A DNA stretch of 38,214 bases, taken from positions 1-38,214 of IMG/VR virus record IMGVR_UViG_3300046167_000070; one strand, written 5' to 3'. The notes under the pieces were generated by a model, which saw only the letters and a program-made list of their open reading frames with translations, was not told where the DNA came from and did not search any database. This DNA is from a virus. This document shows, piece after piece, positions 1 to 38,214 of the stretch; within the stretch, counting starts at the first letter, position 1; each line of letters starts with the position of its first letter. The translations under genes were made by a program, and so were the position numbers.

Positions 1-1
1 G

Positions 2-316
2 ACTAGATGCACACACATACACCTACCACCTGACAAAGGCAACGACTACATCCTGTCAGTATCACAGTCAGAAGAAGATTATCTTGAGGTATGCCTGATG
101 GTTTATGTACCCAACAAGCGGGGCTATGTACTAGAGGGCAACACGTTACAGGTCTATGACGTTCACGAACTGTTTGAGATAGTCTATGAAGCCATCGAAC
201 ATGGTGAGTTGTCTATCTTTATGAACTACTATGAGATAGAACTTGACAGCAGTAACGACAACGTGGTAAGACTAGCAGTAGATAATGAATGGCCTGTTGA
301 TAGGGCAGATGACTAA
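2..316 (+). CDS. Hypothetical early protein, 5' truncated by window edge
   Basis: The reading frame is open from base 2 to the stop at 314-316, so the gene probably begins outside the window. An internal ATG at 98, with GAGG about 9 bases upstream, is an alternative start giving 72 residues. The product is acidic and Tyr/Glu-rich with no domain I recognise. The stop overlaps the next start (TAATG), so it belongs to the same early operon. Small unknown genes upstream of the RNA polymerase are typical of T7-like phages, where they often act on the host, but nothing here shows a function. Confidence 0.6.
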   Translation, partial: TRCTHIHLPPDKGNDYILSVSQSEEDYLEVCLMVYVPNKRGYVLEGNTLQVYDVHELFEIVYEAIEHGELSIFMNYYEIELDSSNDNVVRLAVDNEWPVDRADD

Positions 317-564
317 TGAAGATAACACCAGTACATAAAGCAGTGATGCAAGCAAGAAGGAGACAGTCGATGCCTAACTACAAGCACCAGCTAACACGAA
401 ACAAGTACGATGATGCCTATGTCATGGGGTATCACAACGGCTATCACGCTGTGAAGTACGACAACCAGTATGACAAGGACACACAAGCCCAGTACTGGAT
501 CAAGTTCAAGCATGGCTACACAGCAGGTAAACTAATGCGTGTCAAAGAGGAGAGGGTAGCATGA
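316..564 (+). CDS. Small basic early protein, possibly RMF-like
   Basis: This 82-residue protein starts in a TAATG overlap with the gene before it and ends in an ATGA overlap with the next, indicating translational coupling. The second half has a pattern of the form AYxxGYxxG, then about 20 residues, then WxxFxxGYxxG. That loosely recalls ribosome modulation factor-like proteins, which phages also carry. The likeness is judged by eye and is weak; otherwise the protein is unknown. The N-terminus (residues 1-30) is rich in Lys and Arg. Confidence 0.6.
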   Translation: MKITPVHKAVMQARRRQSMPNYKHQLTRNKYDDAYVMGYHNGYHAVKYDNQYDKDTQAQYWIKFKHGYTAGKLMRVKEERVA

Positions 565-746
565 GTATGGGCTTTAAGACTTGCCCCTACTGTAACAAGG
601 GTGAGGCAGAAGCAGTATACGCTATTGATAATAAGATAGAGTGGTTCTGTATTGAGTGCCTAGCTGAGTGGTCTGAGGATGCTGATGAGTATGAGATCAT
701 TACTGCCCAGCAGGAGTGGATGATGCGTTACTATGGAGAAGAGTGA
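561..746 (+). CDS. Small zinc-ribbon protein
   Basis: This 61-residue protein carries two CxxC knuckles, C8-P-Y-C11 and C30-I-E-C33, separated by 18 residues, which is the layout of a zinc ribbon. The rest is acidic (residues 35-50). Its start overlaps the stop of the preceding gene (ATGA) and its stop overlaps the next start (TGATG). Its position in the early cluster suggests a host- or nucleic-acid-interacting role; that is inference only. Confidence 0.65.
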   Translation: MSMGFKTCPYCNKGEAEAVYAIDNKIEWFCIECLAEWSEDADEYEIITAQQEWMMRYYGEE

Positions 747-901
747 TGGTAGTACTACTACTAAGTATCTTTGCAATGATAGCAGCAGTATCTTTGTATG
801 GTATGGCTACTGACTATGAAGCAGTAGTACCCTATCAGTTTGCTTTAATGATCCTAAGCGTTATCGTAGGTAGTGCTATGGGTATACTAAGTATAGTTTA
901 A
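746..901 (+). CDS. Small early membrane protein
   Basis: I chose the ATG at 746, which overlaps the preceding stop (TGATG) and has GGAGAAG just upstream. An upstream ATG at 716 is possible but overlaps the preceding gene by 31 bases. The 51-residue product has two hydrophobic stretches, roughly residues 1-20 and 30-50, separated by a short polar Asp/Tyr/Glu segment, so it is probably a two-pass inner-membrane protein. The function is unknown. Confidence 0.5.
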   Translation: MVVLLLSIFAMIAAVSLYGMATDYEAVVPYQFALMILSVIVGSAMGILSIV

Positions 902-913
902 GGGGGCTTAACC

Positions 914-1687
914 ATGAGGGGAACTTTAGAAACTCAGTTATCACTAGAACAAGAGATGATAACAGCAGGTATAGAACGATACCGTAAGGATTTAGACAAG
1001 GCTATTGCCAGTAAGTCTGAGTCTCGCACCCAACATGGACAGGTCATTGTATCACGCACTGTTAGTGCTGTTGCAACAGGAGTAAAGGAACTAATAGACA
1101 ACCCTAAGTCCAACAGGGATATAACTTACGGTCTTATTAAAGACATGAAGGTAGAAGAGGTAGCCTACCTGTCACTGATTACCCTGATAGATGGTATCTC
1201 ACACAGGCAGGGGCTACTGTACCTAGCACACATCATTGGTGGTGCTATTGAAATGCAGGACAGACTAGACAGGTGGGTAGCAGATGAGGGTGACGTAGCA
1301 CGTAACACCATCAAGCTGGCACTGAAGAAGTCTAGTAATGCTAGACGCTACGGCCTGACACACAAGATGAACAAGGATGGGTTCAAACATACAGAGTGGA
1401 ACAAGTCTGACCGTATCCACGTAGGCTGTAGGATGATAGATGTAGTTGTAAGAACTACAGGTCTAGTAGAGTTACAGAAGCAGAGGTCAGGTAAGACTAA
1501 GACTACCACAATTGTTAAGGCTACCTCAGAGACTGAGGCATGGATCAATGGCTTTAGGCAGTACACTGAGACAGCAAGGCCACGCTTTGCACCCTGTCTC
1601 ATAGTACCTAAGGACTGGACAAGCGTAACAGGTGGTGGATACCACAGTGATTACATACCAGAGCTACCGATAGTGAGGCGAAGATGA
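914..1687 (+). CDS. T7-type RNA polymerase, N-terminal part (split)
   Basis: This 257-residue ORF aligns with the N-terminal domain of T7 RNA polymerase (about residues 35-315). Shared landmarks include the HVGxRxI segment and the PK-x-WTxxTGGGY motif just before the domain boundary. In T7 this domain holds the AT-rich recognition and promoter-melting elements and the emerging RNA. The ORF stops at TGA 1685-1687, and the catalytic part continues in another frame from 1684 with no loss of aligned sequence. It may be a real subunit, as in the two-subunit RNAPII of phage N4, or the result of one missing base. An AGGGGG-type Shine-Dalgarno precedes the ATG. Confidence 0.9.
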   Translation: MRGTLETQLSLEQEMITAGIERYRKDLDKAIASKSESRTQHGQVIVSRTVSAVATGVKELIDNPKSNRDITYGLIKDMKVEEVAYLSLITLIDGISHRQGLLYLAHIIGGAIEMQDRLDRWVADEGDVARNTIKLALKKSSNARRYGLTHKMNKDGFKHTEWNKSDRIHVGCRMIDVVVRTTGLVELQKQRSGKTKTTTIVKATSETEAWINGFRQYTETARPRFAPCLIVPKDWTSVTGGGYHSDYIPELPIVRRR

Positions 1688-3327
1688 GTGTAGGTGAACA
1701 GTTAAGAAGACTAGAGGACGCTGAGTTAGGTCAGGAATACTCATGCCTTAACGCACTACAGCGTACTGCATGGCAGATCAACAAGCCTGTGCTACAGGTA
1801 CTGCGTACTGTATGGGATGGTGGACAGCAGTGGGGTAAGCTACCTGCAAAGGATGACCTACCTCTACCCATGTATCCCTTTGACAAAGACCCTAAGGAAT
1901 TGACTGGGGCAGACAGAGAAGAGTTTGTGCTATGGTCACGACAGCGTAATGCTATCTACTCCCATAACAATCGCACCGTGAGCAAGCGCATACAGGTTGA
2001 GCGTACACTGCAAGTAGCTGAAGACTATGCCAAGCATGATGAGTTTTATTATGTATGGCAGAATGACTTCAGGTCACGCAAGTATGCTAGCTGTACCTTC
2101 CTCTCTCCTCAGTCAGCAGACTGGAGCAAGTCACTCCTTACATTTAGTAATGGTGTGGCTATCAACAACTGGGATGAGGCACGGTGGTTGTGTATTCATG
2201 GTGCTAACCTGTATGGTAACGACAAGATCACACTAGACCAGCGTGAGTCATGGGCATGGGACAAGTCAGATGAGTTCGTCCGTATTGCTGAGAACCCTTA
2301 CGATAATCTGCTGTGGCTTGAGGCTGACAAGCCTTACCAATTCCTAGCATGGTGCTTTGAGTTCGCACAGCTAGTACGTCAGGGCTGGGGTTACATCTCA
2401 ACCCTACCTGTGTCAGCAGATGGCAGTTGTAATGGATTACAGCACCTCTCAGCCATCCTAAGGGATGAGCGTGGGGGTAGGGCTACCAATCTACTACCTG
2501 CCGCACAGCCTCAGGATATCTACACTGAGGTAGCAATGGAAGCTATGGCACGTGTGATGAACGAGGACACAGAGTTATCACGCCAGTGGAAGAGGTTTGG
2601 TGTCTCTCGTAAGCTAACCAAGAGGCCAGTGATGATCGTACCATACTCAGGTACTAAGCACTCATGTAGAGCCTACATCCAAGAGGCTATGGAAGAACAG
2701 ATCAACGATACAGGTGACAATCCCTTTGGTGAAGACCTGTTCCCTGCAAGTGTATACCTTGCTAACTATGTATGGGATGCTATCAGTAATGTAATCGTTG
2801 CAGCCAGCAGGGTGATGGACTATATCAAATCAGTAGGAGATGTATATGCTGACGTAAACAAACACATGGAGTGGGTCACACCCACAGGCTGGCTAGTGTT
2901 ACAGTCATACAATAACACAACAACCAAACGCATCAAGACACACATCAATGGCGAGATCGTCAAGCTTAACATGCTTGAGGAACAGTCAACAGTATCACGC
3001 AGACGTACAGGTTCAGGCAGTAGCCCTAACTTCATCCACTCTCTGGATGCAGCAGCTATGACCAAGACCATCAATGCCTGTGTGAACCGTGGCATCCTAG
3101 ACTTTGCTATGGTACATGATAGCTATGGCACACACAGTAGCCTGATGCCTATGATGTCTGACCTTATACGTCAGGAGTTTGTTAGGATGTACGAGCAGCA
3201 TGATGTGTTGACTGAGTTAAGAGATCATGCTATACAAACTTTAGGTACAGAGGATGTCCCTCTGCCACCAGCACTAGGTGACTTAGACATACGCAGGGTA
3301 CTACAGTCTGAATACTTCTTTGCTTAG
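1684..3327 (+). CDS. T7-type RNA polymerase, catalytic part
   Basis: This 547-residue ORF holds the whole polymerase domain of a single-subunit phage RNA polymerase. Motif A is SADGSCNGLQH (catalytic Asp at D246), motif B is KRPVMIVPY (K313, Y321, matching T7 K631 and Y639), and motif C is HDSYG (D479). The C-terminus ends in FFA, like the T7 FAFA end, so it is complete. The region around residues 415-445, where T7 has its promoter specificity loop, is present. The ATG lies in an ATGA overlap with the N-terminal ORF and has GAGG five bases upstream, so independent initiation is plausible. It should transcribe the phage genes from the CCCCTATT-type sites. Confidence 0.95.
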   Translation: MSVGEQLRRLEDAELGQEYSCLNALQRTAWQINKPVLQVLRTVWDGGQQWGKLPAKDDLPLPMYPFDKDPKELTGADREEFVLWSRQRNAIYSHNNRTVSKRIQVERTLQVAEDYAKHDEFYYVWQNDFRSRKYASCTFLSPQSADWSKSLLTFSNGVAINNWDEARWLCIHGANLYGNDKITLDQRESWAWDKSDEFVRIAENPYDNLLWLEADKPYQFLAWCFEFAQLVRQGWGYISTLPVSADGSCNGLQHLSAILRDERGGRATNLLPAAQPQDIYTEVAMEAMARVMNEDTELSRQWKRFGVSRKLTKRPVMIVPYSGTKHSCRAYIQEAMEEQINDTGDNPFGEDLFPASVYLANYVWDAISNVIVAASRVMDYIKSVGDVYADVNKHMEWVTPTGWLVLQSYNNTTTKRIKTHINGEIVKLNMLEEQSTVSRRRTGSGSSPNFIHSLDAAAMTKTINACVNRGILDFAMVHDSYGTHSSLMPMMSDLIRQEFVRMYEQHDVLTELRDHAIQTLGTEDVPLPPALGDLDIRRVLQSEYFFA

Positions 3328-3345
3328 TCTAAAGTTCCCCTATTG
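3328..3345 (+). promoter_or_regulatory. Candidate phage RNAP promoter upstream of ssb
   Basis: The sequence TCTAAAGTTCCCCTATTG lies in the gap between the RNA polymerase stop and ssb. It differs at 2 of 18 positions from the site at 11753 and at 3 of 18 from the site at 37835. T7 has a class II promoter just upstream of gene 2.5, the same place. The transcription start and the recognised strand are inferred from gene direction. Confidence 0.65.
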
Positions 3346-3378
3346 CCATTTAACCGAAAGCTTAAGGAGCTTACATAT

Positions 3379-4014
3379 ATGGAAACGAAACACATGAAGA
3401 TACAAGGTTCAGCAATGTGGGCAAAAGTAATGGAGCCTGATACAAAGTTTGTACCTGAAGGACAGTACACTATCAAGGTAGTGATGCCTGTCACAGAAGC
3501 AGCAGAATTGTGTGAACAACTAGACAGCTACGCAACCCAGAAGCTAGCTGAAGTTGTCAAGGAACAGCCGAAACTTAAAGCTGTCCTGTCCACTACTCCA
3601 GCCTACACCACTGAGTACGATGACGATGGTAACGATACTGGTAACGTCACGTTCAACTGTAAACTCAAGGCAGTACAGGTACTGCGTGATGGAACCAAAC
3701 GAGTACAGAAACCCTTTGTCTGTGACTCAAAGGTTAAGCCTATCAACCCTGACACTCTAATCGGTAACGGTTCTAAGGTGATTGTTAAAGTTCAGCCTAA
3801 CCCTTACATGATGCCAGCCACTAAGACTGTTGGTGTATCCCTAAAAATGTTAGGTGTGCAGGTCATTGACTTAGTAGAGTATGGTATGCCTACCACTAAC
3901 CTCTTTGATGAAGAGGATGGTTACATTACCCAAGCAGTAGTGAAGGATGATAACCAAGAGATGTTCAATGATGTAGATGATACCACTGATGCTAAAGACC
4001 AAGGGGACTTTTGA
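3379..4014 (+). CDS. ssDNA-binding protein, T7 gp2.5-like
   Basis: I chose the ATG at 3379 because AAGGAG lies about 10 bases upstream; a longer reading from TTG 3343 would start inside the promoter-like site. The 211-residue product has the gp2.5 plan: an OB-fold-like core and a long acidic tail (about residues 175-211) ending in an aromatic residue (GDF). In T7 the acidic tail with terminal Phe contacts DNA polymerase and primase-helicase. Position between RNA polymerase and endonuclease I matches T7. The 3' end overlaps endonuclease I by about 38 bases. Confidence 0.85.
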   Translation: METKHMKIQGSAMWAKVMEPDTKFVPEGQYTIKVVMPVTEAAELCEQLDSYATQKLAEVVKEQPKLKAVLSTTPAYTTEYDDDGNDTGNVTFNCKLKAVQVLRDGTKRVQKPFVCDSKVKPINPDTLIGNGSKVIVKVQPNPYMMPATKTVGVSLKMLGVQVIDLVEYGMPTTNLFDEEDGYITQAVVKDDNQEMFNDVDDTTDAKDQGDF

Positions 4015-4354
4015 GGCAAGGGTCATCGAAGACCTTAACGAGCGTGGCGTTTCATACCAGTACGAGCCAGACAAGATGGCCTACTATGTGGAACGTCACT
4101 ACATCCCTGACTTAGCAGTAGGTAGTATGATCGTAGAGCTTAAGGGTTATCTTAGACAGGATAGCCAACGCAAGATGAAGTCAATCAAGGCACAGTATCC
4201 CGACTTGGATATCCGCTTTGTATTTCAGAAGGCAAGCTCTACCATACAGGGTGCTAAGAAAAGAAAGGATGGGTCTAAGATGACCTGTGGTGAGTGGGCA
4301 GACCGACAAGGGTTTGTCTGGGCAGAGGGTACAATACCAGAGGAGTGGTTGTAA
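3977..4354 (+). CDS. Endonuclease I (Holliday junction resolvase), T7 gp3-like
   Basis: The 125-residue product aligns along its length with T7 endonuclease I (149 aa). Landmarks are the FEARVIEDLNERG helix, the YIPDL segment (T7 YTPDF), the VELKGYL strand (T7 VETKGLW) holding the catalytic Glu/Lys, and DIRFVFQ (T7 DIRIVFS). The family resolves branched DNA before packaging and helps degrade host DNA. The start is either ATG 3977 or ATG 3989; neither has a strong Shine-Dalgarno, so translation is probably coupled to ssb. The stop overlaps the next ATG (TAATG). Confidence 0.9.
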   Translation: MIPLMLKTKGTFEARVIEDLNERGVSYQYEPDKMAYYVERHYIPDLAVGSMIVELKGYLRQDSQRKMKSIKAQYPDLDIRFVFQKASSTIQGAKKRKDGSKMTCGEWADRQGFVWAEGTIPEEWL

Positions 4355-4605
4355 TGAGTGTCATTGACACAGTAGAAGAGATTGTATCTGAGGTTGATCT
4401 ACAGGCTGAGTTCACTAAGAATGGCCTGAGCTTCTCAGTATACATGGATGACTTGGAGTTTCACGAAGCAGTAGACTATGATGACATGGCTTATGCGATG
4501 TGCCATGATGCTGATAAGTATCCTGATCCTGAACTATCTAGGATTGCAGATGGGTTACGCATGATGTCTACAATCTTAGAGGAAGAGTTGGATGCAAGAG
4601 GATAG
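4354..4605 (+). CDS. Hypothetical acidic protein
   Basis: This 83-residue acidic protein starts in a TAATG overlap with endonuclease I; a longer reading from 4294 would lie inside that gene. It is rich in Asp and Glu, is probably helical and has no membrane segment or motif I recognise. Its end overlaps the start of primase-helicase by 14 bases. Its place between gp3 and gp4 homologues suggests a DNA-metabolism accessory, which is inference. Confidence 0.6.
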   Translation: MSVIDTVEEIVSEVDLQAEFTKNGLSFSVYMDDLEFHEAVDYDDMAYAMCHDADKYPDPELSRIADGLRMMSTILEEELDARG

Positions 4606-6202
4606 TGAGTTCATCAGGCATGAAGCCTGTCCTCACTGTGGTAGTAGTGATGCCAATGCTTTATACAGCAACGGTAATCACTACTGCTTCTCTTGTCAGA
4701 CACTAACCCCTGCTGATGGGCAGGAGATACAGGAGATGGTAATGCCGAAAGCAAATGCTAACTTCCTAGAGGTCACGCCCCAAGCTTTCGGTAAGCGTAG
4801 GATCAGCGAGGCTACATCTAAACACTGGAAGTATGGTGTGTCTGAGTATCATGGTAGTAAGGTACAAGTAGCCAACTACTATGACGATCACGGTACACTA
4901 CAGGCACAGAAGGTACGCTTTCCCAACAAGGACTTCACCGTTATCGGTGACTTAAAGAAGGCTGGCCTGTATGGTCAGAACCTATGCCGTGATGGTGGTA
5001 AGATGATTACTATTGTCGAGGGTGAGCTTGATGCCCTGTCACTTAGCCAAGCCTTTGGTAACAAGTGGCCTGTCGTTAGCATACCCTCAGGCATAGACAG
5101 TGCTAAGAGAGCTATTGGACGTTCAATTGAATGGCTTAGTAAGTACGACAGCATCATCCTTATGTTTGATAATGATGAGGTAGGTCAGGCTGCTGCACTT
5201 GATGTAGCTTCTATCCTTCCACCCAACAAGGCTAAGATTGCCAAGCTTCCCCTCAAGGATGCTAGTGATATGCTACAGGCTGGACGGACAGAGGAACTAA
5301 TCAATGCAGTGTGGGGTGCTAAGACATTCCGGCCTGATGGCATTGTGTCAGGCACAGACCTGTGGGATGTGGTTACATCAGTAGATGAACGTGCCTCTAT
5401 CCCATACCCATACACTGGACTCAATGAGAAGGTGGGTGGTTGCCGTAAGGGTGAGATCGTTACCCTGACAGCAGGATCAGGCATTGGAAAGTCTCAGCTA
5501 GCACGTGAGCTAGCACACAGTCTCATTAAGAATGGTGAGACAGTAGGCTACATAGCACTAGAGGAGAACGTAAAGCGTACTGCACTAGGGCTTATGTCTA
5601 TTGAGATGAACAGGTTGCTACACCTACAGAGTAACGAGGATGTATCAACAGAAGAGATGAAGGAAGCCTTTGATGCTACCGTAGGTTCAGGCAGGGTGTA
5701 CCTGTATGACCACTGGGGCAGCACCGACAGCGACAACCTACTATCTAAGATACGTTATCTTGTACGTGGTTGTGGTTGTAACTTCATTGTCCTAGACCAC
5801 ATCAGTATTGTGGTGTCAGGACTAGAGGGTGGTGATGAAAGGCGTATCATTGACAACACCATGACTAAGCTACGTGGTTTAGTTGAGGAGTTGAACTGTG
5901 GTATGATCCTGATCTCACACCTCAAGCGTCCATCAGGTGACAGAGGACATGAGGATGGCGCACAGACATCACTTGCCCAGCTACGTGGTAGTGCTGCTAT
6001 CGGTCAGCTATCCGATATCGTGATTGGATTAGAACGTAACCAGCAGGACAAGGACAACTCTAACATCAGTGATGTCAGGGTGTTAAAGAACAGATGGTCA
6101 GGAGATACAGGCATAGCCTGTCACTTGTCCTATTCAGCAGATACAGGAAGGATGACTGAGACATACTGGGACGATGAGGATGAGGTAGAGATAGACTTTT
6201 AA
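4592..6202 (+). CDS. Primase-helicase, T7 gp4-like
   Basis: The 536-residue protein (T7: 566) has an N-terminal zinc-binding domain with C13-x2-C16 and C32-x2-C35 that recognises the priming site. A TOPRIM primase core follows (IVEGELDALSL near residue 145; LMFDNDEVG near 190), then a RecA-like hexameric helicase with Walker A GSGIGKS (around 295-302), Walker B FIVLDHIS, and the LRGSAAIGQLSD and LERNQQ motifs. The acidic C-terminus ends in Phe as in T7, where it contacts DNA polymerase. It unwinds the fork and makes primers. It is intact, unlike the adjacent polymerase gene. Confidence 0.95.
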   Translation: MQEDSEFIRHEACPHCGSSDANALYSNGNHYCFSCQTLTPADGQEIQEMVMPKANANFLEVTPQAFGKRRISEATSKHWKYGVSEYHGSKVQVANYYDDHGTLQAQKVRFPNKDFTVIGDLKKAGLYGQNLCRDGGKMITIVEGELDALSLSQAFGNKWPVVSIPSGIDSAKRAIGRSIEWLSKYDSIILMFDNDEVGQAAALDVASILPPNKAKIAKLPLKDASDMLQAGRTEELINAVWGAKTFRPDGIVSGTDLWDVVTSVDERASIPYPYTGLNEKVGGCRKGEIVTLTAGSGIGKSQLARELAHSLIKNGETVGYIALEENVKRTALGLMSIEMNRLLHLQSNEDVSTEEMKEAFDATVGSGRVYLYDHWGSTDSDNLLSKIRYLVRGCGCNFIVLDHISIVVSGLEGGDERRIIDNTMTKLRGLVEELNCGMILISHLKRPSGDRGHEDGAQTSLAQLRGSAAIGQLSDIVIGLERNQQDKDNSNISDVRVLKNRWSGDTGIACHLSYSADTGRMTETYWDDEDEVEIDF

Positions 6203-6220
6203 CTAGTGCGGAGACACGGT

Positions 6221-6451
6221 ATGAAATACATATGGGATATAGAAGCAGACAACTTACTTGATGAAGTAACACAGGTATGGTGTCATGTCTTCAGAGATGT
6301 AGACACTGATGAGGTACACACCTTTGACCCAACACAGACGCAGGAAGCCTTGGACTTTATGGACAAAGCAAAGACACTCATTGGTCATAATGTTACTGAC
6401 TATGACCTTGCGTGTGATAAAGAAACTACATGGCTACACCTACAAGGGTGA
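6221..6451 (+). CDS. DNA polymerase, N-terminal exonuclease fragment (frame-broken)
   Basis: The ATG at 6221 has GGAG about 8 bases upstream and matches the T7 gp5 N-terminus (exonuclease motif I as DIEADNLL). Homology continues to GHNVTDYDL (motif II, equivalent to T7 GHKYDV) and then stops at base 6409. The remaining residues to the stop at 6451 are out of frame. Removing one T of the TT doublet at 6408-6409 restores an uninterrupted match (YDLRVIKKL against T7 YDVPALTKL, equal length). This is therefore the 5' end of one polymerase gene that continues in the next two entries. Confidence 0.75.
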   Translation: MKYIWDIEADNLLDEVTQVWCHVFRDVDTDEVHTFDPTQTQEALDFMDKAKTLIGHNVTDYDLACDKETTWLHLQG

Positions 6452-6569
6452 GGTCATTGATACGTTGGTATACTCTAGAACAGTATGGCCTGATGTAAAA
6501 GAGATTGACTTCAAGTTAAACAAGAAGGGTAACTTCCCTCAGAAACCTAATAGGCAGTCACTCACTTAA
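6411..6569 (+). CDS. DNA polymerase, middle fragment (frame-broken)
   Basis: From about 6411 the T7 gp5-like sequence continues in a second frame, including EVIDTLVYSRTVWPDVKEID (T7 CIDTLVLSRLIHSNLKDTD). Homology ends at about base 6546, and the frame runs out of match to a stop at 6569. Removing one C of the CC doublet at 6546-6547 gives FPQKLIGSHSLKAWGYRLG, equal in length to T7 FPGKRFGSHALEAWGYRLG-type sequence. It has no start codon or Shine-Dalgarno of its own, so it is a piece of the flanking gene rather than a separate one. Confidence 0.65.
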   Translation, partial: RVIKKLHGYTYKGEVIDTLVYSRTVWPDVKEIDFKLNKKGNFPQKPNRQSLT

Positions 6570-7929
6570 GGCATGGGGCTACAGACTAGGAGAATTAAAA
6601 GGTGATTACAATAGTGGCAGCGAGAGCTTTGCAGCATATACCCCTGAGATGCTCGACTACTGCATCCAAGACACAGCAGTTACAAACAAACTGTATCGTA
6701 AAATTATGGAGAAAAATTTTAGCCAATTGGCACTAGACCTAGAAGCTGAAATCCATACCCTACTACTACAACAACAAGAGCATGGCTTTGACTTCAATGT
6801 ACAGGAAGCTCAGGCTCTTTACAGTAGGCTAGCACAACGTAGGTCTGACATTGAGGATGAGTTAGTCAGTACCTTTGAACCTACTATCATTGAGTTAAAG
6901 ACTAAGACAAAGACTATCCCATTCAACCCAGCATCACGTATGCAGATTGCAGACAGACTAATGAAGCGTGGTTGGAAACCCAAAGCGTTCACTGACAGTG
7001 GTGAGCCTAAGGTAGATGAGACTGTCCTATCTGGTATTGACATGCCAGAGGCTAGACTACTACAGGAATATCTACTACTCAACAAACGCATAGGCCAACT
7101 AGCTACAGGCAAACAGGCATGGCTGAAGATGGAGAAGGGTGGAAAGATTCATGGACGTGTCAATCATATGGGTGCTGTCACCTCTCGTTGTACTCATTCC
7201 AATCCTAACACAGCGCAGATACCAAGTGTGGGTGCGCCATATGGCAAGGAGTGTAGAGAACTATTCATCTCTCCTAGCGGGTATAGTCTACTTGGTGCTG
7301 ATGCTAGCGGTCTTGAGCTACGTTGTCTTGCTCATTATATGGCTGCTTATGACGATGGATCGTATGCTGATGTGGTCTTGAATGGTGACATTCATACTGC
7401 TAACCAGAAGGCTGCTGGTCTTGAGTCACGTAATCAGGCTAAGACATTCATCTATGGATTTCTTTATGGTTCAGGTGATGAGAAGACAGGCAAGATCATA
7501 GGCAAGGGTGCGAAGGAAGGTAAGGCAATCAAGCAGAAGTTCTTGAAGAAACTACCAGCCCTCAAGTATCTTAAGGATGCAGTATCTAAGGCTGCTGATG
7601 AACGAGGCTGGGTCAAGGGATTGGATGGACGTATCATTCCTATCCGACACAGCCACGCTGCACTGAACACTCTACTACAGAGTGCTGGTGCTATAATCTG
7701 TAAGACATGGTATGTGTTTATCTCACGTGCCATTAAGAAAGCCAAGCTGGACGCACAGATTGTAGCGTTCATCCATGATGAAGTTCAAGTAGTAGTAAAG
7801 AAGGGACAGGAAGATGAGACAGGGCGAGTTATTCTTGAGTGTATGCGGGACGTTGAAAGACACTTCAACTTCAGATGTAGACTCGACAGTGAGTACAAGT
7901 ACGGAAGCAACTGGGCAGACACCCACTAA
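6547..7929 (+). CDS. DNA polymerase, polymerase domain (family A, T7 gp5-like)
   Basis: Homology starts at base 6547 (LIGSHSLKAWGYRLGELKG); the first in-frame ATG is 6649. Exonuclease motif III is YCIQDTAVT. The polymerase domain has motif A GADASGLELRCLAHYMA, the O-helix RNQAKTFIYGFLYGSGDEK with Tyr at the T7 Y526 position, motif C FIHDEVQ, and an end (NWADTH) like T7 NWAICH. With both doublets corrected the protein is 568 residues against 704 in T7. Much of the difference is the thioredoxin-binding insert, which is absent: only about 19 residues lie between STF and FNPAS. Confidence 0.9.
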   Translation, partial: LIGSHSLKAWGYRLGELKGDYNSGSESFAAYTPEMLDYCIQDTAVTNKLYRKIMEKNFSQLALDLEAEIHTLLLQQQEHGFDFNVQEAQALYSRLAQRRSDIEDELVSTFEPTIIELKTKTKTIPFNPASRMQIADRLMKRGWKPKAFTDSGEPKVDETVLSGIDMPEARLLQEYLLLNKRIGQLATGKQAWLKMEKGGKIHGRVNHMGAVTSRCTHSNPNTAQIPSVGAPYGKECRELFISPSGYSLLGADASGLELRCLAHYMAAYDDGSYADVVLNGDIHTANQKAAGLESRNQAKTFIYGFLYGSGDEKTGKIIGKGAKEGKAIKQKFLKKLPALKYLKDAVSKAADERGWVKGLDGRIIPIRHSHAALNTLLQSAGAIICKTWYVFISRAIKKAKLDAQIVAFIHDEVQVVVKKGQEDETGRVILECMRDVERHFNFRCRLDSEYKYGSNWADTH

Positions 7930-8374
7930 TCCAAAGACAGGTAAACCTTTTTTCTATAAGGATAATCCAGAAGCAGTACGTAAACGTGATGCTAATAGAA
8001 TGTATGTTAATGGTAAAGAAGTTTCCAAGAAGCACCCACTACATAAAGCTGGTAGGTATAAATCTTGGGATGACGTACACAGTCATAACTTAATTAACAC
8101 TGTTAAAGAAGGTAGTGTTTATATCATTACTAATAGTGCTTGGCCTGAGTGGGTAAAGATAGGCATGGCTCTTGATGCAGAAGATAGACTAAACGGTTAT
8201 CAGACTAGTAGTCCAATGCGTGATTACAAGCTGATGTATTCTGTATCTACTAATGACAGACGTAAGACTGAGGCTGCTGCACACAAGGCTGCTGAGAAGA
8301 TAGCTGAACGTAGGGGTGAATGGTTTAAGATGTCTGTTGGTCAGGCAAAGGAGTGTATCCAGAATGGACTTTGA
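7814..8374 (+). CDS. GIY-YIG / T5orf172-type putative nuclease
   Basis: The 186-residue ORF overlaps the polymerase 3' end by 116 bases; AAGGG precedes ATG 7814, and GTG 7889 is an alternative start. Residues 100-118 (GSVYIITN to VKIG) match the GIY...YIG core of T5orf172/MUG113-type domains. An Arg follows in DRL, then a conserved Glu in KTEAAAHKAAEKI, then GEWFKM. The upstream part (about 38-90) is basic, perhaps DNA-binding. Such genes beside phage polymerases are often free-standing homing endonucleases, but no intron or target site is demonstrable here. Confidence 0.75.
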   Translation: MRQGELFLSVCGTLKDTSTSDVDSTVSTSTEATGQTPTNPKTGKPFFYKDNPEAVRKRDANRMYVNGKEVSKKHPLHKAGRYKSWDDVHSHNLINTVKEGSVYIITNSAWPEWVKIGMALDAEDRLNGYQTSSPMRDYKLMYSVSTNDRRKTEAAAHKAAEKIAERRGEWFKMSVGQAKECIQNGL

Positions 8375-8546
8375 TTTTGTATGGAAGCTAATACTAACCT
8401 GCTCGTTTATGAGTGTAAGTATTTGTCTAAGCATTAAGTGGATTGTTGAGGCATACCTAGACTACATTCAGGTACAGACAGGGCTACATATCCTAAGGAA
8501 ACATGAAAGAAAAGAGGAGATAGATGATGACCCTACTGCTTATTGA
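8364..8546 (+). CDS. Small single-pass membrane protein
   Basis: I chose ATG 8364, which lies just before the stop of the GIY-YIG gene. The 60-residue product has one hydrophobic segment (about residues 7-27) followed by a charged C-terminus rich in Lys, Arg, Glu and Asp. Its last 23 bases overlap the exonuclease gene. No family is recognised and its role is unknown. Confidence 0.5.
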   Translation: MDFDFVWKLILTCSFMSVSICLSIKWIVEAYLDYIQVQTGLHILRKHERKEEIDDDPTAY

Positions 8547-9252
8547 TGGTGACATCATAGCTTACAAGGCTGCTGCATCTGCTGAGACACCCATCAATTG
8601 GGGTGATGGTCTGTGGTCACTACATGCCTTTGAGCCTGATGTTGAGGCACGACTAGAGGATCAGATACACAAGTTAATGGATGCTCCTGCTCAGGATTGT
8701 ATCATTACACTAAGTGATAAGGCTAACTTCCGTAAGAATGTAGCACCCTACTACAAGGCTAATCGTAAGGATACACGTAAGCCTATGCTACTTGGCTGGG
8801 CTAGGGAATATCTTACATCTAAATACAATACAATAATGTACAGGAACTTGGAGGCTGATGATGTTCTTGGAATACTGGCTACTAAAAATCCAGATACTAT
8901 TATCTGGTCTGAAGACAAAGACCTACTCACTATACCAGCAAAGCATTGGATTAACGGTGAACTGGCTACAATCACTGAAGAAGAAGCTAACTACAATTTC
9001 CTTTTCCAAACTCTGGTTGGGGACAGTACAGATAACTACAGCGGCTGTCCAACTGTTGGCCCCAAGACTGCTAATAAACTTTTATCATCTGGTTGTACGT
9101 GGGATACGGTGGTTGCTGCGTTTAAGAGTAAAGGTTTATCTGAAGACGTAGCACTAGAGAACGCAAGGCTAGCACGTATCCTACGTGATGGTGAGTACAA
9201 CACAGAGACAGGAGAAGTAAAGCTATGGCAACCACCTTTGGCATCCCTCTAG
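8524..9252 (+). CDS. 5'-3' exonuclease, T7 gp6-like
   Basis: The 242-residue protein (T7 gp6: 300) shows the FEN/5'-nuclease metal-binding pattern: LLLIDGDIIAYK at the N-terminus, YYKANRKDTRKP, NLEADDVLG and SEDKDLLTIP, and then VGDSTDNYSGCPTVGPKTA (helix-hairpin-helix region). The end (ARILRDGEYN...VKLWQP) matches T7 ARILRFNEYN...IYLWRP. In T7 this enzyme removes primers and degrades host DNA. ATG 8524 or 8527 may be used, with GAGGAG upstream. Confidence 0.92.
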   Translation: MMTLLLIDGDIIAYKAAASAETPINWGDGLWSLHAFEPDVEARLEDQIHKLMDAPAQDCIITLSDKANFRKNVAPYYKANRKDTRKPMLLGWAREYLTSKYNTIMYRNLEADDVLGILATKNPDTIIWSEDKDLLTIPAKHWINGELATITEEEANYNFLFQTLVGDSTDNYSGCPTVGPKTANKLLSSGCTWDTVVAAFKSKGLSEDVALENARLARILRDGEYNTETGEVKLWQPPLASL

Positions 9253-9539
9253 GGCATGAAGAATACATGAAAGCTAAAGCAGCAGAGTTAGATAATAAAG
9301 ATAGAGACATGGTAAACAGTCCTGCTCACTATGCAGAGGGTGAGATCGAAACCATTGATTACATAGTAGATGTACTAGGTGAGTATGAAGCTATTAGTTA
9401 CTGTCATGGTAATCTTCTCAAGTATACAGGTTCACGCTTGTGGAAGAAGGGTAATCCTATTGAAGACGCTGAGAAAGCTGCATGGTATCTGGATAAGATG
9501 ATTGAACTAATGAAGAAAACTAAAGGAGTGAACTGGTAA
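9225..9539 (+). CDS. DUF3310 protein (T7 gp1.7 C-terminal-like)
   Basis: The 104-residue protein contains the DUF3310 signature: VNSPAHYAEGEIETIDYI, then YCHGNLLKYTGSRLWKKG and EDAEKAAWYLDKMI. The same domain occurs in T7 gp1.7, described as a nucleotide kinase, and in many unrelated phages. GGAGAAG precedes ATG 9225, which overlaps the exonuclease 3' end by 28 bases. Its neighbours MazG and RNR make a nucleotide-pool role likely, but no nucleotide-binding motif is visible in this short protein. Confidence 0.85.
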   Translation: MATTFGIPLGHEEYMKAKAAELDNKDRDMVNSPAHYAEGEIETIDYIVDVLGEYEAISYCHGNLLKYTGSRLWKKGNPIEDAEKAAWYLDKMIELMKKTKGVNW

Positions 9540-9862
9540 TGATGAACTTCTATGAGTACCAGATAGGTGCGTTAAAGACAGCCGTGTACCCTAAGAAGTA
9601 TGCTGTATCCTATGCAGCCTTAGGTCTTGCTGAAGAGGCAGGTGAGGTAGCAGGTAAGATTGCTAAGATGATGCGTGATGAGATACCAATGCAGGATCAG
9701 AAGCAAGCTATTGCAGCAGAGATGGGTGACGTACTATGGATGCTGGCTGCACTAGCACATGACTGTGGCCTGTCGTTGCAAACTATTGCAGAGATGAACA
9801 TAGAGAAACTAAAGAAACGGCAGCAAAATAATACACTACATGGAGAGGGTGACAACCGATGA
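9539..9862 (+). CDS. MazG-like nucleotide pyrophosphohydrolase
   Basis: The 107-residue all-helical protein has the MazG metal-binding pattern: AEEAGEVAGK (E32, E33, E36) and, after a loop, EMGDVLWML (E61, D64). The family hydrolyses nucleoside triphosphates to monophosphates and pyrophosphate; in marine phages it is proposed to adjust nucleotide or (p)ppGpp pools. The gene starts in a TAATG overlap with DUF3310 and ends in an ATGA overlap with RNR, so the three form one translationally coupled unit. Confidence 0.88.
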   Translation: MMNFYEYQIGALKTAVYPKKYAVSYAALGLAEEAGEVAGKIAKMMRDEIPMQDQKQAIAAEMGDVLWMLAALAHDCGLSLQTIAEMNIEKLKKRQQNNTLHGEGDNR

Positions 9863-11757
9863 GAAGCAATTATCTACCAACAGACTACCAGACTTTCATT
9901 GCTACTAGTCGGTATGCACGATGGCTTGAGGAAGAAAATAGGCGAGAGACATGGCCTGAGACAGTGCAGCGATACATCAACTACATTGCTACTACTGGTC
10001 TACCAGCTAAAGACTTAGAAGAGATTGAAGAAGCTATCATCAGCCTTGAGGTCATGCCTTCTATGAGGGCGTTGATGACAGCAGGTGTAGCAGCAGACCG
10101 TGACAACACCTGCATCTACAACTGTAGCTACTTACCAGTAGATCACATCCGTGCCTTTGATGAGGCTATGTTTATCCTACTGTGTGGTACAGGTGTAGGC
10201 TTCTCAGTAGAGCGTCAGTCTATTGCAAAACTACCTGAAGTACCTGATGCACTAGACATGAGTGATGATGTCATTGCAGTTAAGGACAGCAAGGAAGGCT
10301 GGGCTAGGGCTTTGCATAAGCTACTGTCACACCTCTACTCAGGTGACATCCCTAAGTGGGACTTGTCTGCTATCCGTCCAGCAGGTGCTAGGCTCAAGAC
10401 CTTTGGTGGTAGAGCTAGTGGGCCTGAGCCTCTTGATGACTTGTTCAAGTTTGTTGTGGCTAAGTTCAAGGGTGCAGCAGGACGTAAGCTAACTAGCATT
10501 GAGTGCCACGACATCATGTGTAAGATTGGTGAGGTAGTAGTAGTTGGTGGTGTACGTAGATCAGCAATGATTAGCCTGTCTAACCTTAGTGATGGACGTA
10601 TGGCACATGCCAAGTCTGGTAGCTGGTGGGAGAACGAGGGTCAACGTGCGTTGGCTAACAACTCTGTAGCCTACACAGACAAGCCTGACATGGAAGGGTT
10701 TATGCGTGAGTGGTTATCCCTAGTAGAGTCTAAGTCTGGTGAGCGTGGTATTTTCTCTCGTATAGCAGCCGACAAGCACGTAGAAATGAATGGACGTAGA
10801 GAGACAGGACATGAGTGGGGAACCAACCCTTGTTCTGAGATTATCTTGAGGCCATATCAATTCTGTAATCTAACAGAGGTTGTTGTTAGGCAGGGTGATG
10901 ACTTAGAAAACTTACGCCGTAAGGTTCGACTGGCTACCATCCTTGGTACAGCACAGTCTACCTTTACTAAGATGCCATACTTGCGTAAGATTTGGCAGAA
11001 AAATACAGAAGAAGAACGTCTGCTTGGTGTATCACTAACAGGTATCATGGATAACTACTTACTATCTAAGACTGTTGATAGTAAAAAATGGTTGAAAGAG
11101 TTGAAGGCACAGGCCATTGATGTCAACCGTATCTATGCTGACAAGCTTGGAGTACCTGCTTCTGCTGCTATCACCTGTGTTAAACCATCTGGTACTGTGT
11201 CGCAGCTAACTGATACTGCTTCTGGTATTCATGCAAGGCATAGTGAGTACTACATTCGTACTGTGCGGGGTGACAACAAAGACCCACTAACACAGTTTAT
11301 GAAGGACAGTGGTATCCCTGCTGAACCATGCGTTATGAAGCCAGACTCTACTACAGTGTTCAGCTTCCCTACCAAGTCACCGTCAGGTGCTGTCACTCGT
11401 AACGATATGACTGCGCTACAGCAGTTAGAACTATGGAAAAACTACGCACTACACTGGTGTGAACACAAACCATCTGTGACTATCACAGTCAAGGATGCAG
11501 AGTGGATGGCAGTGGGTGCATGGGTCTACGAGAACTTTGACATATGTTCAGGTATCTCATTCCTACCCCACAGTGACCACAGTTACGCACAGGCTCCCTA
11601 TCAAGAGATTGACAAGGAACAGTACAAAGAACTTAAGAAGCAGATGCCTGAGTCTATTGACTGGGCTGCTCTATCCCTGTATGAGAAGGAAGATACTACA
11701 TCTGGTAGTCAGACACTAGCCTGTACAGCAGGTGCATGTGAGTTGGTAGATATCTAA
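9859..11757 (+). CDS. Class II (B12-dependent) ribonucleoside-triphosphate reductase
   Basis: The 632-residue single-chain protein matches monomeric adenosylcobalamin-dependent reductases of the Lactobacillus leichmannii type. Visible landmarks are CIYNCSYLPVD and CGTGVGFSVE in the N-terminal third, GGVRRSAMISL, the active-site loop NPCSEI, CVKPSGTVSQL, and the C-terminal redox pair C622-x4-C627 in ACTAGACELVDI. It reduces NTPs to dNTPs for phage DNA synthesis without oxygen dependence. It needs cobalamin from the host or medium. No NrdA/NrdB pair is present. The stop is followed at once by the promoter-like site at 11753. Confidence 0.93.
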   Translation: MRSNYLPTDYQTFIATSRYARWLEEENRRETWPETVQRYINYIATTGLPAKDLEEIEEAIISLEVMPSMRALMTAGVAADRDNTCIYNCSYLPVDHIRAFDEAMFILLCGTGVGFSVERQSIAKLPEVPDALDMSDDVIAVKDSKEGWARALHKLLSHLYSGDIPKWDLSAIRPAGARLKTFGGRASGPEPLDDLFKFVVAKFKGAAGRKLTSIECHDIMCKIGEVVVVGGVRRSAMISLSNLSDGRMAHAKSGSWWENEGQRALANNSVAYTDKPDMEGFMREWLSLVESKSGERGIFSRIAADKHVEMNGRRETGHEWGTNPCSEIILRPYQFCNLTEVVVRQGDDLENLRRKVRLATILGTAQSTFTKMPYLRKIWQKNTEEERLLGVSLTGIMDNYLLSKTVDSKKWLKELKAQAIDVNRIYADKLGVPASAAITCVKPSGTVSQLTDTASGIHARHSEYYIRTVRGDNKDPLTQFMKDSGIPAEPCVMKPDSTTVFSFPTKSPSGAVTRNDMTALQQLELWKNYALHWCEHKPSVTITVKDAEWMAVGAWVYENFDICSGISFLPHSDHSYAQAPYQEIDKEQYKELKKQMPESIDWAALSLYEKEDTTSGSQTLACTAGACELVDI

Positions 11758-11770
11758 AGTACCCCTATTA
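11753..11770 (+). promoter_or_regulatory. Candidate phage RNAP promoter before structural genes
   Basis: TCTAAAGTACCCCTATTA overlaps the RNR stop codon and precedes the assembly genes. It matches the site at 3328 at 16 of 18 positions. It sits where T7 has a promoter before gene 6.5/7, so it may start late transcription. Confidence 0.65.
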
Positions 11771-11785
11771 GCGAAAGTTTGATAA

Positions 11786-11968
11786 ATGAAAGTATTAGGT
11801 AATGATTTCAACATCACTGACGGACTATTAAATACGTTATTAGAACTGTATCCAAACAAACTTCCGCATAATCAAATTACCCCTGAGGAGCTTGGGTTCC
11901 TTAGGGGGCAACAGTCCGTGATACAGAAACTAGTTGAATTACAAAACCAAGATTATGAGGAATTTTAG
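11786..11968 (+). CDS. Hypothetical protein
   Basis: This 60-residue protein is the first ORF after the promoter-like site. It has no clear Shine-Dalgarno, but AT-rich sequence lies upstream of the ATG. The product is predicted to be helical (NITDGLLNTLLELYPNKLP, then ITPEELGFLRGQQSVIQKL), with no membrane segment. Similar short acidic-amphipathic ORFs precede the virion genes in related phages, but I cannot assign a function. Confidence 0.65.
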   Translation: MKVLGNDFNITDGLLNTLLELYPNKLPHNQITPEELGFLRGQQSVIQKLVELQNQDYEEF

Positions 11969-11970
11969 AT

Positions 11971-12195
11971 ATGGGTGGAATGTTCAGACCTAAAATGCCA
12001 GCACCCCCACCACAGGTAGCACGTCCAGTTACAGCAGTACAGAAGACACCTGACTTGGAGATGGCTGACGAAGAAACCCCAGCAATGGGTATTAAGAAGA
12101 AGCAAAAGGGTAAGAAACAACTAAAAGTTACAACTGATACATCCTTACAAACAGGTAGTACTGGTTCAGGATTACAGATAGGGCAGGGATCATAA
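11971..12195 (+). CDS. Small Pro/Lys-rich protein with gp7.3-like C-terminus
   Basis: The 74-residue protein opens with MGGMFRPKMPAPPP and carries a basic stretch KKKQKGKKQLKV, followed by a Ser/Gly-rich end finishing in GSGLQIGQGS. The end resembles that of the next gene and of T7 gp7.3 (GKKxL...GGGxxI). GAGG precedes the ATG. It is probably a minor virion or tail-assembly protein; this rests on position and composition. Confidence 0.6.
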   Translation: MGGMFRPKMPAPPPQVARPVTAVQKTPDLEMADEETPAMGIKKKQKGKKQLKVTTDTSLQTGSTGSGLQIGQGS

Positions 12196-12196
12196 C

Positions 12197-12508
12197 ATGG
12201 GTGCTGTAAAAAAACCAATTAAAAAAATTGCACGTGCTGTAAAGAAGCAAGTTAAGAAAGCAAGTTATGCTGTACAGGGTGGTAAAGCAAAAGCACGTGG
12301 TACACCTAGTAAACCTGCTTCAGTTACTGCTGCACCATCTACAGCCGCAGCTAAACAACAAGAAGAAGAAGTAGCGACTACAGTAGAAACAGGTGCAGGT
12401 GTACAACGCCGCAGACGTAGGGGCAAGAAGGCTCTCGTTTTAGGTCAGGGTTCAGCACAGGTAGCTGGTGCTTCTGGTGGTACTGGTTTAAATATACCTA
12501 AGACTTAA
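12197..12508 (+). CDS. gp7.3-like tail assembly/virion protein
   Basis: The 103-residue protein has a basic N-terminus (MGAVKKPIKKIARAVKKQVK), an Ala/Thr/Glu linker, and RRRRRGKKALVLGQGSAQ ending in GGTGLNI. This mirrors T7 gp7.3 (99 aa: MGKKVKKAVKKVTKSVKK, GGKKSLSV, GGGINI) in length, layout and position before the portal gene. T7 gp7.3 is a virion protein needed for tail assembly and adsorption. AGGG lies upstream of the ATG. Confidence 0.75.
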   Translation: MGAVKKPIKKIARAVKKQVKKASYAVQGGKAKARGTPSKPASVTAAPSTAAAKQQEEEVATTVETGAGVQRRRRRGKKALVLGQGSAQVAGASGGTGLNIPKT

Positions 12509-12539
12509 GATCACAAGTGTTGATTATGAGGTACAATAA

Positions 12540-13868
12540 ATGGAACAAGATGTAGGTACAGTAGCTAAACGCTACAGCCAACTAAATGGAGAGAGAGATA
12601 CTTTCCTAGAAAGAGGCCGTGAGGCGGCGAGGCTTACTATTCCTACTCTTTTGCCTGAAGAGGGTCATAGTAGTTCATCTATCTATGCGACACCATATCA
12701 GGGCATTGGAGCGAGGGGTGTAAACAACCTTGCATCTAAGCTTCTTCTCGCCCTACTACCACCTAACAGTCCATTCTTCAGGCTGACTATTGATGACTTT
12801 GATCTACAACAGATCGCAGGTGATAACCGTGGTCAGGTAGAAGAAGGTCTAGCACGTATTGAACGTGCGGCAATGCAAGAGATTGAAGGTAAGTCAATTC
12901 GTGTACCCACCTTTGAGGCACTAAAGCTGCTTATCGTTACTGGTAATGCGCTGGTATATATGCCAAAGGAAGGCGGGATGAAAGTATTTAGACCAGACCG
13001 TTATGTTGTTAAGCGTGACGCAATGGGCAAGGTACTAGAAATTATTACCAAAGAGACTATGGCTCCTCAGACACTACCTGATGAGGTACGTGAACAACTA
13101 CCACCATCAGAAACACCAGTTAAGAGCCATGATCTATATACAAGAGTGACTCGCACACCCAAAGGCTTTGAGGTTATCCAAGAAGTATCTGGGATATTGC
13201 TTGAGTCTACTAAGGGTATGTTTAAGGAAGATCAAAACCCCTTCATCCCACTACGGTTTATTCGTATTGATGGTGAGGACTATGGGCGTGGCTTCATTGA
13301 GGAATACATTGGTGACCTACGCAGCCTAGAAGCTTTGACTAAAGCTATCGTACAGGGCAGCGCAGCCTCAGCAAAGGTATTGTTCCTTGTACGTCCTAAC
13401 GGTACTACAAAGACTAAAGACCTTTCTGCTGCACCTAACGGTGCGTTCCTACAGGGTGACAGTAATGATGTGTCTACCCTACAGGTACAGAAGGGTGGTG
13501 ACTTCCGTGTAGCCCTTGAGACTATGCAGATGATTAACGACAGACTTGGTGCTGCCTTCCTACTTAACTCCTCTGTACAACGAGCAGCAGAGCGTGTTAC
13601 AGCAGAAGAAGTACGCTTCATGGCGCAGGAACTAGAGACAGCCCTTGGTGGTGTATACTCTATTCTGTCTCAGGAGTTCCAGCTACCCTTGATTAATCTA
13701 CTTCTTAACTTGCTTCAGAAGCAGGGTAAGATGCCTAAGATGCCTAAGGATAGTGTCAAGCCTACAGTAGTAACAGGTATTGAAGGCACTAGGCCGTGGG
13801 CAAGACTTGAACAAACTAGCTTCATTCTTACAGTATCTTCAGCCACTAGGCCCAGAAGTTATTGCTAA
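12540..13868 (+). CDS. Portal (head-tail connector), T7 gp8-like, main part
   Basis: The ORF encodes 442 residues, of which about the first 414 match T7 portal: RYSQLNGERDTFLERGREAA, TPYQGIGARGVNNLASKLL, EDYGRGFIEEYIGDLRSLE and RVTAEEVRFMAQELE. The portal dodecamer forms the DNA entry vertex and binds terminase and tail. The frame breaks at 13785-13786: dropping one G of the GG doublet gives TGIEALGRGQDLNKL, the expected gp8 sequence, and joins this ORF to the next. The last 28 residues here are therefore out-of-frame. GAGG precedes the ATG. Confidence 0.9.
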   Translation: MEQDVGTVAKRYSQLNGERDTFLERGREAARLTIPTLLPEEGHSSSSIYATPYQGIGARGVNNLASKLLLALLPPNSPFFRLTIDDFDLQQIAGDNRGQVEEGLARIERAAMQEIEGKSIRVPTFEALKLLIVTGNALVYMPKEGGMKVFRPDRYVVKRDAMGKVLEIITKETMAPQTLPDEVREQLPPSETPVKSHDLYTRVTRTPKGFEVIQEVSGILLESTKGMFKEDQNPFIPLRFIRIDGEDYGRGFIEEYIGDLRSLEALTKAIVQGSAASAKVLFLVRPNGTTKTKDLSAAPNGAFLQGDSNDVSTLQVQKGGDFRVALETMQMINDRLGAAFLLNSSVQRAAERVTAEEVRFMAQELETALGGVYSILSQEFQLPLINLLLNLLQKQGKMPKMPKDSVKPTVVTGIEGTRPWARLEQTSFILTVSSATRPRSYC

Positions 13869-14103
13869 TGAAATGAACCTAGGTGACTACATTGATAGAC
13901 TAGCTGCATCACTTGGTATTGATACCTCTGGACTTATTAAGTCAGAAGAACAGAAGGCTCAGGAACAGATGATGCAACAGCAAATGATGCAACAACAGAT
14001 GCTGGAACAGGCGGGGGCAGGTGCATTGCAGAAAGCAGCACCAGCAATTGCGGGAGCAGTTGACCCAGAACAAGTACAACAAGCTATGGAGCAAATGAGT
14101 TAA
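13780..14103 (+). CDS. Portal protein, C-terminal fragment (frame-broken)
   Basis: This frame continues the portal from base 13786 (ALGRGQDLNKLASFLQYL) through IDTSGLIKSEEQK, matching T7 gp8 IDTSGILLTEEQK, and then a Gln/Met-rich tail to the stop. The only upstream start is a TTG without a Shine-Dalgarno, so it is not an independent gene. With one base removed, the full portal would be 520 residues, close to T7's 536. The stop abuts the scaffold ATG (TAAATG). Confidence 0.8.
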   Translation: MKALGRGQDLNKLASFLQYLQPLGPEVIANEMNLGDYIDRLAASLGIDTSGLIKSEEQKAQEQMMQQQMMQQQMLEQAGAGALQKAAPAIAGAVDPEQVQQAMEQMS

Positions 14104-14862
14104 ATGGCTGAAACCGTAAACACTTATCAAGAACCTGCTGCTGAATCTCAGGAGCATGTAAACGAAATGTTAGCTAAGGTAGAGGGAACTCAACAAGACC
14201 CTGAACGTCCTGAGTGGCTACCTGAGAAATTCAAATCAGTTGAGGAAATGGCTAAAGCATACTCTGCATTAGAGGGTAAGCTAGGCCAGCCTCAGCAGGA
14301 AGAACAAGAAGAAGTTGATGAAGACGTAACAAACCAGAGTGCCTCTGAAGTATCAGAGGTTCTTGGTGCTAACGGCATTGACTTTGATGTACTACAGCAA
14401 GAGTACGCAGAACTAGGTGGACTGTCTGAGGATGCTTATGCAGCCTTGGAAGAAGCTGGGTTCCCTGAAGCTGTAGTAGATCAGTGGATTGCTGGGCAAG
14501 AAGCTATGTCCCAACAAGTACAATCTGAAATGCACTCCCTAGTAGGGGGTTCAGAACAGTATCAAGAACTAGTAGGCTGGGCAGCAGATGCTCTACCTGA
14601 CAATGAGATTGATGCTTTTAATGCAACAATGGAAACGCAAGACCCTAATATGATTAGGCTTGCTATTCAAGGTCTTAATGCACGGTATCGTTCTGAGGCT
14701 GCCCCTAACCTTATTGAAGGTAGCACAGGCGCAGTATCCACAGGCGGGAAGTTCTCTAGTAATGCAGAATTAACTGCTGCTATGGGTGACCCTAGATACG
14801 CTAAAGACCCCGCCTACAGGCAAGCAGTCGCTGATAAGTTGGCACGGTCTAGTCTGTTCTAA
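14104..14862 (+). CDS. Capsid assembly scaffold, T7 gp9-like
   Basis: The 252-residue acidic protein lies between portal and capsid as in T7. The N-terminus has RPEWLPEKFKSVEEMAKAYSALEGKLG, a motif common in podophage scaffolds (quoted here only as positions 36-62). The middle is Gln/Glu-rich, and the C-terminus is short and helical with the TAAMGDPRYAKDPAYRQ segment typical of gp9 proteins. It should guide procapsid assembly and leave before DNA packaging. The gene starts directly after the portal stop. Confidence 0.85.
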   Translation: MAETVNTYQEPAAESQEHVNEMLAKVEGTQQDPERPEWLPEKFKSVEEMAKAYSALEGKLGQPQQEEQEEVDEDVTNQSASEVSEVLGANGIDFDVLQQEYAELGGLSEDAYAALEEAGFPEAVVDQWIAGQEAMSQQVQSEMHSLVGGSEQYQELVGWAADALPDNEIDAFNATMETQDPNMIRLAIQGLNARYRSEAAPNLIEGSTGAVSTGGKFSSNAELTAAMGDPRYAKDPAYRQAVADKLARSSLF

Positions 14863-15134
14863 CATTGTTGCATGGGGTTGGGGGATATATTGCTTCCCCC
14901 TTCCTTCTAGTTACATTACGGTGTGCCTAGAAGGGATCACATCCCAAGACCTTACAGGAATGTGCAATCCGCACTGTAGGGTGTAGAAAGGATTGTTAAC
15001 TCTAACTAACACGAAGCTAAACATAACAAACGATTACCCCTGACCCCTTGCGAGGGACAATCTTGGAGAAAGGATGTAGTGTAATGCAGAGTGTATTTCA
15101 ACTCAACATTATACTCACTAAGGAGTAATTTAAA
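14863..15134 (+). other. 272-base structured leader before the capsid gene
   Basis: No conserved gene is visible here. The plus strand contains successive inverted repeats: GGGGGA/TCCCCC (14880-14885 with 14895-14900), CCTTCTAG/CTAGAAGG (14903-14910 with 14927-14934), GGGAT/ATCCC (14933-14937 with 14941-14945) and GTGC/GCAC (14962-14965 with 14971-14974). A 14-codon ORF (15084-15128) ends in the Shine-Dalgarno AAGGAG of the capsid gene. The region may be a structured 5' leader or processing site for capsid mRNA. None of the 18-bp promoter-like sites is present. Confidence 0.5.
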
Positions 15135-16256
15135 ATGGCATCAGCCGCTTCAAATCCGGCCTATAGCGTAAGCTTCCAAGGCCAAAATAATAATACAGGT
15201 GATGTACGTGACCTGTTTCTCAAGCTGTATGCAGGGGAAGTCCTAACAGCCTATGAGGAAAAGAAAGTCCTTATGGACAAGGTACGTACTCGTACAATCT
15301 CTAAAGGTAAGTCTGCTTCATTCCCAATGACAGGCCGTGCAACTGCTGAATACTTGACCCCCGGAAACGAAATCACAGGCGGGGCTATTCGTGCAGGTGA
15401 GCGTATCGTAACAATTGACGATTTGCTTATCTCAAGCCAGTTCATTGCTAACATTGACGAAGCTATTAACCACTACGATGTACGCTCAATCTACTCTAAG
15501 GAAGCTGGTATTGCACTAGCTAACGAAGCAGATCGAAACGTAGCACGTATGCTTGTTAAGGCTGCACTATCAACTAACGCAACAGCCGCTGCTGGTCTTA
15601 TCCAAGACTACAAGGCTTTCACTGAAGAAGACTTCACTGGTAACGTCACTGTTGGTACAGCTACTGCTGACCTACTTGACCCTGCAAAGCTGGCTAAGGC
15701 TATCTTTGATGCCAAGAAGACTATGGACATTGCTAATGTTCCTTCAGAAAACGCAGTTGTTGTTCTTCCACCAGCACAGTACTATGCACTGATGGATGTG
15801 ACTGATGGTTCTAAGCTGACCTACATGAACCGTGACTTTGGTGGTAATGGTTCTGTTGCTTCAGGTATGGTTCCAGCTATTGCAGGTATTCCTGTAATTA
15901 TGTCTAACCATGCTGACGTATCTGCTTTGTACAAGAACTTTACAACAGGTAATGCTGATGAAGGTAAGACAGCAGACAACGCACCGCTGGCAAACACTGC
16001 TGGTTCAGGCCGCACAACACACTATGACCTTCCGACTGCTGCTGTAGACGGACGCGACATGGTGGCAGAAGCTTCTCTGATTAAAGGCTTTGTCTTTACA
16101 CCAGAAGCTGTAGCTACTGTTAAGTTGCTTGACCTTGGTATGGAGTCTGAGTATCAGATTAACCGTCAGGGTACATTGATGGTTGCTAAGTACGCAATGG
16201 GACATAACGTCCTGCGTCCTGCTTCATGTATTGCATTGATTGATGCAAACGCTTAA
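15135..16256 (+). CDS. Major capsid protein, T7 gp10-like
   Basis: The 373-residue protein (T7 gp10A: 345) has the HK97-fold capsid pattern of T7-like phages: an N-terminal arm, VRDLFLKLYAGEVLTAYEEK, RTISKGKSASFPMTGRA and TPGNEITG, then the DDLLISSQFIANIDEA segment, VLPPAQYYALMD, and a C-terminal VKLLDLGMESEYQINRQG. AAGGAG lies nine bases upstream of ATG. The gene is isolated between a structured leader and a strong terminator, an arrangement that favours high, separate expression as for T7 gene 10. Confidence 0.95.
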   Translation: MASAASNPAYSVSFQGQNNNTGDVRDLFLKLYAGEVLTAYEEKKVLMDKVRTRTISKGKSASFPMTGRATAEYLTPGNEITGGAIRAGERIVTIDDLLISSQFIANIDEAINHYDVRSIYSKEAGIALANEADRNVARMLVKAALSTNATAAAGLIQDYKAFTEEDFTGNVTVGTATADLLDPAKLAKAIFDAKKTMDIANVPSENAVVVLPPAQYYALMDVTDGSKLTYMNRDFGGNGSVASGMVPAIAGIPVIMSNHADVSALYKNFTTGNADEGKTADNAPLANTAGSGRTTHYDLPTAAVDGRDMVAEASLIKGFVFTPEAVATVKLLDLGMESEYQINRQGTLMVAKYAMGHNVLRPASCIALIDANA

Positions 16257-16264
16257 ATAAACTT

Positions 16265-16294
16265 GGGGGTAGCTTAACGGCTACTCCCTTTTTT
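16265..16294 (+). terminator. Intrinsic terminator after the capsid gene
   Basis: A 9-bp stem (GGGGGTAGC at 16265-16273 with GCTACTCCC at 16280-16288, one G-T wobble) closes a 6-base loop TTAACG and is followed by TTTTTT at 16289-16294. It lies 9 bases after the capsid stop, as T-phi does after gene 10 in T7. It probably lets capsid mRNA accumulate over downstream mRNA. Confidence 0.92.
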
Positions 16295-16308
16295 CTTTGG
16301 AGAATGAT

Positions 16309-16422
16309 ATGCCAAATGTAGCAGGTAAAGAATACAAGTATACTAAGAAGGGTATGGCACAGGCTAAGGCTGCGGCTAAAAAGACTGGTGCTACCATGAA
16401 GTATAAGAAGAAAAAGCCATGA
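16309..16422 (+). CDS. Lys-rich 37-residue protein
   Basis: This short ORF reads MPNVAGKEYKYTKKGMAQAK, continues AAAKKTGATMKYKKKKP and ends in an ATGA overlap with the next gene. GGAG lies about 7 bases upstream. The product is strongly basic. Similar MPxVxGKxxxYTxKGM proteins recur in marine phages next to capsid genes, so it is probably a minor virion or DNA-binding protein; this is inference from composition and context. Confidence 0.7.
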   Translation: MPNVAGKEYKYTKKGMAQAKAAAKKTGATMKYKKKKP

Positions 16423-16685
16423 GTACAGGTGTAGCTTTATCAATAAAGAAGGGTGAAAAACTTTCTACCAAACAAGGCGCAGGACTTACTGCAAAAGGTA
16501 GAGCTAAGTATAACAAGGCAACAGGTTCTAAGCTAAAAGCACCCGCACCTAACCCAAAATCAGATAAAGAACAGGGACGTAAAAATTCCTTCTGTGGGCG
16601 TATGAACGGTGTACGTAAAAGAGCTAAAAATAATGACAGGGCAATAGCATCAATGAAACGATGGAACTGTCCACAGGTATCATAG
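16419..16685 (+). CDS. DUF6321-like basic protein
   Basis: The 88-residue basic protein has the layout I recognise from DUF6321 proteins of marine phages and bacteria: KGEKLSTKQGAGLTAKGRAK in the N-terminal half, then RKNSFCGRMNGVRKRAK and a C-terminal MKRWNC. Two cysteines, in SFCGRM and RWNC, are the family's conserved ones. Its function is unknown. It follows the capsid terminator and begins in an ATGA overlap with the preceding small basic ORF, so both probably belong to the virion module. Confidence 0.75.
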   Translation: MSTGVALSIKKGEKLSTKQGAGLTAKGRAKYNKATGSKLKAPAPNPKSDKEQGRKNSFCGRMNGVRKRAKNNDRAIASMKRWNCPQVS

Positions 16686-16694
16686 GTAAACAAC

Positions 16695-17279
16695 ATGGCA
16701 GGAACAACACAATTAGATGCAGTCAACATTATGCTTTCTGCCATTGGCGAAGCACCAGTTAGTAGTCTCTCCTCTGGCTTGATTGAAGCAGAGATTGCAG
16801 AGACTATCCTTAACACAGTTGACAAAGAAGTACAGTCTATGGGCTGGCACTTTAACACAGAATTAAACAAGAGTTTCCCTAAAGATACTAATGGTGAGAT
16901 TATTCTCCCCGCTGACATTCTTAGAGCAGACTCAACACTAAAAGCCAATGCGCCTAATCTAGTGCAGCGTGGCCTTAAAATGTACGATAGGACTAATCAT
17001 ACCTTTAATGTAGGTACTGATGCAGCCCTTGATGTTGTAGTACAATTAGTCTTCAGCGATGTACCAGAAGTAGCAAAGCGTTACATTGTACTACGTGCTA
17101 CTCGCATCTTCCAAGACCGTGTAGTAGGATCAGATAGCCTACACTCATACCATCAGGAAGATGAGAACCGTGCCTTTATTGAGTTGCGGGACTTTGATAA
17201 AGCAGCAGATGACCACAACATCTTTGACAACTATGACACCTTTAGTATTATTGATAGGCAGGGACGGAGAACAATCTAA
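16695..17279 (+). CDS. Tail tubular protein A, T7 gp11-like
   Basis: The 194-residue protein has the T7 gp11 length (196). It opens with TTQLDAVNIMLSAIGEAPVS, continues with DKEVQSMGWHFNTE and ILRADST, and has the VAKRYIVLRATRIFQDRVVG helix. gp11 forms the 12-fold ring that joins portal to the tail nozzle. The stop overlaps the gp12 start (TAATG), giving coupled synthesis of the two tail-tube proteins. Confidence 0.92.
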   Translation: MAGTTQLDAVNIMLSAIGEAPVSSLSSGLIEAEIAETILNTVDKEVQSMGWHFNTELNKSFPKDTNGEIILPADILRADSTLKANAPNLVQRGLKMYDRTNHTFNVGTDAALDVVVQLVFSDVPEVAKRYIVLRATRIFQDRVVGSDSLHSYHQEDENRAFIELRDFDKAADDHNIFDNYDTFSIIDRQGRRTI

Positions 17280-19618
17280 TGGCACTCATCAGTCAATCAA
17301 TCCCAAACCTTATTAACGGTGTATCACAGCAGCCACCCTCACTACGCCTAAATACTCAGGCTGAGTTACAAGAGAATGGGCTGTCCAGTGTTGTATCAGG
17401 TTTGTCTAAACGCCCAAGTTCACAGCATGTTGCTGACTTAGGAGTTATTTCAAACCTAGACAAAGCGTTTATCCACACTATCCGTAGGGATGAGAATGAG
17501 TTTTACTCTATGGTTGTGGATACTGCTGGTACTATTAGGGTGTTTGACAAAGATGGTGTAGCTAAGACTGTTACCAATAATGCTGCGTCCTACCTATCAG
17601 GATTAACAAACCCTAATGAAGAACTAGCTGCTGTCTCAATTGCTGACGCAACTTTTATTATTAATAAGAATACTACAGTAGCTAAAGCAGCTACGGTATC
17701 CCCAACACGTAATCCAGAAGCATTGGTATATGTAAAGAACGCTGACTATGCTTCTACATATCGCTTAAAATTAACGAAGGGTGGCAGTACAAGTACGGTA
17801 CAATTTGCTACTAAGTCTAGTACACAAGCTTCTACAGCACTAACACAGAACGCAGAACGTGGCGCATCAACAGACTTGATTGCGCTATATTTAAATACAT
17901 TTTCTGGCAGTGTTGTTAGTACTACTTACTATGATGGTATTACCAACGCATCAGCAGTATCAGGTTTAACATTGACAAGATATGGCTCTGTTATACACGT
18001 CCAGTCTACCGATGCTACAGACTTTGTAGTAGAGGTGGGTGACTCTCATGGTGGAGATCATCTTAAAGTATTTAAGGGTGAGACACCTGACTTTAAACAG
18101 CTTCCTGTAGAGGGGCCAAACGATTTTGTTATTGGTGTCTCAGGTGACAACTCAAAGGCACAGGATGACTACTATGTTAAGTTTAGTAACGGTGTCTGGA
18201 AAGAAACAGTAGAGCCTAATATTGAAATTGCACTAGACCCTGCTACTCTACCTCATAAACTTTCTAAACTTGTCAACGGAAACTTTGAATTTAATCCTGC
18301 TGCGTTTGCAGATAGAAAAGTAGGAGATGATGACACTAACCCATTCCCTTCATTTGTAGGGTTTAAGTTAGCAGATATTTTCTTCCATAAGAATAGACTT
18401 GGAGTACTAGCTGACGAGAATGTCATATTTAGTAGTGCTGGTGAGTTTCTTAACTTTGACTTCTTCCGCAAGTCAACGCTAACCATTATTGATAGTGACC
18501 CCATTGATGTGGCAGTGTCCTCTAATAAGGTTAGTATTCTTAAACACGCAGTACCGTTTAACGAAGCACTGCTGCTCTTCTCTGATTTAACTCAGTTTAA
18601 GGTAACAGGTGATCCTGTACTAACTCCTGAGACTGTTGACGTATCTAATACTACAGAGTTTGAAACAAGCCTACGAGCTAGACCAGCAGCAGCGGGTAAG
18701 TATGTTTACTTTGCCTCTAAGCGTGGTGCGTGGTCAGGTATGTGGGAGTACTTTGTAGATAGTGACACTGATACAAATGATGCTACAGAGATTAGCTCAC
18801 ATATTCCTGAGTATCTTAACGGTGAGATTATTAATATTCAAGCCTCATCAAATGAGGATATGATACTAGCACAAACCGACAATGATCCTACAGCCATATA
18901 CGTGTATAGATACTACTGGTCTGGCAGAGAAAAGCTACAGGCTTCTTGGTCACGTTGGGTATTTAATGGTGATGTAGTAGGCATGTCTTTTAATCGTGCT
19001 GATATCTATATCCTAATTAAACGAGGTACAAACCTATTTCTAGAACGTATTAATCTATCAGTAGATGAAGCTACTACTTACACTACAGGCAGCTTTTCTA
19101 TACACTTAGATAGACGTGTTAGGTTGGAAACAGGTGGACTTACTGCTATACCTTATGTAGATGCTAATACAATCTACATTGACCAAACAGGTAAAATCAT
19201 TACTCTTGCACAAGTAGCAGCTAAACTAGCTAACTCTGAAAAGGTATTTGCGGGTATCCCCTTTACTTTTAAGTATGAGTTTTCTGAACCAGTAATTAAG
19301 CAAGACAACAAAGCTATAACAACAGGACATTTACAGCTTAGAAATTATGCTGTGGTCTTCAATAAGACAGGCTTCTTTAATGTAATACTAAGACCCCTAA
19401 AACGTACAGCCTACACACGTACTTTTACAGGGCGTGTAGTTGGCAGTGCTGCTAATATTCTTAACTCAGCCGCTATTGAGTCTGGAACATATCGTTTTGG
19501 AGTTATTGGTAACGCTAGTGAAACCTCAGTAACACTTGAAAGTGATAGTCACTTACCCTGTGTATTCCAATCAGCAGAATGGGAAGGTTTCTTCCAACTA
19601 CGTTCAAGGAGAATGTAA
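17279..19618 (+). CDS. Tail tubular protein B (nozzle), T7 gp12-like
   Basis: The 779-residue protein (T7: 794) starts with SQSIPNLINGVSQQPPSLRL, the hallmark of gp12 family N-termini, followed by LSKRPSSQHVADL. Later come FFHKNRLGVLADENVIFS and DPIDVAVSSNKVSILKHAVP, then FNEALLLFSDLTQFKVTG. The family forms the hexameric nozzle at the tail tip, to which tail fibres attach. The gene is intact and ends in a TAATG overlap with the gp13-like gene. Confidence 0.95.
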   Translation: MALISQSIPNLINGVSQQPPSLRLNTQAELQENGLSSVVSGLSKRPSSQHVADLGVISNLDKAFIHTIRRDENEFYSMVVDTAGTIRVFDKDGVAKTVTNNAASYLSGLTNPNEELAAVSIADATFIINKNTTVAKAATVSPTRNPEALVYVKNADYASTYRLKLTKGGSTSTVQFATKSSTQASTALTQNAERGASTDLIALYLNTFSGSVVSTTYYDGITNASAVSGLTLTRYGSVIHVQSTDATDFVVEVGDSHGGDHLKVFKGETPDFKQLPVEGPNDFVIGVSGDNSKAQDDYYVKFSNGVWKETVEPNIEIALDPATLPHKLSKLVNGNFEFNPAAFADRKVGDDDTNPFPSFVGFKLADIFFHKNRLGVLADENVIFSSAGEFLNFDFFRKSTLTIIDSDPIDVAVSSNKVSILKHAVPFNEALLLFSDLTQFKVTGDPVLTPETVDVSNTTEFETSLRARPAAAGKYVYFASKRGAWSGMWEYFVDSDTDTNDATEISSHIPEYLNGEIINIQASSNEDMILAQTDNDPTAIYVYRYYWSGREKLQASWSRWVFNGDVVGMSFNRADIYILIKRGTNLFLERINLSVDEATTYTTGSFSIHLDRRVRLETGGLTAIPYVDANTIYIDQTGKIITLAQVAAKLANSEKVFAGIPFTFKYEFSEPVIKQDNKAITTGHLQLRNYAVVFNKTGFFNVILRPLKRTAYTRTFTGRVVGSAANILNSAAIESGTYRFGVIGNASETSVTLESDSHLPCVFQSAEWEGFFQLRSRRM

Positions 19619-20082
19619 TGAAGGTTTATGTGAGAGCAAGTACTCAGTCTGATGTAGATCATCTGGCAACAAACTTAAGACCAGAAGACACTGAAGAAGT
19701 ACTTGCTTCACATGGCGATGTTAAGGAAGCTCTACAGCAGGGATTGGATGAGTCAGAGGAGTGCTGGACTATAGTTGTAAAAGAAACAGGTGAGATTGCT
19801 GGTATCTATGGTGTCGTAGGTTTAGATAACCTAACAGGCATACCGTGGTTGCTTACAGCACCGCCTATAACTAAAGTCTGGCTACCCTTTCTTAGAGGTT
19901 CTCTCAAATGGGTAAAAGAAACAAATAAGAAATATCCCATCCTAACTAATGCCTGTGATGCTGATTATAGTGTAGCTATTAACTGGTTAAAGTTTGTAGG
20001 ATTTACGTTTATTCAAAGGCATGAAACTTGGGGTGTAGGAAACAAACCCTTTTTAGAATTTGTGAGGATACAAGATGTGTGA
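19618..20082 (+). CDS. gp13-like protein, DUF2833 / GNAT-like fold
   Basis: The 154-residue protein starts at ATG 19618 in a TAATG overlap with gp12. It resembles T7 gp13 (DUF2833): an acceptor-like ECWTIVVKETGEIAGIYGV strand pair, IPWLLTAPPITK, and an end NWLKFVGFTFIQRHETWG corresponding to T7 RFLKTIGAVFHEEY. The fold looks like a degenerate N-acetyltransferase. In T7 gp13 is needed for normal virion core assembly. No catalytic role is shown. Confidence 0.82.
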   Translation: MKVYVRASTQSDVDHLATNLRPEDTEEVLASHGDVKEALQQGLDESEECWTIVVKETGEIAGIYGVVGLDNLTGIPWLLTAPPITKVWLPFLRGSLKWVKETNKKYPILTNACDADYSVAINWLKFVGFTFIQRHETWGVGNKPFLEFVRIQDV

Positions 20083-20680
20083 CCCAGTTACTATGGCTGT
20101 GCTTACAGTAGCACAAGGGGCTGCTCAATACCAAGAAGGTGTAGCACAAGCACAAGCACAACAATCAAGATTTGATGCTAACCGCTTGGCTGCTAACGAA
20201 GCTAGAGATTTAAAAGTACAGACCCTTAACCAGAGAGCTACTCAAGAAGCAGAAGCTGCCTCTGAAGAGAAGCTAGCCTTAAGCATTAAAGCTATGGAAG
20301 GCAGGGGTGCTGCTCTGGTTGCTCAGGGTGAGTCAGGTCTTACTGGTAATAGTATGGACTTACTACTACAGGATTACGAAGCACAGAAGCTACGTGGTGT
20401 AACGACAATCAATAGAAACCTTGAGAATGTAGAGAAACAGATTGAGCTTGAAAAGCGTGGTGCATCTGCGGAAGCACAGAATAGAACTAACTCTCTACAA
20501 CAGGGTGTGATGCCAAACTTCCTAGCTGCGGCTGTAGGAACTGCGGCTAATGCTACGTCTGCATATCAATCAGCTAAAGTAAGTCAACCTGATACTTATA
20601 AACCTACATTTAATAAACCGAAAATGGAATACATTAACGCTGAGTCTTACAAAGGCATGGGTTACACACGTGGCAGATAA
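20075..20680 (+). CDS. Internal virion protein, T7 gp14-like
   Basis: The 201-residue Ala/Gln-rich protein opens with MCDPVTMAVLTVAQGAAQYQ and is mostly helical, with SGLTGNSMDLLLQDYEAQ corresponding to T7 gp14 ESMLEGSSMDRI. It is followed by the NRNLENVEKQIELEKRGA segment and a Gly-rich end GYTRGR. gp14 is ejected first and is proposed to form a pore in the outer membrane. The ATG overlaps the preceding stop and has GAGG upstream. Confidence 0.88.
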   Translation: MCDPVTMAVLTVAQGAAQYQEGVAQAQAQQSRFDANRLAANEARDLKVQTLNQRATQEAEAASEEKLALSIKAMEGRGAALVAQGESGLTGNSMDLLLQDYEAQKLRGVTTINRNLENVEKQIELEKRGASAEAQNRTNSLQQGVMPNFLAAAVGTAANATSAYQSAKVSQPDTYKPTFNKPKMEYINAESYKGMGYTRGR

Positions 20681-20690
20681 GGATTAAACA

Positions 20691-23600
20691 ATGGCTAGAA
20701 AACAAGTAGAACGGTTGCGGCCTTCTGCAAGGCTACAAGCTGTAGCTCGTCCAGTAGAGACATATGTACGTCCTGCTGAACAACCTGCGCCTAAGACTGG
20801 TTTGGGTGAGTTTATTCGTGCTATTGCACCAGCAGCTAAAGACTTGGCTCAGCTTGAAAAGCAGAAACAACTTAAGCTTCAGCGAGAAGCAGAGCAGGGT
20901 ATTGCCTCTGCACGTACTATGGATGCTAAACTTGGCGTGTCTAGTGCTTTAAGGGCTGCTCAAAAGGATTTTATAAACAACGAACCTGACTATCTAGAAA
21001 TGTCTGATGAACAGGTAGCTGCAAGACGTGCTGAAATTATGCAGCCCTTCCTTCAGCAAGCCGAAGACTCAGGTGATGACTTACTATTTCAAGCCGTCAA
21101 GGGCAACATTGAAATGGGAAACCTTGCGTGGTTTAACAGAGATTATGATCCTGCAAAGTTTAAACATAACTTTACTATTAATATGGGTAAAGTAGGTAAT
21201 GAAGTTCTTGGGATTACTTCAGATGTTGGTTATATACCACAGACTGAAGAAGACGGTACTATAGAAGAAAACCGTGCTATCCAGAAAAAGAACATTGATG
21301 AGGTTGTAAGACAGGCTTCACAAGCCTATGGCTACAATCAAACTATGGTTAATGACTATATTATGGAGAAGGTAATTGCTCCTAATGTAAGAACAGGTGG
21401 TAGAAACGCAGCCTATGAGTGGGCAGAGGAGCGTAAGTTCCGTGGTATTCCCCGCTACCAAGCGATGTATAAGACTATAGATAGTGACCTTAGGGCTTAT
21501 GATAAAGAGTTTAAGAAACAGAATGATAATATTCTTTTTACTCAGCAGTTAAATCAAGGTTTTGAAAACTTTGTCTTTGGTGGTTCTAATAATCAACAGG
21601 ATTATTTTAGGGGTGAGACATTAACTGGTGCTGGTGGTACTAAACTTGTCATGGATGATGATGAGACAATAGCACGTTTTGAGGCTTATGCAGCCAGCCG
21701 TGGCTTAAATCAGGATCAATTTGAAGACTTCTTTAAAAAGAATAATCTTCTTCCTTCTAATATGAAGAACAATATTCAGAATGGTATTTATGCTTTAAAC
21801 AGTGGTGATATCATTTCTAATCCTACGGATGCAGCTACTGCTGAGTTAGCCTTTAATAGTATATTCAAAGCACAGGCAATGGGTATAGATATTCCTACGT
21901 CAGTGGTAGATGCGGATCAATTGAAACGCTTTGAGATAGCTAAGATACTTGCTATGAGAACTGCCACTGTAGGTAGTAAGGATGATGGTACTGTTAATAT
22001 TGCTAACGCTATGTTCACGGCTCAATCGGCTGACTTAAGTATTGGTGAAACTTTAAGTGCTGCTAATAAAGAGAAACTAGCTAATACTATTAGTACTTTC
22101 TTAGGCACTGACCACACTGACACAGGTAATGCTAGAGCTAACATCGAAGAACTTTCGCGTATGACAGGGCTGCTTATGCAATTAGAGGGTGGCTTATCCT
22201 TAGAAAACGCAGCTACTATGGCAGCAGAAGCCTTTAAGAAAGATAGTGTAATCTATCAGGCTGCTAATGGTCTGAAGATGTCTTTCCGACAGCTTAACAC
22301 TGACCCTAATGTTAGTGCGCCTGTAGCACAAAGATTAACAGACCTTTCTAAAGTAATGAGTGATGATCCAGACATAAAGATTATTATGAATGGTGAATTA
22401 GGAATGATCGAAAACCCTACTGTTGGTTTTTCTAATGATCGTCTTAAACCTAACGCTGTTAGAGTTGCCATTATGGATGAAAATGGTTTTCCACATATTT
22501 CTCTTGGAGTTGTCAAGAAAGATGATTTGCTTAATGACCCACAAATTGTTGCTAAACTTATAGCAAGTAATAAGAACAAGGTTATCCTAGCTAAAAAGAA
22601 AGCATTTACTGGCGGCTCTCTAGCCCCAGAGGATGATCCTGTTAATGCTCCTATAAATGTTAGTGCAGCATGGGCTAACAATAACTTAGGTAACTCTGTT
22701 ACTAGCCTTCCTGATACGTTTAAACCACTAACAGCCCAGCCTATTGTTGTTGATGGTGAGCCTACAGGACAGTACTACTACACAGGTATTACAGCAGATG
22801 GTTCTAAACCTACTTATGTATCCACTCAGAGTCCAGAGTACATTAAGCCTGAACCTGTAGAGCCACCTGACGTAGTTGAGGATGAGTCTACGGTAGAAGA
22901 ACAACAGACTAGCTCGTTAGCTGATGATGCTTTAAACGTGGTAACTAATCTTATTGATAATACCGTTGGAATATCTACAGCTAATGCTACTGCTACTATC
23001 ATAGATGATGAGGGTTTCTCTTACACTCCTTATGATGACATGGGTAAAGACTCCGTAGGTCATGGGCTTCAAATTGAATCCCTTGAGCCTGATGAAAAAG
23101 CTTTAATTAGTGATGTAAACAACGTACAGCCAGAGGAATCTGCTGCTGTTGTAGCACTTAAAGTATCTAAGATTGACAACTATTTTACTGATGTAGTAGA
23201 AGGTTTTCAAAACCTACCAGACACAGCAAAGTCTGGCATGATCCAGATGGGCTATCAGCTAGGTAGATTTAATGTCACTAAGGAGTGGCCTAAGTTTATG
23301 GAGTCAATTAAGGAAGCTGCACAGTATGCTGAAGGTTCTGTAGAACAAGCCTCTGCGCTATTAGAAGCTAAGTTTAATATGCTTTACAATGTAGCAGCAG
23401 ATGGTACTGTTAGTGCTACTAAGTGGGCTACACAGACTAAAGACAGAGCTATGAAAGTAGCTGAAGAGATCATATCAGACGCTGAGTTACCTTCTATCAT
23501 ACAAGAAGCTGCTGCAAGTACAAGGGCATTTCCTTTACCTAAACCAAAGCCAGAACGAGGAACAGTACTAGATGCTTTAAACGAAAAAGAAGCATCATCT

Positions 23601-24149
23601 AACTTTATAGCTGCTCCTTATAAAGCTTTGTTTGCTAACACTTTAGGTAATATGCTAGGTGCAGACTTTGAATTTAGTACTGAGGATATAGGTGAAGATA
23701 CGCTAAGTGTAATCAAAACAGCAACAGCTACGGCTGAGGCTAGGGGTTCAAGGAGTGTTGAGTATGGTGACTACCCACTAACTAAGAGAGGGTTGCCAGT
23801 ATCAGCAGTTATAGCTAACTTTAAGTCTATTGATGGTACACGCTTATCTAAAGCTGAACGTAAGAAGATGGAAAAAGCAGTTAATGATGTCTACCCTAAC
23901 AATCCAATAGGATTAGCCATGTTTGCTTATGATCTACAAACAGACCCTGTGCTTAAAGCAGCAGGATTTGTGGGCGGTTTCTCTATTCAAAAGGATAATA
24001 GTGGTAGAAAGTTTATTAAGGAAAGATGGAACTTTAATAATAAAAGTACCTCTGAAGGAACTATCTATAAAAAGATGAGAGCTTTCTTTAGTAACTATGC
24101 TCCTATCACAGAAGATGAAGGATCAGAAGTAATTGTTGAATTGAACTAA
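20691..24149 (+). CDS. gp15-like internal virion protein with fused lysozyme-like domain
   Basis: The product has 1152 residues against 747 for T7 gp15. Residues 1-720 are helical and gp15-like. After a Pro/Glu-rich linker (about 725-760), residues 770-925 look like a T4-type lysozyme: EGFSYTPYDDMGKDSVGHG places E774, D783 and S788 near the T4 Glu11/Asp20/Thr26 positions. QNLPDTAKSGMIQMGYQLG then resembles the helical lobe. Residues 930-1152 form an unassigned domain. The protein should be ejected with gp14 and gp16 homologues and may open peptidoglycan during entry. Catalysis is inferred. Confidence 0.85.
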   Translation: MARKQVERLRPSARLQAVARPVETYVRPAEQPAPKTGLGEFIRAIAPAAKDLAQLEKQKQLKLQREAEQGIASARTMDAKLGVSSALRAAQKDFINNEPDYLEMSDEQVAARRAEIMQPFLQQAEDSGDDLLFQAVKGNIEMGNLAWFNRDYDPAKFKHNFTINMGKVGNEVLGITSDVGYIPQTEEDGTIEENRAIQKKNIDEVVRQASQAYGYNQTMVNDYIMEKVIAPNVRTGGRNAAYEWAEERKFRGIPRYQAMYKTIDSDLRAYDKEFKKQNDNILFTQQLNQGFENFVFGGSNNQQDYFRGETLTGAGGTKLVMDDDETIARFEAYAASRGLNQDQFEDFFKKNNLLPSNMKNNIQNGIYALNSGDIISNPTDAATAELAFNSIFKAQAMGIDIPTSVVDADQLKRFEIAKILAMRTATVGSKDDGTVNIANAMFTAQSADLSIGETLSAANKEKLANTISTFLGTDHTDTGNARANIEELSRMTGLLMQLEGGLSLENAATMAAEAFKKDSVIYQAANGLKMSFRQLNTDPNVSAPVAQRLTDLSKVMSDDPDIKIIMNGELGMIENPTVGFSNDRLKPNAVRVAIMDENGFPHISLGVVKKDDLLNDPQIVAKLIASNKNKVILAKKKAFTGGSLAPEDDPVNAPINVSAAWANNNLGNSVTSLPDTFKPLTAQPIVVDGEPTGQYYYTGITADGSKPTYVSTQSPEYIKPEPVEPPDVVEDESTVEEQQTSSLADDALNVVTNLIDNTVGISTANATATIIDDEGFSYTPYDDMGKDSVGHGLQIESLEPDEKALISDVNNVQPEESAAVVALKVSKIDNYFTDVVEGFQNLPDTAKSGMIQMGYQLGRFNVTKEWPKFMESIKEAAQYAEGSVEQASALLEAKFNMLYNVAADGTVSATKWATQTKDRAMKVAEEIISDAELPSIIQEAAASTRAFPLPKPKPERGTVLDALNEKEASSNFIAAPYKALFANTLGNMLGADFEFSTEDIGEDTLSVIKTATATAEARGSRSVEYGDYPLTKRGLPVSAVIANFKSIDGTRLSKAERKKMEKAVNDVYPNNPIGLAMFAYDLQTDPVLKAAGFVGGFSIQKDNSGRKFIKERWNFNNKSTSEGTIYKKMRAFFSNYAPITEDEGSEVIVELN

Positions 24150-24164
24150 TAGAAAGGAACAGTA

Positions 24165-24368
24165 ATGGGTAATAGCGGAATTGAGTGGGTAGATAACGTA
24201 TTTGATTTCTGTGTTATAATACTTGTTAGAATGGCTGAGATGTTAGGTATTTCCTATGAAGAAATAAACATTTGGTTATTTGTAGTTATACAACCAGCTA
24301 TTACTATATTACTGTTCTTTGAGCTTTTAAGGCTTAGACGCAAACTAAAAGGAAACTCACATGGCTGA
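24165..24368 (+). CDS. Small membrane protein between gp15 and gp16 homologues
   Basis: The 67-residue protein has a good Shine-Dalgarno (AAAGGA) and two hydrophobic stretches. One spans about residues 12-27; the stronger, NIWLFVVIQPAITILLFFEL, spans about 35-54. A basic RLRRKLKG end follows. The stop overlaps the gp16-like start. T7 has no gene here. It may be a virion-associated or lysis-related membrane protein, but nothing in the sequence decides this. Confidence 0.65.
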   Translation: MGNSGIEWVDNVFDFCVIILVRMAEMLGISYEEINIWLFVVIQPAITILLFFELLRLRRKLKGNSHG

Positions 24369-27300
24369 GAAATCTAATACTATCCTCACTGGCCTAGGAT
24401 TTGAGTCAGGGATTACAGCCCCTGACGTAACTCCTATGGTTAGCGAAGGTACAATATTTAAGGCACAAGAGGAAGTAACAACAAAGGGTGGCTTCTTTTC
24501 TTCCTTGCCTACAGCAGTCGTGGAAGAACAAATAGCACCTATTCTCTTTAAAAGTGCCGACAGATTAAGAACACCAGAGGGTGAAGCTGTCGGTACTTTA
24601 ACTGATGAGATGACTTTTGAACTGACTAACGGTCTAACTGATGAACGTGCTATTAGTGAAGTGTTAGATGAAGCCACCAACGTCAACCTTAATAGTGCAA
24701 TGAGGCTCAGAAAAGATTACTTAGAGACACAGACTAACCGCCAGAAACTAGCTGATGCTGGTTGGGGTGGAACAGCCGCTACTTTCTTTGCTGCAATGTT
24801 TGATCCAGTAGAATGGGCTACCATTGGAGCTTCTACGGCTGCTATAGCTTCTCTAAGTGGCCCTGCTGCCCCTTTAACCGCTACTACTGCACTAACCGCT
24901 GGTGCGGCTATGAGGGCTAAGAAAGCCTATAGTGCAGCTAAAGCTTTTAGTGCAGGTGCAGCAGTTACTGGTCTTGAATTAGCTGCTTTTGAAAGCATCC
25001 GTGCTGGTCTAAAATATGATGTAGATGCTAATGATGTGCTTATAGCTATGGGTGCTGGTTCAGTACTAGGCGGCACTTTAAACGCAGGTATATCTACGTT
25101 TATTAAACGTGGTAACGTATCACGACTAGCTAAGAAGGTAGCAGAGGGTGGACAACTCACTCCTGCTGAACGAGCCTTCTATAACGCTAATAATGCAGAA
25201 GCTACTGCACAGCGTTTAATTAACGAAACAATGGCTAACGATACCATGTTTAACGTAGCTGATGCTACTACTGCTGCTACTAGGGTTAGTGATACAGGAG
25301 TATCTGAGCGTGTGGCTCTTGCTGCAACGCCTGAAGAGACTGCCGAAGCTATCCCTGAGATTGCTGGTTTTGGTTTACTAGGTGTACGTAAGCTAGTATC
25401 CTCTGGGTACAAGGCTGGTATGTCTAAGCTCTCACGGATTCGTCAGGGTGCTAGAGCCTTAGGTGCTAATACTGTAGGCTATAAAGGCGGCAACTTACAT
25501 GCCAACGACTCAGCTTCAGAAATTGCAGAGCGTATCCAAGGTCAGTATAGGCAAAGTTTTGGTTCAGTGTTCTATCCTGCTCAGGAAGCTTTTACTAAAA
25601 GAACAGGGCTATCTATCCCTGACTTTAATGATTTAGTTAGTAAGTACGCACGTGGTATTATTACAGAGGCAGACCCTGAAGTTAAGGCTGTAGCTGAACT
25701 GGTACAGAAACAAGAACGTGAACTTGCTGAGATGGGTATTAAGTATGATGTTGCTGGTTTTACACCATCAATACTAGATAAGCATAAGAACTACCTAGCT
25801 CGTATCTTTAATGATGAGAACATTGTTAATTTAAGAAAACGTCTTGGTGCTGATGCTGATGAAAAGATTGCTCAACTAGTAGAAGAAGCTCTACGTAAGG
25901 GTCAGCCTGATATACTTGATAATGTTATTAAGAGCATTATGAAAAAGGCTGAGAAGGCTGCTAAGAAAAAACCTAGCCGAAAGTCCACTAAGGATATAGA
26001 AGCAGAAGCTAACGAAATGATTAGACGTATAGCTGCTGGTTATACTAAAGGTATCGTTGATCGCACATTTGGAAAATCAGGCGGCGCACAAGGTCTTAAT
26101 GAGATGACCCTAGAAGATTTGGGTGATCTTATGAAGCGAGAGTTTAAGGATGAATTATCAGACGATCAGATAGATGATGTCGTAGAACTCTTTGCAAACG
26201 GTAGACCTACAAAGGCTGAACACAAGCGCAGCCGCCCACGTTTACTACTTGACGAAAGTGCCTCTATTAGCGTAACACGTGCTGATGGGGAAGTAGAAGA
26301 GATACGGTTTGAAGAGTTGTTAGAGACTGATATCGAACAGCTACATAACTCTTATATCTTCCAACTTTCAGGAGCTATTGGACTAGCTAGAAATGGTATC
26401 AATACCAACCAAGCAGGTTCTAGCTGGGACGCTTTTAAAGAGACTATTAAAAGTCAAGCTAAAATGCAGAACATTTCTGAGGGAGAATATAGGTCTGAGT
26501 TAGATGCTTTGGATTTTATGTATGATGGGATAACTGGTAGACTAGCTCACAGAGAACCATTCAGCAAGGGTGTAAAAGAATTTAACGTAGGTATGAGAGC
26601 CTTTAGCTTTGCTGTTAATATGGGAATGTCAGGTATGTCTTCTATGATGGAGATATCCAACGCTGTCTTTGAGTATAGTGTAAGCACTATTCTTAGGACT
26701 AACCCAGCTATGAACAGCTTCTATACTAAGGCTTCTCAAGGGCGTATGGAAGACAGTCTACTAAAGGAATTAATTGATGATCTTGGTATGGGTGAGGAAG
26801 TACTACTAGGTAAGTATTCTACTATTAATCGTTTTGATGGTGGTAACTTAGAGGGTACTTTAGTTCCTAGGGCTGGTTGGAAAGCCTCTAAAGCTCAATG
26901 GTTGCAGCAGAAAGTAGCTTATGGTTCTGGACTGCTGGGTGTAACGCAAGTCTTAAGACGTAGAGCTATGCGTGGTTTTGCTCAGGAATGGGCAACAGCA
27001 GCTACAAAAGATAAGATGCCCTTTGCTACAGTTAAACTAAGACAACTAGGCTTAACTGACGATATGACTACTAAGATTAGTAACACAATTAAGGATAAGG
27101 CTGACATTGAGAATGGTACTCTGGTTAGAATGAACCTTAAGGATTGGCCTAAGGATGTACGAGATTCTTTTCAGGCTGCTGGTTTTAAGGAAGTAAGAAA
27201 CAGTGTACAAGAAATGAACATTGCTTCTACTAATAAATGGTTAAGAAGTGAAATAGGTAAGACTTACTTTCAGTTCTTAAGCTTTACTATGGCTTCTATT

Positions 27301-27768
27301 GAACAGCAGACCATGCGTTTAGGTATGCGAATGGTGGGTGGTGATCTTAGAACTGTTTCTAAAGTATTTGCAAGCTCTGCTATGTTAGGTATGATGATGT
27401 ATACGGCACGTGTTCAGATGAACGCTATTGGGCGAGGTGATGCAGATGAGTACATTAAAGAACGTATGACTCCTAAAAACTTTGCAGTAGGTGCATTAAG
27501 TCAAATCGGAGCAGCTTCTATCTTTGGTTATATCTATCAAATAACCACAGGTGCAATGGGTGGTAACACTCATGCTATAACACCCCCCGCTTTATCATAT
27601 GCGTCAGCATTACTACAAGCTACTCAAGCTTATAATGATGGTAAGATGTCAGAAGCAGAGTACAGGAGAATATTACGTCTAGCACCTGCTCAATCTCTTT
27701 ATGGTGTAAGACAAATTCTTAACGCTACAGCTAACCAACTATATAAATCTACCTCTGGAAGCTTTTAA
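24361..27768 (+). CDS. gp16-like internal virion protein, no transglycosylase domain
   Basis: The 1135-residue protein (T7 gp16: 1318) holds the gp16 position before the tail fibre. Residues 130-230 contain Ala/Gly-rich hydrophobic stretches (WATIGASTAAIASLSG, ALTAGAAM) that could enter a membrane. The middle is charged and helical. The C-terminal third (GKTYFQFLSFTMASIEQQTM, then FASSAMLGMMMYTARVQMN) matches the style of marine gp16 proteins. The N-terminus lacks the SLT motif set found in T7 gp16. It probably forms the ejected core and inner-membrane channel. Confidence 0.85.
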   Translation: MAEKSNTILTGLGFESGITAPDVTPMVSEGTIFKAQEEVTTKGGFFSSLPTAVVEEQIAPILFKSADRLRTPEGEAVGTLTDEMTFELTNGLTDERAISEVLDEATNVNLNSAMRLRKDYLETQTNRQKLADAGWGGTAATFFAAMFDPVEWATIGASTAAIASLSGPAAPLTATTALTAGAAMRAKKAYSAAKAFSAGAAVTGLELAAFESIRAGLKYDVDANDVLIAMGAGSVLGGTLNAGISTFIKRGNVSRLAKKVAEGGQLTPAERAFYNANNAEATAQRLINETMANDTMFNVADATTAATRVSDTGVSERVALAATPEETAEAIPEIAGFGLLGVRKLVSSGYKAGMSKLSRIRQGARALGANTVGYKGGNLHANDSASEIAERIQGQYRQSFGSVFYPAQEAFTKRTGLSIPDFNDLVSKYARGIITEADPEVKAVAELVQKQERELAEMGIKYDVAGFTPSILDKHKNYLARIFNDENIVNLRKRLGADADEKIAQLVEEALRKGQPDILDNVIKSIMKKAEKAAKKKPSRKSTKDIEAEANEMIRRIAAGYTKGIVDRTFGKSGGAQGLNEMTLEDLGDLMKREFKDELSDDQIDDVVELFANGRPTKAEHKRSRPRLLLDESASISVTRADGEVEEIRFEELLETDIEQLHNSYIFQLSGAIGLARNGINTNQAGSSWDAFKETIKSQAKMQNISEGEYRSELDALDFMYDGITGRLAHREPFSKGVKEFNVGMRAFSFAVNMGMSGMSSMMEISNAVFEYSVSTILRTNPAMNSFYTKASQGRMEDSLLKELIDDLGMGEEVLLGKYSTINRFDGGNLEGTLVPRAGWKASKAQWLQQKVAYGSGLLGVTQVLRRRAMRGFAQEWATAATKDKMPFATVKLRQLGLTDDMTTKISNTIKDKADIENGTLVRMNLKDWPKDVRDSFQAAGFKEVRNSVQEMNIASTNKWLRSEIGKTYFQFLSFTMASIEQQTMRLGMRMVGGDLRTVSKVFASSAMLGMMMYTARVQMNAIGRGDADEYIKERMTPKNFAVGALSQIGAASIFGYIYQITTGAMGGNTHAITPPALSYASALLQATQAYNDGKMSEAEYRRILRLAPAQSLYGVRQILNATANQLYKSTSGSF

Positions 27769-27777
27769 GGAAAACAC

Positions 27778-28980
27778 ATGGCTTTTTCATATCATAATTA
27801 CCAACCAACAAACAATACTACGGATACCTTTAGTATCCCTTTTACATTCACTGCTCAGTCTGAGATTAGTGTAACAGTAGATGGTGTGGCTCAGACAGGT
27901 CTTACTTTTCCTTCTAGCTCCAGCGTACAGCTAACATCCCCTGTTGCATCTGGCTCACTAGTACAGGTCAGACGTACTACTAGTTTGGCATCACGTGCTA
28001 TTGACTTTGCCTCTGGCTCAGTCCTGACTGAAGAAGACTTGGATGATAGTAATATTCAGGTCTTCCACGCAGCACAGGAAGCTATTGATACTGCTGGTGA
28101 TTCAATTACACTAACACCTGCCAATCGGTGGGATGCTGGTGGTAGCGTCATCAACAACGTAGGTACACCTGCATCTAATACGGATGCAGCTACTAAGGCT
28201 TACGCTGACGGTATTTCAACCGCAGCAGCGGCAGCAGCGGTTACAGCGGCTAATGCAGCCGTGGCAACAGCAACAGGTAACATCATCCCTGATGCTACTA
28301 AACTAGCTATTCACCCTATTGGCTCACAGTACACACTGTCAGACGGTTCTACTACTGACTACTCAGCTAAACACTATCAGGATGCTGCATCTACTTCAGC
28401 TACTAATGCTGCAACTTCTGAGACTAATGCAGGAACATCTGAGACTAACTCTCAAAACTGGGCAGTTAAGACAGATGGTGAAGCAGTAACAGGTCAAGGC
28501 TACTCAGCCAAGGCTTGGGCTGTTGGTGATTCTGGCGGTGTAAGTAATACTGCTGGTGCTGGTAATGCTAAAGATTGGGCTACTGAAACTGCCACTGCTG
28601 TAGATGGTTCTGAGTTTTCAGCCAAAGAATATGCAATTGGCTCACAGGCAGCAAACCCCAACGGTTCTGCAAAACAATGGGCTTTAGGTGGCGGTGCAGG
28701 GTTCACAACCAACACTGCTGTTGAGGGTACTAACTACTCAGCTAAGTACTACGCCGAACTCGCTGCCTCTAACTTTGATTCATTTGATGATAAATTTCTT
28801 GGGGCAAAGAGCAGCCCACCAGCCCTAGACAATGACAATAATGCGTTAATTGACGGTGCTTTGTATTACGACAACGTGGGTAAATACCTGTCTGTCTATG
28901 ACTTAGGCACAACATCGTGGAACCCAATACAAGCTGGCGCATCTGCTGGTTTCGCCATTGCAATGGCAATAGCCCTTTAG
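27778..28980 (+). CDS. Tail fibre, T7 gp17 N-terminal domain type
   Basis: The 400-residue protein begins with a T7-type tail-fibre anchor (residues 1-150): YHNYQPTNNTTDTFSIPFTF, then LVQVRRTTSL and VLTEEDLDDSNIQVFHAAQE. This domain attaches fibres to the nozzle. A short Ala-rich coil follows, then repeats of an (Y/F/G)SAKxxA motif (YSAKHYQ, YSAKAWA, FSAKEYA, GSAKQWA, YSAKYYA) and a C-terminal LIDGALYYDNVGKYLSVYDL segment. It has no obvious receptor-binding tip, so the following proteins may supply one. Confidence 0.9.
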   Translation: MAFSYHNYQPTNNTTDTFSIPFTFTAQSEISVTVDGVAQTGLTFPSSSSVQLTSPVASGSLVQVRRTTSLASRAIDFASGSVLTEEDLDDSNIQVFHAAQEAIDTAGDSITLTPANRWDAGGSVINNVGTPASNTDAATKAYADGISTAAAAAAVTAANAAVATATGNIIPDATKLAIHPIGSQYTLSDGSTTDYSAKHYQDAASTSATNAATSETNAGTSETNSQNWAVKTDGEAVTGQGYSAKAWAVGDSGGVSNTAGAGNAKDWATETATAVDGSEFSAKEYAIGSQAANPNGSAKQWALGGGAGFTTNTAVEGTNYSAKYYAELAASNFDSFDDKFLGAKSSPPALDNDNNALIDGALYYDNVGKYLSVYDLGTTSWNPIQAGASAGFAIAMAIAL

Positions 28981-28989
28981 GAGTAATAA

Positions 28990-29664
28990 ATGGCACAGAA
29001 TTTTATAAGATACAAATTAACAGGTGTAGGCACAACCGCAGCCGATATTCCGAATGGTTCAGATTTTAATTCCGTAGATGCACTCGTAGGTATTCATATG
29101 ACGAATACATCAGCAAATGCAATTACGGTTGATGCTTTTCTAACCAGCGCAGCCCTAGATAGAGGTGCTGGAGATTATTTTAATTATGCAGTTACAGTAG
29201 CTGGTGGTGTGTTTGTACTAGGTGGTGTAACCAAACCAGCTATTACATTATACAAAGGCTTTACTTATGTGTTTGACCAGTCAGACGCTACAAACGCTGG
29301 TCATACTATTGCCTTCAAAACGGCGGCTGGTGGTTCATCATATACAACTGATGTAACAACTACAGGTACAGCGGGACAAGCTGGTGCTAAGACCACCATT
29401 GTCATATCCGACACTACACCGACATCGTTGTACTATTATTGCACAGCGCATGGTGATGGCATGGGTAACACAGTTGCTATTGATAACGCACACTACCTTA
29501 TCAAAGGCGCACCTATTGCAGCAGGTGGTGCTTTGCAGTTGCTTGATGGCGGCGCAAAGATAGTTGTTGAGTCTGGCGATAGGTTGTTTGTGAAAAGTTC
29601 AAACGTAAGCTCTCTTGATTGTTGGGTAAGTGCGGTTGATGCAATTAGCACCGCAGTAACATAA
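28990..29664 (+). CDS. Tail-associated protein with inserted cupredoxin-like domain
   Basis: The 224-residue protein has an outer module (about 1-62 and 166-224, with YLIKGAPIAAGGALQLLDGG and VESGDRLFVKSS) interrupted by a roughly 100-residue beta-rich insert. The insert holds GHTIAF (H105) and LYYYCTAHGDGMGNTV (C151, H154, M158), the ligand order of type 1 copper proteins, preceded by a PAITLYKGFTYVFDQ strand pair. Copper binding is inferred. AGGAG precedes the ATG, and the gene lies within the tail-fibre cluster. Confidence 0.8.
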   Translation: MAQNFIRYKLTGVGTTAADIPNGSDFNSVDALVGIHMTNTSANAITVDAFLTSAALDRGAGDYFNYAVTVAGGVFVLGGVTKPAITLYKGFTYVFDQSDATNAGHTIAFKTAAGGSSYTTDVTTTGTAGQAGAKTTIVISDTTPTSLYYYCTAHGDGMGNTVAIDNAHYLIKGAPIAAGGALQLLDGGAKIVVESGDRLFVKSSNVSSLDCWVSAVDAISTAVT

Positions 29665-29675
29665 GGGAGAGAGAC

Positions 29676-30620
29676 ATGGGTTACATTGGTAATCAACAAA
29701 CCGAAGGGTATTCTCAGGCTCCCTCTAAGCAAGACCTGACTGGTGCGACTGGCACTAGCCTGACGCTGTCACACGCTGTAGCCAGCGCAGAAGGCATTGA
29801 CCTGTTTATCAATAATGTCCGGCAGGAACCAACCACAGCCTATTCTATTGGGGCTGATGGCGTCACAGTAACGCTCACAGGCTCAGTGGTAGCGACAGAC
29901 GATATTTATGTAGTCTACAACTCACTAGCTCTTCAGACATCTACACATCCATCTAACCAAGCCTTGCAAGCAACTAGCGGTTTATTTTCTGGAACTGTAT
30001 CTGCTGCATCTGCGACTGTTACTGGTGACTTAACCGTTGACACTAGCACCCTATACGTTGACAGCACTAACAATAACGTGGGCATTGGGACTGCTTCGCC
30101 ATCAAGGACACTCACTGTCAATTCTGGTACTACTAACACTGCGTTGCGCTTGGAAGGCACTGACGCAGAAGTCGCTATGCAATTTTACGATGGAACCAAA
30201 ACATCTACTATTTCTGGTGGAACCTCTGGCATAATATTTACTCCAAATACAACGGTTGGAGATGCATTATCCATAACTGCAACAGGCCAAATTCGTACCA
30301 CAAACAGAGATTTTGGCTTTCACAATCATCTAACAACAGTGTCTTTGGCTGACGATGCTTCTATTGTAATCAATGCTGGCACTGCTGGCGTTGGGATGTT
30401 GGTGATTTACGAAACTGCGTCTGGCACAAATGCTTTGTATCGGATTGGTTATGGTTCTTGTGCTGTTCTTTCTGGTACTGGCGCAGTAACTATGACGAAT
30501 TCTAATACTGACAATGCTGTTTGCGTATTTTCAACAGGCCATACAATCACAATTAGAAACAGAATGGGTGCCACTAAAGCATTTTATATCAATACGTTTA
30601 TGGCTGGCAACAATTTCTAG
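29676..30620 (+). CDS. Tail fibre/adhesin protein
   Basis: The 314-residue protein has an N-terminal module (about 20-90: SLTLSHAVASAEGIDLFINN, VRQEPTTAYS, DDIYVVYNSLA) that recurs in divergent form in the gene at 31926. Residues 125-150 hold TLYVDSTNNNVGIGTASPSR, a motif common in phage fibre shafts. The C-terminus is a beta-rich, Thr/Ser/Gly-rich domain ending YINTFMAGNNF. It is probably a fibre or baseplate-spike subunit for host recognition. AGGGAGAG precedes the ATG. Confidence 0.78.
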   Translation: MGYIGNQQTEGYSQAPSKQDLTGATGTSLTLSHAVASAEGIDLFINNVRQEPTTAYSIGADGVTVTLTGSVVATDDIYVVYNSLALQTSTHPSNQALQATSGLFSGTVSAASATVTGDLTVDTSTLYVDSTNNNVGIGTASPSRTLTVNSGTTNTALRLEGTDAEVAMQFYDGTKTSTISGGTSGIIFTPNTTVGDALSITATGQIRTTNRDFGFHNHLTTVSLADDASIVINAGTAGVGMLVIYETASGTNALYRIGYGSCAVLSGTGAVTMTNSNTDNAVCVFSTGHTITIRNRMGATKAFYINTFMAGNNF

Positions 30621-30629
30621 GAGAATAAG

Positions 30630-30914
30630 ATGAGTATAACTTTTACAGTAGATAAATTTACAACTGACGAAGTTGAAAATGATGACGGAAGCAAAACAGC
30701 AAAAAAGTTGGTTGGTTTGAGGTGCGTTGATGCTTCAGACAACGTGTTAATCGTAGATAAACGGCTAAATATTGTTGATGGAACAACTGACGCACAGTAT
30801 GTCCAACAAGCATACACTGCTGCCCAAGCTGAAATAACTGAGTGGTCAGATGGTATGAGTGTGCAGGGTATGATTTTCAATCCAGACAGTAGTTCACTTT
30901 CAGAGGCAAGCTAA
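30630..30914 (+). CDS. Hypothetical protein in tail-fibre cluster
   Basis: The 94-residue acidic protein has a beta-rich first half (ITFTVDKFTTDEVENDDGSK) and a helical QAYTAAQAEITEW segment. It has a good Shine-Dalgarno (AGGAG) and ends in a TAATG overlap with the next fibre gene. It may be a fibre accessory or chaperone; I recognise no family. Confidence 0.65.
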   Translation: MSITFTVDKFTTDEVENDDGSKTAKKLVGLRCVDASDNVLIVDKRLNIVDGTTDAQYVQQAYTAAQAEITEWSDGMSVQGMIFNPDSSSLSEAS

Positions 30915-31579
30915 TGGCACTAAGTAAAATTTCAAATGGCTCAATTGATAGCACTGTCACTAACAATGTTGCTGGGCTTGACCTTATTGCAGTCAATGAA
31001 AAAACAGCTTCAGATTTCGGTTCTGGAACTAATTATTTGGACATTGCAAATTGCTTTACCTCTGAGTATGAAGATTATTATGTAAAATATTACTGTCAAT
31101 CAACTGATGCAACAGTAAATACGCTCAATATGGCTTTGGAAACAGGGGGGGTCAGTGTAGCTGGCGCAACAGAACAGTTCAGCAGTCCGACATGGAGTGC
31201 AGATACATTTAATGCGGTAGTATATTATGAAAAATTGCAGTCCGTAGCCCAAACCCAAGGGTATGTCAATTCTTTTGGAGAAGGTTTTTGTTTTTTAGGC
31301 GCAAATGCAGGTGATGCTACAGGTTATTTTGATGGAGAGGTGTTACTGAGAAATGTATATTCTCTACCTAGATTCTCTTATTGGCACCGTCATCATATGC
31401 GTACTGGCCCTAGTCAAGATTATTATGAATATGGCGGCGGTATGGCTGTCACTTCTTCTAGTGCAATTGCCGCAAGGGGTATTCGGTTCTTTACGACAGA
31501 TAACGCTACTTACGGATCGGGTACAGGCGCAGTGAACACTTACGGAAGAGTAGCGGTTTATGGAGTTAAAAAGGGATGA
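30914..31579 (+). CDS. Putative tail fibre/adhesin protein
   Basis: The 221-residue protein is beta-rich with many aromatic residues (FTSEYEDYYVKYYCQ, FSYWHRHHMRTGPSQDYYEY), typical of receptor-binding tips. The N-terminus (LSKISNGSIDSTVTNNVAGL) resembles short linker motifs in other fibre ends. It is coupled to the genes on both sides (TAATG start, ATGA end). Its sequence is unlike that of the neighbouring fibres, which suggests rapid change or exchange. The receptor is unknown. Confidence 0.65.
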   Translation: MALSKISNGSIDSTVTNNVAGLDLIAVNEKTASDFGSGTNYLDIANCFTSEYEDYYVKYYCQSTDATVNTLNMALETGGVSVAGATEQFSSPTWSADTFNAVVYYEKLQSVAQTQGYVNSFGEGFCFLGANAGDATGYFDGEVLLRNVYSLPRFSYWHRHHMRTGPSQDYYEYGGGMAVTSSSAIAARGIRFFTTDNATYGSGTGAVNTYGRVAVYGVKKG

Positions 31580-31926
31580 GTGTAGTTAGGGCAATAGAAA
31601 ATTTAGTTGATGGCGCAGTAAACTTACAGGATTTTGTGGTTCGCACTGCCCCTGATATGGTTAGCTATACCGTTGAGTGGTTAAATGCAGACCTTACAGA
31701 GCCAACAACATCTGAAATAGAAGCGAAGCGCACAGAGTTATACGCAAAAGATAAACTGCAAGAATTAAGAATAGAGCGTAACAAGCTGTTGGCTGAAACA
31801 GACCATTGGGTTCTGTCGGATACGGCTGATGCCACATCTGCACAGACAGCATATCGTCAAGCACTTAGAGATATTACAGATAATGCTACATCACTAGATG
31901 ATGTAAGCTGGCCGGAGAAACCATAA
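31576..31926 (+). CDS. Phage tail assembly chaperone-like protein
   Basis: The 116-residue protein has the C-terminal signature of the phage tail-assembly chaperone family: LRIERNKLLAETDHWVLSD, then AYRQALRDITD, and SWPEKP at the end. Such proteins help fold or trimerise fibres and are encoded beside them. The gene is coupled to both neighbours (ATGA and TAATG). Confidence 0.8.
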   Translation: MSVVRAIENLVDGAVNLQDFVVRTAPDMVSYTVEWLNADLTEPTTSEIEAKRTELYAKDKLQELRIERNKLLAETDHWVLSDTADATSAQTAYRQALRDITDNATSLDDVSWPEKP

Positions 31927-32852
31927 TGCCATACATAGGAAAAAGTCCAGTAAGCGGTGGTTTCCACAAATTAGGAAACCTTACTGCCTCTGCTACAGCA
32001 ACCTACGCTCTTACGCTAAATGGTGCGGCATACTTTCCAGAGACAGCCAATCAGCTTCTTGTTAGTTTGAATGGTGTTATCCAAGCACCACAAGACAGCT
32101 TCACAGTATCAGGTAGCAACCTAGTATTTGACAGCGCACTCACAGCCTCTGACAGCATTGACTTTGTTGTGGCTCTTGGTGATGTGTTGGGTGTGGGCAG
32201 CGTTACTGACGGTGCTATTACTACAGCTAAGATTAGTAACAATGCTGTAACTGAGGCTAAGATTGGTAATGATGCTGTTACAAAGGCCAAGATTGGAACA
32301 ACAGAATTAGATTTGGCTACAATTAAAGACAGCACTGGTACAAACAATGCTTTCACAATTGCATCGTCTGGTATTGTTACTAATGCAAAGCCTGTTGGCT
32401 TTAGTGTTTCTATAAGAGGTGGATCAAATCAATCTATTAGTAACACAACATATACTAAACTTGAATTTACATATGAAAGCTCTAATGCAAACCATTTTGA
32501 TACACATAGCGGTTGGAGTAATAGTGATCATTATTATACTGTTCCGGCTGGGTGCGGTGGATACTGGATGTTAAGTAGTTGGGTTGAGCTTGCATCAACA
32601 GGCACAAGTAATATACTAGCTATTTCCAAAACAGCATCGATTGGTTCAAGTGGTAATTTTATAGGGCGTATTACTGAAGGTGAAAATGCCGCTACTACAG
32701 CAAACGGTGGGCTTTACTTTAATGTGTTAGCAAATTTAAGTGATGGAGATATAATTAAATCAGAAGTTTACCACAATTATGGAAGTAATGTTAACGCTCT
32801 TGAAGTTGGAAATTATTTAAGAACCGCAATGCAAGGATGGAGATTGTTCTAA
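31926..32852 (+). CDS. Tail fibre with C1q-like C-terminal domain
   Basis: The 308-residue protein starts MPYIGKSPVSGGFHKL, a common marine-phage fibre opening, followed by a LLVSLNGVIQAPQDSFTVSG module. Residues 97-140 are an 11-residue repeat array (AVTEAKIGNDA, AVTKAKIGTTE), probably a trimeric shaft. The last 150 residues are beta-rich (TKLEFTYESSNANHFDTHSG, then YYTVPAGCGGYWMLSSWVEL) and resemble C1q/TNF-like tips, which often bind sugars. It is likely a receptor-binding protein. Confidence 0.78.
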   Translation: MPYIGKSPVSGGFHKLGNLTASATATYALTLNGAAYFPETANQLLVSLNGVIQAPQDSFTVSGSNLVFDSALTASDSIDFVVALGDVLGVGSVTDGAITTAKISNNAVTEAKIGNDAVTKAKIGTTELDLATIKDSTGTNNAFTIASSGIVTNAKPVGFSVSIRGGSNQSISNTTYTKLEFTYESSNANHFDTHSGWSNSDHYYTVPAGCGGYWMLSSWVELASTGTSNILAISKTASIGSSGNFIGRITEGENAATTANGGLYFNVLANLSDGDIIKSEVYHNYGSNVNALEVGNYLRTAMQGWRLF

Positions 32853-33394
32853 TGGCACTTATAAAATTAAACAATCAGTCTCTTACCGCAGTCACATCTG
32901 CTGGTTTGCCTAGTGGTACTGTGTTGCAGGTTGTAACTGCTACAACTGGAATCGGTACTTCCTCTATGTTTTCTTTTGATGGTGCGGCACGAAAGGGATG
33001 CGTTGGCGCGGCTATAACACCTAAGTCTGCTAATTCGTTAATTTTAATAACTGGTTTTGTCCATTGTTTCACCAATAGTGGTGGTGGACAAGGCGGCGTT
33101 GGGTTTGAATTAGTTAGTCATCCAACAACAACCTTTGACGATGGCAGTAGTGTTGCTGTTGCTGGAACTACGCAGTTGTTTGGTCATGAGGATGCTCAGT
33201 TTTTACAAGGCTCTCAGCTTATGGGTAACTGTTCCTTTGAATATCAGCATAGCCCAGCAAGCACAAATACAATTCATTACTCTGTTGCTGTTAGTGAAAA
33301 CAATTTATATACCGCTGGTACTAGCGTCGTTAATTGGAGCAATGGAACAACGGGTGGACGGTCAAAGATAACCCTTATGGAAATCGCAGGCTGA
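32852..33394 (+). CDS. Putative adhesin/tail protein
   Basis: The 180-residue protein starts at ATG 32852 in a TAATG overlap. It is a single beta-rich domain (TVLQVVTATTGIGTSSMFSF, LILITGFVHCFTN, SKITLMEIAG) of the kind found as stand-alone spike tips in marine phages. The gene lies at the end of the fibre cluster and its stop overlaps the next ATG. I recognise no specific family. Confidence 0.65.
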   Translation: MALIKLNNQSLTAVTSAGLPSGTVLQVVTATTGIGTSSMFSFDGAARKGCVGAAITPKSANSLILITGFVHCFTNSGGGQGGVGFELVSHPTTTFDDGSSVAVAGTTQLFGHEDAQFLQGSQLMGNCSFEYQHSPASTNTIHYSVAVSENNLYTAGTSVVNWSNGTTGGRSKITLMEIAG

Positions 33395-33597
33395 TGAAGA
33401 TGGCACAGGAAGTTACCCCAGAGTTGCGTGTAGCCTTGGAACTTGAGGCGCATGAAAAGGAGTGTGCCATTCGGTACGCATCTGTAGAAGACAAACTGTC
33501 TGGCTTGGACAAGCGTCTGTGGCGTTTGGAAGCAATGATAATGGGGTCAACGATAATAGTTGTTGGCCTCGCTGCATCCCTGTTAATGAAGCTATAA
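33394..33597 (+). CDS. XhlA/holin-like small membrane protein
   Basis: The 67-residue protein begins in a TGATG overlap. It has a charged helical part (residues 5-45, with ECAIRYASVEDKLSGLDKRL) followed by one C-terminal membrane segment (MIMGSTIIVVGLAASLL) and a Lys end. This layout matches haemolysin XhlA-type and some phage holin-accessory proteins, and T7 has its 67-residue holin gp17.5 just after the tail fibre. A lysis role is likely but unproven. Confidence 0.65.
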   Translation: MKMAQEVTPELRVALELEAHEKECAIRYASVEDKLSGLDKRLWRLEAMIMGSTIIVVGLAASLLMKL

Positions 33598-33606
33598 GGA
33601 ACTATC

Positions 33607-34107
33607 ATGGAACCTATCAGTACTACCCTCGCAGGGATTGCATTAGTTAAACAGAGTGTGGACTTTATTAAGACACACATTAGCACTGTTCAAGATATTG
33701 GACAAATAGCAAGCCAGATTGATGACCTGTTTACAGGTGAAAAACAAATCCAACAAGCCAGAAACAAGAAGTCTGGTACAGGACTTGGGGATCAGTTTGG
33801 GGTAGATACTGTAGCTAAAGAAGTCATAGACGCTAAACTCGCAGCAGAGAAGTTGCAGGAAGTAGCCACTATGGTTGATATGAGATTTGGTCACGGTACA
33901 TGGAAGGGTATCTTAGCGGAACGTGCTAAGAGACTACAGGAACAACGAGAAGCTGAGGCTAAGGCTAGGCGATATAAGATACAGAAAGATAAGGAATTTG
34001 AGGAGACTATGAAAACTGCTGTGTTAGTTACTGCTATCCTAGCAATAGCCATAGGTCTTTTTATAACCGTTATGGTTTCTGTAGCGAAAGCGATGAGTTA
34101 TGTTTAA
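33607..34107 (+). CDS. Membrane-anchored helical protein of the lysis region
   Basis: The 166-residue protein has a long charged, coiled-coil-like middle (about 60-135, with RLQEQREAEAKARRYKIQKD) and a C-terminal membrane segment (TAVLVTAILAIAIGLFITVM). A weakly hydrophobic N-terminus (TLAGIALVKQSVDFI) may associate with membranes. It lies between holin-like genes and its stop overlaps the next gene. Its role in lysis or virion structure is unclear. Confidence 0.65.
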   Translation: MEPISTTLAGIALVKQSVDFIKTHISTVQDIGQIASQIDDLFTGEKQIQQARNKKSGTGLGDQFGVDTVAKEVIDAKLAAEKLQEVATMVDMRFGHGTWKGILAERAKRLQEQREAEAKARRYKIQKDKEFEETMKTAVLVTAILAIAIGLFITVMVSVAKAMSYV

Positions 34108-34303
34108 GACACTAGTACTAGCTTGCAGCCTGTCTGTACCCACGGACTGCTGGGAGTTTCACGATACACGTGGCCCCCATGCAACATACGAGCTATGTCA
34201 GAAGAGAGCCTACACGATGGGTAACGATATTATGGAAATGCAGGGTAGAGATTTAGAACCTAAACAATTTAAGTGTCTTCCACTAAAGGGACAACAACTA
34301 TGA
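34100..34303 (+). CDS. Four-cysteine mini-protein 1
   Basis: The 67-residue protein starts MFKTLVLAC, a very short hydrophobic start ending in a lipobox-like LAC. The four cysteines are C9, C17, C33 and C59. It resembles the next gene in cysteine order, size and layout. A secreted or lipid-anchored lysis protein such as an outer-membrane spanin is possible, but the hydrophobic part is much shorter than a normal signal peptide. The function is unknown. Confidence 0.6.
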   Translation: MFKTLVLACSLSVPTDCWEFHDTRGPHATYELCQKRAYTMGNDIMEMQGRDLEPKQFKCLPLKGQQL

Positions 34304-34482
34304 TATGGTCACTTATGCTAACTGCTTGTATGCAATCAACCTGTGTAGAACAAAGTATACAATGGTTTGAAGACAAGCAGGAATGTATAGAGTATAAACT
34401 TTTACATGAAGAACTACCCAAGGATGGTAACTGGAGTACAGTTGATTATGCGTGTACACTAGTAAATGGGGTAGAAACTTAA
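34300..34482 (+). CDS. Four-cysteine mini-protein 2
   Basis: The 60-residue protein starts at ATG 34300 in an ATGA overlap with the preceding gene, with AAAGGG upstream. It opens MIWSLMLTAC, a lipobox-like LTAC, and has cysteines C10, C15, C29 and C52. It is probably a diverged copy of the preceding gene. No basic residue precedes the hydrophobic part, which argues against a standard lipoprotein signal. The function is unknown. Confidence 0.6.
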   Translation: MIWSLMLTACMQSTCVEQSIQWFEDKQECIEYKLLHEELPKDGNWSTVDYACTLVNGVET

Positions 34483-34493
34483 GGATAACAGCT

Positions 34494-34877
34494 ATGATGG
34501 GTGTATTACTACAGGGATTGTTTGGCGTAGCCAGCAGTGCCGTAGAGGGCTTTGTTGAGACAAAGAAAGCCAAAGCAAAGCAGAAGCTTGTTAAGATTGA
34601 GGCAGAGACTAGCCTTATGGAGAAGAAGATTTCTGGTGAGATTGACTGGGATAAGGCAGCAATAGATGGTGCAAAGGATAGTTGGAAGGATGAGTATCTT
34701 ACAATTCTGTTCAGTATACCACTGCTGCTATGTTTCTTACCCTTTACCGTGGAGTACGTAGAACGAGGCTTTGAGGCTTTGTCTATGACACCTGACTGGT
34801 ATCGTTATACCTTAGGTATTATCGTATCAGCTAGTTTTGGTATTAAGGGTGCAACTAAGATGTTTGGAAAAAAGTAA
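34494..34877 (+). CDS. 3TM holin-like protein
   Basis: I chose ATG 34494, with AAGGAT upstream. The 127-residue product has a short hydrophobic N-terminus (GVLLQGLFGVASSAV), a charged helix (about 20-60, with KKAKAKQKLVKIEAETSLME), DEYLTILFSIPLLLCFLPF, and after a polar loop (TPDWYRYTLG) another membrane segment IIVSASFGIKGATKMF. This is the layout of the '3TM holin' family found in gene transfer agents and phages. It lies near the endolysin, so a lysis-timing role is likely. Confidence 0.7.
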   Translation: MMGVLLQGLFGVASSAVEGFVETKKAKAKQKLVKIEAETSLMEKKISGEIDWDKAAIDGAKDSWKDEYLTILFSIPLLLCFLPFTVEYVERGFEALSMTPDWYRYTLGIIVSASFGIKGATKMFGKK

Positions 34878-35017
34878 TGAGCTTATATGAAAATATAAAT
34901 AAACGTAAGAAGGCTGGTACTAGCAGACCTAAGAGTAAGTCTACTGTATCTGCCAAGTCCTATGCCAATATGAAGGCTGGCTTTCCTAAAACAAACAAGT
35001 ATAAGAAGAAAACATGA
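34877..35017 (+). CDS. Small Lys-rich protein
   Basis: This 46-residue ORF starts in a TAATG overlap with the holin-like gene and ends in an ATGA overlap with the endolysin. It reads MSLYENINKRKKAGTSRPKS at the start and PKTNKYKKKT at the end. It is strongly basic without hydrophobic segments. The NKYKKK end recurs in the genes at 35421 and, loosely, 16309. Exact coupling on both sides supports it as a real gene. The function is unknown. Confidence 0.65.
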   Translation: MSLYENINKRKKAGTSRPKSKSTVSAKSYANMKAGFPKTNKYKKKT

Positions 35018-35424
35018 GCTTAATTGAACAACTTAAACGCCATGAGGGACTCAAATTAAAACCTTACAAATGCACAGCAGACAAACTTACAATCGGTGTG
35101 GGAAGAAATCTAGAGGACGTGGGGATATCGGAAGAAGAAGCAGAGATGCTACTACAGAACGATATACAACGAGCCACAGTGCAGATAAAAGCAGAGTTTC
35201 CGTGGACAGAGCAGCTAGACGAGGTACGTTTTTCAGCCCTTATCAACTTCACCTTCAACGTAGGGATAGGGACAGTGGGCAAGTTCGTAAACGCAATGGC
35301 TCAGCTAAGGGACGGAAGCTACGATATGGCAGCAGACGAGTTCCTGAACAGCCGCTGGGCTAAACAAGTAGGCCAGAGAGCTATAGAAGTGACGGATCAA
35401 ATCCGTACAGGAGAGTGGAAGTGA
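35014..35424 (+). CDS. Endolysin, GH24 T4-type lysozyme
   Basis: The 136-residue protein shows the lysozyme catalytic region HEGLKLKPYKCTADKLTIG with E11, C20 and T26, at the same numbers as Glu11, Asp20 and Thr26 of T4 lysozyme. The E-8x-(D/C)-5x-T pattern is known in this family, so Cys at the Asp position is an accepted variant. ALINFTFNVGIG and a short end complete the fold. No signal peptide is seen, so release through a holin is expected. It replaces the T7 amidase gp3.5, which is absent. Confidence 0.92.
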   Translation: MSLIEQLKRHEGLKLKPYKCTADKLTIGVGRNLEDVGISEEEAEMLLQNDIQRATVQIKAEFPWTEQLDEVRFSALINFTFNVGIGTVGKFVNAMAQLRDGSYDMAADEFLNSRWAKQVGQRAIEVTDQIRTGEWK

Positions 35425-35648
35425 AGATACCTACAAAACCTAAGAATACTAATAAGTATAAAAAGAAAGTTAGTGCTTATTCTACTGCTGAAAAGATACT
35501 TGATCCTTATGTAATGGGTAAATCTACTGCAAAAGAAGTTCAGAAGAAACTAAAAGCTCAGGGCATGGGTGCTGACTTACGTGGTAAGGACTCTGAGATT
35601 GAAGTGTTTACTTTAGATGGTTCAACCAGTTTTAAGGTGCAGATGTAA
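35421..35648 (+). CDS. Hypothetical basic protein
   Basis: I chose GTG 35421, because AGGAG lies 7 bases upstream; GTG 35415 would be too close. The 75-residue product has a Lys-rich start (KIPTKPKNTNKYKKKVSAYS) and a mixed helical/beta remainder, ending STSFKVQM. The NKYKKK motif also ends the gene at 34877. The stop overlaps the terS start. The function is unknown. Confidence 0.65.
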   Translation: MKIPTKPKNTNKYKKKVSAYSTAEKILDPYVMGKSTAKEVQKKLKAQGMGADLRGKDSEIEVFTLDGSTSFKVQM

Positions 35649-35863
35649 TGACAGAAAAACAACTGATAGACAGCTTGCATGAGGCTGTCACCCAAGAGCT
35701 ACTACTTAGAGTACGTGGTGGGGAAGCTACAGCTAGTGAACTATCAGTGGCTGTTAAGTTTCTTAAAGACAATGGAGCATCCCTAGATGCAATCATGGCA
35801 GAAAGCCCTATGGCTAACCTTCTTAATGATCTGCCGTTTGATGCAGCGGAGAAGATGCAATGA
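35648..35863 (+). CDS. Small terminase subunit, T7 gp18-like
   Basis: The 71-residue helical protein sits before terL, separated only by a spanin-like gene, exactly as gp18 does in T7 (89 aa). The helix LIDSLHEAVTQELLLRVRGG followed by ATASELSVAVKFLKDNGASL matches small terminases of T7-like phages, which recognise DNA and start packaging. Sequence identity to T7 is low, so the call rests on pattern and position. It starts in a TAATG overlap and ends in an ATGA overlap. Confidence 0.75.
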   Translation: MTEKQLIDSLHEAVTQELLLRVRGGEATASELSVAVKFLKDNGASLDAIMAESPMANLLNDLPFDAAEKMQ

Positions 35864-36150
35864 AACAAGTAGCAACACGGCTCAACGAGGCTAGTGAGGT
35901 AACTATACCCTTACGCAATCTTATAAGTATGATTGCCTTTACAGCCGTATCAGTTTGGGTTTATTTCGGATTGACAGAGCGAATATCTTTCTTAGAACAC
36001 AATCTTGAATTAGCTATGGCTGAAGTAGAAGAAAACGATCAGTGGATTGATGCTTTTCAGCCACCTAAGAATGTACAAGATACTATTGAAAAAGTACACC
36101 AGTTAGAAATAGACATAGAAAAAATAAAGTTTGTACTTGGGAATAGATAA
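35860..36150 (+). CDS. Putative inner-membrane spanin, T7 gp18.5 position
   Basis: The 96-residue protein has one membrane segment (about 18-38: LRNLISMIAFTAVSVWVYFG) followed by a periplasmic coiled-coil-like region (SFLEHNLELAMAEVEENDQW and QDTIEKVHQLEIDIEKIKFV). This is the Rz/i-spanin layout, and T7 also carries its Rz homologue gp18.5 between gp18 and gp19. An outer-membrane partner is not obvious; the cysteine mini-proteins at 34100 and 34300 are candidates. Confidence 0.65.
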   Translation: MKQVATRLNEASEVTIPLRNLISMIAFTAVSVWVYFGLTERISFLEHNLELAMAEVEENDQWIDAFQPPKNVQDTIEKVHQLEIDIEKIKFVLGNR

Positions 36151-36473
36151 TGGTTAATGTACCAGAACAACTTAAAGACTTTAGAAACTTTACATACCTT
36201 GTATGGCAGCATTTAGGACTACCAGCACCTACAGATATTCAGTATGATATCGCTAACTACCTTCAGGACAGCCCTAAGCGTTGTATTATTGAGGCTTTCC
36301 GTGGTGTAGGTAAGTCCTACATTACTGCTGCCTACGTTGTACACCAGCTACTGCTAGACCCACAGCTTAAATTTATGGTTGTGTCAGCGTCTAAGGCACG
36401 TGCTGATGACTTTTCTACCTTTACACAGCGTATTATCATGGAACTGCCTATATGCCAGCACCTAGTCGGCTAA
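36150..36473 (+). CDS. Large terminase, ATPase N-terminal part (frame-broken)
   Basis: The 107-residue ORF matches the start of T7 gp19: FTYLVWQHLGLPAPTDIQYD, Walker A EAFRGVGKSYIT (about 50-57) and DPQLKFMVVSASKARADDFS. Homology ends at base 36468, where the frame breaks to a TAA at 36471. Removing one G of the GG doublet at 36468-36469 gives HLVAKEGQRWSKIAFD, in register with T7. The rest of the enzyme follows in the next frame. Confidence 0.85.
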   Translation: MVNVPEQLKDFRNFTYLVWQHLGLPAPTDIQYDIANYLQDSPKRCIIEAFRGVGKSYITAAYVVHQLLLDPQLKFMVVSASKARADDFSTFTQRIIMELPICQHLVG

Positions 36474-37827
36474 GGAAGGCCAGAGATGGTCTAAGATAGC
36501 CTTTGATGTAGCCCCTGCTAAAGCCTCTGGTAGCCCCTCAGTAAAGTCTGTAGGGGTCACAGGGCAGCTTACAGGTAGCCGTGCAGACATTATCATTGCT
36601 GATGACGTTGAAGTCCCTAACAACTCCATGACACACATGATGCGGGAGAAACTTGCAGAGACAGTCAAGGAGTTTGACGCTGTTCTTAAGCCTGATGGCA
36701 GGATTATATACTTAGGAACCCCCCAGTGTGAGATGTCCCTGTACAACGCCCTACTTGCACGTGGTTATAAGATGCGTGTATGGCCCGCAAGATACCCTAC
36801 CCTAGATCGCGCAGAGAAGGCCTATGGGGGCAGGTTAGCTCCTACGCTGTATGATTCCTTACAAACTAACCTAGAGGCCGTGTATGGGCTTCCTACAGAC
36901 CCTAAACGATTTGATGATGATGACTTACTAGAAAGAGAACTAAGTTATGGTAGAAGTGGCTTTGCTTTGCAATTTATGTTGGATACTTCACTATCTGATG
37001 CAAACAAATACCCCCTTAAACTAAGTGACCTACTTGTTTACTCCTGTGATAAGGATACTGCACCTGAAAAACTAGTGTATGGTATCTTTAAACCCCTAGA
37101 TGAACTACCAAATGTAGGGCTAGCAGGAGACAAGTTCTACGCTCCTGAGGACACTGTAGGACGTACAGAGTATCAGGGTAGCGTACTAGCCATTGACCCC
37201 TCTGGTAGAGGCTCTGATGAGACAGCATACGCTGTTGTAAAGATGCTTAATGGTTTTCTGCATGTTGTAGATGCTGGTGGTGTTGCTGGTGGCTACTCAG
37301 ACAGTACACTACAACACCTGTGTGACTTGGCTAAGATACACAAGGTTAATATGGTGCTGGTAGAGAGTAACTTTGGTGACGGTATGTTTACTGAGCTACT
37401 AAAGCCCTACCTACTCAAGACACATCCAGTGACTATAGAAGAGGTACGCCACAGTAAGCAGAAGGAACACAGGATCATTGACACCCTAGAGCCTGTAATG
37501 AACCAGCATAGGCTTGTTATAGACCCTAAGGTTATCCAGAAGGACTATGATAGCGTACAGTCTATGCCCCCTGAGAAGGGTATTAAGTACATGCTAACCT
37601 ATCAGATGACACGTATAACAAAGCAGCGAGGAGCGTTAGCACATGACGATAGACTTGACGTTCTTGCTATGGCAGTGCAGTACTGGACAGACCAGATGGC
37701 TGCTGACGCAGATACAGAAATACGAACAAGGAAAGAGGAACTCCTAGACTTTGAGCTTGATAAGTTCATGTCACACCTTAACATAGGTCAGAAGGAGAAG
37801 GATGTAGGGGGCTGGGTGGTACTATAA
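36469..37827 (+). CDS. Large terminase, main part (T7 gp19-like)
   Basis: Homology begins at 36469 (AKEGQRWSKIAFD); the first in-frame ATG is 36628. It contains SPSVKSVGVTGQLTGSRADI, Walker B IIIADDVE, LGTPQCEMSLYN, the nuclease core LAIDPSGRGSDETAYAVV, VESNFGDGMF, and ALAHDDRLDVLAMAVQYW. The protein pumps DNA into the procapsid with ATP and cuts concatemers. With one base removed the full product is 558 residues (T7: 586). The first part lacks a start codon, so as written it could not be made whole. Confidence 0.93.
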   Translation, partial: AKEGQRWSKIAFDVAPAKASGSPSVKSVGVTGQLTGSRADIIIADDVEVPNNSMTHMMREKLAETVKEFDAVLKPDGRIIYLGTPQCEMSLYNALLARGYKMRVWPARYPTLDRAEKAYGGRLAPTLYDSLQTNLEAVYGLPTDPKRFDDDDLLERELSYGRSGFALQFMLDTSLSDANKYPLKLSDLLVYSCDKDTAPEKLVYGIFKPLDELPNVGLAGDKFYAPEDTVGRTEYQGSVLAIDPSGRGSDETAYAVVKMLNGFLHVVDAGGVAGGYSDSTLQHLCDLAKIHKVNMVLVESNFGDGMFTELLKPYLLKTHPVTIEEVRHSKQKEHRIIDTLEPVMNQHRLVIDPKVIQKDYDSVQSMPPEKGIKYMLTYQMTRITKQRGALAHDDRLDVLAMAVQYWTDQMAADADTEIRTRKEELLDFELDKFMSHLNIGQKEKDVGGWVVL

Positions 37828-37834
37828 TACCGTT

Positions 37835-37852
37835 CCGAAGGTTCCCCTATTG
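37835..37852 (+). promoter_or_regulatory. Candidate phage RNAP promoter at the right end
   Basis: CCGAAGGTTCCCCTATTG lies just after the terL stop. It matches the site at 3328 at 15 of 18 positions, with the last 12 identical. T7 has its phi-OR promoter in the same place, past gene 19.5, where it serves right-end replication or packaging. No downstream gene is visible, so a non-coding role is likely. Confidence 0.6.
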
Positions 37853-37884
37853 ACTAGACCCCCCTAAGATATATATAGTAGGTA

Positions 37885-37958
37885 GTAGTAAGTAGTATCT
37901 TTAGGTACTTAAAGTATCTTTAAGATGTTATAGGATACTTAGGACTACTACTTACTAC
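37885..37958. repeat. Nested inverted repeat at the right end
   Basis: GTAGTAAGTAGTA (37885-37897) is the exact reverse complement of TACTACTTACTAC (37946-37958). Inside are AAGTATC/GATACTT (37912-37918 with 37934-37940) and a direct repeat AGTATCTTTA (37894-37903 and 37913-37922). The DNA is AT-rich and could form a cruciform or hairpin. Similar structures near T7 ends take part in concatemer processing; the role here is inferred. Confidence 0.7.
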
Positions 37959-38086
37959 TTACTAACTCCTTATTAACCTGCTAAAAGAATAAGGCAGTAG
38001 TGTGTATGACCTAAAATACCCTAAAAAATCTGAGGGGGTATATAATATGATCAGACGCGCGACTCCCCCCATGATGCTGCGACACC

Positions 38087-38173
38087 TTACAATCTTAGGC
38101 ACGCCTAACATTCTTCTGGTTCCATTAGAAACCTTGGCATCCTTTACAATCTTAGCCACGCCTAACATTCTTC
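38087..38173. repeat. 57-base-period tandem repeat
   Basis: A 30-base unit starting TTACAATCTTAG at 38087-38116 recurs at 38144-38173 with one mismatch (base 38099 G, base 38156 C). The bases after each copy (GTTC...GCAT) are also weakly alike. Short repeats flank the terminal redundancy of T7, so this may mark proximity to the physical end. The minus strand is open across it, giving MLGVxKIV repeats, but without other coding signs. Confidence 0.75.
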
Positions 38174-38214
38174 AAGTTCTTTAAGATTTTTAGCATTGCC
38201 TGTGTCTCTCTCTC

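Follow-up and report, generated by a model that had tools for sequence, protein, structure and literature searches.

The stretch between the large terminase gene and the right end of IMG/VR record IMGVR_UViG_3300046167_000070 raises the question of whether a physical genome end lies there, or whether its repeats and promoter-like site serve some other purpose. The window (the whole 38,214-base stretch analysed, positions 1 to 38,214 of that record) has the gene order of a T7-like phage in profile searches, from phage RNA polymerase to TerL. The set comprises a phage RNA polymerase, gp2.5-like SSB, endonuclease I, primase-helicase, DNA polymerase and exonuclease, together with ribonucleotide reductase, portal, scaffold, capsid, tail proteins, lysozyme, TerS and TerL. 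The top isolate match of TerL is Roseobacter phage CRP-125 (59%); megablast of positions 13000-36000 against phage isolates gave no match, and scans of the window for Rfam families (at gathering scores) and tRNAs returned none. The region under study, from the terL stop (37827) to the record end, lies directly downstream of the T7-type terminase genes TerS and TerL. In this uncultured marine phage it is very probably the right-hand part of a T7-type concatemer junction, where copied DNA would be cut and packaged, that is, a genome end of a known kind, whose function we infer from position and conservation. The order of the elements is itself observed: a promoter-like site, a hairpin, a left-boundary word and a C6 run follow one another behind terL.

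35648-35860, TerS (phrog_891 match), upstream of terL
36150-37827, plus strand, terL, T7-type large terminase, in two ORFs (36150-36473 and 36628-37827)
37836-37853, plus strand, candidate phage-RNA-polymerase promoter (phiOR equivalent), member of an 18-mer family with two mismatches
37879-37964, no strand, palindrome or hairpin between terL and the left cut, arms 37879-37897 and 37946-37964
38024-38045, plus strand, left-boundary word AAAAATCTGAGGGGGTA^TATAA, predicted cut between 38040 and 38041
38041-38214, no strand, predicted direct terminal repeat, right copy, last base missing (38041-38215, 175 bp in all)
38065-38070, plus strand, C-run (C6), 24 bases inside the predicted left end
38087-38129 and 38144-38186, no strand, direct repeat of two 43-nt copies, 86% identical, start-to-start distance 57
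38200-38214, plus strand, CTGTGTCTCTCTCTC, left flank of the right-boundary word, with the word T^ATCTGTT beyond the window end in relatives L003-L006

Both pieces of terL match PHROG terminase large subunit families, and the second corresponds to PF22530 (Terminase-T7 RNaseH-like). The frame is open for at least 480 nt further upstream in all 74 loci with room for it and is broken in the window, where terL is one base longer than in each of seven aligned relatives; the interruption is probably a sequencing error or a defective copy. Comparison with L005 and L006 indicates that ~3.2 kb is absent between the right cut and the first base of the window, and the whole genome would be ~41.6 kb. As a separate observation within the gene set, an ORF at 7814-8374 overlaps the end of the DNA polymerase ORF (426 aa in the window); most of the families it resembles have no assigned function, and one carries the label homing endonuclease (phrog_18411, E 4e-5).

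Boundary words and the ends of isolate genomes

The four closest relatives by TerL (L003-L006, 99-100% identity) read past the window end as ...TCTCTCTCT^ATCTGTT, in the context TCTCTCTC|TATCTGTTCTTG, and the window therefore lacks the last base before the predicted right end. The length of the predicted repeat was derived from the T7 spacing at the left cut and the distance between the left word and ATCTGTT in L003; the window contains one copy, and the left genome end is absent. The physical end thus appears to be predictable almost to the base from the two boundary words.

The match of these words to the ends of sequenced isolates is direct. For eleven isolates the ends were compared and the longest identical end repeat was computed, giving 160 bases for T7, 231 for T3, 174 for SP6, 237 for Syn5, 206 for P-SSP7, 414 for phiKMV, 244 for LUZ100, 512 for RHEph01 and 178 for K1F; the HTVC011P and SIO1 records have no identical end repeat. 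At the left boundary, TGA[A/G] followed by six bases and the repeat start is found in T7, T3, K1F, P-SSP7 and Syn5 (5/9 records with an end repeat), and T7 and T3 share AAAAATCTGA exactly with the window, their repeats starting seven bases after it. phiKMV has TGAG plus five bases, and the pattern does not hold for SP6, LUZ100 or RHEph01. On the right side, ATCTGTT comes directly after the repeat in T7, T3 and Syn5, is shifted by one base in SP6 and K1F (ATCTGTA in the latter), reads ACCTGTT in P-SSP7, and is absent in phiKMV, LUZ100 and RHEph01. This is the class II termination word of T7 RNA polymerase, present also in the concatemer junction (PMC11617373), and a template carrying it yielded terminated products from the T7 and Syn5 polymerases and none from the VSW-3 polymerase (PMC9624206). 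Six of these nine isolates (T7, T3, Syn5, P-SSP7, phiKMV and K1F) have a C-run at +24 to +26; in SP6 it lies at +28 and in LUZ100 at +13, and RHEph01 has none within 60 bases.

The closest parallels are T7 and T3 (NC_001604, NC_003298), in which terL is likewise followed by a phage promoter (annotated as phiOR in T7), AAAAATCTGA[G/A]-N6-^ on the left, a C-run at +25 and ^ATCTGTT on the right, with a repeat length of the same order. Their repeats, however, start with TCTC rather than TATAA, the inner sequence is unrelated by eye, and the distance from promoter to left cut is about 550 bases in T7 compared to about 200 in the window. P-SSP7 and Syn5 (NC_006882, NC_009531) share TGA[A/G]-N6-^ and the C-run, but their left word is only partly alike, and talC and thymidylate synthase lie between terL and the repeat. 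In CRP-125 (OR420743), terL is followed by AAAAATCTGAGGGGGTATACG and, about 25 bases further, by a C-run, but neither ATCTGTT nor ATCTATT was found within 1.5 kb after the left word, and two ORFs separate terL from the word. LUZ100 (OP329100), the promoters of which were mapped by ONT-cappable-seq (PMC10134795), has an annotated phage-specific promoter right behind terL and a 244-bp terminal repeat; it differs in a weak left word (AAAAATGCGAGACGGTA), the cut of which would fall 12 bases before the annotated repeat start. Because of this offset and of a C-run at +13 instead of about +25, that annotated start (L244:601, position 37100 of the record) may be off.

These comparisons bear on the proposal of the sequence-only reading that the region is the equivalent of the T7 right end with new sequences. 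The equivalence is supported by the promoter-like site, the palindrome, the left-word core AAAAATCTGAG and, in L003-L006, an ATCTGTT that starts two bases beyond the window; the novelty is not, the boundary words being common to T7 and T3. Insofar as the T7/T3 left word reaches, in weaker form, into cyanophages and K1F, it is a candidate recognition site for the second terminase cut. Literature searches gave no report, in titles and abstract beginnings and with the classic T7 packaging literature outside their scope, of a left-boundary word common to T7-like phages, and no paper for the left word itself in combination with T7 and terminal repeat.

Recurrence in relatives and competing explanations

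A TerL scan of viral contigs gave 212 places encoding a relative, of which the best 80 were kept as loci. Among these best 80 of 212, 60 extend 620 nt or more beyond terL, and both boundary words occur in 59 of these 60 TerL-selected loci (48 distinct 200-nt junctions), the sole exception, L062, having neither. Neither word turned up in the control, 700,216 strand-bases that precede the terL ends in these loci and were searched with the same left-word pattern. Across the family TCTCTCTATCT[G/A]TT recurs, as does the left word around AAAAATCTGA; the right word is ATCTGTT in 30 and ATCTATT in 29 of the 59 junctions (the second form is a departure from T7), the first CCCC falls at +23 to +26 in 58 of them, and the repeats predicted in relatives span 133 to 211 bp. 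Searching by the right word alone yielded 73 unique junctions. The left word is present in 67; among the remainder, L163, L179 and L188 start inside the repeat, and L177, L180 and L182 lack the word. The left word alone retrieved 93 stretches. Three A's before AATCTGA, outside the search pattern, are invariant in the 67 junctions, whereas the invariance of AATCTGA itself and of the G, T, T and TAA around the cut is built in, since the pattern required them. For the whole marine clade, the two words would allow genome ends to be predicted from sequence, to the base.

Contig ends were also counted, in 24 relative contigs that end at most 700 nt from the left cut (L128, a locus excised from a longer contig, was left out). 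One of the 24, L116 (same contig as L055), ends exactly at the predicted right cut, and another, L117 (same contig as L075), ends five bases after the left cut. As a sign of physical ends, the match at the right cut is only suggestive, because the window was the starting point. The scarcity of contig ends there counts against the junction reading, as do L062, the misfits among the isolates (phiKMV, SP6, LUZ100, RHEph01 and CRP-125), the single repeat copy in the window and the lack of an Amidase_2 match described below. Separately, G013 and L163, from one sample, share their first base, which falls within the repeat, a pattern suggestive of a strain branch.

Upstream of the left word, the inverted repeat with nested repeats described earlier from the sequence proved real: its 19-nt arms are 89% complementary with a perfect 12-nt pair inside, and the best 19-nt inverted match (17/19) exceeds anything in 300 dinucleotide shuffles of 37828-38214 (at most 16). 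The 86-nt hairpin has a folding z of -3.4, with 0/100 shuffles equally stable for a stretch that had been chosen for its hairpin. The stretch from terL to the left word has a mean z of -2.37 in 22 non-redundant family members, compared to -0.33 for 24 control segments of the window (1/24 below -2); half of the members lack a strong excess, only 11 of the 22 falling below -2. In T7, a palindrome left of the repeat is able to form a hairpin end, and folding of the 200 nt left of the repeat gave z values of -2.4 for T7, -1.4 for T3, -3.0 for Syn5, -2.6 for phiKMV, -0.6 for P-SSP7 and 0.0 for SP6.

In some members the hairpin also resembles a terminator, by eye in L040, L053 and L061 (CCCCC...GGGGG, then T's). 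The region might serve only transcription control behind the late operon, as a promoter and terminator hairpin, in a genome that is circularly permuted and packaged by the headful. We regard this as improbable. In its favour, several relatives have a strong hairpin, many contigs continue across the junction, and the ends overlap in some contigs of about 40 kb (by 127 bases in G005, 99 in G016, 84 in G015 and 16 in G002, with no overlap in the other eight tested). A terminator, however, leaves unexplained the presence of two boundary words at the exact ends of the T7 and T3 repeats, and P-SSP7 was also assembled as a circle before sequencing of its virion DNA proved that its ends are fixed (PMC3350473). 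More generally, the terminal repeats of T7-like phages collapse in assemblies, and the ends of environmental genomes often stay hidden (PMC3350473). A terminator scan of 36500-38214 found none.

Inside the predicted terminal repeat, a 57-base tandem repeat had been reported; the 57-spaced copies are real, with 29/30 identities in the best 30-nt window compared to at most 22 in 300 dinucleotide shuffles, but they form a spaced pair rather than a tandem array, and Tandem Repeats Finder detected no 57-base array at score 30. The pair (38087-38186), stressed in the earlier reading, falls within the predicted terminal repeat, and other elements define the ends. The CCTAA-type runs are likewise supported, with five occurrences on the plus strand of 37828-38214 against a shuffle mean of 1.3. 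Of the supposed hairpin-prone stretch, a possible pairing of GGGGG (38034-38038) with CCCCCC (38065-38070) survives; the complete stretch 38041-38214 is no more stably folded than its shuffled versions (z 0.36).

It is very improbable that the window end and these repeats are effects of assembly, namely a stop in a low-complexity CTCTCTC run and a chimera giving rise to the 57-base-spaced repeat. The record does end inside CTCTCTC and the terL frame is interrupted, but L003-L006, which come from other samples, have the same region with CTCTCTC read through and both repeat copies kept, which contradicts the artefact reading as far as the sequence itself is concerned. A protein-coding reading, prompted by ORFs in the window at 37962-38168 (minus) and 38002-38184 (plus), is ruled out for practical purposes by stops in the plus frame of 4/4 closest relatives and by longest minus-strand open stretches of 69 codons in L003 and 43 in L004-L006.

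Candidate promoters, a two-piece polymerase and a possible pause word

The earlier reading had placed a promoter-like site behind terL. Its sigma-70-type match (37850-37879) is ordinary, with four such sites in 36500-38214 compared to 3.3 expected; the neighbouring 37836-37853, by contrast, belongs to a family defined by the 18-mer CTAAAGTWCCCCTATTRR, which matches the window five times where chance would give 0.22 matches.

3329, plus strand, behind the polymerase gene
11754, plus strand, before the structural genes
26253, plus strand, three mismatches
37836, plus strand, two mismatches, behind terL
912-929, minus strand, two mismatches, in the first codons of the polymerase gene

Relatives carry their own promoter version, TCTAAAGTTACAWC, found with at most one mismatch in 10/10 relatives searched (four to six per genome, none with the reversed-pattern control). 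A looser promoter pattern gave less clean results in G001-G003, with 1, 3 and 0 matches for the respective reversed-pattern controls. A different candidate, GGGGGTATATAATA, was rejected as a repeated promoter, having one perfect site and no excess over chance.

The course of events in T7 runs from a promoter behind terL, by transcription to the pause word, to a terminase cut and a second cut for the next left end. By analogy, the phage RNA polymerase would start at the promoter behind terL, and transcription would run through the hairpin and the terminal repeat and pause at the right boundary, ATCT[G/A]TT. The terminase, whose TerS and TerL genes lie just upstream, would be recruited at the pause and would cut directly before ATCT[G/A]TT, creating the right end where packaging starts. 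A second cut, at AAAAATCTGA-N6-^, would create the left end of the neighbouring genome, and the palindrome possibly helps to regenerate the second repeat copy. Promoter activity, pausing, cutting and the role of the hairpin are in this scheme extrapolated from T7, as are virion DNA molecules with these ends.

The polymerase itself is encoded in two ORFs with a stop/start overlap, 914-1687 (N-terminal, PF14700) and 1684-3327 (catalytic, PF00940). The split recurs in 12/12 relatives fetched (L230-L241), with a further break in the second piece of G002; alignment places the split point near residue 300-307 of the T7 polymerase. A literature search for a split phage RNA polymerase found no obvious match. 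In T7, the Amidase_2 lysozyme works with the polymerase in pausing. Unlike in T7, Amidase_2 (PF01510) was found neither in the window, the left end of which is missing, nor in any of the 12 relatives; the lysozyme of the window is PF00959. The pause, if it matters, works without that partner or with another. Residue R173 of T7 RNA polymerase has been tied to class II termination, and its position has no safe alignment to the window polymerase; an R173C mutant is named in a passage of PMC9624206. We tentatively suggest, as a possibility with rather less than even chances, that the clade has a packaging pause that operates without the T7 lysozyme and with a naturally two-piece RNA polymerase, and that changes in the polymerase accompanied a switch of the pause word between ATCTGTT and ATCTATT. 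If so, the junctions of this family would constitute a natural series in which to study class II pausing by a single-subunit polymerase and the transfer of the DNA to terminase.

Finally, the promoter word found in antisense inside the start of the polymerase gene is present in the window and in 12/12 relatives (L230-L241), three to six bases past the first start codon. Its letters track each genome's own promoter version, to which the search patterns had been fitted, and it may serve self-repression or leftward transcription.
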